64,000 nt of DNA from Methylophilus methylotrophus DSM 46235 = ATCC 53528 (GTDB taxonomy: Bacteria; Pseudomonadota; Gammaproteobacteria; Burkholderiales; Methylophilaceae): assembly GCF_000378225.1 (NCBI RefSeq), contig NZ_KB905141.1, positions 62,001 through 126,000 on the forward strand. Direction: 5' to 3'. Position numbers and translations under genes: made by a program. How positions within the stretch are numbered: position 1 is the first letter of the stretch; every line of letters starts with the position of its first letter. This document shows, piece after piece, positions 1 through 64,000 of this stretch. Under the pieces are notes generated by a model. It saw only the letters and a list, made by a program, of their open reading frames with translations. It ran no database searches and was not told the DNA's origin.

Positions 1-357
1 ATGCAGCAGCTGGAGCAGGCTGAGCAGCAGCGTACCATGCTGGAACAATATCAGCAGGAATACCAGCAACAATGGCAGTTGGCCGCACAAAAAGGACTCA
101 AAGCAGATTTATACCGCAATTTTCAGGGCTTTTTCTCGCAATTGGAATTGGCGGTAAGGAGTCAAAATGCTCAAATCGAACAGTGCCAGGCGAATGTGCA
201 GCACAAACGACAGCTATTGCAGGAAAAACAGCGCAAGCAAAAATCTTTTGAAGTACTGATCACGCGTGCAGAAACCTTGCAGGCGAAAGCTGAAAACAAG
301 CGTGACCAGAAAATGATGGATGAGTTTGCCAGTCGTGCCAAACGGTCACGTCTGTAA
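1..357 (+). CDS. fliJ: Flagellar export protein FliJ (5' end outside window)
   Basis: Almost wholly charged, Gln/Glu/Lys-rich coiled coil of at least 118 residues. FliJ is the small coiled-coil stalk of the flagellar type III export ATPase that sits with FliI/FliH at the cytoplasmic face. FliJ proteins are usually near 147 residues, so roughly 30 N-terminal residues should lie left of the window; the ATG at position 1 is just the first in-frame Met. The sequence alone is low-complexity, so the call rests mainly on its position directly before fliK and the fliL-R genes, as in many proteobacteria. Confidence 0.8.
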   Translation: MQQLEQAEQQRTMLEQYQQEYQQQWQLAAQKGLKADLYRNFQGFFSQLELAVRSQNAQIEQCQANVQHKRQLLQEKQRKQKSFEVLITRAETLQAKAENKRDQKMMDEFASRAKRSRL

Positions 358-381
358 ACAGAGAGAGTCCGGGAGAGTCAT

Positions 382-1776
382 ATGGCGTTTTTAAATTCAG
401 CCGCTTTACTGAATACAGGGGCAGATGCCGTCAAAAGCGCATCTGCCAGCCAGACATTACAGGAACCACAAAATAGTGGCTCCGATGAGTTTGCACAGGC
501 GTTACGCAAGCAGATGCAGCAAACCAGCAAACCAGCCATCCCGGTTTCTAGCAAAGCGGAAACTCCCAAAGCGACTGCAGCAGACAAAACACCACCATCC
601 TCCCAGCCATCCAACAATAGTCATACTGTCAAGAACGACGCGGATACCCCAAAAGCATCCTCTAGTAAACAGGACGAGCAAAAGCCTGCTGAAACAGCAG
701 CCACGACCGAGAGTGTTCCGGCACAGACAGAAACCGAGGTATTGAAAGATACCGCGGCCGTGACTGAAACACCGCAGGAACGCAAGAAACGCTTGCTGGC
801 AGAGCTGGCTGCTAATGACCAGACCCCAGCCGGCATTTCGCCGTGGATGCAAACCATGATTGCCATGCGTCCATCTGCGCCAGCGGAGACACAACCAAAG
901 GTAGCATTGGTAGATGATGCCGCAGCAGAAGTTGCTGGTGTGGCTACGATTGACAAGCAACTGCTCCCTGAGACGGTCACCACCAACCCTTTGCCACAGA
1001 CTGCTGAGTTTATGGAAAAAGCATCCACAACCCCTCTGCCTGCCGGACCTGCCGTGCCCACCACAGCAGAGGATAAAGGGATGGATTTCAAGCAGGTGTT
1101 GACTGATACGCCACAGGCTTCTGCAGGAAAAGACGCTGTTTTGCCAGAAACCTTGGTGAATGCCAAGTTGATGGCTGACACTAGCCGGGAAACCGGCGCT
1201 GCGGCCTTTGCAATCAAAGAAGGACGTGGTACGGAGGTGTCGGCAGACCTTTTGAATCTGGCATCACAACCAGTGACGCAAGCGTTACCTAATAGTCCAT
1301 GGTTGAATGCGGCGGGTATTGCCCAAACCACGCAGGTAGTCATGTCGCAAATGGCCATTCCATTTGGCAATGAGCGTTGGCAAACGGCCATGAATCAGCA
1401 TGTCATGAATATGGTAGGCAGTGGCGATGATGTGGCCAGCCTGACCTTGTCTCCCCCTGACCTGGGACCTATCCAGGTAGTGCTTAAAGTGGATAACCAG
1501 TCCGTTAACACCAGTTTTATTACTGATAATCCATTAGTGCGTCAGGCGCTTGAAGATGGCATGCAGGATTTACGTGACCGCATGCAGTCACAAGGCTTGC
1601 AGTTAGGCCAAACCTTTGTTGGTGATGGTCAACAGGCACAGCAGCATTTTGAGCAGCAAACCACGCGCCAGGGCGGCCCGTCGTCTTTAGACGCCACGGC
1701 TGAGTCTGACAGTGCAGCCCCTCAAGCAGCTGTGAAAACGACGGTTGCACGTGGCCTGGTTGATACTTTCGTCTAA
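382..1776 (+). CDS. fliK: Flagellar hook-length control protein FliK
   Basis: 464 residues. The first 300 or so are a Pro/Thr/Ala-rich, poorly conserved linker. The C-terminal part carries the FliK core with the phrase LTLSPPDLGPIQVVLKV (about residues 353-370), typical of the substrate-switching domain, followed by a Gln-rich tail. FliK is secreted during hook assembly and acts as a molecular ruler that switches export from hook to filament substrates through FlhB. An RBS (GGGAGAG) lies just before the ATG at 382, 24 bp after the fliJ stop, so both are probably cotranscribed. Confidence 0.92.
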   Translation: MAFLNSAALLNTGADAVKSASASQTLQEPQNSGSDEFAQALRKQMQQTSKPAIPVSSKAETPKATAADKTPPSSQPSNNSHTVKNDADTPKASSSKQDEQKPAETAATTESVPAQTETEVLKDTAAVTETPQERKKRLLAELAANDQTPAGISPWMQTMIAMRPSAPAETQPKVALVDDAAAEVAGVATIDKQLLPETVTTNPLPQTAEFMEKASTTPLPAGPAVPTTAEDKGMDFKQVLTDTPQASAGKDAVLPETLVNAKLMADTSRETGAAAFAIKEGRGTEVSADLLNLASQPVTQALPNSPWLNAAGIAQTTQVVMSQMAIPFGNERWQTAMNQHVMNMVGSGDDVASLTLSPPDLGPIQVVLKVDNQSVNTSFITDNPLVRQALEDGMQDLRDRMQSQGLQLGQTFVGDGQQAQQHFEQQTTRQGGPSSLDATAESDSAAPQAAVKTTVARGLVDTFV

Positions 1777-1813
1777 CGCACCCCATCAAATACCCAGGGT
1801 CGGCAAGCGTATC

Positions 1814-1827
1814 GCAGGCCGGCCTGC
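1814..1827. repeat. 14-bp perfect palindrome in fliK-fliL gap
   Basis: GCAGGCC followed by GGCCTGC forms a perfect palindrome 37 bp after the fliK stop, with no T-run after it. It could be an intrinsic pause or weak terminator separating fliJK from fliL-R, or a protein site; the sequence does not decide. The remaining 115 bp before fliL hold no sigma-28 or sigma-54 promoter that I can recognise. Confidence 0.35.
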
Positions 1828-1942
1828 CATAAATCCCGATTAAGCGTCGATTTAACCCTTTTATCTGGCAATCTCCACACCGCAGTTTTGCGCATAATGT
1901 CATCATAAACACTTAAAGTTTTACGTAAGAAAGGTTTGTGTC

Positions 1943-2536
1943 ATGGCTCAAGAACCAGCAAAAGCAGAAGCAGAAGGCGCAGCAGAGGCGGCGCCCAAAT
2001 CCAAGAAGAAATTGATTGTGATATTGGCCGTTGTACTGGCGTTGGCTGCTGGTGGCGGTGCTGCTGCTTATTTCCTGATGAAAAAACCGGAAGCACATCA
2101 AGCCAAGGGTAAACATGGCGATAAGGCCGAAAAAGCCGAAGGCGCAGAAGACGAAGCGATTAGTGAAGAAGAGGCAGAAGAGGCACCTGAAGAGTCTGGC
2201 GGTCATGCAGACCCTAAAACGGCGCCGACTTATGTGCAGTTTGAAACATTTACCGTGAACCTGTTACCCGACCCGGATGACAAGTTTTTGCAGCTGGATT
2301 TGACTATAGAGGTCAAAGGTGCCGAGCTGGCTGAAAAAATGAAAGCCCAGATGCCCGCGTTGCGTAACCGTGTGTTGTTACTGTTAACCAGCAAAAAAGC
2401 CTCCGATATTTCTACCCCGGAAGGTAAGACTCAACTGAGTGAAGAGTTGCTGGCCGAACTCAAAAAGCCGCTCTCCGCACATGGCAAACCGGTCAAAGTG
2501 ACCCAGGTATTGTTTACCTCATTCGTGATCCAGTAA
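1943..2536 (+). CDS. fliL: Flagellar basal body-associated protein FliL
   Basis: 197 residues: a Lys-rich cytoplasmic N-terminus, one membrane span (about residues 26-49, rich in Leu/Ala/Val), an acidic Glu-rich linker, and a periplasmic FliL domain with the usual phrase YVQFETFTVNLL near residue 95. FliL surrounds the stator units and supports motor torque. The acidic linker (about residues 63-90) is longer than in enteric FliL. It heads the fliLMNOPQR run and is preceded by a 166-bp gap, so transcription may restart here. Confidence 0.93.
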   Translation: MAQEPAKAEAEGAAEAAPKSKKKLIVILAVVLALAAGGGAAAYFLMKKPEAHQAKGKHGDKAEKAEGAEDEAISEEEAEEAPEESGGHADPKTAPTYVQFETFTVNLLPDPDDKFLQLDLTIEVKGAELAEKMKAQMPALRNRVLLLLTSKKASDISTPEGKTQLSEELLAELKKPLSAHGKPVKVTQVLFTSFVIQ

Positions 2537-2568
2537 TGGTATAAGCCTGTTGTTTAAAGTGAATCATT

Positions 2569-3570
2569 ATGTCAGCTGACAAGTTCCTATCTCAAGACGA
2601 AATTGATGCCCTGCTCAAAGGTGTTGAGGGTGAGGACGAAAGTGATTCGTCTGGCAAGGACGAGTCTGGTGTACGTACTTATAACCTGGCGACCCAAGAG
2701 CGGATTGTGCGCGGCCGTATGGCCACGCTGGAAATGATCAATGAGCGATATGCACGGTTATTGCGCGTAGAGCTGTTCAATTTTTTGCGCCGGACGGTAG
2801 AGGTGTCGGTCGGCCCGGTACGGATTATCAAATATACGGATTTCATCCGTAACCTGGTAGTGCCTACCAACCTGAACCTCATTCATATGAACCCTTTGCG
2901 GGGAACAGGTGTTCTGGTGCTTGATCCAACACTGGTGTTTCTGGTCGTAGATAACATGTTTGGGGGCGATGGCCGCTTTCATACCCGTGTCGAAGGGCGT
3001 GATTTTACGGCCACTGAGCAGCGCATTATCCAGCGTATCCTGAATATCATGTTCGAATCGTATGAAAAAGCCTGGTCACCGGTCTATCCAGTCAAGTTCG
3101 AATACCTGCGTTCTGAAATGAATACGCAATTTGCCAATATTGCGACGCCTAACGAAGTGGTCGTCGCGATTACCTTCAATATTGAGTTGGGACCTAATAG
3201 CGGTGAAATGCATTTCTGCGTGCCTTACTCCATGGTCGAGCCGATCAAGGACCTGCTGACATCACCGCTGCAAGGTGAAAACCTGGGTGGCGACAAGCGC
3301 TGGGTCAAGCTAATGACGCAACAGATCCAGGCGGCAGAAGTGGAAATTGTGGCAAACCTGGCGAAACGCAAGATGACCGTGGCAGATTTGCTGGAACTGA
3401 AAGAAGGCGATGTGTTACCGATTAATATCAGTGACACGATAGAAGGACAAATTGACAACATTCCGGTCATGGAATGTCGTTATGGAGTGTTTAACGGGCA
3501 ATATGCCCTCAAGGTTGAAAAGTTAATTCGCGCTGACGGTAGTCAGGAGCAATTGCAAGGAGAGTCATAA
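2569..3570 (+). CDS. fliM: Flagellar motor switch protein FliM
   Basis: 333 residues, the normal FliM length. The N-terminus carries the CheY-P binding motif LSQDEIDALLKG (residues 7-18), followed by an acidic linker, the CheC-like middle domain and a C-terminal SpoA domain that packs with FliN. FliM is the C-ring protein that receives the chemotaxis signal and sets rotation direction. Its stop codon overlaps the fliN start (TAATG), indicating translational coupling. Confidence 0.97.
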   Translation: MSADKFLSQDEIDALLKGVEGEDESDSSGKDESGVRTYNLATQERIVRGRMATLEMINERYARLLRVELFNFLRRTVEVSVGPVRIIKYTDFIRNLVVPTNLNLIHMNPLRGTGVLVLDPTLVFLVVDNMFGGDGRFHTRVEGRDFTATEQRIIQRILNIMFESYEKAWSPVYPVKFEYLRSEMNTQFANIATPNEVVVAITFNIELGPNSGEMHFCVPYSMVEPIKDLLTSPLQGENLGGDKRWVKLMTQQIQAAEVEIVANLAKRKMTVADLLELKEGDVLPINISDTIEGQIDNIPVMECRYGVFNGQYALKVEKLIRADGSQEQLQGES

Positions 3571-4055
3571 TGGCTATGGATCCCGCCACAAATAGTGCAG
3601 ATGAGGATATGGATGCAGCGATGGCTGCCATGGGAGTATCTGATCCCGGTGATGTACAGACGATTGCAGAAGATGACTGGGGGGCGGCATTAGCTGAGCA
3701 GACCCAGGCTGAGTCTTCAGCACTACAGGAACAAACAAGCAAGACCGCGGTATTTAACGAGTTTAGCGCCAATAATAAACTGGAAGGGACGCAGAATGAT
3801 ATTGATTTCATCCTGGATATCCCGGTACAGTTGACGGTGGAGCTGGGTCGTACCAAGATCTCGATCAAGAACCTGTTGCAACTGGCACAGGGTTCGGTGG
3901 TTGAGCTGGACGGCATGGCGGGCGAGCCTATGGATGTACTCGTGAACGGCTGCCTGATCGCCCAGGGTGAAGTGGTCGTGGTGAACGACAAGTTTGGTAT
4001 CCGCTTGACCGATATCATCACGCCGGCCGAACGTATCCGCAAACTGAACCGTTAA
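3570..4055 (+). CDS. fliN: Flagellar motor switch protein FliN
   Basis: 161 residues. An acidic, variable N-terminal stretch of about 75 residues is followed by the SpoA domain, with ILDIPVQLTVELGRTKI near residue 72 and LVNGCLIAQGEVVVVNDKFG near residue 128, both hallmarks of FliN. FliN forms the lower C-ring and docks the export ATPase through FliH. The ATG at 3570 shares one base with the fliM stop; ATG at 3576 is an alternative start two codons on. Confidence 0.96.
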   Translation: MAMDPATNSADEDMDAAMAAMGVSDPGDVQTIAEDDWGAALAEQTQAESSALQEQTSKTAVFNEFSANNKLEGTQNDIDFILDIPVQLTVELGRTKISIKNLLQLAQGSVVELDGMAGEPMDVLVNGCLIAQGEVVVVNDKFGIRLTDIITPAERIRKLNR

Positions 4056-4059
4056 CTGG

Positions 4060-4572
4060 ATGTCTGATAAGAGTGCCATGAAGTATCGCAGCAAGCTGTT
4101 ACTCGCCTGGTTGGGCAGCATAACCACTGGACTGGCATACGCAGCTGTGCCTGCAACCACGGCATCTGCCGTCCCTAGTACCGGTGATAGCCTGGGGCGC
4201 ATGGTATTTGGCACCGTGATCGTCTTGTTGGTGATTGCCGCCATTGCCTGGCTGTTAAGACGCGTCATGCCAGGACAAAACATGGCCCATCGTGGTGTGA
4301 TCAAACAGGTCGGTGGCTTGCAGTTAGGCCCAAGGGAACGTATTGTGGTCCTGGAAGTGGCAGGTCGCTGGCTGGTAGTTGGCATCAATGCCGGGCAAAT
4401 GACCGCCCTGGGCGAGGTGGACCCAGTGATCACTGAAACTCCAGCAGAGGAGGGCGCGAACGCAACATCCTCTCATGGGGTAGATCCGAATGCTTCTTTT
4501 GCTGTACGTTTACAACAGGCCATGCAGGCCACAGTGCAACAAACCGTCAAATCACTCAAAAACAAGCCTTGA
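4060..4572 (+). CDS. fliO: Flagellar biosynthetic protein FliO
   Basis: 170 residues with a cleavable-looking N-terminal hydrophobic segment, a second membrane span (about residues 47-68) and a short cytoplasmic FliO domain containing GGLQLGPRERIVVLEVAGRW. FliO helps assemble the FliP ring of the export gate. Start lies 4 bp after fliN, with no separate promoter space. The C-terminus after residue 125 is polar and poorly conserved, as is usual for FliO. Confidence 0.9.
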   Translation: MSDKSAMKYRSKLLLAWLGSITTGLAYAAVPATTASAVPSTGDSLGRMVFGTVIVLLVIAAIAWLLRRVMPGQNMAHRGVIKQVGGLQLGPRERIVVLEVAGRWLVVGINAGQMTALGEVDPVITETPAEEGANATSSHGVDPNASFAVRLQQAMQATVQQTVKSLKNKP

Positions 4573-4682
4573 GTCGTTCATTTCCGACCTTTGATTTTAC
4601 CAGCGCTGGCGTACTATAACCCTACTTATTGATGGACTTGTGCCAGGCATTACACGCCAGGGACAAGCAAGTTTCGGGTGTC

Positions 4683-5456
4683 ATGTACATGCGGGTATTT
4701 TCAGTTCTAAAGTCTATTTTTTCTCTGTTGCTGCCAGTGGGGCTATTGTGGGCTCTGCCAGGATTATCCTGGGCGGCAGAGGGGTTGCCTATTGGCACAG
4801 TGACCCCTGCACCTGGCGGAGGCCAGGACTATACACTGAGCCTGCAAACACTGATCCTCCTCACTTCGCTCACCTTCATTCCGGCAGCCATGCTTATGAT
4901 GACGGGGTTTACCAGGATCGTCATTGTGCTGTCCTTGTTGCGCCAAGCCCTGGGGACACAGTCTGCGCCATCGAACCAGGTATTGATTGGTTTGGCGCTG
5001 TTCATTACTTTTTTTGTCATGGGGCCGGTCTTCGACAGAATTTATACCGACGCCTACCAGCCATTGTCAGAAAGCAAAATCACCATGCAGGAAGCCTTGC
5101 AGCGCGGAGTACTGCCTTTAAAAGGCTTTATGCTCAAGCAAACACGTGAGAGTGACCTGGCCATGTTTGCCAATATGGCGCATACAGAAACTATCCAGAC
5201 GCCTGAAGACGTACCGCTCAGGATACTGGTGCCGGCATTTATGACCAGTGAGCTGAAAACGGCCTTCCAGATTGGTTTTGCCATTTACATCCCATTCTTG
5301 ATTATCGATATGGTGGTGGCCAGTATCCTGATGGCCATGGGCATGATGATGATGTCACCGTCTATTGTGTCTCTGCCATTCAAACTCATGTTGTTTGTAC
5401 TGGTAGATGGCTGGCAACTGATACTGGGTTCGCTGGCGCAAAGTTTTGTGATTTAA
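4683..5456 (+). CDS. fliP: Flagellar export gate protein FliP
   Basis: About 257 residues with an N-terminal signal-like segment ending near SWAAEG, then four membrane segments typical of FliP. The run [19 protein letters not shown] and the C-terminal phrase [15 protein letters not shown] are FliP hallmarks. FliP builds the pentameric core of the flagellar type III export gate with FliQ and FliR. An open frame extends upstream to 4629, but the ATG at 4683 (or 4689) starts directly at the hydrophobic segment and fits the family better; no strong RBS decides between them. Confidence 0.94.
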
Positions 5457-5486
5457 CCTTTTTATTTTGAATCCTAGGAGTAGGTC

Positions 5487-5756
5487 ATGAGTCCTGAGCA
5501 AGTTGTTTCATTGGGCAGTGAAGCTATGCAAACCACATTGCTGGTGGCGGCGCCTGTGCTGGGCACGGCGCTGATGATAGGCCTGATCGTCAGTATCTTT
5601 CAGGCCGCCACGCAGATCAATGAACAGACACTGTCTTTTATTCCGAAACTGGTCGGCGTAATGGCCGTGTTACTATTGGCGGGCCATTGGATGTTGATGA
5701 CTATGGTGGATTATATGCATCATATTTTCACCATGATCCCACAAATGGTTAATTAA
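5487..5756 (+). CDS. fliQ: Flagellar export gate protein FliQ
   Basis: 89 residues, two transmembrane hairpins, standard FliQ size, with the conserved IVSIFQAATQINEQTLSFIPK motif (about residues 34-54). FliQ wraps around the FliP/FliR gate complex in the inner membrane. A clear RBS (TAGGAG) sits 7 bp before the ATG. Located 30 bp after fliP and 17 bp before fliR. Confidence 0.96.
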   Translation: MSPEQVVSLGSEAMQTTLLVAAPVLGTALMIGLIVSIFQAATQINEQTLSFIPKLVGVMAVLLLAGHWMLMTMVDYMHHIFTMIPQMVN

Positions 5757-5773
5757 ACAGACGCTTACACGGT

Positions 5774-6541
5774 ATGCTGAATATCCATGCGTCAGATCTG
5801 CAATTGTGGATTGTCCAGCTATTCTGGCCACTGACCCGTATCCTGGGTTGCCTGGCCGTCGTTCCGCTATTTAGCCATCCTGCCATTCCCAAGCGCATCA
5901 AGCTTGCCGTTGGTTTCGTCATCACCTTTGCTATTGTCCCCTCTATTCAGGTCCCCGCCATTGAAGTGTTTTCCTGGCAGGGCCTACTTTCTTTGCTGGC
6001 ACAGTTTCTCATAGGTATCAGCATGGGCTTTGTCATGCGACTGCTATTTACCGCCGTGGAAATGGCCGGTTTCATGATGGGCATGAGCATGGGCTTGGGC
6101 TTTGCCAGCTTTTATGATCCACAGGCTCAGGGGCAAACCATTGCCGTTGGCCAGTTTCTGACCATGCTGACGCTATTGGTGTTTATGAGCCTGGATGGCC
6201 ACCTGATTGTGGTGGCGGTGATGTTACAGAGCTTTGAAACCATGCCCATCGGACTCGAAAACTGGCAACTCAATAGCCAGACCATCGCCACACTGGGTGG
6301 GCATATATTTTCGCAAGGCTTGATGTTGTCACTGCCCGTGGTTGCCAGTCTGCTGATTACCAATATGGCGCTGGGGATACTCACCAAAGCGGCACCGCAG
6401 TTCAATATTTTCGGTATCGGCTTTCCGATTACTATTTCAGTGGGTTTCCTGATGCTGCTGCTGAGCCTGCCTGCCTTGGTGAATCCGGTCAATCGCTGGC
6501 TGATAGATGGGCAGCAACTGATGTTACAGGTGTTGCGCTAA
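5774..6541 (+). CDS. fliR: Flagellar export gate protein FliR
   Basis: 255 residues with about six hydrophobic segments and FliR phrases such as GFMMGMSMGLGFASFYDPQ (around residue 97) and the C-terminal GFPITISVGFLMLLLSLP. FliR caps the spiral FliP5Q4R1 export gate. It is the last gene of the rightward fli run. Its stop lies 19 bp from the stop of flgL, which comes from the opposite direction; I see no hairpin terminator in this tiny gap. Confidence 0.95.
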   Translation: MLNIHASDLQLWIVQLFWPLTRILGCLAVVPLFSHPAIPKRIKLAVGFVITFAIVPSIQVPAIEVFSWQGLLSLLAQFLIGISMGFVMRLLFTAVEMAGFMMGMSMGLGFASFYDPQAQGQTIAVGQFLTMLTLLVFMSLDGHLIVVAVMLQSFETMPIGLENWQLNSQTIATLGGHIFSQGLMLSLPVVASLLITNMALGILTKAAPQFNIFGIGFPITISVGFLMLLLSLPALVNPVNRWLIDGQQLMLQVLR

Positions 6542-6560
6542 CCAGCCCAGGTATTCAGAA

Positions 6561-7481
6561 TCAAATCAGGCTGAACAGGGAGATATTTGAGGTGGCGACA
6601 AATGCTTTTTGTGCTGCCTGCAAGATGCTTGTTTTCTTGGAGATATCTGACAAGGCCTGCGCGTAATCCAGATCCTGCAGTTCAGAAATCGATGCATCAT
6701 ACTGATAGTTCAAGCTTTCGCCTGTGGTGTTCATGGTCTCAATAAAATTAAGGTTGCTACCAATTTCTGAGCGAGCATCCAGTACGTTATTCAGCCAGCC
6801 CTGCATTTGATCAATCGTCGATGCGAGGCCAGCAGAATAAGTCGCTTGCGTTGTGCTGTCCGTAATGGGGGTCTGCAATAGAGTGATCATGTCTTGCAGG
6901 CTTTTGAATACATTGGCGCCATCTGGACCAAAAATCTGATCCCCCGTATAGGTCACAGTCATTTTACTTTGTATGTCTACCTGTAACTCCGTGCGTGTTG
7001 AGTTGGCTTTATACTCATACTGACCACTGACAGTATTCAGTTCAAAAGGCACTGTTTGTGTCGCATAGCCTGCGTACATGTAATTACCCTGTGAATCTTT
7101 ACTGTTGGCCAGGTTTAATAAAGTATCCAGATAACCTTTTAACTCGTTGCCGAGTTTCGTGCGTTCCGAGTCAGTGTATGACCCATTCCCTGCGGAAATG
7201 ACCGTTGACTGGATCGCCTGAATGGTATTAGTCACATTAGTGAGACTGGTCTCATAGGTTTCCAGCAATGTTTGTGCTGTTTGCCGCGCGCTGGCAAAGT
7301 TCGCATTTAAATCTTTTGCGGTATTCAGCTCTAATAATCTGGCCGCAGCCACAGGATCATCGGCAGGGGAGTTTACCCTTTTACCAGTGGCAGTCTGAAT
7401 ACTCAACTTGTTCAAGTCTGTTTGCAGGCCCATTAACCGGTTCGTGCCAGATTGAAAAATAGTATTGGTACTGATTCTCAT
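6561..7481 (-). CDS. flgL: Flagellar hook-filament junction protein FlgL
   Basis: 306 residues with a flagellin-like N-terminal coiled coil (MRISTNTIFQSGTNRLMGLQ) and matching C-terminal helix, the D0/D1 domains shared by flagellin and FlgL. FlgL (HAP3) links FlgK to the filament. Downstream of flgK by 21 bp, so they form a flgKL operon, probably read from the sigma-28 promoter at 9292-9318. Confidence 0.93.
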   Translation of the reverse strand: MRISTNTIFQSGTNRLMGLQTDLNKLSIQTATGKRVNSPADDPVAAARLLELNTAKDLNANFASARQTAQTLLETYETSLTNVTNTIQAIQSTVISAGNGSYTDSERTKLGNELKGYLDTLLNLANSKDSQGNYMYAGYATQTVPFELNTVSGQYEYKANSTRTELQVDIQSKMTVTYTGDQIFGPDGANVFKSLQDMITLLQTPITDSTTQATYSAGLASTIDQMQGWLNNVLDARSEIGSNLNFIETMNTTGESLNYQYDASISELQDLDYAQALSDISKKTSILQAAQKAFVATSNISLFSLI

Positions 7482-7502
7482 GATTGCCTATCCTTGAAAA
7501 GC

Positions 7503-9224
7503 TTATTGACCCATTTGCAGTAATACTTCAAATAGCTGGCTTGCAATTTGCATCATTTTTCCGGCTGCCTGGTAGGCCTGCTGGTAGCGCAGCAAATCCG
7601 TCGCTTCTTCGTCCAAATTGACCCCTGATTCCGATTGCATCGCATTAGTTGCATTCTCAAGTGCAGTCGCGTCTGCCAGGCTGGTGATGCTCAGCTCATT
7701 GGTTTTTGTGCCAACGGCACTCACCATTTGAGAGAAGGATCTCGAATAAGTACCATATACCGGATTGGCATCGCTGCCTCCCAGCCGCACTGTGCCTTGG
7801 GTAAGGGTGTTGCCGCCGTCTACGAAATAACCTGTCTGCAACTTTGCCAAAAGCAGGCCATTCACGTTGTTCCCTGGACCACCTGTTGCATCGGCCAGTG
7901 CGAGTTTACTCACATCTGTGAAGTTTAAGGAAAGATTACTGGCAGCGGCCCGGGTAGGCTGTACCATGTAATAGTCGCCTTCTGCGGGGGTGCCTGTACC
8001 AGGGCCAATGGTAATGCCATTGAATGTGACTGGTAATGTTCCATCCCAAGGTATGGCTAAAGGATCTGGATCGGGTTCCGGCATTTGCGCATTATCACTT
8101 AGTCTGGTAATAACATAGCGCCCAGAGGTGTATCTCACGCTGTAATCACTGCTTGTCACCAGGCTGGTTTTGTCAAATGACGCTGTAATTAAAGGCGAGG
8201 TGCTTGGATTTCTGCTACTTGGTGATACTTGCGGCTGGATAGTATTAAATAGATTGGTGCCAGCAATGCCGTTGAGATCCAGCCCCTGCGTTTGTTGCGC
8301 ATTAAATTGACTGGTTAACGTCAAGGCAAGTTGTCCAATCTGGTTTTGCACAACATCCAGCGTGTCAGTTCTGAATTTAAGTACACCGCCAAGTGTCCCG
8401 CCGGTCAGCGTTTCGTTACTCAGGATTTTTGGACTCGCAGGGTTACCATAGGCAACTTCGAGTCGACCAAGATCGGTGTCGCTGGCCCGTGTATACAAAG
8501 AATATTGCGTCGTGCCGACCACAAGAGGCATGCCGCTCCCGGCAAATACGTTGTAAGAACCATCATCTTGCTTAATGATCGTTGTCTGGATTTGTTCACT
8601 GATTTTGGCAACTAGCTGATCGCGTTGATCCATCAGGTCGTTTGGTGGGTTACCTGTAGAGTTCAGCGCCTTGTTAATCGTGTCGTTCAGGATGGAGATT
8701 TGTGAAGCATAGCTGTTGATCGTATCTACGCTCGCTGTGATCTGCGTGTTAATGCTGTTGCGCATATCCTGAAGCTGGTTATTGACCGAGTTGAAGCGGT
8801 TGATCATGGATTGTGCCGAAGACATAAATGTCTGGCGTGTGGCTGTATCACTTGGGTTTGCAGCGGCGGCACTCACCGCGCTGAAGAAACTCGTGATCAC
8901 AGGGTTCAAACCGGCTGTGCTGTCTGACAGCAGGTTGTTAATCTGGCTGATATTGCTGTAATAGGCACTGCTGGCTTTGGCCGTTGCCGTGGCATTAATC
9001 ACCTGTTTTGCCAAAGTCTCATTATAAACACGCTGTATACCGACAACATTAGCGCCCTGGCCGACAAAGCCATAACCGAAGTTTTGTGCTTGCGCCGCGG
9101 CCTGTACCACAACTTGGCGGCTATATCCCGGAGTGGCGGCGTTAGCAATGTTATGGCCAACGGTGGCAATGCCTACTTGCGCGGCGTTGAGTGCGCTCTT
9201 ACCAATGGTGAGTACATTTGACAT
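7503..9224 (-). CDS. flgK: Flagellar hook-associated protein FlgK
   Basis: 573 residues. The N-terminus (LTIGKSALNAAQVGIATVGH, then NIANAATPGYSRQ) and the C-terminal helix (VNLDEEATDLLRYQQAYQAA) are the paired D0/D1 helices of FlgK/HAP1, which joins hook and filament. The variable D2/D3 region between them is of ordinary length. Reads leftward, separated from flgJ by 108 bp that hold a FliA-type promoter. This fits late (class 3) expression of flgKL relative to the early flgB-J genes. Confidence 0.94.
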   Translation of the reverse strand: MSNVLTIGKSALNAAQVGIATVGHNIANAATPGYSRQVVVQAAAQAQNFGYGFVGQGANVVGIQRVYNETLAKQVINATATAKASSAYYSNISQINNLLSDSTAGLNPVITSFFSAVSAAAANPSDTATRQTFMSSAQSMINRFNSVNNQLQDMRNSINTQITASVDTINSYASQISILNDTINKALNSTGNPPNDLMDQRDQLVAKISEQIQTTIIKQDDGSYNVFAGSGMPLVVGTTQYSLYTRASDTDLGRLEVAYGNPASPKILSNETLTGGTLGGVLKFRTDTLDVVQNQIGQLALTLTSQFNAQQTQGLDLNGIAGTNLFNTIQPQVSPSSRNPSTSPLITASFDKTSLVTSSDYSVRYTSGRYVITRLSDNAQMPEPDPDPLAIPWDGTLPVTFNGITIGPGTGTPAEGDYYMVQPTRAAASNLSLNFTDVSKLALADATGGPGNNVNGLLLAKLQTGYFVDGGNTLTQGTVRLGGSDANPVYGTYSRSFSQMVSAVGTKTNELSITSLADATALENATNAMQSESGVNLDEEATDLLRYQQAYQAAGKMMQIASQLFEVLLQMGQ

Positions 9225-9291
9225 GTTTTTTCCTCATGTACCAGCCCCCTGCAGAGAGTCCGGCACGACTTTAAAGTAATCGTTAATATGC

Positions 9292-9318
9292 CTATCGGCA
9301 ATTATTTTTGTTTCTTTA
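9292..9318 (-). promoter_or_regulatory. Sigma-28 (FliA) promoter of flgKL
   Basis: On the minus strand, TAAAGAAA, an 11-nt spacer, then GCCGATAG. This matches the FliA consensus TAAA...N11-GCCGATAA with correct spacing. It sits about 70 bp before the flgK start, in the flgJ-flgK gap, exactly where a class 3 promoter is expected. Confidence 0.85.
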
Positions 9319-9332
9319 GGGCTGTTTCTTTT

Positions 9333-10400
9333 TTAGCCTTGTAAATGCTTGATGACTTGCGTCAGTTTCTTGCCATATTGCGGGTCGGTGGCATAGCCTG
9401 CACGCTGCAAGGCATGGGCATACGCGCTGGCATCATGCGTGTTATTCATGGCTTGCTGGTAACGCGGATTTTGTGAAATCAGTTTTGCATAATCCTTGAA
9501 TGCATCGCTGTAGCTGTCATACGCACGGAATTTTTCAACACGGGTCTGTTTCACACCATTGATATATTCAGTGGTGGTGCTGTTAACCACCTTGCCTTTC
9601 CAACTGGCATCCGCTTTGATGCCAAACAGGTTGTGGCTGCTGGTGCCGTTGCCGGTTTTGATTTCGTGTTTTCCCCAGCCGCTTTCCAATGCCGCCTGGC
9701 CGATCATGAATTTGGCTGGAATGCCAGATACACTGCTGGCTGCCTGGGCGTGTGGCAACATGCTCTGGATAAATTGTTGGGTTTTACCAGCCACTTCGCG
9801 CATGGCCGTGGCTAAAGGTGCCTGGGGCAGGGTGAAGCTCTGGATATTTTCCTGTGTGTCAGCGACCAGAGGTGGTAGTTCCGGAATGCCTTGTGCCCAG
9901 TCGTCCCGGTTGTTATTCACGGCATCACTGTCTCTGGCTTCCCATTGCTGATAGGCCTCACGTATTTTCTGGGCCGCTTGCGCTAATACTGTCCTGGCAC
10001 CCGCATGGCTGCTATGAGTGAGTGGGGCAGTTGAGTCAAGTTTGCCTGAGGATTTGGCGTCTTTGCCAGCCTCTGTTGCGTCACTTGGTTTTTGGCTGAA
10101 CTTACTGAGCTGCCTGACCAGCACATCTGTCAGGCCAAGACCTTTTTGGCTCAAGTGTGTACTCAACTGCTGATCCAGCATGCTGGTAAACATTTTGCCT
10201 TGTTCACTATCGGTGATACCGTCTTGCGGCACCGTGTCACGCATGCTTTTGAGCATCATGTTCATCAGTACCGCTTCAAACTGGCGTGCAACCGCTCTGA
10301 TCGCCTCTGGCGAGTCATTATTGGCACGCTTGAGGCCATTCAGTGAATTGCCGTCTATGGCCAAGCTTTGAGTAGTAGGGTCTATACGTGGTTGCATCAC
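9333..10400 (-). CDS. flgJ: Flagellar rod assembly protein / peptidoglycan hydrolase FlgJ
   Basis: 355 residues, the bifunctional two-domain form. The N-terminal rod-capping domain carries AVARQFEAVLMNMMLKSMRD (residues 37-56). The C-terminal glucosaminidase domain has IGQAALESGWGKHEI with the presumed catalytic Glu near residue 242, then GTSSHNLFGIKA. FlgJ is exported, caps the growing rod and cuts the peptidoglycan so the rod can pass. It follows flgI by 9 bp in the leftward flg operon. Confidence 0.95.
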   Translation of the reverse strand: MMQPRIDPTTQSLAIDGNSLNGLKRANNDSPEAIRAVARQFEAVLMNMMLKSMRDTVPQDGITDSEQGKMFTSMLDQQLSTHLSQKGLGLTDVLVRQLSKFSQKPSDATEAGKDAKSSGKLDSTAPLTHSSHAGARTVLAQAAQKIREAYQQWEARDSDAVNNNRDDWAQGIPELPPLVADTQENIQSFTLPQAPLATAMREVAGKTQQFIQSMLPHAQAASSVSGIPAKFMIGQAALESGWGKHEIKTGNGTSSHNLFGIKADASWKGKVVNSTTTEYINGVKQTRVEKFRAYDSYSDAFKDYAKLISQNPRYQQAMNNTHDASAYAHALQRAGYATDPQYGKKLTQVIKHLQG

Positions 10401-10409
10401 TGCCTCCCG

Positions 10410-11534
10410 CTAGATAACCTCAAGCTCGGCGTTGAGGGCGCCTGCTGCTTTCATGGCCTGCAAAATGGCCAGCAAGTCCTGCGGAGTGGTGCCAATCGCA
10501 TTCAAGGCTTTCACCACATCAGACAGGTTTGCGCCGTTATTCAGCTTGAGTACTTTGCCTGGCTCTTTGTTGATATTGATTTCTGAGACTGCCGTCGACA
10601 CTGTCTGGCCATTGGAGAATGGGCCAGGCTGGCTGATGACAGGGGAAGTGTTAATCACCACAGACAGGTTACCGTGGGAAACCGCGCAACTATCCAGCGT
10701 CACCGCCTTGTTCATGACCACGGAACCGGTACGTGCATTGAGGATAATCTTGGCGGGTGTCGCAGCCAGGGCCACGTTAATCGTTTCCAGGTTGGCCAGG
10801 AAAGAGACGCGGCTCATGCTTTCAGGCGGACGCACCTGGATCACGCGGCCGCTTTCAGCCTGCGCAGTCATGGGGCCAAACTTTTTGTTAATGGCTTCAA
10901 CCACATTGTTGGCGGTGGAAAAGTCGCTTTCTTTCAATTCGAGTTTGACAATATCCTGATGCAATAAGGTATTGGGCAGGGCGCGTTCAACGGTGGCACC
11001 TTCTGAGATACGGCCTACACTTAAATGGTTGATCTGGGTCTGACTACCATTCGCCGCTGCACCTACGCCGCCAACCACCAGATTGCCTTGGGCCATGGCA
11101 TAAATCTGGCCATCTGCGCCTTTTAAAGGGGTCATCAACAAGGTACCACCACGCAGGCTTTTGGCATTCCCCATGGAGGAGACAGTGACATCCAGGGTCT
11201 GACCGGGCTGGGCAAAGGCTGGTAGTGAACTGGTGACCATCACTGCTGCAATATTTTTTAGCATCAGGTTGGTGCCAGGCGGAACGGTGACGCCCATCTG
11301 ATTGAGCATGCTGATGATGCTTTGTACTGTAAACGGCGTTTGTACGGTCATGTCACCGGTGCCATCCAGGCCCACCACCAAGCCGTAACCGATGAGCTGG
11401 TTACTACGGACGCCCTGAATATTGCTGATGTCCTTGATGCGCTCTGCCTGAGCAAACGGGCTGATGGCCAGCAGACCGAATGCTAGTATCAGATTTGCCA
11501 GTCCAGTGAGTAAACGGTATTTAAGTGTCTGCAT
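10410..11534 (-). CDS. flgI: Flagellar P-ring protein FlgI
   Basis: 374 residues with a Sec signal peptide (hydrophobic residues 8-28, cleavage after AQA) and the very conserved FlgI core RIKDISNIQGVRSNQLIGYG and GLVVGLDGTGD, plus PTLLMTPLKGADGQIYA-like text further on. FlgI forms the periplasmic P-ring around the rod, with FlgA as its chaperone. Normal length, no anomalies. Confidence 0.96.
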   Translation of the reverse strand: MQTLKYRLLTGLANLILAFGLLAISPFAQAERIKDISNIQGVRSNQLIGYGLVVGLDGTGDMTVQTPFTVQSIISMLNQMGVTVPPGTNLMLKNIAAVMVTSSLPAFAQPGQTLDVTVSSMGNAKSLRGGTLLMTPLKGADGQIYAMAQGNLVVGGVGAAANGSQTQINHLSVGRISEGATVERALPNTLLHQDIVKLELKESDFSTANNVVEAINKKFGPMTAQAESGRVIQVRPPESMSRVSFLANLETINVALAATPAKIILNARTGSVVMNKAVTLDSCAVSHGNLSVVINTSPVISQPGPFSNGQTVSTAVSEININKEPGKVLKLNNGANLSDVVKALNAIGTTPQDLLAILQAMKAAGALNAELEVI

Positions 11535-11543
11535 GCGTCTCTC

Positions 11544-12212
11544 CTACAACGGAATCATGCTGAGGAAGAAGCGGGAGAACATGGAGAGTACTTCCGCAGC
11601 ATCCATTTTTGTATTGCTTCGATATTCGATACGAGCATCTGCCACCTTTGTAGACACTACTTCGTTGCCGATGGTAATCAGGTCAGGGTTGACGACCCCG
11701 GAGAAGCGGACAAACTCAGTGCCCTTGTCAAAGCCAATCTGTTTTTCACCGCTGATGACCAGATAACCGTTTGGCAGTACATCAACCACGGTGGCTGTGA
11801 CAGAACCATTGAAGGCATTGCTTGCATTGGCACTGGCCTTGTCTTCAAAAGAGAGCGCGGACCCGGCATTGAATGATGCTTTAGGCACGTTGTGACCAAA
11901 CAGCCCGGTGATCGCACCCGTGACTGAACCATCCTTGGTTTGCTCGTTATCGGAGCCTTTGTTGGCCGAGGTATTCTCGGTAATGCGTACGGTCAGAATA
12001 TCCCCGACATAACGCGGTCTGCGGTCTTCAAATAAAGGTCTGTAAGCGGCACTGTTGAAAATAGCTCCCTCTGTTCGGGCGTCCGGGCGTGCCATCGCCA
12101 TGCGCGGCGTTTCCGGTTTTTGTACAATCGTCGAGGGCGTGATTGAACAGCCGTTTAACAGCTGGGATAGCGCAAGGCAGAGTAACAGGCTCATAAAGGC
12201 ATTTTTCAACAT
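11544..12212 (-). CDS. flgH: Flagellar L-ring lipoprotein FlgH
   Basis: 222 residues starting at MLKNAFMSLLLCLALSQL and followed by a lipobox (LLNGC), so the mature protein begins with a lipidated Cys, as expected for FlgH, the outer-membrane L-ring subunit. Conserved PRYVGDILTVRITENTSANK and the C-terminal FSGVVNPDLI are visible. The frame is open further upstream to 12305, but that would overlap flgG by 70 bp and bury the signal peptide, so the ATG at 12212 is chosen. Confidence 0.94.
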   Translation of the reverse strand: MLKNAFMSLLLCLALSQLLNGCSITPSTIVQKPETPRMAMARPDARTEGAIFNSAAYRPLFEDRRPRYVGDILTVRITENTSANKGSDNEQTKDGSVTGAITGLFGHNVPKASFNAGSALSFEDKASANASNAFNGSVTATVVDVLPNGYLVISGEKQIGFDKGTEFVRFSGVVNPDLITIGNEVVSTKVADARIEYRSNTKMDAAEVLSMFSRFFLSMIPL

Positions 12213-12234
12213 TCGTATTAATCTCAGATAAACA

Positions 12235-13017
12235 TTACATTTGCGACAGCTTTTGCAACATTTGGTCAGATGTAGTGATGGCCTTGCTGTTAATTTCGTA
12301 AGCACGCTGTGTTTGAATCATGCTAACTAGCTCTTCCACCACATTTACGTTAGAAGTTTCCACGTAGCCTTGTGTCAACAGGCCGGCGCCATTAGTCCCC
12401 GGCGTGTTGATGTTGGCATTGCCTGACGCCGTTGTCTCCACAAACATATTTTCACCTTTTGCCTGCAAGCCGGCCGGATTGATGAAGGTGGCTAACTGAA
12501 GCTGGCCTATCTGGGTGGTGGCCGTGGAGTTTGGCGTGGTAATGGAGACCACGCCATCGCGACCAACCGTAATGCTTTGTGCATTCAATGGAACATTAAT
12601 CGCCGGTTGAACCGGAAAGCCACTGGCTGTCACCAGTTGCCCCTGGCTGTCGACTTGAAATGAACCATCACGCGTGTAGGCAGTCGTGCCATCTGGCAGC
12701 AAAATCTGGAAAAAGCCTTGGCCTTGAATAGCCACATCTTTATCATTGCCAGTTTGCTGCAGGTTGCCCTGGGTGAAAATGCGTTCTGTCGCTACTGGTT
12801 TGACGCCAGTGCCCAATTGCAGGCCGCTAGGCAACTGACTTTGTTGTGAGCTTTGGGCGCCAGCCTGGCGCAAATTCTGGTAAAGCAGATCTTCAAACAC
12901 GGCACGTGATTTCTTAAAACCACTTGTACTGACGTTGGCCAGGTTGTTTGAAATCACGTCCATTTGCATTTGTTGTGCATCCAGACCTGTCTTGGAAATC
13001 CATAATGAGCGTATCAT
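12235..13017 (-). CDS. flgG: Flagellar distal rod protein FlgG
   Basis: 260 residues, the usual length. Starts [20 protein letters not shown], then [19 protein letters not shown], the diagnostic FlgG N-terminus, and ends with the axial-protein C-terminal helix ([20 protein letters not shown]). FlgG builds the distal rod. Separated from flgF by 53 bp with a clear RBS (TAGGAG) before the start. Confidence 0.97.
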
Positions 13018-13070
13018 CGTTCACTCCTAGGGCTTAAAGCCATGTTCATACTGCAATATTAGTCCAAGCG

Positions 13071-13814
13071 TTAGCCATTCATACTGAAGAGCTGGTCTGC
13101 TTTTCCTGCGTTGTTTTGCGCGTTCTCCAGCATTTTCATTTGCATTTCGAATTGCCGCGCGAGACTGATCATATTGACCATGGTTTCCACCACATTCACA
13201 TTACTGCTTTCGAGCGCGCCATTGGTCACTTTGACGTTCACGTCCATAGGGGCTGCCTGACCATTGCTGGTCACAAACAAGCCGTCTTCGGCACGCTTGA
13301 GCGAGGCTTCTGGCGGGTTGGTCAGCTTGATCCTGCCCAGGATGTTGGTGGCACCCGGTGCGGTTAAATCATTGACGGCGGAAATCGTGCCATCACCACC
13401 TATGCTGATAATCACATTAGGCGGGATGCTGATCGGGCCGCCATCCCCCATCACATTCATACCGGATTCGGTTTGTAGCTGGCCATTCTCATTAATCTTG
13501 AGGGAACCATTGCGGGTATAACCTTCTGAACCATCTGCCCGTTGCACTGCAATCCATCCAGGGCCTTCAACAGCGACATCCAGGTCGCGGCCTGTCTGCT
13601 GTATGCTGCCAGCCTTGTAATCGGTGCCTACTGTGGCATCGACCACAAACGCACGTGTAGGCAGGCCATCGCCCAGAACAGGCACGGCGCGAAAACTGTC
13701 CACCTGGGCTTTAAAGCCGGTGGTGGTTGCGTTTGCCAGGTTGTGGGCAGTGGTCGCCTGTTGCTCAAGAATATGCTTGGCACCAGTCATTGCGGTATAA
13801 ATCAGACGGTCCAT
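13071..13814 (-). CDS. flgF: Flagellar proximal rod protein FlgF
   Basis: 247 residues with the FlgF N-terminus MDRLIYTAMTGAKHILEQQA and the conserved axial C-terminal helix (VVETMVNMISLARQFEMQMK). It is one of the proximal rod subunits (FlgB, FlgC, FlgF) exported through the type III apparatus. Located between flgE and flgG in canonical flgBCDEFGHIJ order. Confidence 0.95.
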   Translation of the reverse strand: MDRLIYTAMTGAKHILEQQATTAHNLANATTTGFKAQVDSFRAVPVLGDGLPTRAFVVDATVGTDYKAGSIQQTGRDLDVAVEGPGWIAVQRADGSEGYTRNGSLKINENGQLQTESGMNVMGDGGPISIPPNVIISIGGDGTISAVNDLTAPGATNILGRIKLTNPPEASLKRAEDGLFVTSNGQAAPMDVNVKVTNGALESSNVNVVETMVNMISLARQFEMQMKMLENAQNNAGKADQLFSMNG

Positions 13815-13852
13815 AATGCAGCCTCTATCAGAAGGTTAATCGTTAACAGTCA

Positions 13853-15067
13853 CTATCTCATGTTGACCAGTGTTTGCATGACCTGGTCTTGGGTTTTGAT
13901 TGTTTGCGCATTGGCCTGGTAGATACGCTGTGCTGTAATCATATTCACCAGTTCTGCAGTCAGGTCAACGTTAGAGTCTTCAACGGCGGAAGATTGCAAT
14001 ACACCTAATGTGCTGCTGCCAGGGGCACCAATCAATTCATCGCCTGATTCGAAAGTAGCCATCCACTGGTTACCGCCCAGGGATTGCAATCCGTTAGGAT
14101 TGACAAAATTAGCCAGGATCACGCGTCCGAGATCCTTGGATTGACCGTTGGTGTAACGACCTTGAATAATACCGTCATCGCCAATGGTGAAGCTGGCAAT
14201 ACGCCCTGAAGAATAGCCATCCTGACTGAGCTTGTTCACGCTGAAAGAAGAGCCGTATTGTGTACTTTTGGAGTAATCAAAACTGATATTCATGGTAGCA
14301 CCACCCGTAGCGGTAGGTGTGAATGAGATCGGGGTCACACTTGAGTTGGCTGAGTCATAGGCACCCGCATTAAATACCATGGATGGGGTCGGGGTTGGTG
14401 TCACATCCGTACCATCAACCGTTGTGTATACGCTCCAGGTGTTGGCTGCGGTTTTCACATAGTAGTTTTGGACATTATGTGAGTTACCCAGGTTGTCATA
14501 GACCGTGATCGCGGTAGAGTTGGTATAGCTGGTGGGGTCAGTTGAGCTAAATGGTGTAACGGCTTGGTCAATGTTCGCGCTGGCAGAGTTCAGGTTCAAG
14601 GTGCCGCTGATTCTAGTACTGGCCACAGGTTGTAGGTCACTGGTGTCAATCTGGATTTCTACCGGACTAGAACCGTTCAGGTTGTCTGCACTGTTGCCCA
14701 TCAGGCGTTTGCCATCACTGGTCACAATATAGCCGTTCTTATCCATTTGGAACTGGCCATTACGCGTATAGGTAATCGCACCGTTGTTGCTCAAACGGAA
14801 AAAACCCGCGCCATTGATCGCGACGTCCAGTGTGTTGTTGGTAGCAGTAATGTTGCCTTGGGTAAACTGCTGGGCGACATCTGAAATTTTGGTACCAATA
14901 CCGATTTGCGTTGCGCCTGCACCACTCAGTGAGGCTGCGAACACATCAGCGAATTCTGCACGAGACTGTTTAAAACCAACCGTGTTGGCGTTAGAGACGT
15001 TGTTACCAATTACTTCAAGTGCTTTGGATGCTGCGTTTAAACCACTCAAGCCTTGTGAAAAAGCCAT
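13853..15067 (-). CDS. flgE: Flagellar hook protein FlgE
   Basis: 404 residues. The N-terminus AFSQGLSGLNAASKALEVIG and then NNVSNANTVGFKQSRAEFAD are typical of hook protein, with the matching C-terminal helix (DLTAELVNMITAQRIYQANA). The central Ser/Thr-rich part forms the exposed D1/D2 domains. FlgE polymerises into the universal joint between rod and filament. Strong RBS (TAGGAGAG) precedes the ATG. Confidence 0.96.
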   Translation of the reverse strand: MAFSQGLSGLNAASKALEVIGNNVSNANTVGFKQSRAEFADVFAASLSGAGATQIGIGTKISDVAQQFTQGNITATNNTLDVAINGAGFFRLSNNGAITYTRNGQFQMDKNGYIVTSDGKRLMGNSADNLNGSSPVEIQIDTSDLQPVASTRISGTLNLNSASANIDQAVTPFSSTDPTSYTNSTAITVYDNLGNSHNVQNYYVKTAANTWSVYTTVDGTDVTPTPTPSMVFNAGAYDSANSSVTPISFTPTATGGATMNISFDYSKSTQYGSSFSVNKLSQDGYSSGRIASFTIGDDGIIQGRYTNGQSKDLGRVILANFVNPNGLQSLGGNQWMATFESGDELIGAPGSSTLGVLQSSAVEDSNVDLTAELVNMITAQRIYQANAQTIKTQDQVMQTLVNMR

Positions 15068-15104
15068 GTTATCTCTCCTAGGTAAGGACTCAAAATATTA
15101 AGAA

Positions 15105-15773
15105 TTAGAAAATCTCTGAGATTTCTGATGCAGACACTGTCGTGTTATTGCTTAAATTTAATTTGGCACCACTGGTGCTGGTGGTGACGCTTTGTACCTG
15201 TGCCAGGCTTAGCGAGGTACTGCTGACGGTTTTGTCAGCGGTTTTTGCCGTAATTTCATAGGAGTATTCGCCACTTGGTGCAACCGTGCCATCGTCCATT
15301 TTTCCATCCCAGCTTAATGCGTTCACACCAATATCCTGTTTGCCAAAGGTCAGCGTACGGATAGTAGCTCCAGCCCCATTTTTAATCGCGACGGACAGGC
15401 TATCTGCGCCATTAGGCACATTGACGCCAAAATAGCCGCCAGTTTCTGTATGGGTCAGCGTTTTACCTGCCACCAGAACATTGCGGCCTATCATGCTGGT
15501 TGCTTGATAGGCTTGGCCCAGTTGTACACTGCCGATCAGGCTGCTCATGGTTTCATTGAGCTTGTTGATCCCGGTCACAGTATTCAACTGCGCCATCTGG
15601 CTAGTCACCTGCGCGTTATCCATCGGGTTCAGCGGATCCTGGTTTTTCATTTGCGTGATCAGCAGGGTCATGAAACGATCCTGTGTTTCATCTGTAGTGC
15701 TGGTCTTACTGCGGGTATTCACTGAGTTCAGTAAATCCTGTGAAACCTGGTTGTTACTATTTACGGTGGTCAT
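15105..15773 (-). CDS. flgD: Flagellar hook assembly scaffold protein FlgD
   Basis: 222 residues with the conserved FlgD N-terminal motif (FMTLLITQMKNQDPLNPMDN, about residues 33-52) and a C-terminal FlgD Ig-like/Tudor fold with LSWDGKMDDGTVAPSGEYSY. FlgD caps the growing hook and is replaced by FlgK. Lies 20 bp after flgC and 37 bp before flgE. Confidence 0.96.
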   Translation of the reverse strand: MTTVNSNNQVSQDLLNSVNTRSKTSTTDETQDRFMTLLITQMKNQDPLNPMDNAQVTSQMAQLNTVTGINKLNETMSSLIGSVQLGQAYQATSMIGRNVLVAGKTLTHTETGGYFGVNVPNGADSLSVAIKNGAGATIRTLTFGKQDIGVNALSWDGKMDDGTVAPSGEYSYEITAKTADKTVSSTSLSLAQVQSVTTSTSGAKLNLSNNTTVSASEISEIF

Positions 15774-15793
15774 GCTAGTGCCCTTTCTAAAGG

Positions 15794-16198
15794 TTATTGA
15801 CCAATATTCAATGTTTTAAGCAACATGGTTTTTGCCGCATTCATGGTTTCCACGTTGTTTTGATAGGCGCGTGAGGCTGAAATCATGTTCACCATTTCTT
15901 CAGTCACGTTGACGTTAGGCATAGTGATATAACCATCGGCATTGGCCATCGGATGTTTTGGGTCGTAGACCATTTTGCCTGGCTTGGTATCTTCAATCAC
16001 ACGGTCGACCTCAACCGTACTGCTTTTGTTAGCAGCGTCCTGCACCGCCTTGAACACGACTTGTTTGGACTGATAAGGCTTGCCATCAGAACTCACCACG
16101 CTGTCGGCGTTAGCCAGGTTACTGGCCACGGTGTTCAGGCGCATGGACTGCGCACTCATGGCCGAGCCGGAAATTTTGAATACGTTAAACAGAGACAT
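15794..16198 (-). CDS. flgC: Flagellar proximal rod protein FlgC
   Basis: 134 residues, standard FlgC size. Starts MSLFNVFKISGSAMSAQSMR, then LNTVASNLANADSV, and ends with VTEEMVNMISASRAYQNNVE and the terminal helix. A proximal rod subunit. Strong RBS (AGGAGG) is visible just before the ATG. Second gene of the leftward flg operon. Confidence 0.97.
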   Translation of the reverse strand: MSLFNVFKISGSAMSAQSMRLNTVASNLANADSVVSSDGKPYQSKQVVFKAVQDAANKSSTVEVDRVIEDTKPGKMVYDPKHPMANADGYITMPNVNVTEEMVNMISASRAYQNNVETMNAAKTMLLKTLNIGQ

Positions 16199-16214
16199 GA
16201 CAGACCTCCTTTAA

Positions 16215-16649
16215 TTATTGCTGGCCATTAATGGCAGACAGCATTTTTTTAATCTGGCCACTGATCATGGTCAGGCTGGCTTCGTAGCGGATACCGTTAT
16301 CCACATAGGCATTACGCTCTACGTCCATATCTACCGTGTTACCATCGACAGAACCTTGAACCACGGAGCGGAACAGCGGGTCGCTGGCACTCCCCACATA
16401 CCCATTGCTGCCCTGACCATTCATATGGCTGGTATTGGTTTGTTGCATCGCGCCAGCACTGGTTGCGGGTTTGCCTGCAGTGCTCTGCTGCAGAGCAGAC
16501 TGCATGGCAGACTTGAAGTCGATATCACGCGCCTTGTATTGTGGTGTATCCGCGTTGGCAATATTGGAAGCCAACAGCTCCTGACGCTGATTGCGCACGC
16601 GCAATGCCGTCTGATGAAAATTCAGTGCGGCGTCCAGTTTGTTCATCAT
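16215..16649 (-). CDS. flgB: Flagellar proximal rod protein FlgB
   Basis: 144 residues. Contains QELLASNIANADTPQYKARD (about residues 23-42), the FlgB signature, and the C-terminal segment VERNAYVDNGIRYEASLTMI. First gene of the flgBCDEFGHIJ operon; reads leftward from the flgB-flgA divergent region. Two adjacent ATG codons (16649 and 16646) are possible; the RBS (GGAAAGGA) is compatible with either. Confidence 0.95.
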   Translation of the reverse strand: MMNKLDAALNFHQTALRVRNQRQELLASNIANADTPQYKARDIDFKSAMQSALQQSTAGKPATSAGAMQQTNTSHMNGQGSNGYVGSASDPLFRSVVQGSVDGNTVDMDVERNAYVDNGIRYEASLTMISGQIKKMLSAINGQQ

Positions 16650-16684
16650 CGTCTTGTCCTTTCCAGGCTATACTCTCAAGCCTT

Positions 16685-16704
16685 GTTCGAATATTTTTTC
16701 GAAC
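16685..16704. repeat. Inverted repeat in flgB-flgA divergent region
   Basis: GTTCGAA, six bases, TTCGAAC: a 7-bp perfect dyad 36 bp upstream of flgB. Position fits an operator for a flagellar regulator or the hairpin of the flgB leader; nothing in the sequence identifies the binding protein. Confidence 0.35.
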
Positions 16705-16707
16705 CTC

Positions 16708-16735
16708 TAAAGTTCTTGTCATTTGCGGTCGTTAA
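16708..16735 (+). promoter_or_regulatory. Possible sigma-28-like promoter before flgA
   Basis: TAAAGTTC, a 12-nt spacer, then GTCGTTAA (6 of 8 bases of GCCGATAA). The -35 element is identical to that of the flgM promoter, but the spacer is one base longer than ideal and the -10 has two mismatches. About 150 bp before the chosen flgA start. Weak candidate. Confidence 0.3.
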
Positions 16736-16883
16736 CCAGTTAAGCGGGCTTGGTTCACGCATATGACTTTTACTAGCTCTGCCTAGTGTACGCCGTCGCC
16801 TATACAATGATTCTTGAATTAAACGCAGGAAATCCTCTCTATTTCCGCAATTAAGTTTGCCACGGATGCGTAGAATGGGGCAC

Positions 16884-17636
16884 ATGAAACAACGCCCAGT
16901 CCACATTCTGATGTCAGTCATCTTCAGCCTGTTATGGTTGATGAGCTCACCTGTGCAATCGGCCGACCGCGCTGTCATTGCCAATCAGCGCGCAGTGGCT
17001 CCTGCGACTGACATGCACAGCCGCGTATATCAAACTGTATTGCAGTATGTAGAGGGCCAGACACAAGGGTATCCGGGCAAGGTGAATATTGAGATCCAGC
17101 CATTGGACAGCCGTATCCGTATCGCTGAATGCGGCTTGATGGAAGGATTTACTGTGCAAGGTGCCCGTCTGTGGGGTAAAACCCACATCGGTGTCCGTTG
17201 CCTGCAGTCTGAAACCAAACCCTGGACACTCTATGTACAGGCTGATGTCCAGGTATGGGGTGAATATGCCGTGACAGGTTTGCCAGTGAGTCAGGGTTCA
17301 CCAGTGCAGACAACGGATGTGGTGATGCAGTCTGGTGATTTGAGCAAGTTACCTGCAGGAATTATTACTGATGTATCTATGCTTGATGGCAAACAGGCCG
17401 CACTCAATTTGCCACTGGGTACAGTATTAAGACCAGAGCTACTGAAGGCGATCCCGGTGATTAGGCAGGGGCAAACAGTACAGCTGAATAGCCGTGGCGA
17501 CGGGTTTGTCATCACTGCAGATGGTACTGCCATGCAAACCGCGAATGTCGGCCAGGTTGTGGATGTCAAAGTTAGCAGTGGCCAGATTATCAAAGGCGTT
17601 GCACAGTCTTCTGGTAAGGTAGACGTGCGTTTTTAA
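16884..17636 (+). CDS. flgA: Flagellar P-ring assembly chaperone FlgA
   Basis: About 250 residues from the ATG at 16884, which gives a proper signal peptide (hydrophobic residues 6-21, cleavage near QSADR); upstream in-frame ATGs at 16857-16875 would only lengthen it. The C-terminal half is the SAF domain with LGTVLRPELLKAIPVIRQGQ followed by TVQLNSRGDGFVITADGTAM. FlgA is the periplasmic chaperone for FlgI. Divergent from flgB; followed by flgM and flgN, a common flgAMN order in beta- and gammaproteobacteria. Confidence 0.93.
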   Translation: MKQRPVHILMSVIFSLLWLMSSPVQSADRAVIANQRAVAPATDMHSRVYQTVLQYVEGQTQGYPGKVNIEIQPLDSRIRIAECGLMEGFTVQGARLWGKTHIGVRCLQSETKPWTLYVQADVQVWGEYAVTGLPVSQGSPVQTTDVVMQSGDLSKLPAGIITDVSMLDGKQAALNLPLGTVLRPELLKAIPVIRQGQTVQLNSRGDGFVITADGTAMQTANVGQVVDVKVSSGQIIKGVAQSSGKVDVRF

Positions 17637-17709
17637 CCAGATGGGCAACGTTTTTTTAATTGAAAATGTCTGAAATTTACAAACATGCGATAAAAACTAT
17701 ATTAAGCAC

Positions 17710-17736
17710 TAAAGTTCGCTTAAACTATGCCGATAG
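17710..17736 (+). promoter_or_regulatory. Sigma-28 (FliA) promoter of flgM
   Basis: TAAAGTTC, 11-nt spacer, GCCGATAG: a near-perfect FliA promoter about 70 bp before the flgM start. FlgM from a FliA promoter is the classical autoregulatory arrangement, in which the anti-sigma factor is made by the sigma factor that it inhibits. Confidence 0.9.
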
Positions 17737-17805
17737 TACTGTTAACGAATGAGGGTGATGGATGTGATAAGCCCTGAACATATTCAAAATCAGAAGAGGT
17801 ACGGC

Positions 17806-18132
17806 ATGAACATTTCAGATTCTATTAAAAAACTGGGTGTTGGCGTAGACAAGCCAACATTGGATAAAAGTGCTGCCAATAAAGGCAGCGACAAAGCAGC
17901 AGGTGCATCCACAACTGCTGCTTCAACAGATAACGTGACCTTGTCTTCTGCATCTGTGCAGTTGCAATCGCTGGAAAGCGGGTTGGCAGCTGGCGAAGTG
18001 TTTGATGCCAACAAGGTTGAAGAAATTAAAGCTGCAATTGCTCGTGGTGACTTTTCGGTAGATACCGCTAAAGTGGCAGATGGCCTGTTGCAGAGCGTCA
18101 AAGATTTGATACAACCAAACAATAAAGGGTGA
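17806..18132 (+). CDS. flgM: Anti-sigma-28 factor FlgM
   Basis: 108 residues from the ATG at 17806, which has an RBS (AGAGG) 6 bp upstream and begins MNISDSIKKLG, typical of FlgM; a longer frame from 17749 lacks this. The N-terminal half is Ser/Ala/Asp-rich and probably disordered. The C-terminal half (VEEIKAAIARGDFSVDTAKV then ADGLLQSVKDLI) is the FliA-binding helix set. FlgM holds FliA inactive until it is secreted through the finished hook. Confidence 0.92.
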   Translation: MNISDSIKKLGVGVDKPTLDKSAANKGSDKAAGASTTAASTDNVTLSSASVQLQSLESGLAAGEVFDANKVEEIKAAIARGDFSVDTAKVADGLLQSVKDLIQPNNKG

Positions 18133-18137
18133 CCCTC

Positions 18138-18614
18138 ATGACTTCTGCAAATCATTTATCTTCTCAAGTCAGTTTTGAGAAAGACGCAGCGCTGGTTTCA
18201 CAGCTTTTGAATGATTTGCAGTCTGAGCAGTCCGCCCTAGTGTCTGCCGATCTGGATGCCATAGAGCAGATGGTCGACAAGCGCGTTGAACTGCTGCAAG
18301 CGCTGGGCGCAGCTGCCAATGCCCGCTATGATGCGCTTGCCGCCGCGGGTTTTGAGCCTAATGAGCAGGGCATGTCTGCCTGGTTGAAAAAACAATCCAG
18401 CACTGTGCTAGAGCAGGCATGGGTCAGCTTTCAACAAAAGCTGGTCCAGGCTAAAGAGCTCAATCGCCTCAATGGCATTTTGATCAACAAAAACTTTCAG
18501 CGTAACCAGGAAAAACTGGATGCGTTGAACGGCAAGAGTGCTGCACCACAGTTTTATGGTAAAAATGGCCAAACACATCGTGCCGATACCGCACGTGGCA
18601 GTTATTCCGTTTAA
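18138..18614 (+). CDS. flgN: Flagellar FlgK/FlgL export chaperone FlgN
   Basis: 158 residues, largely helical (FlgN family): a four-helix chaperone that pilots FlgK and FlgL to the export gate. The ATG at 18138 has AAAGGG 8 bp upstream; a GTG at 18129 overlapping the flgM stop is the alternative. Last gene before a strong terminator. Sequence is weakly conserved, so part of the call rests on position after flgM. Confidence 0.87.
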   Translation: MTSANHLSSQVSFEKDAALVSQLLNDLQSEQSALVSADLDAIEQMVDKRVELLQALGAAANARYDALAAAGFEPNEQGMSAWLKKQSSTVLEQAWVSFQQKLVQAKELNRLNGILINKNFQRNQEKLDALNGKSAAPQFYGKNGQTHRADTARGSYSV

Positions 18615-18628
18615 TCCCCGATATAAAT

Positions 18629-18665
18629 AAAACAGCCGAAGCGATCCTTCGGCTGTTTTATTTTT
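18629..18665. terminator. Strong rho-independent terminator (flgN / uup, bidirectional)
   Basis: A 13-bp perfect stem (AAAACAGCCGAAG and its complement) with a 5-nt loop, followed on the plus strand by a T-rich run. A-rich sequence on the other side gives a U-tract on the minus strand too, so it can stop both flgN and the convergent uup gene. Confidence 0.95.
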
Positions 18666-18684
18666 AAGTCCCCACAGGTAGGCC

Positions 18685-20595
18685 TTAACTCAAGCTCTCC
18701 AACGTTTCCCAGCGCGTAAGTTTTTCCAGCACCAGTGCTTCTATTTCATCCAGCCTTTCCTGTAGCTGTTTGACCTTATCTGGCGCCTGTTTGTAAATAT
18801 CACCTTGCGCAAATTGCGCCTGAATCTCTGCTTGCTCTTGTTCCAGCTGTTCAATTTCAGCGGGTAAAGCTTCCAGTTCCCGCTGCTCTTTGAAGCTCAG
18901 TTTCTTGCGAGCGTTAGCAGGAGGCGCAGTGCTGAACTTGTGGCTGTCATTTGCCGTAGTCGCTTGTTTGATAGCCGGTTTAGTTGCATCTTGTTGCTGC
19001 TGGCTGAAGCGTAACCAGTCATCATAACCACCGCTAAATTCTGTGAGCTTTCCCTGGCCTTCAAAAGCGATCACCTGGGTGACGGTATTTTCCAGAAAAG
19101 CGCGGTCATGGCTGACCAGGAATAGCGTACCGGGATAATCTTGTAATAGATTTTCCAGCAACTCCAGTGTATCAATATCCAGGTCATTCGTCGGTTCATC
19201 CAGCACCAGGACATTGGCTGGCCGTGCAAACAGGCGCGCAAGCAACAAACGGTTACGCTCGCCGCCTGAAAGTGATTTGACTGGCGAGCGTGCGCGTTGC
19301 GGCGCAAACAGAAAATCCTCAAGGTAACCAATCACATGCGTGCGAGTTTCGCCAATCTGCACGTAGTCTGAACCCGGACTAATGGTATCTGCTAGCGTCG
19401 CTTCCGGATCAAGCTGCTCACGCATCTGGTCAAAATAGGCAACCTGGATATTGGTGCCCAGCTGGATTTTTCCTGCTGTTGGCTGTAGCTCACCCAGGAT
19501 CAATTTAAGCAGGGTGGATTTACCTACGCCATTTGGTCCTAGCAAGCCAATGCGGTCACCCCGTATGATGCGTGTGCTAAAACGCTTTATGAGCACCTTG
19601 TCGCCAAAGGCCATCTGCACGTTTTCCAGCTCGGCAATCAGTTTGCCCGAACGCTCACCGGCGTCCAACTGTAACTGGACCTGTCCCTGGCGGTCACGTC
19701 GGGCTGCTCTGTCGAGGCGTAGCTGCTCCAGCCTGCGCACGCGGCCTTCATTACGTGTCCGTCTCGCTTCAATCCCTTTACGTATCCAGACTTCTTCCTG
19801 TGCCAGAAATTTGTCAAATTTGGCCTGATGCTGGGCCTCAACGGCCAGTAATTCCGCCTTTTTGATCTGGTACTGGCTATAGTTGCCGCTAAACTCGGTC
19901 AGGTGGCCGCGATCCAGTTCGACAATCCGTGTCGACAGCCGGTCAAGAAAACGTCTGTCATGCGTAATCAGCATGACACTCCCTTGAAAGCCCAGTAGCA
20001 GTTCTTCCAGCCAGAGAATAGCCTCAAGATCCAGGTGGTTGGTGGGCTCATCCAGTAACAGGACATCAGGTGCCTGTACCAGTGCTTGCGCCAGGGCTAC
20101 CCGTTTACGCCAGCCACCAGACAGTGTGGCAATTGGTGTGTCCGGGGTTAAACCCAGCCTGGAAAGTACCGATTCAATACGGGACTGCAATGCCCAGGCA
20201 TTCTCCGCCTCCAGCGCCTGTTGCAGTTGCTGCAAGCGATGCAAAAGATTTTCCTCATCTTGGGCGTGGGATAATTGTTGCGAAATGTGGTGATATTCCC
20301 GCAACTGTGCCACCATCTCTCCCAGGCCCTGTGACACGGCAGTGAATACATCATGTGATGGATCCAGTGCAGGTTCCTGCGGGACATAGGCCATTTTACT
20401 GCCCGGATCTCGCCAGTATTCACCATCATCCAGTTTGATCTGCCCGGCCACTACTTTAAGCAGGCTGGATTTGCCGGTACCGTTGCGCCCGATAATGCCT
20501 ACACATTCTTTATTATCAAGTTGGAAGTCGACATGGTCGAGCAAAGGCACATGACCAAAAGCCAGGCTGGCCTGTTTCAGGGTAAGTAATGGCAT
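18685..20595 (-). CDS. uup: ABC-F family ATPase Uup
   Basis: 636 residues with two ABC domains and no membrane segments. Walker A motifs GRNGTGKSSLL (near residue 36) and GPNGVGKSTLL (near 354); signature motifs LSGGWRKRVAL and LSGGERNRLLL; Walker B motifs with LLLDEPTNHLDL and LVLDEPTNDLDI; and a charged C-terminal coiled coil after residue 560. The C-terminal extension separates Uup from EttA-type ABC-F proteins. Uup acts at the ribosome/DNA structures and limits precise excision of transposons in E. coli. Convergent with flgN. Confidence 0.93.
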   Translation of the reverse strand: MPLLTLKQASLAFGHVPLLDHVDFQLDNKECVGIIGRNGTGKSSLLKVVAGQIKLDDGEYWRDPGSKMAYVPQEPALDPSHDVFTAVSQGLGEMVAQLREYHHISQQLSHAQDEENLLHRLQQLQQALEAENAWALQSRIESVLSRLGLTPDTPIATLSGGWRKRVALAQALVQAPDVLLLDEPTNHLDLEAILWLEELLLGFQGSVMLITHDRRFLDRLSTRIVELDRGHLTEFSGNYSQYQIKKAELLAVEAQHQAKFDKFLAQEEVWIRKGIEARRTRNEGRVRRLEQLRLDRAARRDRQGQVQLQLDAGERSGKLIAELENVQMAFGDKVLIKRFSTRIIRGDRIGLLGPNGVGKSTLLKLILGELQPTAGKIQLGTNIQVAYFDQMREQLDPEATLADTISPGSDYVQIGETRTHVIGYLEDFLFAPQRARSPVKSLSGGERNRLLLARLFARPANVLVLDEPTNDLDIDTLELLENLLQDYPGTLFLVSHDRAFLENTVTQVIAFEGQGKLTEFSGGYDDWLRFSQQQQDATKPAIKQATTANDSHKFSTAPPANARKKLSFKEQRELEALPAEIEQLEQEQAEIQAQFAQGDIYKQAPDKVKQLQERLDEIEALVLEKLTRWETLESLS

Positions 20596-20629
20596 GATGT
20601 ATTGTGAGTCACTTGAGAAAATGCCAGTG

Positions 20630-20947
20630 TTAATAACCTTGAAACAGGAAATCTAAAGCGGCGGTAATTTGATCGTGTGATGCAGCCAAGGAAATGACAG
20701 GTAACTTAAGAATGCGTTGCGGCACTGCGCCCATTTTTGGGGTTTCCATCAGACAGTCTACACCTTCAATATTGAAAACCGGCATCAACTGGAAGGGCAG
20801 TTTGACCTGGGGAAATTGTGCAAGATGTCGCAGTGGAACGACCATTCGGCTATCCAGACCAGCCAGCAGATCACTTTGAACATCTAGCAGATAGGGGGTG
20901 GTGGAGGCGTGGCTGCCTGTATTCACATAAACGTCAAATCTTGCCAT
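20630..20947 (-). CDS. ccdB: CcdB family toxin
   Basis: 105 residues beginning MARFDVYVNTG, with the CcdB features YLLDVQSDLL, RMVVPL and TPKMGAVP. CcdB of plasmid F poisons DNA gyrase by trapping the GyrA-DNA complex. The ATG at 20947 shares one base with the ccdA stop (TGATG), so the pair is translationally coupled; an upstream start at 20962 would overlap ccdA. The F-plasmid toxin ends Trp-Gly-Ile, residues needed to bind GyrA; here the end reads FQGY, so gyrase poisoning is not assured. Confidence 0.88.
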   Translation of the reverse strand: MARFDVYVNTGSHASTTPYLLDVQSDLLAGLDSRMVVPLRHLAQFPQVKLPFQLMPVFNIEGVDCLMETPKMGAVPQRILKLPVISLAASHDQITAALDFLFQGY

Positions 20948-21213
20948 CAGAAGCTTTTCCACTCGTCAAGAGGTAAGCCTTCAGCCTCAATAATCTGGTT
21001 GTATGCTGCAATAAACTCAGCATGTTCTTCTTGCCATTTTCTGGCTTGCGCAAGTCTAACCACTTCGCGCAGATGGTTATCGCATACTTGAGAAATATTA
21101 ATGTCTAGTCGCTTTGCGTTTTCGAGGACATCCACGCTTAAGCTCAGGTTGGTTGCTCGCTTTCCACTTGTGCTGCTCTTTTGACTTGGTGTTGCTGGTG
21201 TCGTTGCTTGCAT
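20947..21213 (-). CDS. ccdA: CcdA family antitoxin
   Basis: 88 residues from the ATG at 21213. The N-terminal half (KRATNLSLSVDVLENAKRLD) is the ribbon-helix-helix DNA-binding part and the tail YNQIIEAEGLPLDEWKSF is the CcdA C-terminus that wraps CcdB. CcdA neutralises CcdB and represses the operon with it. An inverted repeat overlapping the expected promoter lies just upstream. A longer start at 21246 would run into that operator and is not chosen. Confidence 0.88.
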   Translation of the reverse strand: MQATTPATPSQKSSTSGKRATNLSLSVDVLENAKRLDINISQVCDNHLREVVRLAQARKWQEEHAEFIAAYNQIIEAEGLPLDEWKSF

Positions 21214-21233
21214 TGATATATTCCATGCGCATA

Positions 21234-21265
21234 TTTGTATGCGCATATTTTAACGCGCATACAAA
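21234..21265. promoter_or_regulatory. Probable ccdAB operator: 11-bp inverted repeat
   Basis: TTTGTATGCGC, ten bases, GCGCATACAAA: perfect 11-bp arms located 21 bp upstream of ccdA. A further copy of ATGCGCAT lies at 21224-21231. Ribbon-helix-helix antitoxins bind such arrays of short palindromes, so autoregulation by CcdA/CcdB is the simplest reading. Confidence 0.65.
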
Positions 21266-21300
21266 TTAAAGTCCATGCGCTGAGCTAATAGGGTTAGGCG

Positions 21301-23226
21301 TTAGTGTAATTGTTGCGATGGTGAGGGGGCGTGTATGCTCTCAGACGATATTTCTTTACCACGTAATGAAATCGCAGGAGCAGGGCGTTTATCCAGCGTG
21401 TATTCCTCCACCCAGCGCTGCAAATCTTGCTTGATTTGAGTTTCTTGCAAATTTGGAATGTTAGTCAACCATTCCAGCAGATTGGTTAACCAATCTGCAT
21501 CTGCGCTGCGTGCTTGCGCAATACGCAACTTCTCATGGCTGGTCGGCAAAGTGTTTTCGTCATCAGCCAGCAACTCTTCGTAGAGCTTCTCACCGGGACG
21601 TAAGCCGGTGAACTCAATCCGGATATCTTGCTCTTGCAGGCCGGATAACTTGATCATGTCCCGTGCAAGGTCAACAATCTTGACCGGCGTACCCATATCC
21701 AGCACAAAAACTTCACCACCATTACCCATGGTCGCGGCCTGCAAAACCAGTTGGGCAGCTTCAGGAATAGACATGAAATAACGTGTAATTTCAGGGTGAG
21801 TAATGGTGATGGGCCCGCCATGCGCAATCTGCTCACGGAATTTGGGAATCACACTGCCGCTACTACCCAGCACATTGCCAAAACGGACCGTAATAAAACG
21901 CGTATGCGAATTTTTTTTGTGCTGTAACCCTTGGCAAATTAATTCGGCCAACCGCTTGCTGGCACCCATAACATTGGTTGGATTCACTGCTTTGTCTGTC
22001 GAAACCAGTACAAATGTAGGTACACCTGCTGCCTGACATGCAGACGCAATCTGGTAGGTGCCATGTGCGTTGTTTTGCAAGGCCTCGACCACATTAAAAT
22101 GTTCCATCATCGGTACGTGTTTGTATGCCCCGGCATGTAACACTACGTCCGGTTGATGGCCTTGCAGAATGCGCTGAATACGGAGTTGATTCTTTACATC
22201 TGCAACAAGATAGACCAGCTCAGTGTTCGTTCCCCACTGATTAAACTCCTGCTGTAAGGTGTAAAGTGCGTATTCTGAAATATCCAAACAAATAAGCTGG
22301 GTCGGGTGAAAACTGAGGATTTGGCGGCAGAGTTCTGAACCAATCGAACCTGCTGCGCCTGAAACCAGGACAACTTTATTTGCCAGCATGGCGCTTAAGC
22401 CATGCGTGTCTAGCTGTACTACATCACGTCCAAGCAAGTCTTCAACATCAATTTTGCGGATCTGCGACAAACTCACGCGGCCACTGATCAGGTCAGACAT
22501 CGCTGGTAAGGTTAATACCTCCATGCCTTCAACTTCGTTGGCCGCTTCTACTGCCAGCCGCCGTTTTTCATGCCGACTGCCCGGCATGGCAATCATGCAA
22601 TGCTGGCAGCCATGTCGCGCCGCGATATGTTCAATGTCTTCCAGATTGCCTTCAATCTTGGTATGCATGATTTCACGGCCGACCAGTTTATTACTGGGAT
22701 CTATCATCGCCACCACACGCCACTCGGGGCTTTTGCTGAGTTCTTTGATCAGGTTAAAAGAGGCATCTTCTACACCAATGACAATCACTGGTTTGCCTTG
22801 CGCAGCCGTGACGTTAAACAGGCGGCGCTCTTTCCATGCACGATAGGCAAACCGGCTGCCTCCCATAAATAAGATAAGAAGCAGGGGATTCATGACCAGC
22901 ACCGAGCGTGGAATGATTAATTCCGGCTGCAAGGAAAATGCACCCAAACTCAATAACACCGATGAAATGGCCACGGCCTTGATAATGCGCTTCAAGTCAG
23001 GGATGCTGGCAAAGCGCCAAATGCCACGATAGAGCCCGACATAATAAAATGTAGATATCTCAATCAGCACCACTACAGGCAACATCATGAGTACTGACTG
23101 GTAAAATTGATCTGGAATAGAAAAGTTGAAACGTAAAGCATATGCTGTCATCCATACTAGGCAAGCCGCTACCAGATCATGCAAGATAGCCAAAGGAATG
23201 AGCAATCGACGGAGACTATTTTTCAT
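21301..23226 (-). CDS. PglF/WbpM-type UDP-sugar 4,6-dehydratase
   Basis: 641 residues: about four N-terminal membrane spans, then a large SDR domain with the Rossmann motif VSGAAGSIGSELC (near residue 290) and STDKAVNPTNVMGASKR near residue 415. There the usual catalytic Tyr of the YxxxK pair is Met, as in PglF, WbpM and FlaA1-type enzymes. The family converts UDP-GlcNAc to UDP-4-keto-6-deoxy-GlcNAc. It lies 5 bp after the aminotransferase, in an order matching bacillosamine synthesis (PglF, PglE, PglD, PglC). Last gene of the glycan operon. Confidence 0.9.
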   Translation of the reverse strand: MKNSLRRLLIPLAILHDLVAACLVWMTAYALRFNFSIPDQFYQSVLMMLPVVVLIEISTFYYVGLYRGIWRFASIPDLKRIIKAVAISSVLLSLGAFSLQPELIIPRSVLVMNPLLLILFMGGSRFAYRAWKERRLFNVTAAQGKPVIVIGVEDASFNLIKELSKSPEWRVVAMIDPSNKLVGREIMHTKIEGNLEDIEHIAARHGCQHCMIAMPGSRHEKRRLAVEAANEVEGMEVLTLPAMSDLISGRVSLSQIRKIDVEDLLGRDVVQLDTHGLSAMLANKVVLVSGAAGSIGSELCRQILSFHPTQLICLDISEYALYTLQQEFNQWGTNTELVYLVADVKNQLRIQRILQGHQPDVVLHAGAYKHVPMMEHFNVVEALQNNAHGTYQIASACQAAGVPTFVLVSTDKAVNPTNVMGASKRLAELICQGLQHKKNSHTRFITVRFGNVLGSSGSVIPKFREQIAHGGPITITHPEITRYFMSIPEAAQLVLQAATMGNGGEVFVLDMGTPVKIVDLARDMIKLSGLQEQDIRIEFTGLRPGEKLYEELLADDENTLPTSHEKLRIAQARSADADWLTNLLEWLTNIPNLQETQIKQDLQRWVEEYTLDKRPAPAISLRGKEISSESIHAPSPSQQLH

Positions 23227-23231
23227 GGTGG

Positions 23232-24416
23232 CTAACCCTGGTATTTGGCCAATAGGGTATTGATTAATTTGACTGCCTGATCAACCTGGTCATCGGTAAT
23301 GGTAGGATGCGCTAGCAAACAAAATGCACGCTCAGCGTAATATTTTGCGTTCTTCATTCTTTGGCCATCATAGTAAGATTCAAACGCCTTTTCCAGATAT
23401 ATTTCGCTGCAAGCTCCTGAAAAACAGGGTAATCCCATCTCAGAGAGACTTGCAACGAATTCATTGCGGAACGAGTGGTTTTCAGCGTCAGACTGGTTCT
23501 TCAGCTCAATTAAGCCATACACCCTGTAATAAGCATGTGTGACATCAGAATGTGACACAGAGGGAACCCTGATAAATGAGGCTTGCGATAATGCAGCGAC
23601 CAGTTTTTGCGCAATGATATTTCTGCGACTAATCCATGCATCAAGCTTTGCTAATTGCTTGAGACCTATGGCAGCTTGCACTTCGGTCAGGCGGAAGTTG
23701 GAACCAGCGGTATGGGTATACCAGCGGAATCCCGGAGGATGTTGCTGGTGAAAAACGGCATCAAAGTCTCTGCCAATATCCTTGTAGGCCCAGGCGGCCT
23801 TGTAAGCCTGTTCATCATCAAGTACCAGCATGCCACCTTCTCCCCCGGTGGAGATGATTTTGTCCTGGCAGAAGCTGAAAATGGCTGCATGGCCCCATCC
23901 CCCCACTTTGACATTGGCGATCGAGGCGCCATGTGCCTGGGCGCAGTCCTCAATGACTTTGATATTGTGTTGATGCGCCAGCTGCATAATGCCTGGCATA
24001 TCGCAGGGCAATCCTCCGATATGCACCGGGATCACCGCTTTTGTTTTTTTAGTAATGTGGGGCGCAATGGTTTCAGCGCTCAGGTTACCGCTGGCAATAT
24101 CCACATCTGCAAAAACCGGGGTTGCGCCTACAATTAATACGCAACTGGCACTGGCAACATAACTGCGGCAGGCGACGATCACTTCATCACCCGGGCCTAT
24201 ATTGAATGCCCGTAATGCAAGCTCTAGCGCCACAGTACCATTGGATAAGGCGATGCCAAAGCGTTTATCTACAGAAAGGGCGTATTCTTGCTCAAACCGT
24301 TTTCCGATTTCACCGGTCCAGTAATTCACCTTTCCGGATAGCAAAACAGCTGTGGCATCTTCTATTTCATCTTGCTCATAATAGGGCCAGGGAGAAAGCG
24401 CAGGGTGATTTAGCAT
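23232..24416 (-). CDS. PglE-like PLP-dependent sugar aminotransferase (DegT/DnrJ/EryC1/StrS)
   Basis: 394 residues. Shows the DegT fold with LSNGTVALELALRAFNIGPGDEV and the PLP-lysine region SFCQDKIISTGGEGG (Lys near residue 184). The Lys is present, so this is a true aminotransferase, unlike the His-containing relative at 38552-39718. Context suggests that it aminates the 4-keto group of UDP-4-keto-6-deoxy-GlcNAc made by the neighbouring dehydratase. Substrate is inferred from the neighbours, not from the sequence itself. Confidence 0.85.
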   Translation of the reverse strand: MLNHPALSPWPYYEQDEIEDATAVLLSGKVNYWTGEIGKRFEQEYALSVDKRFGIALSNGTVALELALRAFNIGPGDEVIVACRSYVASASCVLIVGATPVFADVDIASGNLSAETIAPHITKKTKAVIPVHIGGLPCDMPGIMQLAHQHNIKVIEDCAQAHGASIANVKVGGWGHAAIFSFCQDKIISTGGEGGMLVLDDEQAYKAAWAYKDIGRDFDAVFHQQHPPGFRWYTHTAGSNFRLTEVQAAIGLKQLAKLDAWISRRNIIAQKLVAALSQASFIRVPSVSHSDVTHAYYRVYGLIELKNQSDAENHSFRNEFVASLSEMGLPCFSGACSEIYLEKAFESYYDGQRMKNAKYYAERAFCLLAHPTITDDQVDQAVKLINTLLAKYQG

Positions 24417-24431
24417 TTATTAATCAGTCAT

Positions 24432-25025
24432 TCAGCCTATTGTTCTTGCGGGAGTGCCAACATATATACCAGCATTCAAAATGTCCTTGGTCACCACCGC
24501 ACCGGCGCCGATTGTAACATGGTCCGCAATGCGCAGGCCGGGTAACACCACGGCACCTGCACCAATCAGCACATGATTGCCTATGGTCACGCCCCCCCCC
24601 AGCACTGCATTGGGCGCTATGTGGCAAAAATTCCCCACGTTGCAGTCATGATCGACAATGGCGCCGTGGTTAATAATGTTGTGTAAGCCTACCTGTGCCT
24701 CTGGACCGATAATCGCGTGAGCCGCCAGGAAAGATCCACCTTCATTTACCCTCGCAGAACACGCAATACTTGCCATCGGGTGGATAACGTTAAAGAAAGC
24801 GTGATTGTTAAATGCCAGCGAAAGCTTTTCTCGTATCATGCTGTTGCCTATGGCCAGGTGCAATACAGCGTCTGAGGAAAGGGAAGCCGGGCTAAAAACG
24901 GGTAGCCTTGCCCACTCCTGCAGGGGTTTGTCATCGACAAAGCCTACACAGGCGTTACCTGATTTTTGCCAGGCATCCAATACCACCTTGCCATGTCCAC
25001 CAGCACCATAAAAATAGTGGCTCAT
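24432..25025 (-). CDS. PglD-like sugar N-acetyltransferase (NeuD/PglD family)
   Basis: 197 residues: an N-terminal Rossmann-like sugar-nucleotide part (YFYGAGGHGKVVLDAW, then GFVDDKP) and a C-terminal left-handed beta-helix of hexapeptide repeats ending VGTPARTIG. The presumed catalytic His is in IVDHDCNVG (near residue 125). The family acetylates the 4-amino group to give UDP-diNAc-bacillosamine. Its ATG overlaps the PglC-like stop by one base. A run of nine G (minus strand, 24592-24600) lies in the coding sequence and codes for Gly-Gly-Gly. Confidence 0.88.
   Translation of the reverse strand: MSHYFYGAGGHGKVVLDAWQKSGNACVGFVDDKPLQEWARLPVFSPASLSSDAVLHLAIGNSMIREKLSLAFNNHAFFNVIHPMASIACSARVNEGGSFLAAHAIIGPEAQVGLHNIINHGAIVDHDCNVGNFCHIAPNAVLGGGVTIGNHVLIGAGAVVLPGLRIADHVTIGAGAVVTKDILNAGIYVGTPARTIG
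24592..24600 (-). repeat. Nine-G homopolymer inside pglD-like gene
   Basis: Nine consecutive G on the coding strand (C on the plus strand), encoding part of LGGGVTIG in the hexapeptide domain. Tracts of this length are prone to slipped-strand length changes; a change of one base would shift the frame and remove the end of the beta-helix. Confidence 0.9.
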
Positions 25026-25618
25026 CAGTCGTTCCCGGTAAATTTAGGCATGGTGGCTTCTCCCTTGGCGCTAATGCCTTCGCGCACAAATATTTTTTTA
25101 ATAGTAAGCAAGATAATCTTGATATCCAGCCATAGACTTTGGTGGTCAACATACCAGCTGTCAAGCATGAATTTATCCTGCCAGCTAATTGCATTTCGCC
25201 CGTTGATTTGCGCCCATCCTGTCAGCCCCGGTTTTACCAGATGCCTGCGTGCCTGCTGGGCATTGTACAAAGGCAAATACTCCGTCAAAAGAGGGCGTGG
25301 ACCAACCAGACTCATATCCCCCTTAAGAATGGCCCACAAATTTGGCAACTCATCCAGACTGGTAGATCTCAGAAAGTTTCCAAATTTTGTCAACCGCATG
25401 GCATCCGGTAATGGGGATCCATTGGCATCCAGTGCGTCTGTCATACTTCTGAATTTGTAAATTCTAAATGGTTTGCCGAGGTAACCTGGACGCGTCTGGC
25501 TAAAAATCACCGGTTTACCTAACCGCCAGCGTACTAGCAATGCAATGACCAGCATGAGAGGCCAGAGCAACGACAATGCCATCACAACCAGCAGGATATC
25601 CATCAAACGCTTGATCAT
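25025..25618 (-). CDS. PglC-like phosphoglycosyl transferase (initiating sugar transferase)
   Basis: 197 residues, the minimal monotopic phosphoglycosyl transferase: one N-terminal reentrant hydrophobic helix (MIKRLMDILLVVMALSLLWP), then PVIFSQTRPG, KFRSMTD, the catalytic Asp-Glu dyad in STSLDELPNLW (near residue 93) and LVGPRPLL. The family moves a phospho-sugar, here presumably diNAc-bacillosamine-1-P, onto undecaprenyl phosphate at the inner membrane, starting the glycan. The size fits PglC rather than the much longer WbaP/PglB fusions. Overlaps its upstream neighbour by 4 bp. Confidence 0.92.
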   Translation of the reverse strand: MIKRLMDILLVVMALSLLWPLMLVIALLVRWRLGKPVIFSQTRPGYLGKPFRIYKFRSMTDALDANGSPLPDAMRLTKFGNFLRSTSLDELPNLWAILKGDMSLVGPRPLLTEYLPLYNAQQARRHLVKPGLTGWAQINGRNAISWQDKFMLDSWYVDHQSLWLDIKIILLTIKKIFVREGISAKGEATMPKFTGND

Positions 25619-26741
25619 GCCAAAACTTTCCCATAAAAGTCACACCACGCTTGCGTGATCACTTGACTATCAAAGTGCTGGATGGCGCGCTGTTGTGCCG
25701 CGGTGGCCAGTGATTGGTACAATGGCTTGTCAGCATAAATCTGTTGCATTTTTAAGCAAATGTCATCTACGTCGCCAGCGACATGCAGCAATCCTGTCTG
25801 GTTTTCAGCGACGGCGTCTGTAATGCCATAAATTCGTGAAGCGATGGCTGGGATACCACAACTGGCTGCTTCGATGATCACCGTGCCGAATCCCTCCCGG
25901 TAACTTGGCAGGCATAATACATCGGCCGCGGCCATAAATTGTTCCGGAGTGTTGGTGTAGTCAATAAAGCGGATATTCGAGCGTAGGAAGTCAGGTAGTT
26001 GGCTGATTTTTTTTTGCATATCCTGTTCATCCGGACCCACAAACAGCAGGCCACTGTTAGGCAAGTTTGCTCGTATATATGCTTGAGCGAGCTCCAGAAT
26101 CCCTTTGTCGTGGTTAAGTCGACCTAAAAACAAAAACAGGAAAGTCTCTTCGGTAAAATTAAGCGCTGACCTGACCTGTTGCCTGGCAATTCTGTCTGGT
26201 TTAAATTTTTGGCTATCAACGCCTGCAATCGAACCTATGCCGAATACAAGAGCCTTTTGCCTGGAGATGACTCGCTCTTTGCCCAAGAAATCGCGCTGTG
26301 ACGGACTGTCCACAATTACGTGCGTGGAAAAAGCGGATATGCATTTATCCATACACTTGAGCAATAATCTAGGCAGACCGCGTTTATTTGCCCACACCTG
26401 ACCTGTAAAAGTATGCGTACGCACGGGTACACCACTCAAGAAGCCGGCTAACATGGCAAGCAGTCCAGCTTTGGGTGTGACACTGTGCACGGCATCAAAC
26501 TGATTTTTTCTGAAGTGCCATACCAACTCAAGCAAAGATTTAATATCATTCAGAGGATGTATTTTGCGGGTAATCGGCATGGGAACGACTGTGGCCGTGA
26601 CCCGTGTTCTGCGAGAAAGGACGGATCATCAGTGCCTACAATCACGCTGACTTCATACTGACGAGTAAGTGCCTGCAGATGATTGAGCAGGAAAGCTTTT
26701 ACAGCGATATCTGTAGTTAATACAAAGCAGATTTTTTTCAT
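25615..26741 (-). pseudogene. Glycosyltransferase family 4 gene with a frameshift
   Basis: Two frames together make one GT4 protein of about 375 residues. The N-terminus (MKKICFVLTTDIAVKAFLLN...) ends in frame near AEHG; the rest (VTATVVPMPITRKIHP...) continues in another frame with the GT-B C-terminal motif EGFGTVIIEA. One base is missing at a GGG on the coding strand (plus 26601-26603), between these parts. Left uncorrected, the N-terminal frame stops at 26550. ATGA-type 4-bp overlaps on both sides show that the intact gene was part of the operon. By place it would add the second sugar (PglA-like role). Real mutation or sequencing error cannot be told apart here. Confidence 0.82.
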
Positions 26742-27706
26742 TTCAAACTACGTACAAACTTTTTAATTTGTTCTGGAACAGGCGTGGCTGGTGACCAGTT
26801 AAGTTTTTGTTTGATGTGATTGCTAGAGAAATGAATGTGGCGTGAGAGAACTGATAGCTTGTAAAGGTTAAAAGTACTTTGAGGTAGAGCGTTTATCAGT
26901 CTGCTACTTAGATATCCCAAGCGTCTATTAATAAACTTCAATGATTCTGAATCGTATAAGCCCGCTAGTATCCCATCCATAAATTGCGACATTTCACAAT
27001 CATTCGCCACAATAAAAGTTTGATTAAGAGCCGCTGGATTAGTTATACAACGATCAATTGCCTCAATCACATCATCTATATATACGTAATTTGCAGTTGC
27101 AAGTGGATGATATGGTAACCAGACTCCGACTTTCATTAGTTTAGCCATTTTTTGTAAGGTATTGCTTTGCATACCATCACCAAAAACGATACTTGGTCTA
27201 ATGATGGTATATCTAAACCAATCATTATTTTTTGCGAAGTCTATGATCAAATCATCCGCAATGGTCTTTGTGGATTCGTAGATGTTTTGGGGGGCAGTCC
27301 GAGTTAGCTCCGTGATGATTATAGGAATGCCTGTATTTAATTTGCTGGCACCATATGCCCCACAACTACTTAGTTGAATCCAATGAATTTTTCGCTGATT
27401 TAAAGCATAACTGTTTCTAACTTGTTGGAGAAGTGTTTCTGTTCCATTTACATGAAGACCATACATCTTAGATTCGTCAGTAGTTTCACCTGCTAAGTGA
27501 AAGACAACCTCACAATCGTCCACAAGAGTACTGGAATCTGCTAGGTTCGGATCTGTTAAATCCCCATTAATTATTTCAATATTCTTTTGGCAATCATCCT
27601 GAAATGATTTTCTAGATAATAGCTTTAAATCAAAACCTTGATTTGACAAGCGTTTAGTTAAATGTCTACCTATAAAACCGTTACTACCTGTAATTAGCGT
27701 TTTCAT
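26738..27706 (-). CDS. NAD-dependent epimerase/dehydratase (extended SDR)
   Basis: 322 residues with the Rossmann motif ITGSNGFIGRHL at the N-terminus and the catalytic pair in YESTK near residue 140. Extended SDR proteins of this type act on nucleotide sugars as 4-epimerases, 4-reductases or dehydratases; the exact substrate cannot be read from the sequence. The closest recognisable style is the WbpV/GalE-like reductases next to bacillosamine- or QuiNAc-type loci. Overlaps the frameshifted GT4 gene by 4 bp. Confidence 0.75.
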   Translation of the reverse strand: MKTLITGSNGFIGRHLTKRLSNQGFDLKLLSRKSFQDDCQKNIEIINGDLTDPNLADSSTLVDDCEVVFHLAGETTDESKMYGLHVNGTETLLQQVRNSYALNQRKIHWIQLSSCGAYGASKLNTGIPIIITELTRTAPQNIYESTKTIADDLIIDFAKNNDWFRYTIIRPSIVFGDGMQSNTLQKMAKLMKVGVWLPYHPLATANYVYIDDVIEAIDRCITNPAALNQTFIVANDCEMSQFMDGILAGLYDSESLKFINRRLGYLSSRLINALPQSTFNLYKLSVLSRHIHFSSNHIKQKLNWSPATPVPEQIKKFVRSLK

Positions 27707-27708
27707 GC

Positions 27709-28530
27709 TTAAATTCTAGATATTTTTTGCTTAATCTGTAATATAGATTGGCGGATAAAAAGTAATGAAATATTTAGTAGTCGAGATAAAAAACAGGTTC
27801 CTGCCAAAACAATAAACCAAAGTTTTTTTGTTTTAAAAAAATAACAAATTTGCAATTTAAATATTGTTTTGTAAGCTTTGAGTGTATTCACATAATTAAT
27901 CTTATTTTTTATTCTGTAATGAAGTAGTACAGAATTTAAGCAGTAAAATCTGCTGGTTGAATGGCTTCTAAGGAGTAATTCAAAATCTTCAGAATAATAA
28001 GATTGAGGTACTTTATAAAGGTGTTGTTTAAACCACTCCATTTTCCCCATCCAACTGGGGTGAGGCATATAAAAGCTTCGCCAGGGTTTTGCGCAAAGAT
28101 CTTCATGCGTAATTGCAAAAGGAAGTTTACCTACAACTTTGCCTTTAAAGTTTATTGTATTTACTCTGGTGGCCAGTAAATCTACCTGCGGATGAGACGT
28201 TAAAAAAGCCAGTTGCGCTTCTAGCCTATTAGGTAAAGAAATGTCATCCTGATCCATCCTTGCGAAGTATTCACCTTTCGCAAGTTCAATACATTTATTG
28301 AGGCTGGCGGCTAAACCTATGTTTTGCTCGTTTTTATAGATTTTTATTCGACTATCATTTAATAGCCCGCTTGCTTCAATGTTTTCTAATTCGCGGTCTG
28401 TAGAGTCATCATCAACAATTAAAAGCTCCCAGTTTTGATGCGTTTGGTTCAGGATGGATTGAATTGCCTCTCGTAATAGCTGGCCAGGGTTATAGATCGG
28501 CATGCCGATTGAAATCAACGGTTGATTCAT
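27709..28530 (-). CDS. Glycosyltransferase family 2
   Basis: 273 residues. GT-A fold start PLISIGMPIYNPGQLLREAI, then LLIVDDDSTD and the metal-binding acidic motif ARMDQDDIS (near residue 95). The C-terminus has a hydrophobic helix that may touch the membrane. Probably adds one sugar of the repeat unit on the cytoplasmic side. Donor and acceptor unknown. Two bp from each neighbour; base composition is AT-rich compared with the flagellar region. Confidence 0.83.
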   Translation of the reverse strand: MNQPLISIGMPIYNPGQLLREAIQSILNQTHQNWELLIVDDDSTDRELENIEASGLLNDSRIKIYKNEQNIGLAASLNKCIELAKGEYFARMDQDDISLPNRLEAQLAFLTSHPQVDLLATRVNTINFKGKVVGKLPFAITHEDLCAKPWRSFYMPHPSWMGKMEWFKQHLYKVPQSYYSEDFELLLRSHSTSRFYCLNSVLLHYRIKNKINYVNTLKAYKTIFKLQICYFFKTKKLWFIVLAGTCFLSRLLNISLLFIRQSILQIKQKISRI

Positions 28531-28532
28531 TC

Positions 28533-29465
28533 TTAATTAAACAAATTATTTTGATTTTCTCGGATTGTACGCTCAAGTCCTTCGTCTAGGCTGATAGAGG
28601 GTTTCCAGCCGGTGTGCCGATTAAACTTTGCATAGTCTAAAATGTTGCACTTAACGTCGAACGGACGACCAGGGAAATGAGTCACTGATACCATGGGCAA
28701 TTCGAATTTTTTCAAAAGGTGATTCAACTTATTTATTAGTTCCAAATTGTTAAAGCCCACACTGGTACCAATATTGTATGACTCTCCTGTTTTACCTCTT
28801 TCAAGGCACAGTAAAATTGCCTCTGCTAGATCGTCAATGTAAATATAGTCTCTGACTGTACCATTCACACCAAAAATATTAACTGGTTTACCTAATTTTG
28901 CTGAAGCGATTGCAGTGGCAATGAAACCTTGTCCTTTAAATGGGATTTGTCCTGGACCATAAGCATTTGCTGGCCGAATAACTTTAAAATCAAGCCCATG
29001 TGTCCTGCCATATAAGTAAGCATAGTTTTCTAGGGTGAGTTTTGTTAAACCATATGGAGAAATCGGATGTTTGGGGTGTACTTCCGATATGGGGGTAAAT
29101 GAGGCCTCGCCGTAGATAGTCCCGCCTGAAGAAATTAGTAATAGCTTCTTTTTTAACTTCGCTGTGACAAGAAACAATTGAACTGATGGAGTCAAGTTCT
29201 CTTGCAAGTCCAATAAAGGGTTTTCAAAAGAAGTGTTAGGTACAGAAGCATAAGCTAAATGCACAATTTCATCATGTGACTCTACAAATGGTGCAATAAA
29301 GTCAATATCACCAAAATCACCAGAAAAATATTGAATTCCTTTTGATAAGGATGGTTTTTTGTTTACATTACGCCCAATCACTGTAACCTGATGACCTTTT
29401 GAGTGCAGTACAAGAGCTAGTTTAGCTCCAATAAAACCGTTGCCGCCTATTAATAAGACTTTCAA
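28533..29465 (-). CDS. NAD-dependent epimerase/dehydratase (GalE-like extended SDR)
   Basis: 310 residues: IGGNGFIGAKLALVL at the N-terminus, the catalytic SSGGTIYG and YGLTK (near residue 146), and a C-terminal nucleotide-sugar part with GVNGTVRDYIYIDDLAEA. Resembles UDP-hexose 4-epimerases. It would supply an epimerised UDP-sugar to the neighbouring transferases; the precise sugar is not determined. Confidence 0.77.
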   Translation of the reverse strand: MKVLLIGGNGFIGAKLALVLHSKGHQVTVIGRNVNKKPSLSKGIQYFSGDFGDIDFIAPFVESHDEIVHLAYASVPNTSFENPLLDLQENLTPSVQLFLVTAKLKKKLLLISSGGTIYGEASFTPISEVHPKHPISPYGLTKLTLENYAYLYGRTHGLDFKVIRPANAYGPGQIPFKGQGFIATAIASAKLGKPVNIFGVNGTVRDYIYIDDLAEAILLCLERGKTGESYNIGTSVGFNNLELINKLNHLLKKFELPMVSVTHFPGRPFDVKCNILDYAKFNRHTGWKPSISLDEGLERTIRENQNNLFN

Positions 29466-29476
29466 TTCACGTCCGT

Positions 29477-30352
29477 TTAAATTCTTAACCAGTCTTTGGG
29501 GACTAAATCTTGGTCATTTAGACCACTCGCAAACCATTTTTTGGGGGCAATAATGATTTTATCCTTGCTAGGATTCAACCATGCACCCCACCAACTAAAT
29601 GAGCTATTAGCAATAATATGGTGCTTACATAAACTCATTAATTGCATGTCGAAATGACTATCTTCACCTTGATTGTGACCTACAAAATAATGCTCGTTTG
29701 CTAATCTTAAATTAGATTTTGCCCACGTTATATCATCTGAGAAAATAAAAAAAATCGGATCGGCAATTTTTGTTGAGAAGTACTCAATCGCATTTTGATA
29801 ATAAATCAAAGAGCAGGTGCCAATAAATGCATTATTTTTGTTTGTAACATAATCACCTCTTCTTATGTGCAAACTAACTGAATTCGATCCTTTTATTCGA
29901 TCTGATAGTTTTAAGTTCTCACCACTTAATATGTTTTTAAAAGTAAAGTGAGTTCTAATCGTACTTTCATAGTCTATAAAATACTTTTGGCTTTGCCAAT
30001 AGCCCTCAAGGTAAACGTTATCCCCCAAAAAATTGACTCCATCCCAGTAACCGAAAAATGGTTCAACAACATATTGCGCTGGCCTTAAGTTCTTTAAATA
30101 TGTGTTCTTTAAAATTCGTCTGATAAAACTGTATTTACAAATTCCCAGAAGCGTTTCTATTTGTGTAACACTTGCTGTTTCGGCACTGCAATTAAAAACT
30201 TTGCTGAGTTCAAAACCATTGTGCAGTTTATAGTCAGTAAATTGAGATAAATCTAGCTTGAGGGGCGTTTGATTGTTTTCGGCAAGACTCAAGCCCATTG
30301 CATACTGGAACATTTGGTTGCCTAAGCCCCCGATAATCTTTGTTATGATCAT
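29477..30352 (-). CDS. GT11 alpha-1,2-fucosyltransferase-like protein
   Basis: 291 residues, beginning with IGGLGNQMFQYAMGLSLA and containing the GDP-binding motif HIRRGDYV (near residue 167) and ANSSFSWWGAWLN near the C-terminus, all typical of GT11. Enzymes of this family move L-fucose, or its 3-deoxy analogue colitose, from the GDP-sugar. This pairs it with gmd, the fcl-like gene and the ColD-like gene at the head of the operon. Confidence 0.9.
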   Translation of the reverse strand: MIITKIIGGLGNQMFQYAMGLSLAENNQTPLKLDLSQFTDYKLHNGFELSKVFNCSAETASVTQIETLLGICKYSFIRRILKNTYLKNLRPAQYVVEPFFGYWDGVNFLGDNVYLEGYWQSQKYFIDYESTIRTHFTFKNILSGENLKLSDRIKGSNSVSLHIRRGDYVTNKNNAFIGTCSLIYYQNAIEYFSTKIADPIFFIFSDDITWAKSNLRLANEHYFVGHNQGEDSHFDMQLMSLCKHHIIANSSFSWWGAWLNPSKDKIIIAPKKWFASGLNDQDLVPKDWLRI

Positions 30353-30372
30353 TTATTAAGAGTTAATAAAAT

Positions 30373-31284
30373 TTATATTAGAGATTTTTTTATTTTTTTA
30401 TAGCAGTATCTTACATGAAGTAAAAAAGTAATTTCGAAAAGCTTTATCGGAGAAAGTACAATGATTGTGGCTTTGGTTAAGCCTTTGGAGATTTTAAAGT
30501 ATCCATTGATATATCTGAATTGCTCGCGCATAAACTTGTAATATTTCGACAAATTCCAGTTATTGTTAAGAGCATCATAACTTTTATAATTACCTACAGT
30601 ACACCCAAAAAGTTTTTGCTCGGTTAGTACAAGTCTTCCTTGGGTCATTAAATAAAATACAAATAACACATCTGAGGCATACCATCCATATTTTTCAACA
30701 AAAGTAGTCCATGAAAATCCTAGTAAATTCTGTCGCCGGATAAGGCCATAAATGGGATGCGGTTTTGCAGATCCTTCTCTTAATAAAAAAAACTGTACTT
30801 GTCTGATAAAATTTGAACAGTAGCACATCCCTTTGAGGGTGTTGTAAAAGTTCGGATATACAAGTATTGGATTGCCATGTTCATCTCTTGAGTCAAAATT
30901 ACAAAAAGAAACAACCGCTGATGTGTCAGTCATCAAATTTTGGTATAACACCTCCACAAATTTTTGATCATGCCAATCATCATCAGCAGCCCACATGAAG
31001 TATTCGCCGGTAGCTTGCATTAAAACAAATTGAAAGTTATGAACTGGCCCGATGTTCTTAGGTTGTTTGATATACCTTACTCGCGAGTCATTTTGCATTA
31101 CCTTGCGCACAATATTTTCTGTTTCACTGCCAGTTGATGCATTATCAGAAACGATAATCTCCAGATTTTTATAGGTCTGTTGATTGATCTCGAGTAATAC
31201 CCTACGTAAGCTTTCAGGGCGATTAAATGTGGGGATTCCAACACTTATAAGTGGGAGCACATTTTTTGCGTGTATATGATTCAT
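30373..31284 (-). CDS. Glycosyltransferase family 2
   Basis: 303 residues from the ATG at 31284, which lies 1 bp after the wzx stop with GGAAAG just before it; the frame also opens at a TTG four codons earlier. GT-A features: PLISVGIPTFNRPESLRRVL, EIIVSDNAST and the acidic MWAADDDWHD motif (near residue 105). The last 30 residues are hydrophobic and basic. Strongly AT-rich. Substrate unknown. Confidence 0.82.
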   Translation of the reverse strand: MNHIHAKNVLPLISVGIPTFNRPESLRRVLLEINQQTYKNLEIIVSDNASTGSETENIVRKVMQNDSRVRYIKQPKNIGPVHNFQFVLMQATGEYFMWAADDDWHDQKFVEVLYQNLMTDTSAVVSFCNFDSRDEHGNPILVYPNFYNTLKGMCYCSNFIRQVQFFLLREGSAKPHPIYGLIRRQNLLGFSWTTFVEKYGWYASDVLFVFYLMTQGRLVLTEQKLFGCTVGNYKSYDALNNNWNLSKYYKFMREQFRYINGYFKISKGLTKATIIVLSPIKLFEITFLLHVRYCYKKIKKSLI

Positions 31285-31285
31285 A

Positions 31286-32824
31286 CTACTTTCCAAATCT
31301 AAGCCTGATCACACGACAAAGTATTAACTGGCAATTCTTGATCTGCCAGAATATTTTTGCCCTTATTTGATTGGCAGACGCCATTGATACAGCAAATGCA
31401 AGTGCTCCAACAGTCATTAAAAACACACACTCGCTAAAGCGATTTTGATAATTCGTTGCATGCCCCCATTTTGCAATTAGAACGATGACCAAAGGGCCGA
31501 TGGCTGGTAAGAAAAAGTCATACCAATACCAGTTCCACTTTTCAGAAATCAGTAATTTTCTATGCATAAATTGTATTGAAAACAACACATACCCTATATT
31601 TAGTACAACCCAAACCCAAGCCGCACCTAAAGTTCCGTAAATTGGAACAACCCAAAATAATGCGGGGAGAAGTACTGCAACTGCTGAAAGATTTGTTTTG
31701 ACACTTAGGCTAACCCAGCCATGCGCCAGTTGTAATTGCACAGGCATATACATCAATCCGTTTAAAAATACACCTACCGCAAAAACAGATAGAATTGGCG
31801 CAACCCTCTCACCCAGAGTTCCATCACCAGACCATATAAATATAAGCTCTTTAGGAAAAAAGGAAATAAGTAACACTGGTGTTGCTGTAAACAAGGTTAC
31901 CAACTGTGTACCCTGGTGGTATTTAGATGCTAAGAGATTCAGGTTGTTATTTGTGTAATGGGCTACTAAGCTCGGATAAAATGCTCTTGTAATTGGTGTT
32001 ACCGCCATGTAAGTAACCCCTGCTAATGTTGTAGCAAGGGTGTAGTATCCAAATGACTCTAAAGAGAGCAATCTAGATAACAATACTTTATCTACCTGTG
32101 TCAGTAATATGCCCAATAATGTTACCAGCATTACGCCACCGGCAAACTTCCAGATTTCATCAATAGCTTCTACTTTAAATTTTGGTCGCCTATCCCCGGG
32201 AGGTAAGGATTTTTTCACAGCTAATGCGAAAACAAAAATAGTGAGCAATGAAATTCCGGCTTGCCAAAAAAAGAAGGCCTTGATGGTAGGAGAAACAAAA
32301 GCAAGCAGGACGACTGCGCCTCCATAACGCAGAGTAGCTAGGATGGCATTAGCAACGTTGTAGAAAACTTGAAGTTGCAAACCAAACAGCGAGCCACGGT
32401 ATATTCCCTCCACAAAACGTAAAGCCAACACCAGTCCAAAGATTGAAATTGCTTGTGATACCTGTTCAATTGGTAGATTATTTACCTTTAACCATTTAGT
32501 TGATAAATACCCAGAGCCTGCCCATAGAGATAAAGCAATCAGTGAGGATAAGCATAAGCATATAATCTCTAGGCTCCGTAGAAGATCATGAATTGATTGA
32601 GAAGTGTGAGCTCCTATTGAAAATCTAGCCATCTCCCGGTTTAGCGTTGGCGTCATTCCCATATCCAGCAATGTCAGCAAAGCTTGCATGCCCGCATAAA
32701 AACCAATCAGCCCATAAGCCTCTACGCCGAGATACTTGATGTAAAAAGGAATAAAAGCCAGACCCATTATTGCAGTCCAGCCTTGGCCTAGAAAGTTGGC
32801 AATTACATTTCTCTTTAATGACAA
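31286..32824 (-). CDS. Wzx-type oligosaccharide flippase
   Basis: About 512 residues with 12 or so hydrophobic segments, MATE/MOP polysaccharide-exporter fold. It would flip the undecaprenyl-linked oligosaccharide to the periplasm. The open frame extends to 32947, far into the upstream gene, but family members start close to SLKRNVIANFLGQGW. Here a TTG immediately precedes SLKR at 32824, so a TTG start is likely; no good RBS is visible. Confidence 0.85.
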   Translation of the reverse strand: MSLKRNVIANFLGQGWTAIMGLAFIPFYIKYLGVEAYGLIGFYAGMQALLTLLDMGMTPTLNREMARFSIGAHTSQSIHDLLRSLEIICLCLSSLIALSLWAGSGYLSTKWLKVNNLPIEQVSQAISIFGLVLALRFVEGIYRGSLFGLQLQVFYNVANAILATLRYGGAVVLLAFVSPTIKAFFFWQAGISLLTIFVFALAVKKSLPPGDRRPKFKVEAIDEIWKFAGGVMLVTLLGILLTQVDKVLLSRLLSLESFGYYTLATTLAGVTYMAVTPITRAFYPSLVAHYTNNNLNLLASKYHQGTQLVTLFTATPVLLISFFPKELIFIWSGDGTLGERVAPILSVFAVGVFLNGLMYMPVQLQLAHGWVSLSVKTNLSAVAVLLPALFWVVPIYGTLGAAWVWVVLNIGYVLFSIQFMHRKLLISEKWNWYWYDFFLPAIGPLVIVLIAKWGHATNYQNRFSECVFLMTVGALAFAVSMASANQIRAKIFWQIKNCQLILCRVIRLRFGK

Positions 32825-32841
32825 TTTAGTTAACGATGAAA

Positions 32842-33621
32842 TTAGCGAATTCTTTTCAAGAAACCATCCGGTGCGACGGTGATCTGTAATTTGTTTTCGA
32901 TTGTTTTGTCTATGCTGAAGTTTTGATTGTTGTCTAAAAAGTCCCATACAGCAGTTTTAGGATTGTTACCTGGTTCCCATGGGCGGTTCGTGAATACATC
33001 CTTTGGGACATCCTCAACAAAAGTGTCAAAAACCACACAATAACTGCCTATTGATACAAGTGATGCATAAGCATTTAATTCTGCCAGAACGTGATCATGG
33101 GTATGGTTTGAATCTAGACAAACAAGAATTCTCTGAAAGTTTTTAGAATAACTCTTTACCTGTTCAATCGTTGTTGAGTCAATCGATGATCCTTGAATCA
33201 TATCGATTCTATGCGACATGGGGTGCGCTTCAATGGCTTTTCTATTATGCTCACGAATGTCAATATCTAGTCCCAAAACACGGCGTTTCGGTGCTTTTGG
33301 GTCTAGTGGTGTGCCTGATTCAAGGGAGTCACAAAAGTCAAGCATGGCTAAGTAGGATGCATTCATTATTAATGAACCACCGTGAGCAATTCCTGTTTCA
33401 ATGATTAGGTCTGGTTTGACTTCCCATACTAGTTCTTGCATTGCAATCATGTCTTGAGGGTATTGAATTACAGGTCTCCCCATCCATGAGAAGTTGTAGA
33501 CATACGACTTTCTCATACTTTGTTCAACCCAGTTTCTAGATAATTCCTTGAAAGGATTGTCGTTACTGAGCTGGTTAATTCTTTGTGCTTTTTCAAGCTC
33601 GAACTGTTCAATGGGGTTCAT
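32842..33621 (-). CDS. CmcI-like (cephalosporin hydroxylase / rhamnosyl O-methyltransferase) family protein
   Basis: 259 residues. Contains the Rossmann-type SAM fold features IIETGIAHGGSLIMNAS (near residue 90), LGLDIDIREHNRKAI and LVCLDSNHTHDHVLAEL (near residue 163), typical of the CmcI family. Members in glycan loci usually act as sugar O-methyltransferases; CmcI itself serves cephamycin synthesis. Here O-methylation of one sugar is the more likely job. Overlaps the preceding SDR gene by 4 bp. Confidence 0.78.
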   Translation of the reverse strand: MNPIEQFELEKAQRINQLSNDNPFKELSRNWVEQSMRKSYVYNFSWMGRPVIQYPQDMIAMQELVWEVKPDLIIETGIAHGGSLIMNASYLAMLDFCDSLESGTPLDPKAPKRRVLGLDIDIREHNRKAIEAHPMSHRIDMIQGSSIDSTTIEQVKSYSKNFQRILVCLDSNHTHDHVLAELNAYASLVSIGSYCVVFDTFVEDVPKDVFTNRPWEPGNNPKTAVWDFLDNNQNFSIDKTIENKLQITVAPDGFLKRIR

Positions 33622-34451
33622 TTGCTAACCTTTTTTGTGTAGTAGTCAAAAAGACTGGGTAGATTGTTTTCCAACCGCTGTAGAGAGACTCCAAATTCGC
33701 TTCTAATTTTCTTATTATCTATTGGTTCAAATTTCCACTCTGGGGCATTTTTCTCATATTGTGTAATTATTTTACGAGATGTTAAAAAGTCGGATATCAA
33801 TTGGTTTGCTGTATTTTCGCCAGATGCAACATTGTAAATTGCACTTTTACCTTCTAGTGAAATTAAGTGGATAAGTTTAACAACATCATTAATCGAAACA
33901 AAATCCTTTGAAGAGCTTGGCGAAGTTTGAAAGGTAACCGCGCCATCGCTAGCTGATTGTTGTAAAACTGAAGAGAGGAAGTTTTTACTTTTATTATCCT
34001 GCCCATATACGTTCGAAAGTCTTATGATTTTTGCTTTAGAACTTGTAGAGATGCAGAGGCTTTCAGCGGCCAATTTGCTGATATTGTAAACTTGCCCTGA
34101 CTTTGCGGGGTTTACTTGTAGCATCGTGTCTTCGGCTGTATGTGAGGCGCCCTCATAAACACGTGTACTTGATAGGTAAGTAATTGACTCAAATTGACAT
34201 TGCTTTATCAGTTGATTAAGCAATGTAATGTGCGAATCTATTGTGCCTGTGAGGTTCGTTCTGAAATTAGCAGTCATGCCAATGCAATAAATAACATGAC
34301 CTAAATTTTCTTTTTGTTTTTGTTTTTCAATATTGGTCCAAAAGTCTCTATCAGGTGTATTCACTTGATACCTTTTAGAAGCTAAATATTCTCTGAGATT
34401 ACTCCCAATAAAGCCAGAAGCGCCCAGAATTGTGAATTTTATTTTCGCCAC
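33618..34451 (-). CDS. NAD-dependent epimerase/dehydratase (probable 4-ketoreductase)
   Basis: 277 residues with LGASGFIGSNLREYL and the catalytic YNISK (near residue 142). Uses a GTG start at 34451 that overlaps the acyltransferase 3' end by 13 bp. It follows the CDP-glucose dehydratase, RmlC-like epimerase and C-methyltransferase genes, so the best guess is that it reduces the 4-keto group of the branched CDP-sugar. The specificity is inference. Confidence 0.72.
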   Translation of the reverse strand: MAKIKFTILGASGFIGSNLREYLASKRYQVNTPDRDFWTNIEKQKQKENLGHVIYCIGMTANFRTNLTGTIDSHITLLNQLIKQCQFESITYLSSTRVYEGASHTAEDTMLQVNPAKSGQVYNISKLAAESLCISTSSKAKIIRLSNVYGQDNKSKNFLSSVLQQSASDGAVTFQTSPSSSKDFVSINDVVKLIHLISLEGKSAIYNVASGENTANQLISDFLTSRKIITQYEKNAPEWKFEPIDNKKIRSEFGVSLQRLENNLPSLFDYYTKKVSK

Positions 34452-34927
34452 TTAATAACTCTCAGAGGAGTGCCAGCATTCACGGAGTAGGCAGGGATTT
34501 CTCCACGAACAATAGAGCCAGCAGCAATAACGCAGCCAGTTCTTAAAATTGCTCCATCCAGAACAACGCAATTTGCGCCAATCCAGACATCATCTTCAAT
34601 GGTGATACCACTTTTAGATGGCATAAAACCTTGTTTTGTAATTAGGATGTTTTTGTTTTCATAAGCATGATTTACTGGAGCTAAAGTGGTATTGGCAGCA
34701 ATAGCGACATGATTGCCAATATTTATTCCGTTACCTGTATAAAGTACACAACCAGAGTTTATAACGGAATGTTCACCTATAATCAGATTGCCATTTCCAC
34801 CAGCTGGTTTTATTTTAACGAAGCTATCTATGGTTGAGTTAGCACCTATTCTGATAAGGCTACCTCTTTTAGAGTCCTCGATGTCAGCTAAATTAGATAT
34901 ATATGCTGAGGTATGGATATCTAACAT
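34439..34927 (-). CDS. Hexapeptide-repeat (left-handed beta-helix) acyltransferase
   Basis: 162 residues from the ATG at 34927, immediately after the upstream methyltransferase stop; a longer frame from 34978 would overlap that gene. Many I-G-X-N hexapeptide turns (IRIGANSTIDSF, IEDDVWIGANCVVLDGAI) and a C-terminal VNAGTPLRVIKW loop mark it as an acetyltransferase of the WbbJ/maltose-acetyltransferase kind. Probably O- or N-acetylates a sugar of the repeat unit. Confidence 0.85.
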   Translation of the reverse strand: MLDIHTSAYISNLADIEDSKRGSLIRIGANSTIDSFVKIKPAGGNGNLIIGEHSVINSGCVLYTGNGINIGNHVAIAANTTLAPVNHAYENKNILITKQGFMPSKSGITIEDDVWIGANCVVLDGAILRTGCVIAAGSIVRGEIPAYSVNAGTPLRVIKWRK

Positions 34928-34929
34928 AT

Positions 34930-36156
34930 TTATTGCGTTGTTAACTTCGGAATAGCAGTCACAAATTTTGCTGACCATGCTTTGGTATAACTTAATTGCG
35001 CGATCACTTCGGATTTAATATTCCATGGCAGAATCAGTATATAGTCCGGTTTTTGTGTATGGATTACTTCTTCACTTGTAATGGGAATACGGCTGCCAGG
35101 CATGAATTTGTTTTGCTTGGCCGGGTTTTTGTCGACCACGCACGGTAATAAATCCGGACGAATACCGGCGAAATTTAATAATGTATTGCCTTTTGCAGCA
35201 GCACCATAGGCAATAACTTTTTTTCCTGCGCGCTTAGCTTCGGTTAAAAAAATAATTAGTTCATCTTTGATGTGATTTACTTTTTCCTGGAAGTTTTCAT
35301 AAAAGGCTATGCTGTCGACGCCAGCAGAACTCTCTTTAGCCAACAGGTCTTGCAGGCGAGCGGTTTTAAGGTGACTGCCGGTATCTGCGCGTTGAGCATA
35401 CACACGCAGGCTGCCGCCGTGAGTCGGGATTTCCTCTACATCAAATACTTCTAGTCCATTTTTCTCAAAAACAGCTTTAACGCTCGTTAAAGACAAGTAT
35501 GAAAAGTGTTCGTGGTAGATGGTATCGAACTGGTTTTGTTGTACCAGATTCACCAGATGGGGAAACTCAAAGGTTGAAACGCCATTGGGTTTGAGCAGGT
35601 GCGTGAATCCGCTGACAAAATCATTAATGTCTGGCACATGAGCAAGCACATTATTTGCCGCAGTCAGGTCTGCTTGATGGCCTGTTGCAACCAGCTCTTT
35701 TGCCAATGCAACACCAAAGAATGACTCGACAATTTCTATGCCTTTGTCTCTGGCAGCTACAGCGGTGCTATGGGTAGGTTCTACGCCTAGACATGGGATA
35801 TTTTTAGCTTTGACATATTGCAGTAGATAGCCATCATTGGCCGCTACTTCAACTACCTTGGAGCTTGCATTCAGTTGGAAGCGGGTGATCATCGCCTGCA
35901 CATAAACATCGACATGATTCAACCAGGAGCTGGAGAACGAACTGAAGTAGGCATAATCGGCATCAAATAGTTCATGCGCGTCAGCAAAGTCTTCGGTTTG
36001 CACCAGCCAGCACTGATCACAGACCATCACTTTGAGTGGAAACCACTTTTCAGGTTTGTTAAGTGCGGCTTTGGTGAGGTAGGCGTTGGAGGGCGGAGAA
36101 CTTCCAAGGTCCGCAAATGCATGTTTAACTTCGTGATCGCAATGACGACATTTCAT
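34930..36156 (-). CDS. Sugar C-methyltransferase (NovU/TylC3-like, SAM-dependent)
   Basis: 408 residues in three parts: an N-terminal zinc-binding module with CRHCDHEV and CDQCWLVQ (four Cys), a class I SAM fold (VVEVAANDGYLLQYVK near residue 100), and a C-terminal domain with IAYGAAAKGNTLLNFAGI near residue 315. This build matches sugar 3-C- (or 5-C-) methyltransferases acting on 4-keto-6-deoxy nucleotide sugars. Just after the RmlC-like gene (4-bp overlap), so a C-methylated CDP-6-deoxyhexose is the likely product. Confidence 0.85.
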   Translation of the reverse strand: MKCRHCDHEVKHAFADLGSSPPSNAYLTKAALNKPEKWFPLKVMVCDQCWLVQTEDFADAHELFDADYAYFSSFSSSWLNHVDVYVQAMITRFQLNASSKVVEVAANDGYLLQYVKAKNIPCLGVEPTHSTAVAARDKGIEIVESFFGVALAKELVATGHQADLTAANNVLAHVPDINDFVSGFTHLLKPNGVSTFEFPHLVNLVQQNQFDTIYHEHFSYLSLTSVKAVFEKNGLEVFDVEEIPTHGGSLRVYAQRADTGSHLKTARLQDLLAKESSAGVDSIAFYENFQEKVNHIKDELIIFLTEAKRAGKKVIAYGAAAKGNTLLNFAGIRPDLLPCVVDKNPAKQNKFMPGSRIPITSEEVIHTQKPDYILILPWNIKSEVIAQLSYTKAWSAKFVTAIPKLTTQ

Positions 36157-36710
36157 ACTTCAATTCCTTTGAAGTTGGAGTCTAGCATAGGATGCGCTTG
36201 GTCTCTAGCTGAAATCTCGCTGACATCCAGCGGCCAGGTAATTGCCAGCAGCGGATCTAGCGGGTTTAATCCAGCTTCATGTGTAGGCGAGTAGTTTACT
36301 GTGTGCAAGTAAAGCAGTTCACAATTTTTAGTTAATGTTTGAAAGCCGTGAGCAAACCCTTCTGGAATGAAAAGGCTGTACTGGTTTTCGCGACTTAATT
36401 CAGCGGAAAACCATTGTAAAAAAGTAGGGGAGCCAGCGCGTAAATCGACGGCGACATCCAGAATGCGACCCTGAAGGCAACTGACAATTTTGATCTCGGC
36501 GGCAGGCGGATGTTGAAAATGCATGCCGCGGATCGCACCGGCTTTTCTGGTCAAGGTGTGATTGATTTGCTGGATCGGTTTCATTCCCAGCCTTGACATG
36601 GTTTCCTGACAAAAGAAGCGGCTCAGGAAACCCCTGCTGTCTTCAATACAGGTGCGCTCAATGACCGTCAAACCAGTAAGCGGAGTAGGACGAAAGCGAA
36701 AACGCTCCAT
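36153..36710 (-). CDS. RmlC-like dTDP/CDP-4-keto-6-deoxyhexose 3,5-epimerase
   Basis: 185 residues, cupin fold of RmlC: TRKAGAIRGMHFQHPP with the catalytic His near residue 64, then ILDVAVDLRAGSPTFLQW and FIPEGFAHGF. In this operon no dTDP-sugar genes (rmlA/B) are present while rfbF and rfbG lie directly upstream, so the substrate is probably CDP-4-keto-6-deoxyglucose. Could act as a 3-, 5- or 3,5-epimerase. Confidence 0.83.
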   Translation of the reverse strand: MERFRFRPTPLTGLTVIERTCIEDSRGFLSRFFCQETMSRLGMKPIQQINHTLTRKAGAIRGMHFQHPPAAEIKIVSCLQGRILDVAVDLRAGSPTFLQWFSAELSRENQYSLFIPEGFAHGFQTLTKNCELLYLHTVNYSPTHEAGLNPLDPLLAITWPLDVSEISARDQAHPMLDSNFKGIEV

Positions 36711-36722
36711 GATATTCTTGCC

Positions 36723-37769
36723 TTATGCCTGATATGCAGCGATTTGGGCAAGGCAGACGGCCTGCATGTCTTGCTGTGCATGCCAGGCAAGATGCCATTC
36801 AGCAATTTTCTGTAAGGCCATTTCAAGGTCCCACACAGGTTGCCATTTAAGGTACTGTCGCGCTTTGCTGCTATCCAGTTTTAATAAATTAGCTTCATGT
36901 GGTTGCGGCTTGGCATCTATTTCCCAGCGAGTTCCAGGCATGTAGGTAGCTAGTTTGTCTACAATCCAGGCCACCTCTTTGGCATCCTGATCATGCGGCC
37001 CGAAATTCCAAGCCGACGCATATTTTTGCGGTTCTTGATACAGGGCTTGTGCCAACAGCAAATAACCTTTAAGCGGTTCCAACACATGTTGCCAAGGGCG
37101 GGTTGCGTGGGGTGAGCGTATCTTAAGCGTCTCCTGTGCAACAATTGCACGCAGAAAGTCAGGGATCAATCTGTCGTTAGACCAGTCACCACCACCGATG
37201 ACATTACCAGCTCTCGCAGAGGCCAAGCCAATTCCTGCACTTTCATAAAACGAATTGCGATAAGAGGCAGTGACAAGCTCTGCACAACCTTTGCTGCTGG
37301 AATAGGGATCATGACCACCCATGGGCTCATTTTCTCGATAGGCCCACACCCACTCCTTGTTCTCATAGCACTTATCTGTGGTGATATTCACGACAGCTTT
37401 GACATGAGTAGACTGCCTGAGAGCCTCAAGTAGATTAACCGTACCCATGACATTCGTGGAAAAGGTTTCAATCGGATCGAGATAGGAAAGGCGTACTAGC
37501 GGTTGTGCGGCCAAATGAAACACGATCTCTGGCTCTGCTCCAGTAATGGCCACAGACAACGCAGTGTAATCACGTATGTCAGCCAGCGTATGACCGCTTA
37601 ATAAAGGTTTTATATTAGCGGCCTCAAATAGTGCAGGTGTGGTACTGGGAGGCAACGCATAACCATAGACTTTTGCACCCAACGAGTGCAGCCACAGGGC
37701 GAGCCAGCTGCCTTTAAAGCCCGTGTGACCAGTCAGGAATACCCGCTTGTTTTGCCAGAACTCGTGCAC
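36723..37769 (-). CDS. rfbG: CDP-glucose 4,6-dehydratase
   Basis: About 348 residues. Starts VHEFWQNKRVFLTGHTGFKG with the Rossmann glycines, then the catalytic TTDKCYENKEWVWAYREN and YSSSKGCAE, a set specific to RfbG. Makes CDP-4-keto-6-deoxyglucose. The open frame reaches 37808, but the conserved start is at a GTG (37769) 2 bp after the rfbF stop, with GGAAAG upstream; another GTG lies at 37778. Confidence 0.92.
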   Translation of the reverse strand: MHEFWQNKRVFLTGHTGFKGSWLALWLHSLGAKVYGYALPPSTTPALFEAANIKPLLSGHTLADIRDYTALSVAITGAEPEIVFHLAAQPLVRLSYLDPIETFSTNVMGTVNLLEALRQSTHVKAVVNITTDKCYENKEWVWAYRENEPMGGHDPYSSSKGCAELVTASYRNSFYESAGIGLASARAGNVIGGGDWSNDRLIPDFLRAIVAQETLKIRSPHATRPWQHVLEPLKGYLLLAQALYQEPQKYASAWNFGPHDQDAKEVAWIVDKLATYMPGTRWEIDAKPQPHEANLLKLDSSKARQYLKWQPVWDLEMALQKIAEWHLAWHAQQDMQAVCLAQIAAYQA

Positions 37770-37771
37770 TG

Positions 37772-38542
37772 TTACCACACTTTCCAAGGTGCTTCGCCGC
37801 TGGCCCATAAAGACTCAAGTAGTGTTTTTTCTCGCAGGGTGTCCATGGGTTGCCAGAATCCTTCATGCTCATAAGCCATCAGCTGACCTGTTTGAGCCAG
37901 ATGCATCAGAGGGGAACCTTCCCAGCTTGATTGGTCGTTTTCAATATAGTCAATACATTGTGGTGATAGTACAAAAAAGCCCCCATTGATCCAACCGCCA
38001 TCACCTTTAGGTTTCTCGGCAAAGCCTGTGACCTGATTCTCGTTTAACTCGAGCGCACCGTATCTACCGGGTGGTTGAACACCTGTGACAGTTGCCAGTT
38101 TGCCATGTTGTTTGTGAAATTTAACCAGCTCGGTGATATTAACGTTTGACAAGCCATCCCCGTAAGTGAAACAGAACGCTTCTTCGTTTTTGATATATTC
38201 TGCGACGCGCTTAAGACGGCCACCGGTTAAAGTTTGCTCGCCAGTGTCCACTAGTGTGACTTTCCAGGGTTCTGCATTACGCTGATGCACTTGCATGCTG
38301 TTATTAGACATATCAAATGTCACATCTGACATGTGCAGAAAGTAATTGGCGAAATACTCTTTAATAACATAACCTTTGTACCCGCAGCAAATGATGAAAT
38401 CATTAATGCCGTAAGCTGAATACAGCTTCATGATATGCCATAGTATTGGCTTGCCACCGATTTCAATCATAGGCTTGGGCTTCAAGTGAGTTTCTTCACT
38501 GATGCGGGTACCTAATCCACCCGCTAAGATAACTGCTTTCAT
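37772..38542 (-). CDS. rfbF: Glucose-1-phosphate cytidylyltransferase
   Basis: 256 residues with the nucleotidyltransferase motif [20 protein letters not shown] and [20 protein letters not shown], then [14 protein letters not shown], all diagnostic of RfbF. Makes CDP-glucose from CTP and glucose-1-phosphate. Pairs with rfbG directly downstream. ATG start is 9 bp after the ColD-like stop. Confidence 0.95.
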
Positions 38543-38551
38543 AATTTGCCT

Positions 38552-39718
38552 TTACAATTCAGATAACGCCGTAATCGCTTCATCAATCTTATAATGATGG
38601 TTACCTATAAACAGGCCAAATTTGTCAATGTGCTCAGCATTTTTTAGCTGTCCGTGCACACTGGAGTCAAAATATTTGACGACTTCATTCTTGGCAAAGT
38701 TACCTGCCACAATTGGCCTGCACTCAAACCCCAGGTTATTGAGTTTTTCAATCAACCCTTTGCGTGTCAGTTCACTTTCAGGTCTTATAACCAGGCTAAA
38801 GCCGAACCAGCTACTCTCTCCGACTTCTTTCTGGATCATAATTTCAGGATGATTGGAAAGACTCCTTTGTAGTAGCTTGGCATTTTCTCTTCTGGCCTTG
38901 ACCAGGCGGGGTAATTTTTCAATTTGGTGGATACCGATGGCACCTGAAAGTTCGAGGGGGCGTAGATTAAAGCCCGGTAGTACAAAACGGAATGACTCTT
39001 CAAAAGGATCGTCACTCTTTTCACCACATACCAGATTATGTTTAGGCAAGTTGCGGGTCCAGCCGTGTGCGCGAAGCGAGAGCATTATTTGATAGAGCTC
39101 TTCATCATCCGTGACGACCAGTCCACCTTCCATGGTTGAAATGTGATGGCTGAAAAACGAGCTGTAAGTACCCATTACGCCAAATGTGCCGGCTTGTTTT
39201 CCTTCAAAAGTAGCGCCCAAGGACTCACAATTGTCCTCCAGTAATAAAATATTCTTGCCACTGATGAGTTGTTTTATACGCTGGAAATCATTTGGATTGC
39301 CCAGCAGGTTAACAGCCAAGATCGCTCGAGTATTTTCTGTAATGGCGCCTTCGAGTTGTTCGATGTCCAGATTGAGGGTTTCCAGATCAATATCAACAAA
39401 TTTAAGCTTGAGTCCGTACTGGTAAAGCGGGTAATAAGTTGTGCTCCATGAAACGGCAGGCACGATCACTTCATCACCGCGCTTAAGACTATGCGCGGGG
39501 TTTTTGCTGTAGAACAGGGCCGCAATCATGATCAGGTTGGCGGAAGAGCCTGAATTGACCATGATAGAATATTGGCTGCCGGTAAATTTGGCAAACTGTT
39601 CCTCAAATGCTTTGACCTGACTGCCCATGGTAAACATGCCACTGTCGATCACGCGGTGCATGGCGGCGATTTCCTTCTCATCCCAGGTGGTGGTGGCGAG
39701 AGGGTATTTAAAAGACAT
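38552..39718 (-). CDS. ColD-like PLP-dependent sugar 3-dehydratase (DegT family, His in place of Lys)
   Basis: 388 residues from the ATG at 39718, which overlaps the fcl-like stop by one base (TAATG); the frame is open to 39796 but the conserved part starts at MSFKYPLATTTWDEKEI. The PLP-lysine position holds His: SSFFSHHISTMEGG (His 191/192). Two family members have this: ColD (GDP-4-keto-6-deoxymannose 3-dehydratase, no Fe-S) and RfbH/E1 (CDP-sugar, [2Fe-2S] with four Cys). The RfbH Cys cluster is absent; RAHGWTRNLPKHN followed by FRFVLPGFNLRPLE resembles ColD. Position between gmd/fcl and rfbFG leaves the nucleotide open. Confidence 0.82.
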   Translation of the reverse strand: MSFKYPLATTTWDEKEIAAMHRVIDSGMFTMGSQVKAFEEQFAKFTGSQYSIMVNSGSSANLIMIAALFYSKNPAHSLKRGDEVIVPAVSWSTTYYPLYQYGLKLKFVDIDLETLNLDIEQLEGAITENTRAILAVNLLGNPNDFQRIKQLISGKNILLLEDNCESLGATFEGKQAGTFGVMGTYSSFFSHHISTMEGGLVVTDDEELYQIMLSLRAHGWTRNLPKHNLVCGEKSDDPFEESFRFVLPGFNLRPLELSGAIGIHQIEKLPRLVKARRENAKLLQRSLSNHPEIMIQKEVGESSWFGFSLVIRPESELTRKGLIEKLNNLGFECRPIVAGNFAKNEVVKYFDSSVHGQLKNAEHIDKFGLFIGNHHYKIDEAITALSEL

Positions 39719-40638
39719 TATTGCAATTCCTTCACATAATAATCGTAGGTGCGAGCGATGCCCTGTTTCAGCGAGTATCCCGGTTGCCAGCCCCATGCTA
39801 TTTGTTTATCGATATTGACCAGTTTGCGCGCCATGCCAACCGGTTTGCTCAGGTCATGGACAAACGCGCCTTGGAAGCCGATCACCTCGGCCGCTGCCTG
39901 ATAATATTCATTGATGGTGTAATCGTAGCCCAGGCCAACATTCATGGTTGCTGGTAATGTGCTGAAGCGACTGACGGCCATCACAATCAAATTGGCCAGA
40001 TCGCCTGCATACATGAACTCGCGTCTGGCCTCGCCACTGCCCCATATCTCGACATTTGCGTCACCCTGCGTTTTGGCCAAGTGAATTTTATGAATGATTG
40101 CCGGAATCAGATGTGACTGTTTGGGATCAAACTTGTCGTATCTGCCATAGAGATTGCATGGAATCAGCGTTTTGTATTGCAAGCCAGGCTGCTCGCGTTG
40201 TATGTACTCAGCCAGCCGTGCTGTTACAATCTTGGCCAGTGCATAGCCCTCGTTGGTCGGCTCCAGTTCACCAGTGAGCACCATGTCTTCTGACAGTGGC
40301 GCTTCATGGTTTCTCGGGTACATGCAGGAGCTGCCCAGATTCAGCACTTGTGAGACGCGGTGTTGCAGGCAGGCCATCAGCAGATTGCGGCCCATGTCGA
40401 GATTTTTCACCAGAAAGTTGACCGGTTCGCGCATGTTTGCCTGTATGCCACCCACCAATCCGGCAGCATGAATGACCAGGTCAGGCCGATAATCGGCAAT
40501 CACCTGGCTGGTTTGCGCGTAGTCCAGCAGATTCATTTTTTGACTGGAAGGTGCCAGCCATTCAAATGCGGTGTTTGCAAAGGCATCGATGATATTCTTG
40601 CCAACCAGCCCACTGCCGCCAGTAAGTAAAATACGCAT
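39718..40638 (-). CDS. GDP-L-fucose synthase (Fcl/WcaG) or GDP-L-colitose synthase (ColC)
   Basis: 306 residues. SDR with LLTGGSGLVGKNIID, LVGGIQANMREPVNFL, LGSSCMYPRNHEAPL and YALAKIVTARL, plus CNLYGRYDKFDPKQSHLIPA, a pattern typical of the Fcl family (3,5-epimerase/4-reductase acting on GDP-4-keto-6-deoxymannose). ColC proteins share this fold, and a ColD-like gene follows directly, so either L-fucose or L-colitose is possible. Seven bp after gmd. Confidence 0.85.
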   Translation of the reverse strand: MRILLTGGSGLVGKNIIDAFANTAFEWLAPSSQKMNLLDYAQTSQVIADYRPDLVIHAAGLVGGIQANMREPVNFLVKNLDMGRNLLMACLQHRVSQVLNLGSSCMYPRNHEAPLSEDMVLTGELEPTNEGYALAKIVTARLAEYIQREQPGLQYKTLIPCNLYGRYDKFDPKQSHLIPAIIHKIHLAKTQGDANVEIWGSGEARREFMYAGDLANLIVMAVSRFSTLPATMNVGLGYDYTINEYYQAAAEVIGFQGAFVHDLSKPVGMARKLVNIDKQIAWGWQPGYSLKQGIARTYDYYVKELQ

Positions 40639-40645
40639 GGGTCAG

Positions 40646-41734
40646 TTACTCGAAATAGTTTTGCACGACGTATCCGTGTTTTTTGACCAGTTCGTCACGC
40701 TCTGCAATCCGCAAGTCTTCACGCACCATTTCCAAGACCAGGCTTGCAAATGAAATCTTGGGTGTCCAGCCCAGTTTGTCTCTTGCTTTGGAGGCGTCGC
40801 CCAGCAAGGTTTCAACTTCAGTTGGACGGAAATAACGTGGATCGACCTGAACGATACATTTGCCGCTGTCATCGTAGCCTTTTTCGTCTACGCCGTTGCC
40901 CTGCCATTGAATGTGCATGTCGAGTTCGTTCGCAGCCGCATTGACAAAATCACGCACACTATACTGCACGCCGGTTGCAATCACGAAGTCTTCAGGGGCG
41001 GCCTGTTGCAGCATCAGCCATTGCATTTCGACATAGTCCTTGGCGTGGCCCCAGTCGCGTTTTGCATCCAGATTGCCCAGATACAGGCAGTCCTGTAAGC
41101 CTAGCTTGATTCTTGCCAGTGCGCGCGTTATTTTTCTGGTGACGAATGTTTCGCCTCGGATGGGGCTTTCATGGTTGAACAAAATGCCATTGCAGGCATA
41201 AATGCCATATGCCTCACGATAGTTAACAGTAATCCAGTAGGCATAGAGTTTGGCAACTGCATATGGGCTGCGCGGGTAGAACGGGGTGGTTTCTTTTTGC
41301 GGGACTTCCTGCACCAGACCATACAGCTCGGATGTGGATGCCTGATAAAAGCGGGTTTTCTTGGTCAGCCCAAGAATGCGGATGGCTTCCAGTATGCGCA
41401 AAGCACCGAGTGCATCAGAGTTGGCGGTATATTCTGGTTCCTCAAACGATACTGCAACATGGCTTTGTGCGGCCAGATTGTAAATTTCGTCTGGTTGTAC
41501 TTTCTGGATAATGTGGGTCAGGCTCGAAGAGTCTGTCATGTCGCCATGGTGCAAGAAAAACGGCTTGCCCTCAGCATGCGGATCGTGAAACAGATGGTCC
41601 ACGCGGGCGGTATTAAACAACGATGAGCGTCTTTTGATGCCATGCACAATATAGCCTTTGTTCAATAAGAGCTCTGCCAGATATGCACCATCTTGGCCAG
41701 TGATACCTGTGATTAAAGCGACTTTTTGTGACAT
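40646..41734 (-). CDS. gmd: GDP-mannose 4,6-dehydratase
   Basis: 362 residues with [64 protein letters not shown] and [17 protein letters not shown], all Gmd signatures. Converts GDP-mannose to GDP-4-keto-6-deoxymannose, feeding the next two genes. First gene of the leftward operon, 254 bp from the gene upstream; that space holds an ops-like element and a possible -10 (TATAAT on the minus strand at 41765-41770). Confidence 0.97.
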
Positions 41735-41796
41735 GATTAAATTGCTGAGTTAAAAAGTGCACGGATTATAACATGCGCATATCTTGGCTTGCCCGT

Positions 41797-41804
41797 CTAC
41801 CGCC
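41797..41804 (-). promoter_or_regulatory. ops-like element (GGCGGTAG) before the glycan operon
   Basis: GGCGGTAG on the minus strand, 63 bp before the gmd ATG. This 8-mer is the core of the ops/JUMPstart site at which RfaH loads onto RNA polymerase to let it read long polysaccharide operons. It heads a leftward run of about 20 kb, where such a site is expected. The rest of the JUMPstart sequence is not recognisable, and a TATAAT lies downstream of it, which would leave ops untranscribed if that box were the only promoter. Confidence 0.45.
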
Positions 41805-41957
41805 ATTGCTTTTTTGACATCCTATTAGTCGGCGTCGCCTGAATTTAGTCATCTTGCTTTTCTCTTTGTAAGATAAGTCATTGGTATAGCCCGTTAAACG
41901 AATTTACTATGTGCTTTATGGCGTTTCTAGCTATGAGGTATCTTGAAGGATGCCTTA

Positions 41958-41977
41958 GTAGATAAGGTTTTATCTAC
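41958..41977. repeat. Inverted repeat after the GT-C-like gene
   Basis: GTAGATAA, four bases, TTATCTAC: 8-bp perfect arms 11 bp past the stop of the 520-residue membrane gene. No T-run follows, so as a terminator it is weak at best. It begins the 254-bp leader region of the gmd operon. Confidence 0.4.
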
Positions 41978-41988
41978 CAATCATCGAA

Positions 41989-43551
41989 TTACTCCACTAC
42001 TTTTTTAAAAACTAAAATGCGTTTCTTATTTTTATGGCCGTAAAATGTTTTATCTAGTTTAAATTGGCTTAAATGGGTTGCTAGATAGTGTTCTTTAGAT
42101 TGATTTTCTGGCGTTGCATCGAGATGAATCACGAGGTGGTTGAATTGATTGATACGGCCATCTTGAATACGAGTTTGTATATACTCCCATTCATCATAGT
42201 ATCTGCCTTCGTAAGGTGCATCAGCATAAAAACGTTGCCTGGGCGAGGAGTAAAGAACACTTTCGTTAGGTTTTATTTTTTGTTTTACATAACGAACAGC
42301 ATCAATTTCAAAATAGTAGCTCTGTTTTTTGGGAGCAACACTACCTATAAAGCCGATGACTATTAAGCCTGTGACAAAAACCAGTAGCGATTTTGATTTC
42401 TTGCTTAATTTGCAAGCGCTGAGTTGGTTGAGTAATGCAGAAAGTGCAAAACTGCCTAAAGTGATGAGTGCAATGCCAAATAAGCCCACATACCTGCCGG
42501 AAAGCAGGTTAACCTTAAATGCGATAAGGCAACCTGTTGCCCATGACAGCAACATACACCATAAGATAAACCGAGTAGTAATTGGCTCGCAGACTGATTT
42601 AATGCGGTTGAATTGCGTGACTGATAACAGTGTCGGTGCCCAGCCTGCAACACTTAAACACTTGATGGTCACTATTGCAAGATAGGCTAACAAAAAAGTA
42701 AACCAGGCATATTCTTTGAACGGCTCACCGATGACATCATTGCGCATGATTTCTACGCGGTGTGATAAATTTTGTGAAAAATTAGATTGAATATCACTCA
42801 ATCCAGTAAACAGCTCTTTCATGCGCCCTAGGTTATCCAGGCTTTCACCTTTGGCAATCAGCATAGTTGCCAATATGAATGCTCCCAAAAGCACTAACGC
42901 ATAAGGCATTAACCTTTGGCACCATGTGCGGGCTTGCGTTGTAAAACATAAACCGAATAGAGGCAATGCCAATAATTGGACTGCACCTTCAATCCGAAAC
43001 AACAAAGCTATCAATGCAAAGCCTTGCCAATAAAACGCATGTGCAAGTTTGGCTTTTTGATAATATAAAACTAGAAAATTGACTGCCCATAACATAGTGG
43101 TCCAATAGCCTAGATCTCGGCTGACCATGGGCATGATGTCGCCAACCATGTAGCGTGCTCCCAGGAGCAAACATACTGCCAAATATTGCTCGCGCCAGCT
43201 ACCGCCCGCAATTTGCACCAACCGCATCAGTCCCCCCACTAGGCCTACAAAAAAGCCGACAATCAATAGATTGGCAGACGCATGTAAACCCAAGCCTGTT
43301 ATTTTGTGCACCAAGGCGATCAGGGCAGGATAGAAGCCCCAACTAAACTTTTCTACATCATAAGCGGCTTGAAAATCACCATTTGCAATATGCTTGGCCA
43401 TTTCAAAATATAGAATCGAGTCATTGGTGATCCATCCATGCTGGATATTAATAACCCAGATTGCAAAAATGCTCATTGACGTTAGTAATATAGCGTTTTT
43501 ATAAAAGTCACTTAGTTTTGTCAGATGGTGGTACAGGCTTTTGATGTTCAT
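41989..43551 (-). CDS. Polytopic membrane protein, GT-C glycosyltransferase-like
   Basis: 520 residues with about 10 to 12 hydrophobic segments and a soluble C-terminal domain of about 100 residues. After the first membrane span comes ITNDSILYFEMAKHIANGDF, an acidic first-loop pattern seen in GT-C enzymes that use polyprenyl-phosphate sugars (PMT/ArnT-like). I do not recognise a specific family. Next to the glycan operon and in the same direction but separated by 254 bp; it could add a sugar in the periplasm. No Wzy or O-antigen ligase signature is evident. Confidence 0.55.
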   Translation of the reverse strand: MNIKSLYHHLTKLSDFYKNAILLTSMSIFAIWVINIQHGWITNDSILYFEMAKHIANGDFQAAYDVEKFSWGFYPALIALVHKITGLGLHASANLLIVGFFVGLVGGLMRLVQIAGGSWREQYLAVCLLLGARYMVGDIMPMVSRDLGYWTTMLWAVNFLVLYYQKAKLAHAFYWQGFALIALLFRIEGAVQLLALPLFGLCFTTQARTWCQRLMPYALVLLGAFILATMLIAKGESLDNLGRMKELFTGLSDIQSNFSQNLSHRVEIMRNDVIGEPFKEYAWFTFLLAYLAIVTIKCLSVAGWAPTLLSVTQFNRIKSVCEPITTRFILWCMLLSWATGCLIAFKVNLLSGRYVGLFGIALITLGSFALSALLNQLSACKLSKKSKSLLVFVTGLIVIGFIGSVAPKKQSYYFEIDAVRYVKQKIKPNESVLYSSPRQRFYADAPYEGRYYDEWEYIQTRIQDGRINQFNHLVIHLDATPENQSKEHYLATHLSQFKLDKTFYGHKNKKRILVFKKVVE

Positions 43552-43690
43552 GCTTCGTTTTTAGTAAAAAATATGCAATGAAATTTAATTTTGGACTTTT
43601 ATCAGAGAAGAATTGCAGTTTACTGCGCTTTTGGTATTTGCAGTAGCTTATCCCTGCGTGATGATTTGAACATCAAAAAATAACCACCAG

Positions 43691-43852
43691 ACAGTGATCT
43701 GCCTTGCATCTATTGCTTAGCTGCCAGCATGGCCTTGATATTCGCCATTTTGCTTTTGCCATAGTCCTTGCTTAATACCTGATCCGGCCCATTAAACGGG
43801 TTGCCAAAATGCTTCACATCATCTTTCGGTAGCTGAGCAATAAATCGGCTGA
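43691..43852 (-). pseudogene. Remnant of a second rep 3' end (direct repeat copy A)
   Basis: 162 bp aligning without gaps to 44719-44880, with about 17 mismatches. On the minus strand it encodes the last 46 or so residues of Rep (LPKDDVKHFGNPFNGPD..., ending LAAKQ and stop) with mostly silent changes. The frame is not open further into a helicase. It fills most of the otherwise empty 335-bp stretch between the GT-C-like gene and mntA; I see nothing else in that stretch. Confidence 0.9.
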
Positions 43853-43886
43853 GTTGAAGGCTTATATTTTTGCTTTATGCGTCTAT

Positions 43887-44189
43887 TTATTGATTTAAAA
43901 AACGAATGCCGAATTGCTCTATGTGCGCAATTAGAGCAGGGTTATCAATGTGATGTTTGAGAGATAAATCTACTTTCCACGGTAGGTATAGGTCATCTAT
44001 TTTTCTTTCAATCAGGTGCAAATCTTTAAGCTTTAATGCTTCAGCTTCTATACATAAATCAATGTCAGAGGCTGGCTTTTCTCTACCTAGTGCTCTGGAA
44101 CCATATAGCCAGACACTCTTGATGCGCGCATCTTGACTAAACACGTCATTCAGTTTGTGTATCGCGGTATCGGGTAGTCCAAATATCAT
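43887..44189 (-). CDS. MntA-type nucleotidyltransferase antitoxin
   Basis: 100 residues, minimal nucleotidyltransferase fold with the motif GSRALGREKPASDIDL (GS-X10-DXD, near residue 30) and a further Asp in KVDLSL. In MNT/HEPN pairs MntA inactivates HepT by adding AMP to a Tyr next to the RNase motif. It follows the HEPN gene by 10 bp in one operon. The pair sits between two copies of the rep 3' end. Confidence 0.88.
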   Translation of the reverse strand: MIFGLPDTAIHKLNDVFSQDARIKSVWLYGSRALGREKPASDIDLCIEAEALKLKDLHLIERKIDDLYLPWKVDLSLKHHIDNPALIAHIEQFGIRFLNQ

Positions 44190-44199
44190 GACTGATTTG

Positions 44200-44631
44200 C
44201 TATTCTAAATTTGACTGTAACTTTTTGAGTGTATGCATGAGCGCTACAAATAAAGCATAGTAACTGTTTTGTATCGCCTCAATGATTTCTTCCGCAACAG
44301 CTTTGTTATAAGTATGCGATGTTTTGTTGCGACTTTGTATCATCGCCATCCATCCTTCACCATCTAGAATCAGCCCTTTACTAAAAGCTTCACGCGTTGC
44401 ATCTCGTGAGCCTGTGATGTTTTGTGTACCTTGGTAATCAAAATAGTCTTTTAAGACGTTCCAAGCTAACTCATGCGTAAATTCAAATGCTTGAATTAAA
44501 CCTTGCTTTTCCAGGTCAGATAACGCTCTTTCTTTACTCAAATCGATAGCGGCGGTGAGGCTTTCAAGCGCTTTTTCATAGTTGTTTAATCGCTGCACCC
44601 AGCGTAAATTTTGAGTGTTATGCTCTGTCAT
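44200..44631 (-). CDS. HepT-type HEPN RNase toxin (HI0074 family)
   Basis: 143 residues, all-helical HEPN protein. Shows the catalytic RX4HXY motif in SRNKTSHTYN (near residue 103), including the Tyr that MntA AMPylates, and the family phrase IQAFEFTHELAWNVLKDYF. Older annotations call this family nucleotidyltransferase substrate-binding proteins. HepT cuts RNA (tRNA ends in the studied cases) when not modified. Toxin gene comes first, antitoxin second, as usual for this class. Confidence 0.88.
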   Translation of the reverse strand: MTEHNTQNLRWVQRLNNYEKALESLTAAIDLSKERALSDLEKQGLIQAFEFTHELAWNVLKDYFDYQGTQNITGSRDATREAFSKGLILDGEGWMAMIQSRNKTSHTYNKAVAEEIIEAIQNSYYALFVALMHTLKKLQSNLE

Positions 44632-44718
44632 TTATTGAACCCCAATCATCATGGCTACATAGCATTTTTTGTGCGGAAAATTTGCAATAAAATTGCGTGT
44701 TTGAAGGAATATTAACAG

Positions 44719-44880
44719 ACAGGGATTGGTCTTGCATCTATTGCTTGGCCGCCAGCATTGCCTTGATATTCGCCATCTTGCTTTTGCCATAGTCTTTGCT
44801 CAATACCTGATCCGGCCCATTAAACGGGTTGCCAAAGTGCTTGACATCATCTTTCGGTAATTCAGTAATAAATCGGCTGG
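44719..44880 (-). repeat. Direct repeat copy B (3' end of intact rep)
   Basis: The genuine 3' end of rep plus 19 bp past its stop, matched by copy A at 43691-43852 (offset exactly 1028 bp, no gaps). Together they bracket the MntA/HepT pair. Confidence 0.9.
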
Positions 44881-46762
44881 GCTCGCAGGCTTGCATTTCT
44901 CCCGCGCGCTTGCGTTTTTTGCACCAGGTAATGTTGAGTGATTTTTGGGCACGGGTAATGCCTACATACATGAGGCGGCGCTCTTCTTCGATCTGGTCGC
45001 TGTCTATAGAGTTTGTATGCGGAAGAATACCTTCTTCGCAGCCGATTAAAAAGACATGGCCGTACTCCAGGCCTTTGGAGGCGTGCAGGGTGGAGAGTTT
45101 GACCGCGTCGGGTTCGCCATCTTCACGGCCTTCTAGCATGGTGATGAGGGAAACCAGTTGTGTGAGTTCGAGCAGGTTTTTGCCATCAGACTCATTGCCA
45201 TATTCGGTTGAGGCTTCGCCTTTTTTGCTGAGCCAGGCGACAAATTCCTGAACGTTGCCCCAGCGCGTTTCTGCGGATCGGGCTTCTTCGCCATCGTAGA
45301 GATAGCTTTCATATTGAATGGCCGCTATCAGGTCGCCGAGCACTTCATTGGCGGGATCTTTGACGGCGCGGGCTTGCAGGGTTTGGATGTAGCGGCAGAA
45401 GGTGAGCAGGTCATCGAGTTGCTTGGCACCGATTTCGTGTTGAAAGCCACCTTCAAATGCTGCGGCGAACAGCGACATTTTGTGTGCGCTGGCATATTCG
45501 CCCAGCCGTTCCAGGGTGGTATTGCCTATGCCTTTTTTTGGCGTTGTGGCGGCGCGGATAAAGGCCGGATCATCGTCTTCGTTGGCGATTAGGCGTAAAT
45601 AGCTGGTGATGTCTTTAATCTCAGCCTTGTCAAAAAAAGATTGCCCGCCGGAAATAGTGTAGGGGATTTTGTGGTTACGCAAAAACTGCTCGATGATGCG
45701 TGCCTGGTGATTGCTGCGGTAGAGGATCGCATAGTCTTTATACGTTGTACGATGCTCGAATTTGTGCGCCTGCAGTTTCATCACTACGGTTTCGGCTTCG
45801 TGTTCTTCACTTTGCGTCGCGGTCACATGAATCAGATCACCTGTGCCGTGCTCGCTCCAAAGTTTTTTCTCAAACAGTTTTGGGTTGTTGGCGATCACGT
45901 GGTTGGCAGCACGCAGAATACGCACCGTTGACCGGTAGTTTTGCTCCAGTTTGATCACTTTAAGCTTGGAGAAGTCCACAGTTAATTGACGCAGGTTTTC
46001 CACGTCGGCACCGCGCCAGCCGTAAATGGCCTGGTCGTCGTCGCCCACAGCAGTGAACTGGCCTCGCAAGCCAGTGAGTTGTTTAATCAGCCTGTACTGG
46101 CAGGCATTGGTATCCTGGTACTCATCAATCAGCAGGTAATGCAGTTTGCGCTGCCATCTGTCTAGCATGTCGCTGTGCTGATCAAACAGTTCGACTGGGA
46201 CTTTGATCAGGTCATCAAAATCCACCGCCTGGTAGGCACGCAGAGTTTGCTGGTATAGCTGGTAAACGCGGGCGGCGGCATGCGTGAGTTCTTCATCCGC
46301 CTGCGATTTGGCTTGATCCGGGTTCACAAACGCATTTTTCCAGCTGGAGATTTGCCATTGCGTTTTGCGCAACAGTTGTTTGTCTGTGGTGGCCAAGATA
46401 TCGCTGAGGATTTTAAAGCTGTCCGAGGCATCAAGAATAGAGAACTGAGGTTTGTAACCGAGCAGGGCGGCTTCTTGGCGCAGGATTTGCAGGCCTAGGG
46501 AGTGAAAGGTGGTCACTGTCAGGCCTTTGCCACTTTTACCCTCAAGCAGCGGTGTCACACGTTCCTGCATTTCACGGGCGGCCTTATTGGTAAAGGTAAT
46601 CGCTGCGATCTGGCTGGCTTTATAACCGGCCTGGTTAATCAGGTAGGCAATTTTTTGCGTAATCACCCGCGTTTTACCACTACCGGCGCCAGCCAATACG
46701 AGTAAAGGTCCATCTAGGTAATGGATGGCTTCGCGTTGCGGAGGATTCAGAAGATGCTGCAT
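44738..46762 (-). CDS. rep: ATP-dependent DNA helicase Rep
   Basis: 674 residues, SF1A (UvrD/Rep) helicase. Motif I AGAGSGKTRVIT (near residue 25), motif Ia ITFTNKAAREM, motif II IDEYQDTN, motif III AVGDDDQAIYGWRGA, motif IV EQNYRS, motif V TLHASKGLEYGHVFLIG, motif VI EERRLMYVGITRAQ. Length fits Rep (673 in E. coli), shorter than UvrD. Unwinds 3'-5' and clears proteins ahead of replication forks. Intact despite the neighbouring duplication of its 3' end. Confidence 0.95.
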   Translation of the reverse strand: MQHLLNPPQREAIHYLDGPLLVLAGAGSGKTRVITQKIAYLINQAGYKASQIAAITFTNKAAREMQERVTPLLEGKSGKGLTVTTFHSLGLQILRQEAALLGYKPQFSILDASDSFKILSDILATTDKQLLRKTQWQISSWKNAFVNPDQAKSQADEELTHAAARVYQLYQQTLRAYQAVDFDDLIKVPVELFDQHSDMLDRWQRKLHYLLIDEYQDTNACQYRLIKQLTGLRGQFTAVGDDDQAIYGWRGADVENLRQLTVDFSKLKVIKLEQNYRSTVRILRAANHVIANNPKLFEKKLWSEHGTGDLIHVTATQSEEHEAETVVMKLQAHKFEHRTTYKDYAILYRSNHQARIIEQFLRNHKIPYTISGGQSFFDKAEIKDITSYLRLIANEDDDPAFIRAATTPKKGIGNTTLERLGEYASAHKMSLFAAAFEGGFQHEIGAKQLDDLLTFCRYIQTLQARAVKDPANEVLGDLIAAIQYESYLYDGEEARSAETRWGNVQEFVAWLSKKGEASTEYGNESDGKNLLELTQLVSLITMLEGREDGEPDAVKLSTLHASKGLEYGHVFLIGCEEGILPHTNSIDSDQIEEERRLMYVGITRAQKSLNITWCKKRKRAGEMQACEPSRFITELPKDDVKHFGNPFNGPDQVLSKDYGKSKMANIKAMLAAKQ

Positions 46763-46890
46763 GGGACTTCAGGGTATGTGGTAAACAACAAAGCGGTAGG
46801 GAATATTAGCCTATATGGACTATTTAACCCCTTCATTTAAATGGGTATAGTTGGTCAACCATAGTAATATGCTTCTCAGGTAAACAAACT

Positions 46891-48156
46891 TTGTCCGTCC
46901 CTGTGTTTGATCTCAACAGTGTCATTCTATCATCAATTGGACTTACCTTAACGCAGGTTCTGGTCTTGCTGATTTTTGGCGCCTATCAGCAACGTAGCCT
47001 GGTGATGCATTGGGTGCGCGGATTGCTGGTTTTTGCTTTGGGCCTGGCGGTTTATTTCTTTTCAGAAACGTCATTGATATATGGCCGTCATAGCGCTTAT
47101 ATTGCCACCTCAGTCACGATTATTGCACTCGGTGTGAGCCTGTTCGCCAACGGTATTCGATTGCTTAGAGGCTATCGCGTCTATCGTTACCGCACCCTGG
47201 TGGTGATCACGGTGATGCTGGCTGGCAATGCTGTAATGATTAATATGTATCTGCCAGACAGATGGTTGCTGTTGTTCAATCTGACGGCATTGATGTATGT
47301 CTTTGGGCATGCTACGCGCAGCCTGGTAGGCCACGGCAAGGATTTTGTGGCCCACGTTTTCTGGCTGTGTTGCAGCCTGTTTGCTCTGGTTAGCCTGATG
47401 CTGGCCGTACTTGCGGTCAAGGTCGTGTTAACGGATGACAGTCACTTGCACACATTTCCGCATTGGCCTATCCATGCCTATCTCACCACGATCATGATGC
47501 TGTCGATGGTGACTGTGACCAGTTTGATGTTATTGGTGATGCATGTCCGCGCCCAGGCTGGATTGCAGGCGATTGCCACCATGGATGGCTTGACAGGTGT
47601 ATTAAACAGGCGTGGCTTGCAGGAAGCTGCCACGCGCATGCAGGCTGTTTCACAACGCCTTCGCTTGCCCATGGGGATGTTGATGGTCGACCTGGACTAT
47701 TTTAAAAAGGTCAATGATGTCTATGGCCACTTGGTAGGCGATGTGGTACTCAAGTCATGTGCTGGCACCATACGCGCGGCATTACGTGGCGGCGATGTGA
47801 TTGGCCGCTATGGGGGAGAAGAGTTTTGTGTCCTGATGCCCAACACGGGTGAGCATGAAGCAATGATATTGGCGGAGCGTATCCGCCGTATTATTGAGGT
47901 GACCCCGGTGAATATTGCCGGCGTGGAAAGCATGCGTAGCGAAACACAAGCCATCAAATGCACGGTCAGTGTTGGCGCAGTCAGTTCGGAGACCGTAGGT
48001 TATGTGCTCGAAGGGCTATTTTCTGCGGCTGATCAGAACCTATATAAGGCCAAAAAAGAGGGCCGTAATCGCATTGCCAGTAATGTTGAGCAATTACAGG
48101 CCAAATCAGCGGAAGAAAGTAAGCCTGCCAAACGGCATGCCAGTCTTATTGCTTAA
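46891..48156 (+). CDS. Membrane-bound diguanylate cyclase (GGDEF)
   Basis: 421 residues: six or so N-terminal membrane spans (residues 10-215), then a GGDEF domain with MDGLTGVLNRRG, LDYFKKVNDVYGH and the active-site GGEEF (near residue 311). The product-inhibition I-site RGGD lies five residues before GGEEF. Makes cyclic-di-GMP, which typically lowers flagellar motility and raises polysaccharide output. The start is a TTG at 46891 with AGG upstream; GTG at 46903 is the alternative. Monocistronic, convergent with rbgA. Confidence 0.92.
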   Translation: MSVPVFDLNSVILSSIGLTLTQVLVLLIFGAYQQRSLVMHWVRGLLVFALGLAVYFFSETSLIYGRHSAYIATSVTIIALGVSLFANGIRLLRGYRVYRYRTLVVITVMLAGNAVMINMYLPDRWLLLFNLTALMYVFGHATRSLVGHGKDFVAHVFWLCCSLFALVSLMLAVLAVKVVLTDDSHLHTFPHWPIHAYLTTIMMLSMVTVTSLMLLVMHVRAQAGLQAIATMDGLTGVLNRRGLQEAATRMQAVSQRLRLPMGMLMVDLDYFKKVNDVYGHLVGDVVLKSCAGTIRAALRGGDVIGRYGGEEFCVLMPNTGEHEAMILAERIRRIIEVTPVNIAGVESMRSETQAIKCTVSVGAVSSETVGYVLEGLFSAADQNLYKAKKEGRNRIASNVEQLQAKSAEESKPAKRHASLIA

Positions 48157-48171
48157 AGATGTTAAAGCCGT

Positions 48172-49104
48172 TTAAAGTGTATCGGCTTCTGGTTGCGCCT
48201 GCTCTTCTGTTTTTTTAGCCGTATTTTCTGCCGCGAGTGCCAGCATCTCAGCCCTGCTCTGCGGAGACTCCAGGCTAACCCGGCCAATCGCTCCACTCCG
48301 ATAGTCCGTGAGGAGGGCCATGGCCGTGCGTTCCATATCCCATTCACCATCGTTACGTTTGTAACTGCGGCGTTTGGCAATGGCTTCCAGCAGGTCAATA
48401 CCATCTATGCTATTCACATCCAGCTTCATGGCATCCAGTTTGTAACGCGTATTCATCAGCGCAGGGTATTGTTTAAGCAACAGGTTGCCCAGGAATTCGG
48501 CCACATCTTCATCAATCACGGCATTGCGGCCAATGGCATGACTGGCAGCCAGCAGATAGCCATCCGATTCATGTTCGATTTTTGGCCACATCATCCCTGG
48601 CGTATCCGTAATATTGAGGCTGTCGCTGAGGTCAAAGCGCTGCTGGCTTTTGGTCACCGCCGGTTCGTCGCCGACCTTGGCAGCGCGACGATTAAGCAGG
48701 GCATTCATCAATGTGGATTTGCCAACATTGGGAATGCCCATGATCATCATGCGTAATGGTTTTAAGGGGGTGCCGCGGTGGGGCGCCAGTTGCCGGCACA
48801 AACCAGGAATTTTCTTGGCATCGCCCGGTTTTTTGCAGGAGAGGGCGACCGCTTTGGTATTGGGCTGGCTGTTAAAGTAATTCAACCAGGCCTGGGTAAC
48901 TTGAGGGTCGGCCAAATCAGCTTTGTTGAGAATTTTAAGGTTGGGGCGCTGGCGGAAATTGCGCATTTCCTCAATCATGGGGTTATGACTGGCTGCGGGG
49001 ATTCGTGCATCCAGTACTTCTATCACAACGTCAATATGCTCCAGTGTTTCTTCTGCCTTTTTGCGGGCAGAGGTCATATGCCCCGGAAACCATTGTATCG
49101 CCAT
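48172..49104 (-). CDS. rbgA: Ribosome biogenesis GTPase RbgA/YlqF
   Basis: 310 residues, circularly permuted GTPase: G4 (LNKADLAD) and G5 lie before G1 (GIPNVGKSTLMNALL, near residue 125) and G3 (DTPGMMWP). The start MAIQWFPGHMTSARKKAEE is the YlqF signature. Binds the late 50S assembly intermediate. C-terminal tail after residue 290 is acidic and variable. Convergent with the diguanylate cyclase gene, 15 bp between stops. Confidence 0.92.
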   Translation of the reverse strand: MAIQWFPGHMTSARKKAEETLEHIDVVIEVLDARIPAASHNPMIEEMRNFRQRPNLKILNKADLADPQVTQAWLNYFNSQPNTKAVALSCKKPGDAKKIPGLCRQLAPHRGTPLKPLRMMIMGIPNVGKSTLMNALLNRRAAKVGDEPAVTKSQQRFDLSDSLNITDTPGMMWPKIEHESDGYLLAASHAIGRNAVIDEDVAEFLGNLLLKQYPALMNTRYKLDAMKLDVNSIDGIDLLEAIAKRRSYKRNDGEWDMERTAMALLTDYRSGAIGRVSLESPQSRAEMLALAAENTAKKTEEQAQPEADTL

Positions 49105-49249
49105 ATTTTTGCTCCATGCTCAACTCAAAAAATACGGTATCAATGTCTCCGTACCTGGATTGTGTAAGCACTAATTCAGAAGCACGCACACAATCAAGGC
49201 ATTATTTTAACATTTAAGCGAAAACTCTCTAAATGCCAGAGGTTGCTGC

Positions 49250-50317
49250 TTATTTCCAGCTGTAACCAAGAGTGAAGAGCGCGCGCGTGTCGCCTTTTTT
49301 GCGGTCATCCACAGGGCGACTATCATAGTTATAGTCTACCTGGGTGGACGCACTCAGGCCAAAAATAAAGGGAAAGCGTAAACCCGTGGAGCTATAGACC
49401 AGGACTTGCGAGGGCGATCTGGGTGTATACAACACTTCGTGGCGATGGAATGCCTGTACAAAAGAGTCAAACAAATACTGGTTATAGTTCACCGCCCAAC
49501 GCAATGCGAGATGGTTTTCGTCCGTGTCTTCATAATAATCCTGCTCGATCCAGGTTAAACCGCCTTCCAGTGAAAGGTTACGCTTGTCCCCTTCAAAAAT
49601 CTGATAACCGGTACCCACACCGTACTGGCTACGTAGCTTGATATCCCTGAAGCGATCCTTTTCCTGGATGGTGTTGAGGTAGCTAAACCATTTTTTGGTA
49701 AAAAAGTGGTCATACTGTCCGCGGACGCGGGCGTTATTCTGTGTCTGATTGCCATTATCCTCTGCCCAGTAGTAAAAACCCTGGACGGTATACCGATCTT
49801 CCAGACCACGTAAGACTGACTCACCATTGAATTGCATGTTGCGGTTGTCGCTATTGCCACTGTTAAAAGCCCCGCCAAGGCTGAGGTTACCAGTCCAGAC
49901 ATAGCCTTCACCTATGAGGTCTCGAGTGGGGTTGATATAGCGAATCTCGTTGAGCTCAGTATCCACCAAAACGGTATTGGTTTCCTCATCCAGGATCACC
50001 TGACCTTCTTCGGCATGTACAAGCCTTCCGTTGACGATGCTGCCATCAGCCAATTGCATGAGAATGGGTTTATCAGCATCTATGCTATGAATATCGTTCC
50101 AGTTGATTTTGACTTCGTCCGCATAAGTGGTTTTGACGCTGAGTTTGTTGGAGATTTTGGCACCCAAGGTGCCGGTGATTTTATCGCCATTTTTTAACCA
50201 TACCGTATCCGCAACCACTGAGTTTGTAAGTAGGAAGAGCGTGAGCATAAAAAACTGGGCGGCTTTGAGGTGTATTCGTGAACAAACAAGAAACAGCTTG
50301 GTTAAACTGTCAGGCAT
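49250..50317 (-). CDS. DUF481 outer-membrane barrel protein
   Basis: 355 residues from the ATG at 50317, which has AGGGGAA before it; the frame is open to 50395 without an RBS. Signal peptide up to VVADTVW, then a small beta domain (LKNGDKITGTL, LADGSIVNGRLV) and a C-terminal DUF481 barrel (NLSLGGAFNSGNSDNRNMQF onward) ending in an aromatic/basic SWK. Related to the salt-induced YdiY proteins of enterics. Function unknown. Confidence 0.85.
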   Translation of the reverse strand: MPDSLTKLFLVCSRIHLKAAQFFMLTLFLLTNSVVADTVWLKNGDKITGTLGAKISNKLSVKTTYADEVKINWNDIHSIDADKPILMQLADGSIVNGRLVHAEEGQVILDEETNTVLVDTELNEIRYINPTRDLIGEGYVWTGNLSLGGAFNSGNSDNRNMQFNGESVLRGLEDRYTVQGFYYWAEDNGNQTQNNARVRGQYDHFFTKKWFSYLNTIQEKDRFRDIKLRSQYGVGTGYQIFEGDKRNLSLEGGLTWIEQDYYEDTDENHLALRWAVNYNQYLFDSFVQAFHRHEVLYTPRSPSQVLVYSSTGLRFPFIFGLSASTQVDYNYDSRPVDDRKKGDTRALFTLGYSWK

Positions 50318-50574
50318 AAAAATTCCCCTGGTACGATTGAAACAACAGCGCTGCAAGGCAGCAGATTGATGCAGCATATGCCAACATAGCTGCAAAAGTG
50401 GCAGTGTTTATTTGCATTGATTGCGCATCGATTTAACTGCCTATGATAAACAAGATGTTCAAAACAGCCTTTGAGTTCCCGAGAATGCTTCAGGGGAGGG
50501 CATGGCAGCCATAGCGATACTGTTTCGGCGACATGTTAAACTTGCATATTTAGTATTTTAAAGCACTCATCCGC

Positions 50575-51408
50575 ATGGTCAACCTACAATTGCCACCCGA
50601 AGTGAAGCCTGGCCAATCCCTCCCGTTATTGCAGGCACTGCATATATTGACGCGTGATGGCAAACTTAACCAGGACAGTCGCCGCAAACTCAAGCAAGTC
50701 TACCATTTGGTCAACTTCATCGAACCATTGATGCAGGTGGTGATGGAGAAGCAGCCTCAACCAGTGTTGGTGGACCATGGCGCAGGCAAGTCTTACCTCG
50801 GGTTTATTTTGTATGATTTATTGCTCAAGCAACATGCGGGCGGCCAGGTAATTGGCATTGAAAGCCGAGGCGAGTTGATTGAAAAGTCACGCCAGCTGGC
50901 GCTGGAATGTGGTTTTGACCGCATGCAATTTGAGCACCTTACCGTGGCTGAGGCCATGGCGTCAGAAAAATTACCGGAAGCAGTGGATATCGTGACTGCA
51001 TTGCATGCTTGTAACACCGCCACAGATGACGCAATCCAGTTTGGTTTGCAAAAGCAGGCAAAGTTTATGGTGTTAGTGCCTTGCTGCCAGGCCGAGGTGG
51101 CTGAAGTGATGCGCCAGCACAAGGCTGAAACTCTCTCTAAAACGTTTTTGAGTGAGTTGTGGCGCCATCCTATCCATACTCGTGAGTTCGGTAGCCAGGT
51201 GACCAATGTTTTGCGCTGCCTGGCGCTGGAAGCACAAGGCTACCAGGTGACCGTCACGGAGCTGGTGGGCTGGGAGCACTCCATGAAAAATGAACTCATC
51301 ATTGCCAAATATACCGGACAGCGCAAACGGAGTGCGCGTGAGCGGGGCCAGCAACTATTAGAGCAGCTGAATCTCACTAGCTTGTCGTCGCGTTTTAATT
51401 TCGAGTGA
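50575..51408 (+). CDS. Class I SAM-dependent methyltransferase (METTL25-like domain)
   Basis: 277 residues. SAM-binding motif LVDHGAGKSYLGFILYDLL (near residue 65), acidic residue in IGIESRGELI, then VTALHACNTATDDAI and LVPCCQAEV (near residue 163). The ALHACG...PCC arrangement is typical of a widespread family often labelled SAM-dependent methyltransferase of unknown substrate; rRNA or tRNA is a guess. Stands alone between DUF481 and the ompW terminator. Confidence 0.8.
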   Translation: MVNLQLPPEVKPGQSLPLLQALHILTRDGKLNQDSRRKLKQVYHLVNFIEPLMQVVMEKQPQPVLVDHGAGKSYLGFILYDLLLKQHAGGQVIGIESRGELIEKSRQLALECGFDRMQFEHLTVAEAMASEKLPEAVDIVTALHACNTATDDAIQFGLQKQAKFMVLVPCCQAEVAEVMRQHKAETLSKTFLSELWRHPIHTREFGSQVTNVLRCLALEAQGYQVTVTELVGWEHSMKNELIIAKYTGQRKRSARERGQQLLEQLNLTSLSSRFNFE

Positions 51409-51426
51409 CCGTGGATTAAATCCCCA

Positions 51427-51461
51427 TAAAAAAACCTCTGACGCTGGGGTAGCATCAGAGG
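51427..51461 (-). terminator. Rho-independent terminator of ompW-like gene
   Basis: CCTCTGA and its complement enclose a 13-nt interior that can pair further; on the minus strand seven T follow. Lies 50 bp past the stop of the OmpW-like gene. Confidence 0.85.
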
Positions 51462-51511
51462 TAAATGGAGCGTATTACTGCCCCAGGGAAGAGACTTTAC
51501 TAAAAGTGGGT

Positions 51512-52207
51512 TTAGAAACGTTTGCCTACACCAAAACTAATCACCCATGGATCGATATCCAGTTTGTCAATTTTTGTCCAGCGGCCAGTGATCGCACTAT
51601 TCAGTTCAACATCTGTGTCAATCCAGAGACGCTTCACATCCGCGTTGATGAGCCAGCCATCTTTCAGGTTGATATCAAACCCTGCCTGCAGCGCAGCGCC
51701 GAAACTACTACGGTCAATCCTGATTTTTTCACCGTTAATTGCGCCCGCTGAGCCTCTCAAATAGCGGTCCAGCATAAAGGTCGCATTGATGCCGGCACCC
51801 ACATAAGGGTCAAATGTTGCGTCTGGATTAAAGTGCCATTGTACGGTGAGCGTCGGTGGCAGGGCATCAATGCTGCCCAAATTCTGGTTGCCAACTACCC
51901 CTGCACTATCACCACTAATCTTGACATCATGCTTTGTGCCCAATGCCAGAATCAGTTCCGTAGCAATATTTTTGGTCCAGTAGTAACTGATATCAAGCTC
52001 AGGGATAGTATTGCTGTCCACTTTGAGTTCAGCGCTTGGTGTCATGACGTTAGCAACATTTTGGTTTACGTATTTACCCAGGCTGCTGTCTTCATTTGGT
52101 TTGACATTGGTGGCACGCAAGCGGACTACCCAATCGCCTTGTTCTGCCTGTACATTCATGGCAGGCAACAACGCTGCCAACATTAAACTGATTGCGGTTT
52201 TTTTCAT
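51512..52207 (-). CDS. OmpW family outer-membrane protein
   Basis: 231 residues from the ATG at 52207 with RBS GGAG; the frame is open to 52438 but the signal peptide MKKTAISLMLAALLPAMNVQ starts here. OmpW features: WVVRLRATNVKPNEDSS, ELDISYYWTKNIATELIL, LPPTLTVQWHF, DPYVGAGINAT and a final GVGKRF ending in Phe, the barrel-assembly signal. Forms a small 8-stranded barrel with a hydrophobic channel. Two TA-rich leader boxes are not clear enough to call a promoter. Confidence 0.93.
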   Translation of the reverse strand: MKKTAISLMLAALLPAMNVQAEQGDWVVRLRATNVKPNEDSSLGKYVNQNVANVMTPSAELKVDSNTIPELDISYYWTKNIATELILALGTKHDVKISGDSAGVVGNQNLGSIDALPPTLTVQWHFNPDATFDPYVGAGINATFMLDRYLRGSAGAINGEKIRIDRSSFGAALQAGFDINLKDGWLINADVKRLWIDTDVELNSAITGRWTKIDKLDIDPWVISFGVGKRF

Positions 52208-52341
52208 TGTGATCACTCCATTAGTGCATTGAACTTGTGTGCATTGTAGGTTGGCAATCACCAGGGGGTATTGACGCAAGTCAACTTGACTTGATTTCTC
52301 AAAAACATTGCCGTCAGGAGCGATGTCACCTAGCGGCATAA

Positions 52342-52367
52342 AAAAACCAGTTCTAAAACTGGTTTTT
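52342..52367 (-). terminator. Rho-independent terminator after small coiled-coil gene
   Basis: AACCAGTT, loop CTAA, AACTGGTT with flanking A and T runs; on the minus strand the stem is followed by seven T. Starts 16 bp past the stop of the gene at 52383. Confidence 0.88.
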
Positions 52368-52382
52368 CGGAGGGGGGCTGAA

Positions 52383-52697
52383 TCAGTAAGCGTTACGTTG
52401 TTTCCAGGCATCATCCAGCACTTTGGATTTTTGCTCAAAAATCATTTTTTTGTTTTCAAGGTCCTTCTCGGTCTGAGCTTTCTCAGACTGGTATTGCTTT
52501 AAGCGTTCCTGCTCGCGTGCGACAAGCGCTTCTTGAGATTTGATTTTTTGTTCGAGATCACTGAGCTTACTCATGGCATCACCCACGGCATCGCGTGCGC
52601 TGGCAGCCTCAGCCTGCTCGTTGCTGATATTACGGGAAAATGCTGGCTGGCTCAGCATCGTGGCCAATAATAGAACTAGAAAAGACTGTAAACGCAT
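52383..52697 (-). CDS. Small exported coiled-coil protein, function unknown
   Basis: 104 residues: a signal peptide (MRLQSFLVLLLATMLSQPAF, cleavage near AFS-R) and an all-helical, highly charged coiled coil (residues 25-100, many Glu/Lys/Gln). No family recognised. Own terminator downstream, so it is a real, separately transcribed gene. Likely a periplasmic filament or scaffold protein. Confidence 0.72.
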   Translation of the reverse strand: MRLQSFLVLLLATMLSQPAFSRNISNEQAEAASARDAVGDAMSKLSDLEQKIKSQEALVAREQERLKQYQSEKAQTEKDLENKKMIFEQKSKVLDDAWKQRNAY

Positions 52698-52840
52698 TTA
52701 ATACTCCGTTAGAAAACGTCATCAGACGAAAGAATGCCGTAATTATAAGGCGAATGACGATTAGTTAGTAAACCTCAAGGATAGAAGGTTCCTGTGGCTT
52801 GATCACAAAAAGGATCGTATAAGAGATCGCAACGGGCAAC

Positions 52841-52865
52841 AAAAAACCCGCCTTGGGGCGGGTTT
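52841..52865 (-). terminator. Rho-independent terminator of pqqA
   Basis: AAACCCGCC, loop TTGG, GGCGGGTTT; read on the minus strand it ends in six T. Thirty bp past the pqqA stop, so pqqA is a single-gene transcript. Confidence 0.92.
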
Positions 52866-52895
52866 GGTTCAGCGTGTGATAAGCACAATCACTGA

Positions 52896-52967
52896 TTATT
52901 TGTTCATGACGTACATTGTCACTTCAAAGCCAAAACGCATTTCTGTAGCAGCTGGTTTAGTCCACAT
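52896..52967 (-). CDS. pqqA: PQQ precursor peptide PqqA
   Basis: 23-residue peptide, MWTKPAATEMRFGFEVTMYV followed by MNK. The start MWTKP and the EVTMY core, whose Glu and Tyr are joined by PqqE to form PQQ, identify PqqA. Strong RBS (AAGGAG) 8 bp before ATG and a terminator behind it. PQQ is the cofactor of methanol dehydrogenases. No pqqB-E genes lie in this window, so pqqA stands alone here, as in some methylotrophs with separate or multiple pqqA copies. A 6-bp dyad (CACATC...GATGTG) lies at 52996-53013 in its leader. Confidence 0.95.
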   Translation of the reverse strand: MWTKPAATEMRFGFEVTMYVMNK

Positions 52968-53154
52968 GATTGGTCTCCTTTTGGTTGTCAAGTAACACAT
53001 CGTGTTTGATGTGCTTGTATGACTTCTACTATACGCCCGTGTTTCAAAATAAACCTGAAGCGATCACGTAAAATCAGCTCATGATTTTACGTAGTTTGAT
53101 GAGGTGCTAATGCAGTCTGAAATGATCGCGATTCATGTACAATGACAGATTTTC

Positions 53155-53171
53155 GCAACAATGTTGCAATT
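53155..53171 (+). promoter_or_regulatory. Palindromic operator before M14 gene
   Basis: GCAACA, A, TGTTGC with AATT after it. The 17 bases are identical to 63549-63565 before the ZIP transporter. Sits 11 bp before the chosen start and just past a possible -10 (TACAAT at 53138), so a bound protein would block transcription or its early steps. Fur-superfamily regulators (Fur, Zur, Mur) use such odd palindromes, and the gene neighbourhood suggests a metal sensor. Confidence 0.7.
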
Positions 53172-53182
53172 CTGGAGAGGTG

Positions 53183-54235
53183 ATGCGTTACTTGGTTATC
53201 ATGATGATGATTTCTCATCTATCAGGTGCATTTGCACAAGCACCATTTGTTGGCATTGGCCAGCACGTGTCGGCGGGAACCGTGCAAGCATGGATGCAGC
53301 CCGTCGGACAAACGGCATTGCCGATCACGGTCATCCATGGTCAATTTTCTGGCCCGGTATTGACACTGACTGCTGGGATTCACGGTGACGAGTTTCCAGC
53401 GATATTTGCTTTGCAGCAATTGGCCCAAACCATACGGCCTGACCAACTGCATGGCACATTGGTCTTGGTACACCTAGCCAATCTGGAGGGTTTCCACGGG
53501 CGCAGAATTGCCCTGAGTCCGGTGGATGAGAAAAATCTCAATCGTGAGTTTCCTGGCCGTGCGGATGGCACACTGACCGAACAGATTGCCTATTTTATGA
53601 CTGAGCAGATCATTAGCAAGACCGATTATCTGATTGATATTCACTCCGGCAGTGCCAACCAGACGCTATTACCTCATGTGTATTCTCCAGTCATGCATCA
53701 GGTCGAGCTGGATGAGAAAACATTCGCATTTGCCAAATCACTGGACATACCGCAGATTGTGCTATACGACGAGCGTCCCCATGACCCTGCGCATTCCATT
53801 TCCTATCCGAATACGGCGCAAACCAGAGGCAAACCAGGGCTGACGCTGGAAGTCGGACAGTTAGGGCAGCGCCCAGCTGAGGATAGTGCCCTGATTGTAA
53901 AGGCGTGCCTGAACGCCATGCGTCATTTAGAGATGCTTGATGCGTCAGCGGTAAACGGCAGTGCTGTGGATGCAGCCACTGAGCCGCATAAGTTAAAGCC
54001 GGTGCTCTATCGCAAGCTAGTGGAGGTGCGCAGCACGGTGACCGGCATTTTTTATCCGCTGGTCAAGGTCGGTGAGACCGTGGTTGCAGGGCAAGCGGTG
54101 GGACGAGTAGAAAATTACTTTGGCCAGCCATTGGAGACTTTACATGCACCGGTAGCAGGGACGGTGCTCATGCAAAAAGAAACACCGCCCATTCGCCAAG
54201 GCGAGTCAACCACTGATATTGGCGTGCCGCAATAA
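53183..54235 (+). CDS. Secreted succinylglutamate desuccinylase/aspartoacylase (M14-type) protein
   Basis: 350 residues from the ATG at 53183 (RBS GGAGAGG); the frame is open to 53135 but the operator and signal peptide argue for 53183. Signal peptide to GAFAQA, then the zinc-site motifs TAGIHGDEFPA (His and Glu ligands near residue 75) and DIHSGSANQT (third ligand His near 152), and a C-terminal biotinyl/SH3-like part (ITGIFYPL-like, VKVGETVVAGQAVGRVE). The family splits acyl-amino bonds. Periplasmic location is unusual for AstE-like enzymes; convergent with the TonB-ABC operon, 10 bp between stops. Confidence 0.82.
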   Translation: MRYLVIMMMISHLSGAFAQAPFVGIGQHVSAGTVQAWMQPVGQTALPITVIHGQFSGPVLTLTAGIHGDEFPAIFALQQLAQTIRPDQLHGTLVLVHLANLEGFHGRRIALSPVDEKNLNREFPGRADGTLTEQIAYFMTEQIISKTDYLIDIHSGSANQTLLPHVYSPVMHQVELDEKTFAFAKSLDIPQIVLYDERPHDPAHSISYPNTAQTRGKPGLTLEVGQLGQRPAEDSALIVKACLNAMRHLEMLDASAVNGSAVDAATEPHKLKPVLYRKLVEVRSTVTGIFYPLVKVGETVVAGQAVGRVENYFGQPLETLHAPVAGTVLMQKETPPIRQGESTTDIGVPQ

Positions 54236-54245
54236 ATATCAGTGT

Positions 54246-55529
54246 TCAATCAGACCCCGTTGATTCAAAGGTTGGCAGGTGCTGGAAATCTTGCTCGGTC
54301 AATGGTTTTTCTTCAAACAAGAACGGGTACGCAGCATGCCGCAAGGCGGTATGAAAGCGCTCAATCCGTTTTCTATGTGCAAGCAAGTGCGTCACATTGC
54401 TTTGCGCAATCTCTTCCAGGTTGCGTTGCACCCAGACTGTTGGTAACACCCAGGCCAGCAGTCCCGTCGCACGATCGCGTTGCATCAATGTGTGTTCACG
54501 TTCAACGATCTGAGGTTGCAGTTTGACATCTGCCATATGTTGAAAGGCGAAATACCATTTCCAGTGAAAACGGCCTGTGACAGGCGGTGTGTCTTTCCAC
54601 TGTGGGTACAATGCATAGAAAGGCCTCAGCGTGTCTTCTTTTGGTAAATCCCAAGCGCCATGCACCCATTGACGGTGCTGCAAGGCGATCTGGCTACCGT
54701 CCTGCACAGGGTAACGATAATGCAGCCACAGCTGGGAAAGGTTAGGCAGCACAACACAGAGCATGAGCCAAATGCTGGTCAGCAACATGGCATTGAAGTT
54801 GGCATTGAGCGCGCGTTTACGCAGGCTCACGGCGGCGCACAATACGGCCCAGAAAAAAATGTAGAGTGCAGTGATTGCCAGCACGCGTAACAATGGTGCC
54901 AGCGAAAGCTTATAAAGCCCGGCAAACACTAACACCGGTAGCGCAAAGGTGAGTGTGATGAGCAGCCAGCGCGATAACACGCGTTTACCCCAGAAATAAA
55001 GAGGCTCTTTGACCTGGCTATGCAGGAACAACAAGCGCTGCGCCTGTTGTTCACTGGCTTTGAGGTCATGCATGAGGGCGATGCATAGCAAAGGGGCAAA
55101 AAATACCAGCAAAAAGGCATAATCAAAGCTGCCCAGCATGACATATTCTGGGTGATGCGACTCACCATCATAGAGCTGGCCCTGCAAGCCCAGTAAACGT
55201 ATGCGTTGCACAGATGGAATGACCAGACGGTTACCCAGGGCAATAAAACTCCATTCACCAGGCGCATGATAAATATTGTGGAACAGGTAGTAACCCAGCT
55301 CTCCTGCATCCATCGTTTTATCACTATCTGACGGTCCTTCATGGCTGTGATGCTCGAAAAAATCCGGCTTGCGCAGATTTTCTGCCCGTGTGGCCTCGTT
55401 GATCTGGGCGTGGATGTGACTGATATTCTGCCAGCCGTTAAACAAGCTAAACCCCGTTAACAAAAGGCTAAGAAAAAGCAACGAAATAATGCTGCGTTGC
55501 TTAAGCAGCAGGGTCAATTCATGTTTCAT
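54246..55529 (-). CDS. ABC transporter permease (NosY/DUF3526-type), second subunit
   Basis: 427 residues. One N-terminal span, a large periplasmic domain with the His-rich DFFEHHSHEGPSD near residue 60, then five or so further spans and another periplasmic part before the last. DUF3526-type ABC-2 permease, like those labelled multi-copper enzyme maturation permeases. Overlaps the first permease by 4 bp (ATGA). Last gene of the TonB receptor operon. Confidence 0.82.
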   Translation of the reverse strand: MKHELTLLLKQRSIISLLFLSLLLTGFSLFNGWQNISHIHAQINEATRAENLRKPDFFEHHSHEGPSDSDKTMDAGELGYYLFHNIYHAPGEWSFIALGNRLVIPSVQRIRLLGLQGQLYDGESHHPEYVMLGSFDYAFLLVFFAPLLCIALMHDLKASEQQAQRLLFLHSQVKEPLYFWGKRVLSRWLLITLTFALPVLVFAGLYKLSLAPLLRVLAITALYIFFWAVLCAAVSLRKRALNANFNAMLLTSIWLMLCVVLPNLSQLWLHYRYPVQDGSQIALQHRQWVHGAWDLPKEDTLRPFYALYPQWKDTPPVTGRFHWKWYFAFQHMADVKLQPQIVEREHTLMQRDRATGLLAWVLPTVWVQRNLEEIAQSNVTHLLAHRKRIERFHTALRHAAYPFLFEEKPLTEQDFQHLPTFESTGSD

Positions 55530-56932
55530 AAGCGGTGGGAAACTTTAAAAAGCAGTATGCCTGGCAGCAACAGCCAGCCGAACAGCACCAGGAAGCCAGC
55601 GAGGATGCTAGGTTGGCTCACGGTGAGGGAGGGCAGGGTGATTGGCGGTCGAGGCGCTTTCTTCCAGAAGTCTGCAGAAAGACGCGTGTTCTTGTCGTCA
55701 TGCTGCTGGACTTTGAACGTATGGATCTGGTTCAGGTATTGGATTAATTGATAGCGCCGGGCTTCAGATTGCCGGATAAAGTCCTGATGGTGCGGCAGGT
55801 CATTCCCGCTACCTGCCATCTGTATATATTGCAGTGCCAATGCCGGTGTGAACCATAACCAGCGCCGGATACTTTCATTCTGTTTCGCCAGTTGTGCGTC
55901 GTGCAATGCCTGTTGCTCCCGGTAAACGGCCGTGGTCAGGCGTTCGCCTTCCTGCATGAGCAGGCCCTGGTAGTTGACTGGCAAGTCTTCGATCCGGCTG
56001 ACCTGGTATTTGTTGAGGATGCCCTGTTTAAAGGCCAGGAAATGCGGGTCGTCTGGGTTATGGCTATCCCCTATGGTTTTTAGTTTTGCTTCCGCATGAT
56101 ATTCGGCTTCGGCACGTGGCTGGGTGGGATGATTAATCTGCGCCAGATTCGCCAGTCCGCGCGGAAAAATAATACAGACGCATACCCAAACCAGCAGCAA
56201 GGTCAGTAAAGCGCCATGGAGTTGCCTGCTGAACCATGACACAGTGACAACCAGCATGCACCAGCTGGCGATGTATAGCGATTGCGCCAGCAGCATGATG
56301 GATAACCTGACTGACAGCTGTTCGCTGTGCCAACTCCATGCTAACGTCAACAGTGCTTGCAGGCACAAAAGTAACAGTAGCGGTAAAAATAGTGCCAGCC
56401 ATTTTCCTGCTGCAATTGCCCAGCCAGGGATGCCATTGCCACGCATGAAAGCCAGAATGCCGGTGATTTTGTCAGAAGTGACGGTGGCATACGCAATCAT
56501 GATCAAAAATAGCGGCATCCACCATTGCACGATCATGGCTGGCGTCATCAATGAAAAACGTCCTAGCGTGGTGGCTTCGGTCGCCGGGTTAAAGTTGGCA
56601 CTGTTCAGGCGGTGCGCTTCCAGATAAACCAAATGACCGGACTGGTCGAGTATGCCAGGCTCGATCACACTGAGTGGATGTACCGGCTTGGCGACGAAAT
56701 CGCCGTAATGCGAGACGCGATGCGGATGACGGTCCGGTTGAGATTGCCAGTCATGCTGACTGCGTGCCGTGACTTCATCCACCGTGCGTGCATGGTCTTG
56801 CCAGTGATGATGCGCCGCAAGTACAGCAATCGCCCATAGCGTCACTAACACCATGAGCAAAAGCACCGGCACACGCGCATGCCATAATCTGCACCATTCA
56901 TTGCAGGCGATTTTCCAGATCAGTGAAGTCAT
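55526..56932 (-). CDS. ABC transporter permease (NosY/DUF3526-type), first subunit
   Basis: 468 residues. N-terminal span, then a periplasmic domain that starts LAAHHHWQDHARTVDE and continues DRHPHRVSHYGDF, thus rich in His, then about five more spans. Same build as its downstream partner, so the two probably form a heterodimer with the ATPase. Overlaps the ATPase by 4 bp. His-rich loops facing the periplasm are what one expects of a metal-handling exporter or extractor, but that is inference. Confidence 0.82.
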   Translation of the reverse strand: MTSLIWKIACNEWCRLWHARVPVLLLMVLVTLWAIAVLAAHHHWQDHARTVDEVTARSQHDWQSQPDRHPHRVSHYGDFVAKPVHPLSVIEPGILDQSGHLVYLEAHRLNSANFNPATEATTLGRFSLMTPAMIVQWWMPLFLIMIAYATVTSDKITGILAFMRGNGIPGWAIAAGKWLALFLPLLLLLCLQALLTLAWSWHSEQLSVRLSIMLLAQSLYIASWCMLVVTVSWFSRQLHGALLTLLLVWVCVCIIFPRGLANLAQINHPTQPRAEAEYHAEAKLKTIGDSHNPDDPHFLAFKQGILNKYQVSRIEDLPVNYQGLLMQEGERLTTAVYREQQALHDAQLAKQNESIRRWLWFTPALALQYIQMAGSGNDLPHHQDFIRQSEARRYQLIQYLNQIHTFKVQQHDDKNTRLSADFWKKAPRPPITLPSLTVSQPSILAGFLVLFGWLLLPGILLFKVSHRL

Positions 56933-57639
56933 GCTTGCCCCTGATATAGTCTCTGCAGGCGATCCAATGTGAATGTTGACTGATCCAGCGCTATCGGCGC
57001 TAGCTGGCCATGTGTCAGCATTAGTAAGCGGTCAGAAAAGCCAATGGCTGACAGGACATCATGGGTGACGACCAGCACGCCCATGCCACGTTGCTTGCAT
57101 TGAACAATTAGCTGGTTGAGCTCCTCGGTCGCCTGGGGATCCAGCCCGGAGTTAGGCTCATCCAGCAACAGCAGTTTTGCCTGCTTTGCCAGCGCAAATG
57201 CCAGCATCACTTTTTGCTTCATGCCCTTGGAATATTCACTGCAAGGCCGGTGCCAGGCTGTTTCCGGCAAGCCTGCCAGGGTCAGGCAGGTAGCAATCTC
57301 TTTTTGCTCGCCCACATGGCTCAGACTCAAGAAATAGCGGATATTCTCTATGGCTGAAAGATGTCCGTAGACAGCAGGTTGCTCAGGCACATAGGCAAGG
57401 TGGGACAACGCCCGCTGCCGGTCCTGCGCCATATCAATCCCGGCAATCAGGATATTGCCTGTTTGCTCGGCGCTGTCATGTAAGCCTAAAATACTTTTTA
57501 GCAGGGTCGATTTACCGGCACCATTACTGCCCAATACTGAGACCACATGACCCGCTTCTACGGTTAAATTCAGCTGATTCAAGATGGAACGACCCGCAAA
57601 TAGCAGGCTCAACTGCTGTACAGAAAGTAAGGATGTCAT
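56929..57639 (-). CDS. ABC transporter ATP-binding protein (NosF/CcmA-like)
   Basis: 236 residues. Walker A GSNGAGKSTLLKSIL (near residue 36), signature YSKGMKQKVML (near 139), Walker B LLLLDEPNSGLD (near 158), H-loop VVTHD. The start shares one base with the TonB receptor stop (TGATG). Belongs with the two following permeases; drives an ABC-2-type process at the inner membrane. Confidence 0.93.
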   Translation of the reverse strand: MTSLLSVQQLSLLFAGRSILNQLNLTVEAGHVVSVLGSNGAGKSTLLKSILGLHDSAEQTGNILIAGIDMAQDRQRALSHLAYVPEQPAVYGHLSAIENIRYFLSLSHVGEQKEIATCLTLAGLPETAWHRPCSEYSKGMKQKVMLAFALAKQAKLLLLDEPNSGLDPQATEELNQLIVQCKQRGMGVLVVTHDVLSAIGFSDRLLMLTHGQLAPIALDQSTFTLDRLQRLYQGQA

Positions 57640-59684
57640 CAGTAGTCCAATGTAGCGGTCAACATGAAATTGCGGCCTGCACCTGGGGCGAAGTTAACGC
57701 CTCCTGCACTGCCGTTTGAGTTGAAATCGAAGACATACTCATAATAACGATCAAAAATATTATTCGCTAACAGGCTGACACGGCCCCAACTGGTTTTGTA
57801 ATCGATATTGGCATTGGTGAGCGTATAGCCGCCATATTTGCCACCGCGATTACTTTCATTGATGTAGTAGTCGCCCTGGCTGTCAATGTGAATACGGGCA
57901 ATCCAGTCTGCGTTGGGTACAAACTGCAGACCCAGTGAGGCAGTGTAGGACGGGATGCTGCGAATGTTGTTTCCCCTGAACTCAGGGTTTTGAGCGTTTG
58001 ATTCTTCAATCTTGGCATAGACCCTGGAAACATTGCCCCAAAAGCTGAATGCATCATTGAGTTTGTAATCGAAGCTGGCGTCGACGCCTTGCCTGCGGGT
58101 GGCGCCAAGCAAGCGGCGGGTACCGTCAATATTGATGAATTCATCATCTGCCTTTTGTTGCCAGTATGAGAAGCGGGTGTTCAGATCAGTATGCCATGCA
58201 CTTTTGAGACCGATTTCCCAGCCGTCATTGATGGCTACATCCACCGGCACCGTACCGCCACGCGTATTCAAATCAGTTCCGGTAGGCGTCTGGAAGCTTC
58301 TTCCAGCGTTCGCAAACAGGGTTTGTTGCTCACTCAAATTAGCAAATACATTGAATTTAGGTTGTACTATCGTTTGGTCATCCAGCAATGTGGTGACTAA
58401 AGTCGTTCCGTTATTCACAAAACGATTTTTGGGGGCACTGCTAAGTCGGTCAACGCGATAAGCCATATTCCAGCGTAGCCAGTCTAACGGGGTATTCTCA
58501 ACCTTTGCGTAAACACCTTGTGCCGTAAAGTCGTATTCTGCGTCGCGGCGGATGGTGGTTAACCGCTGACGAAACTCACTGACTTCCTGATGCTCGATAT
58601 CGTAGCCTGTTTCAAATGACCATTGCGGATTGATTTTCCAATTTAATTTTGCAATCAATCCTGTGGAGGTTTGATCATCTTGTCGATTCTCAACCCCTGG
58701 CGAGCCAATAAAGCGCACACTGCGTTCACGATCAAAATTCTGCCAATAGGTCTTCAGGCTTAAATCCACATCGTTGTTAAAGAAGTAGTCATAATGCAGG
58801 CTTAAATGCTTGAACTCTTTTTCGCCACTATCATTCAGTGCATTCGGAGCCACGCCTCTGCGATCATCTCGCGCCTGCTGTTTTGACATAAAGCCTGGGG
58901 CTTCAGGCGAGTTGTATTTGCCATACTTGGCACTTAACGCCAGACTAGACTGCTCAAAATCCATTTGCCAGCGTCCGGACAAGGCAATTTTTTCGTTCAC
59001 TGTATGATCGCGGAAACCGTTGCCTTTGCGATAGCCAATCGCATAGTTCTGCGTAAAATTGCCTTGCTTTTCGCCATAATAGCCCTGCATTTCGCGGGTT
59101 TGAAAACTGCCATAGCCAAACTGCAATTGTTTGCCCACGTCTTTGCGCGTTTCTATCTTGTAGTTGCCCGCGGTCGCAAATAGGCCAGTGGTGGCATCGC
59201 TGGTGCCCTTAAATACCTGAGCACTCTGGATATTGGTTGGGAATAAATAATCGAGCTCGCTCAAGCCTGAAAACAGGTTGGAAGGAATGCCATCTACCAG
59301 CACTTTGGCATTAGGTGTTTCGCCGTCACCACTAAAGCCGCGGATAGAGACTTCGGTGTTAACGATGCCCTGACTGTAGCGTGACAAGACGACACCAGGC
59401 GTTTTGCTAAACAGCTCCAGCGTATCGGTCACATGTTCATATTCCAGCTCTTCGCGTGTGATGACATCGACAGAGCCTGCCAGCCCTTTGTCTGTCGTGG
59501 TCACTTGTTCTTTTTTACCGAGAACAACGACACTATCCAGCTCCACGCTGACTGCCGTTTCATCCGTTTGATTTGCATTGCTTTTATTGGTTTTTTTTAA
59601 CGCAATGGCGTCTTCGGCATACACTTGAGTTGCCGGCAACACCATCATTGCCAGCAAGCTGGCAATCGTTTTTTTATGCATCAT
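57639..59684 (-). CDS. TonB-dependent outer-membrane receptor
   Basis: 681 residues. Signal peptide (to QVYAED), TonB-box-like LDSVVVLG (near residue 50), plug with GSVDVITREELEYEH, VSIRGFSGDGETPNAKVLVD, and a 22-strand barrel ending LTATLDY with C-terminal aromatic. Related to siderophore/metal-chelate receptors; the ligand cannot be read from sequence. Heads a four-gene operon with an ABC ATPase and two permeases. No His-rich loops like those of ZnuD were seen. Confidence 0.92.
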   Translation of the reverse strand: MMHKKTIASLLAMMVLPATQVYAEDAIALKKTNKSNANQTDETAVSVELDSVVVLGKKEQVTTTDKGLAGSVDVITREELEYEHVTDTLELFSKTPGVVLSRYSQGIVNTEVSIRGFSGDGETPNAKVLVDGIPSNLFSGLSELDYLFPTNIQSAQVFKGTSDATTGLFATAGNYKIETRKDVGKQLQFGYGSFQTREMQGYYGEKQGNFTQNYAIGYRKGNGFRDHTVNEKIALSGRWQMDFEQSSLALSAKYGKYNSPEAPGFMSKQQARDDRRGVAPNALNDSGEKEFKHLSLHYDYFFNNDVDLSLKTYWQNFDRERSVRFIGSPGVENRQDDQTSTGLIAKLNWKINPQWSFETGYDIEHQEVSEFRQRLTTIRRDAEYDFTAQGVYAKVENTPLDWLRWNMAYRVDRLSSAPKNRFVNNGTTLVTTLLDDQTIVQPKFNVFANLSEQQTLFANAGRSFQTPTGTDLNTRGGTVPVDVAINDGWEIGLKSAWHTDLNTRFSYWQQKADDEFINIDGTRRLLGATRRQGVDASFDYKLNDAFSFWGNVSRVYAKIEESNAQNPEFRGNNIRSIPSYTASLGLQFVPNADWIARIHIDSQGDYYINESNRGGKYGGYTLTNANIDYKTSWGRVSLLANNIFDRYYEYVFDFNSNGSAGGVNFAPGAGRNFMLTATLDY

Positions 59685-59804
59685 GATGTTTCTTCCCTAT
59701 AAATGTCTCGTAAAAAAATATTAAAAATTTTTCCGGAATCCTCGCTCTAGCAGCAATTTGAGCTTGTTAACTGCGAAGATATTAAGCTTACTCAGAGAGA
59801 CTTC

Positions 59805-60479
59805 CTACCAAATCGTATCCAGTGCCAGGACTACGCGTGTGACGCCCGGCGGGATCTGCGGCGAGCGGTGAATCACTCCGGCGTGATCATTACCTTGCCA
59901 ACGGCTACCTTTCAACAATACAAGCGCATGTTGCGAGGCCTGCCGCAAGCCTTGCGGATGCAGAATAAGCGCTGAATGAAAGGCTTCAAGCGTTGCATGG
60001 GTGTGTTTCAAAGCTGCTCTATTGCAAAAGGCGTCCTCCAACCACTCAGTCCCCGGGCCAGTGTAGGTACAAAGTAGCCGGATGCCGGTGCGATCAATAT
60101 GAAACCTGGGACACATGGCTTGTGTGAGCACTTCGAGTCGGAGGCCTACCTGCGGGCAATCCATGAGGTCGGCATATAGCTGGACTAATTGGCAGATATC
60201 AGTCAACAAGGCCATTTTTCCTGCCGCTTCCGGTAATCGCCATTGATGATCCAGCATGTCTGGGCTTGCCTGCTCAGGGGGCAGTGTTAGCCTGAAGCCA
60301 CCTGCCATTTTTGCGCTTACCTGTTGCAAGTAGTGTGTTAAAGCTGGTTGCTCAGGCCGGGGTACCACCGTGATCTGCTGTGCAGGCTCAAAAATAGACA
60401 GTAAATCCATAGGATTAAAGTCTGGCCAAACAGTAGCGACAGACGCTTGGCTGGTGGGTGAGGGGAGGCTGGTCAACAT
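59805..60479 (-). CDS. DUF1826 protein, metal-limitation associated
   Basis: 224 residues, soluble. Conserved CPRFHIDRTGIRLLCTYTGP (near residue 123) and LLKGSRWQGNDHAGVIHRSP (near 190) mark DUF1826. The spaced HxD and late His resemble the metal triad of Fe(II)/2-oxoglutarate-type enzymes, which is only a suggestion. Pseudomonas members are found beside COG0523 GTPases in zinc-starvation loci. Start 2 bp after the zigA-like stop, so translationally linked. The 120-bp gap to the TonB gene holds no evident operator. Confidence 0.8.
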   Translation of the reverse strand: MLTSLPSPTSQASVATVWPDFNPMDLLSIFEPAQQITVVPRPEQPALTHYLQQVSAKMAGGFRLTLPPEQASPDMLDHQWRLPEAAGKMALLTDICQLVQLYADLMDCPQVGLRLEVLTQAMCPRFHIDRTGIRLLCTYTGPGTEWLEDAFCNRAALKHTHATLEAFHSALILHPQGLRQASQHALVLLKGSRWQGNDHAGVIHRSPQIPPGVTRVVLALDTIW

Positions 60480-60481
60480 GA

Positions 60482-61738
60482 TTAAACTACCTCCTCCAGC
60501 GCAGCCTCGTCTTCATCCTGTAGATTCACTGACCAGTGTGGGAATGGATCTGGCAGCTTGCGCCAGGCTTCCATCCCTTGTGCAAGCTCACTTTCCGTGA
60601 GCAGGCAGGCATCAAATTTAGCCGTTAGTGCAGCTTTGTCCATCTGCATGCCGATGATGACCAGCTCCTGCTGGCGATCACCATAAGGAGCTTGCATGCG
60701 CGAACGAATATGTTGCAGACTTTCTTCATCCTGGGGCCAATGTATTGCGGGGGTGGCCGCCCACCAGATACCCGCCAGCTCGGTGCGCGTGACCGCTCCG
60801 GCCTGTGACCACATGGCGCAAAACTCCGGGCGCGAGGCAATCCAGTAGCGGCCTTTGGAGCGGATTACGCCTGGCCATTCGCTATTCAGCCATTGCCATA
60901 AACGTTGCGGATGAAACGGGATGCGTGAACGGTAAACAAAGCTTGAGATGCCATATTCCTCGGTTTCTGGTACATGCTCGCCGCGTAGCTCTTGGAGCCA
61001 GCCTGGTGCTTCAGCAGCCTGGTCGAAGTCAAACAGGCCAGTGTGCATGATGCGGTCTAACGGCACCTTGCCAAAACTGCTGTGCAGGATGTGTGCACGC
61101 GGGTTAAGCGTTTTGAGGATGCCTTCCAGCCTGGCAATTTCCTCCAGCGTCATCAAATCGGTCTTGTTCAACACCAGCACATCGCAAAATTCAATCTGGT
61201 CGACCAGCAGGTCAACCACGGTACGTTCGTCTGCTTCGCCCAGGGATTCTCCTCTGTCAGTCAGGCTTTCCTGTGAGCTGTAGTCCTTGAGAAAATTGTA
61301 GCCATCCACCACTGTGACCATGGTATCGAGTTGTGCCACGTCAGCAAGAGACACGCCTTCTTCATCGGCAAACGTGAAGGTTTCGGCAATCGGTAAGGGC
61401 TCCGAGATACCGGTGGTTTCAATCAGTAGGTAATCAAAACGGTTTTCCTTGGCCAGGCGGGTGATCTCGACCAGCAGGTCTTCTCGCAAGGTGCAGCAAA
61501 TGCAGCCGTTGCTCATTTCGACCAGTTTTTCTTCCTGGCGTGATAGCTCGGCCCCGCCGTCGCGTACCAGCTGGGCATCGATATTGACTTCAGACATGTC
61601 GTTGACGATCACCGCGACACGCTTGCCTTCGCGGTTATTGAGTACATGATTCAACAGCGTGGTTTTCCCCGCGCCCAAAAAGCCGGAGAGTACGGTGACA
61701 GGGAGTTTTTTGAGACTAGAAGCGCTTAAACCAGACAT
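60482..61738 (-). CDS. Zinc metallochaperone GTPase, ZigA/YciC-like (COG0523)
   Basis: 418 residues. P-loop [17 protein letters not shown] (residues 17-33), the metal-binding CXCC motif in [12 protein letters not shown] (near residue 75), G4 LNKTDL, and a CobW C-terminal domain with [16 protein letters not shown], a feature of the ZigA/YciC branch. These GTPases deliver zinc to client proteins when zinc is scarce. Overlaps the YjiA-like gene by 13 bp. Confidence 0.88.
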
Positions 61739-62706
61739 AAATTGAGTCCTTGCGTGAAAAGTTCTTTAGGGAGGTCGGTACCTATAAATACCAGCGTAGA
61801 CACTTTGCGCTCATCAGGCTGCCATTGCGTGGTATGGTCACCACTCATGAGCATGTGTACGCCTTGAAAAACAATGCGTTGTGGATCGTTGTAGGCATGC
61901 ACAATGCCTTTGTAACGCAGTAGCTGCGGGCCGTAATCATTGATCATGGTTTCGAGAAAGATTTCCAGTTTTTGCAGGTCAAATGGCCGCTCGCTACTAA
62001 ACACAAACGAGGTGACGTCGTCATCATGCTCATGACTCACATCACGCAAAAAGTCTGGTTCGATTTCCAGGATGGCATCTAGTGAAAAACCATCAATATC
62101 CAGAATCTGCCTGAGGTCGGTTTGGCCAAAATGCACGCTGTGAATGGTGGCCCGGGAGTTGATGTTATGCAGCCTTGCCGAGAGCGCGCTCACTGCTTCT
62201 GGCGTGACCAGATCCGTTTTTGACAACAGAATACGGTCAGCAAACCCGACTTGCTCTTGCGCCTCATGGTGCGCATCCAGTTGCTGCATGGCATGCACCG
62301 CATCCACCACCGTGATAATGGCATCCAGGTGGTAGTTGGCATAGACGACATCTTCGACAAAAAAAGTTTGTGCGACGGGCGCCGGGTCAGCCAGGCCCGT
62401 GGTTTCGATAATCACGCGGTCAAAGCTAATTTCCTGTGCTGCACGTTTTTGCGCCAGATCGCCCAGTATACGCACCAGGTCGCCACGCACGGTGCAGCAT
62501 ATGCAACCGTTATTCATTTCCACGATTTGCTCGTCACCCTGAAACAACAGCTCGCCGTCTATGCCGCTCTCTCCAAACTCATTTTCAATCACGGCAATGC
62601 GCTGGCCGTGTTGTTCTTGCAGAATGCGGTTAAGCAGGGTGGTTTTACCTGCGCCTAAAAAGCCGGTCAAAATTGTGACGGGTATTCTGGGTGTGGCTTG
62701 CGTCAT
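61726..62706 (-). CDS. yjiA: COG0523 GTPase, YjiA-like
   Basis: 326 residues from the ATG at 62706, which overlaps the ZIP stop by 4 bp (ATGA); the open frame to 62790 would run well into the ZIP gene. P-loop [21 protein letters not shown] in [12 protein letters not shown] (near residue 63), G4 LSKTDL and a shorter CobW C-terminal domain, the YjiA build. Second metallochaperone-type GTPase of the operon; YjiA binds zinc and other divalent metals. Confidence 0.87.
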
Positions 62707-63494
62707 GCGGTTCCCCAAAGTGTAATGATCTGTTGCTGAATAAACGGTGAAATCCAGGCCACGCCGAGACCACAAGCAATCAACAGGCATTGCACCAGTA
62801 AATCCTGCGGGCGATATTGCGTTTGCAGCGTTGGCACTAAGTCTGCCAGGGCGATGTAGATAAAACTGGCCGCGGCCAGTAACAAGGCGTAGGGAATCAA
62901 CGGAGCGATATGGGTAAAACTCAACCAGCCAACCAAGCCACCCAAAATCATGGCCGAGCCCGAGAGCATATTGAGCAGGAGCGCACGGGATTTACTCAAG
63001 CCAGCATTGATCAACACCATAAAATCTGAAATCTCTTGCGGGATTTCATGCGCGACAATCGCAAACGCTGTCACCCAGCCCAACTTGATATCTGTCAGGA
63101 AACTGGCCGCCAGCAAGATGCCATCGACAAAATTATGGATGCCATCGCCCAGCAGAATAATGGCCACTTGGCCACCAGACTGATGTTTTGCAGGATGTGT
63201 AGAAACAGGTGCAGTGTCCGCATGATGGAAATGCCGCCACAATGCCAGCTTCTCCAGAATGAAAAACAACAACATCCCGGCTACCAGCATCCAGCCTGCG
63301 TTGGTTAGGTTGATGCCTTGATTTAAGGCTTCCGGTAATAAATCCGTGAAAGCAAACCCGAGAAGAACACCAACGGCAAATGCCACCATGCGTCGCGCAT
63401 GATTGGCGAACAGGGTATTGGATAACCAGCCGGCGATCAGTACCGAAACCACACCACCGGCGGTACAAGCCAGCATTAAACTGGGGAATAACAT
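62703..63494 (-). CDS. ZIP family metal transporter
   Basis: 263 residues, eight membrane spans. The metal-site helices are visible: [15 protein letters not shown] (TM4, near residue 115) and [17 protein letters not shown] (TM5, near 148), as in bacterial ZIP/ZupT-like proteins. A His-containing cytoplasmic loop (RHFHHAD, near residue 88) lies between TM3 and TM4. Imports zinc, possibly also iron or other divalent cations. First gene of the zip-yjiA-zigA-DUF1826 operon, preceded by a palindromic operator. Confidence 0.93.
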
Positions 63495-63501
63495 GCTTGA
63501 A

Positions 63502-63532
63502 CTTTAAAATGCAATTTTGTTGCATTTTAAAG
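63502..63532. promoter_or_regulatory. 31-bp inverted repeat in ZIP leader
   Basis: Perfect 13-bp arms (CTTTAAAATGCAA and its complement) around TTTTG, 8 bp before the ZIP start. The core TGCAA-N5-TTGCA is shared with the upstream operator, so it may be a second binding site. As RNA it would form a hairpin right over the RBS region. Confidence 0.75.
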
Positions 63533-63543
63533 GTTGAGGGATT

Positions 63544-63566
63544 TAATTGCAACAATGTTGCAATTA
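63544..63566. promoter_or_regulatory. Palindromic operator before ZIP operon
   Basis: Perfect 11-1-11 palindrome: TAATTGCAACA, A, TGTTGCAATTA. A likely -10 (CATAAT on the minus strand) overlaps its edge. Seventeen of its bases are repeated exactly at 53155-53171 in front of the M14 gene. A Fur-superfamily repressor such as Zur is the best candidate; the sequence itself does not name it. Rest of the 228-bp gap to 63723 shows nothing recognisable. Confidence 0.78.
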
Positions 63567-63722
63567 TGATTAGTTAAGATTTTGTGAATTAGAGTGTCTC
63601 AGATCAATAGCATTGTCCGAGCGTAAGCTTGTCATTAGGATAGACTTACGTTGGCAGGATATGAAAATTTAAGATTTAGATTGAGAGGGCTAAAAAATAA
63701 CGACAGTATTCGATTCGGCGAA

Positions 63723-64000
63723 CTAACCTCTCTTGGCAACTTTTCTAGAAATAAGTTTATGCATGATCCAGGGTAGGGGCGTTTTGCTAAGCCACTGTCT
63801 ATGGTCTGCCACCCACGGATAGGTTCGGCTAAGCAAGGGCCTTAATATTCGACTGGACCAGAGTTTGCCAATCTTTGTGAAGCCTGTCACGGTGTATGCC
63901 GCGGCAAACACATCGACACCATTGATCCAGCGTCCCATGGCGTCTTGCGCATGAATCCTGTTCATCAGGGCGTCACGCGTGACTGGGCAACTGTCGGGTA
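63723..64000 (-). CDS. DUF393 (DCC family) thiol-disulfide protein, N-terminus outside window
   Basis: The frame stays open from the stop at 63723 to the right edge (92 residues seen). MNRIHAQDAMGRWINGVDVF and AAYTVTGFTKIGKL match the C-terminal half of the DCC/DUF393 family. Its members start with a DCC motif that would lie beyond 64000. Function in the family is unsettled (putative thiol-disulfide oxidoreductases). Confidence 0.75.
   Translation of the reverse strand, partial: PDSCPVTRDALMNRIHAQDAMGRWINGVDVFAAAYTVTGFTKIGKLWSSRILRPLLSRTYPWVADHRQWLSKTPLPWIMHKLISRKVAKRG

Follow-up and report, generated by a model that had tools for sequence, protein, structure and literature searches.

Toxin–antitoxin loci between duplicated rep gene ends suggest a route of integrase-free spread in the Methylophilaceae

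The insertion of restriction–modification (RM) systems is reported to leave target duplications that are variable and long, at about 100 bp (PMC3874152, PMC3031569), and Nobusato et al. 2000 is cited for this behavior in PMC2654758 and PMC3874152. The latter, a review, treats both RM and toxin–antitoxin (TA) systems and describes long target duplication for RM systems. We found no description of long target duplication for TA systems in a literature survey based on titles and the openings of abstracts, in which subscription journals were thinly covered. To our knowledge, the movement of chromosomal TA loci that show no mobility gene is an open question. A 2010 NAR paper (author Furuta), cited in PMC3874152, reportedly describes RM insertion with long target duplication. 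Gene 3′ ends (tRNA, tmRNA) are classic targets of integrase elements. In Escherichia coli, according to the abstract of PMC3240628, linear DNA circularizes and integrates by a recA-dependent single crossover, and homology-facilitated illegitimate recombination during conjugation is very rare (3e-10 per recipient). Alternative pairing in transformation yields a duplication, as described in PMC3784515.

Here we analyze a TA locus beside rep in the window, that is, the whole 64,000-nt stretch of Methylophilus methylotrophus DNA under study. Its insertion is one case of a pattern that recurs in the family and beyond. It resembles the RM insertions in being a small, presumably addictive unit that holds no recombinase, in being flanked by direct repeats that are long (about 100 bp) and variable, and in having the intact target on one side, part of it repeated directly on the other, and a single copy in relatives. 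It differs from them in its cargo, which is of the TA kind and of three types, in that one gene end has been hit repeatedly within one family, and in that, for three of the five rep insertions, the copies resemble orthologues of separate lineages. TA cargo, a reused gene end and, in three of five pairs, a spare end apparently derived from elsewhere are what is new beyond the RM case. With the processes in the abstract of PMC3240628 the locus shares one-sided homology and the lack of an integrase, and a circle plus one crossover duplicates the shared segment; those processes, by contrast, concern laboratory plasmids in E. coli, and natural TA loci are absent from that abstract.

The rep locus of the window and its HEPN–MNT pair

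An earlier note, written from the sequence letters, had described an MntA/HepT pair beside rep, bracketed by a gap-free 162-bp repeat of the rep end at about 90% identity and a spacing of 1028 bp. Our analysis bears out this description: the direct repeat (43688-43851 and 44716-44879) runs for 164 nt without a gap at 90% identity and with the same spacing, it extends to 183 bp at 88.0% identity (E 1e-62) when one 1-bp gap is admitted, and the genes between the copies encode HEPN and MNT proteins of the HepT/MntA-like kind (Table 1). The protein sequence of copy A is 95.7% identical to that of the rep end over 46 aa, and a 1-bp deletion and replacement changes cluster in its first codons. The host helicase was left intact at its full length of 674 aa, as the note had held. 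The Rep protein scored 914.6 bits against TIGR01074, whose cut-off is 951.45, and matched the UvrD domains; an orthologue of at least 76% identity is present in 21 of the 22 genus genomes, the window's own included, and G018 has a 36% relative alone. Chance and an assembly accident of one genome were rejected as explanations of the repeat, given its E value and the occurrence of the same layout in two other genomes.

Table 1. Features at the rep locus, in window coordinates
Feature	Position	Strand	Remarks
rep, DNA helicase Rep	44738..46762	(-)	intact, 674 aa; ORF and profile matches
Repeat copy B	44716..44898	(-)	last 160 nt of rep plus 22 nt past the stop
Spacer after rep	44632..44715	(-)	between copy B and the HepT-like gene
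HepT-like HEPN toxin gene (predicted)	44200..44631	(-)	143 aa; PF08780, E 1e-44
MntA-like nucleotidyltransferase (MNT) antitoxin gene (predicted)	43887..44189	(-)	100 aa; PF18765/PF01909
Repeat copy A	43688..43869	(-)	extra rep 3′ end, 5′-truncated, with its own stop codon, directly behind MntA
Genes past copy A	37772..43551	(-)	surface-polysaccharide type, judged by eye

The note had also remarked on the absence of a visible integrase. No integrase-sized ORF was found between the rep repeats of the window, where the HepT and MntA ORFs are the sole two of 80 aa or more, and neither a transposase-sized ORF nor terminal inverted repeats were found at the ends of the unit. The sole inverted pair spanning it (18 nt, 83%) has its arms within copy A and within rep, not at the unit's ends.

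The HEPN and MNT genes are adjacent, with ORFs 10 bp apart. The HEPN protein passed the cut-off of TIGR01987 (HI0074 family; 100.3 bits against 55.8), whereas the NCBIfam type VII equivalogs HepT NF047751 and MntA NF047752 gave 23.2 and 37.3 bits, below their cut-offs of 60 each, so that HepT/MntA-like is the accurate name. The best solved relatives are PDB 8xdj, named 'HEPN toxin', for the HEPN protein (E 1.6e-53) and the chain 'MNT' of PDB 8xeh for the MNT protein (E 2.1e-27). The pair thus shares with the described HEPN–MNT systems (the HI0074/HI0073 group, PDB 8xdj and 8xeh, and type VII HepT/MntA) its two protein families and their adjacent arrangement, and departs from them in falling short of the type VII cut-offs. 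The catalytic motifs of these families are R-x4-H in HEPN and GSR-x9-DxD in MNT proteins. In the HEPN protein, R101 and H106 are invariant across six aligned relatives, and the MntA ORF shows, by eye, GSR, nine residues and DID. Comparison of the window's genome with a second carrier (G014) indicates purifying selection on both genes (HepT, dN 0.003 and dS 0.31; MntA, dN 0.022 and dS 0.28).

On the far side of copy A, the closest ORF (41989-43551) is matched by neither Pfam nor NCBIfam. Judged by eye, rep borders a polysaccharide-type cluster in the genus, with a gene content that varies among many members. The region 37772-43551 and its counterparts in relatives are possibly a recombination hotspot.

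Rep-end duplications in the genus and the family

The genus sample comprised 22 genomes (G000 being the window's own), 20 of which have a readable rep 3′ end. In 17 of these 20 the rep end is single and no HepT-MntA pair adjoins it, so that the empty sites predicted by the earlier note exist. The pair and a second rep end occur together in three genomes: G000, a Methylophilus sp. MAG (G014, locus L196) and Methylophilus aquaticus (G001, locus L197; Methylophilaceae). The second rep end starts at the identical rep position in all three, just behind MntA, and because of this shared right-hand junction they probably descend from one insertion. A single ancestral insertion in the genus, cleanly lost from most species by recombination between the rep ends and followed by exchange of the TA block among carriers, would account for the common junction, and direct repeats do permit clean loss. 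We nevertheless regard this scenario as distinctly unlikely. The carriers are not sisters: G009, the nearest relative of G000 with a rep core at 91.1%, carries one rep end and lacks the pair, and the same holds for the nearest relatives of G014 (87-88%). In addition, between G000 and G014 the dS values of HepT and MntA given above lie far below that of the rep core (1.10), and the HipBA and VapBC cases of other genera, described below, are left unexplained.

When G000 and G014 were compared in 50-nt windows, identity was about 80-86% in the rep end, rose past the rep stop to 88-98% and fell in copy A to 78-88%. The block of high identity is made up of the spacer after rep and the TA genes, whereas the rep ends that flank it are about 81-83% identical. 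The low dS of HepT and MntA relative to rep, combined with the step in identity at the rep stop, strongly indicates that the two genes were transferred between species; the pair very probably crossed as a block whose edges match the rep ends.

Three genus members deserve description. M. aquaticus has two different tandem HEPN–MNT pairs followed by a decayed rep end (L043, about 58-1641 past the rep stop); one pair has a PF01934 HepT and stands in front, and the other is of the window's type. In G005 the rep end is single and adjoined by a HipA-like gene encoding a lone HipA_C protein. In G013 rep is broken and has one end, and a more distant HepT-MntA pair lies about 12 kb off, with no rep end beside it.

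Scanning 187 genomes of the family gave 128 with a rep-end match; the rep contexts of 122 were read directly, and the six others were judged by the match scan alone. A second rep end lies close by in five genomes of three genera (G000, G014, G001, G164 and G058). The duplication is therefore present in 5 of the 122 contexts, and all five enclose a TA locus: HepT-MntA in the three Methylophilus genomes, a HipBA-like locus in G164 and a VapBC-like locus in G058. Cargo of other kinds between rep-end duplicates, which the earlier note had proposed to look for, was thus found. In G164 the rep ends (225 bp, 93%) enclose, on the opposite strand, a HipA gene together with an HTH gene, and in G058 the insert holds a MazE/AbrB-like gene and a PIN gene. 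The genus, G164 and G058 differ in the rep position at which the extra copy starts (-160, -234 and -154, respectively). The G164 insert also contains a stretch that resembles, by eye, a broken LysR-type gene.

By contrast, a TA or HipA-like gene adjoins rep in 3 of the 117 non-duplicated contexts (VapBC in G144 and G166, HipA_C in G005), a count that may be too low since TA genes in these contexts were recognized through ORF clusters and selected Pfam scans of 280 ORFs, not through a full scan. The association of TA loci with the duplication has a Fisher p of 2.7e-7, or of 7e-5 if the three Methylophilus cases are counted once. Downstream DNA was shorter than 500 bp in 2 of the 122 contexts, than 1 kb in 4 and than 3.1 kb in 10, so that a distant second rep end could be missed there. 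One VapC subfamily has four members of at least 75% identity among the 187 genomes of the family, and three of these (G058, G144 and G166), each from a different genus, adjoin the end of rep. G144 and G166 have VapBC adjoining rep with no detectable second rep end, and among these three G058 alone has one.

Outside the family, no rep-end duplication was found in a drawn sample of 399 genomes of the order, 207 of which had a rep-end match with a profile tuned to the family; a second, weak match in three non-family genomes lies 77 kb off or on another contig. In the plasmid collection the locus was matched in its rep part only (3 records). Relatives of HepT with less than 60% identity occur on 128 plasmid and 4 phage records.

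Copies or orthologues: the two rep ends compared

The earlier note had stated that the differences between the two rep ends are mostly silent, and had taken the extra copy for the remnant of a rep that once functioned in another strain or species. We compared silent and replacement differences with a simple free-decay null of our own devising, under which replacements should dominate if the extra copy decayed freely, and ran nine comparisons. Over the whole overlap, the silent : replacement numbers were 15 : 3 in G164 (p 3e-5), 19 : 12 in G014 (p 5e-4) and 27.7 : 21.3 in G058 (p 7e-4). In the BLAST-aligned part they were 13 : 2, 16 : 5 and 25.7 : 18.3, respectively. The value of pS between the rep ends is high in G014 (0.65) and in G058 (0.90). 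These comparisons strongly indicate that the two rep ends of G014, G164 and G058 diverged under selection at the protein level. Counted as silent : replacement codons, junction codons included, the numbers were 9 : 9 in G000, 14 : 11 in G014, 7 : 23 in G001, 13 : 4 in G164 and 21 : 15 in G058.

The window pair gave a different picture, with 12 silent and 13 replacement differences over 53 codons (p 0.066) or 12 and 12 over 51 codons (p 0.053). Its last 40 codons show 9 silent and 0 replacement differences (p 3e-5), in a segment that was picked after inspection of the alignment. Thus, the statement that the differences are mostly silent applies to this post hoc segment and fails for the 53 codons as a whole; likewise, descent from another functional rep agrees with the selection-marked divergence in G014, G164 and G058, whereas the window pair as a whole is borderline and does not reject free decay. 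In G001, 14.5 silent and 23.5 replacement differences (p 0.35) fit free decay.

These results bear on the possibility that an unknown process copied the resident rep end in place upon insertion, as a long target duplication, and that the extra copy then decayed. The same outward anatomy is reported for RM systems, with variable duplications of about 100 bp, in PMC3874152 and PMC3031569. The window pair taken as a whole and the freely decayed look of the G001 copy are both compatible with such a process, and copy A of the window is nearer to its own genome's rep end (89%) than to any other compared, that of G001 being next (86%). In-place duplication followed by free decay is disfavored, however, for G164, G014 and G058, by the excess of silent change over their overlaps and by the high pS in the latter two pairs, and the window pair speaks against it in its last 40 codons. 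All in all, we consider it an unlikely origin of these repeats, though the least unlikely of the alternatives to entry by recombination.

As to which end is the newcomer in the window, copy B has the same base as G009 at 20 of the 24 sites that differ from copy A, indicating that copy B is the resident and that copy A is either foreign or decayed. The expectation that copy A would match a specific donor was not borne out when it was compared with 18 other rep ends of the genus. In a mosaic test, the sites of G164 split 9 versus 6, and the pattern of G014 shifts along the repeat, which is not simply predicted by a single crossover. The proposal that a foreign rep end brought in the TA pair fits the foreign or decayed state of copy A. 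Overall, the earlier interpretation is partly supported.

HepT-MntA brackets at other sites and a proposed route

A GTDB scan with a HepT alignment covered the best 80 of 442 relatives, and further loci raised the number to 130, of which 120 were usable. The first scan, of the best 80 of the 442, found a repeat in 11 of 77 usable loci against 4 of 108 controls. In the enlarged scan, which includes these 80, a direct repeat spanned HepT in 14 of 120 loci against 12 of 231 shifted control points; two control matches, in L229 and L318, are located next to HepT and concern gene ends, so that the controls lack full independence. Overall, HepT loci show bracketing repeats, whatever their kind, only moderately more often than control points do. 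Three of the 14 positives are the Methylophilus loci, four involve a host gene boundary and seven are dispersed repeats or paralogues. We dropped L199 (an MntA paralogue), L285 (paralogous genes) and L255, L256, L270, L291 and L323 (dispersed or intergenic repeats) as gene-end cases, and L234 and L225 were positive in the first scan and not in the enlarged one.

The layout seen at rep recurs in a Lentisphaeria MAG (L200), where the last 176 bp of a gene for a 540-aa protein with no Pfam match reappear directly behind HepT-MntA at 85% identity, with 16.5 silent and 8.5 replacement differences (p 0.006). In L311 HepT-MntA is followed by a repeat of the end of an hsdM-type methylase gene (53 bp, 81%), and in L271 it is the start, not the end, of an hsdR-like gene that is repeated (82 bp, 84%). 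An Acinetobacter MAG (L229:603-4721) has an ABC transporter gene, a HEC-02-like defence pair, a duplicated transporter gene end and HepT-MntA; the transporter gene end recurs 1.6 kb on, between the two pairs, and the locus looks like stacked cassettes. Free decay was not rejected for L229 and L311. In L318 (1340-2500), a polA-like gene end, recognized by eye, and the start of the next gene form a tandem duplication near the HepT locus. At the other relatives of the TA pair within the family, no long brackets were found in 13 usable loci with 1.5-kb flanks, L189 having 24 bp alone; these 13 are what remains of 16 loci after removal of L052 (the window's own, in which the repeat was detected) and of L056 and L059 (short loci giving flank-setting artefacts), and three of them, rechecked with larger regions, showed no repeat. 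The window's genome also encodes, at another site (G000:C7:124177-125430), a HipA that shares 84% identity with the HipA enclosed in the G164 duplication, and no bracketing repeats were found within 1.5 kb of it.

In a Moraxellaceae MAG (L216:1030-3937), two tmRNA 3′ ends (97 bp, 96%) flank an insert of 2.5 kb that carries HepT-MntA and whose ORF list contains no integrase-sized ORF. This locus and the general preference of integrase elements for gene 3′ ends would be consistent with the rep insertions being degraded elements of that type, aimed at a gene end and since deprived of their integrase. Like such elements, the rep insertions show a restored gene end and a second, partial end on the far side. 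Unlike them, they have no integrase-sized ORF between the repeats, their repeats are long and differ between insertions in length and start, the copies have diverged by 7-20%, and the target encodes a protein. We therefore give a degraded integrase element very little credence at rep.

The layout recurs with three TA types in three genera, and most relatives have a single rep end. To explain these observations, we lean slightly toward a route in which a gene end and an addiction module entered together by homologous recombination without an integrase, addiction perhaps retaining the unstable repeat. HepT-MntA would have traveled on a short piece of DNA together with the 3′ end of rep from a related lineage, and ordinary homologous recombination would have taken place between the rep-end part and the resident rep. 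In the simplest form of this route, the ends of the piece, set by chance breakpoints, would be joined into a circle, which a single crossover would then integrate. Its steps have separate precedents in the crossover integration of circularized linear DNA and in homology-facilitated illegitimate recombination (PMC3240628), the rarity of the latter counting against the route, and in duplication by alternative pairing (PMC3784515). The product would be a full-length rep followed by the module and then by another rep end, truncated where the chance breakpoint fell, with no need for an integrase. The predictions of this route, namely an intact gene, a module, a truncated second end, no recombinase and variable starts, are those seen; chance breakpoints would give the different starts of the extra copy in the genus, G164 and G058. 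Long direct repeats would normally recombine, whereby the insert would be lost and a clean rep restored. A cell that lost the module would face the freed toxin and so be punished, and TA cargo, or perhaps defence cargo, would for this reason be what remains visible.

More tentatively, addiction modules might form a broad class of integrase-free cassettes, which would use a gene end as homology arm, move as RecA-dependent circles and be kept because their loss is punished; we regard this generalization as possible rather than probable. The recurrence of the layout suggests a route by which TA pairs may spread without an integrase. If true, it would offer a simple answer to how TA pairs spread, one that transformation experiments could test, and the cassettes would be findable in genomes by their gene-end scars.
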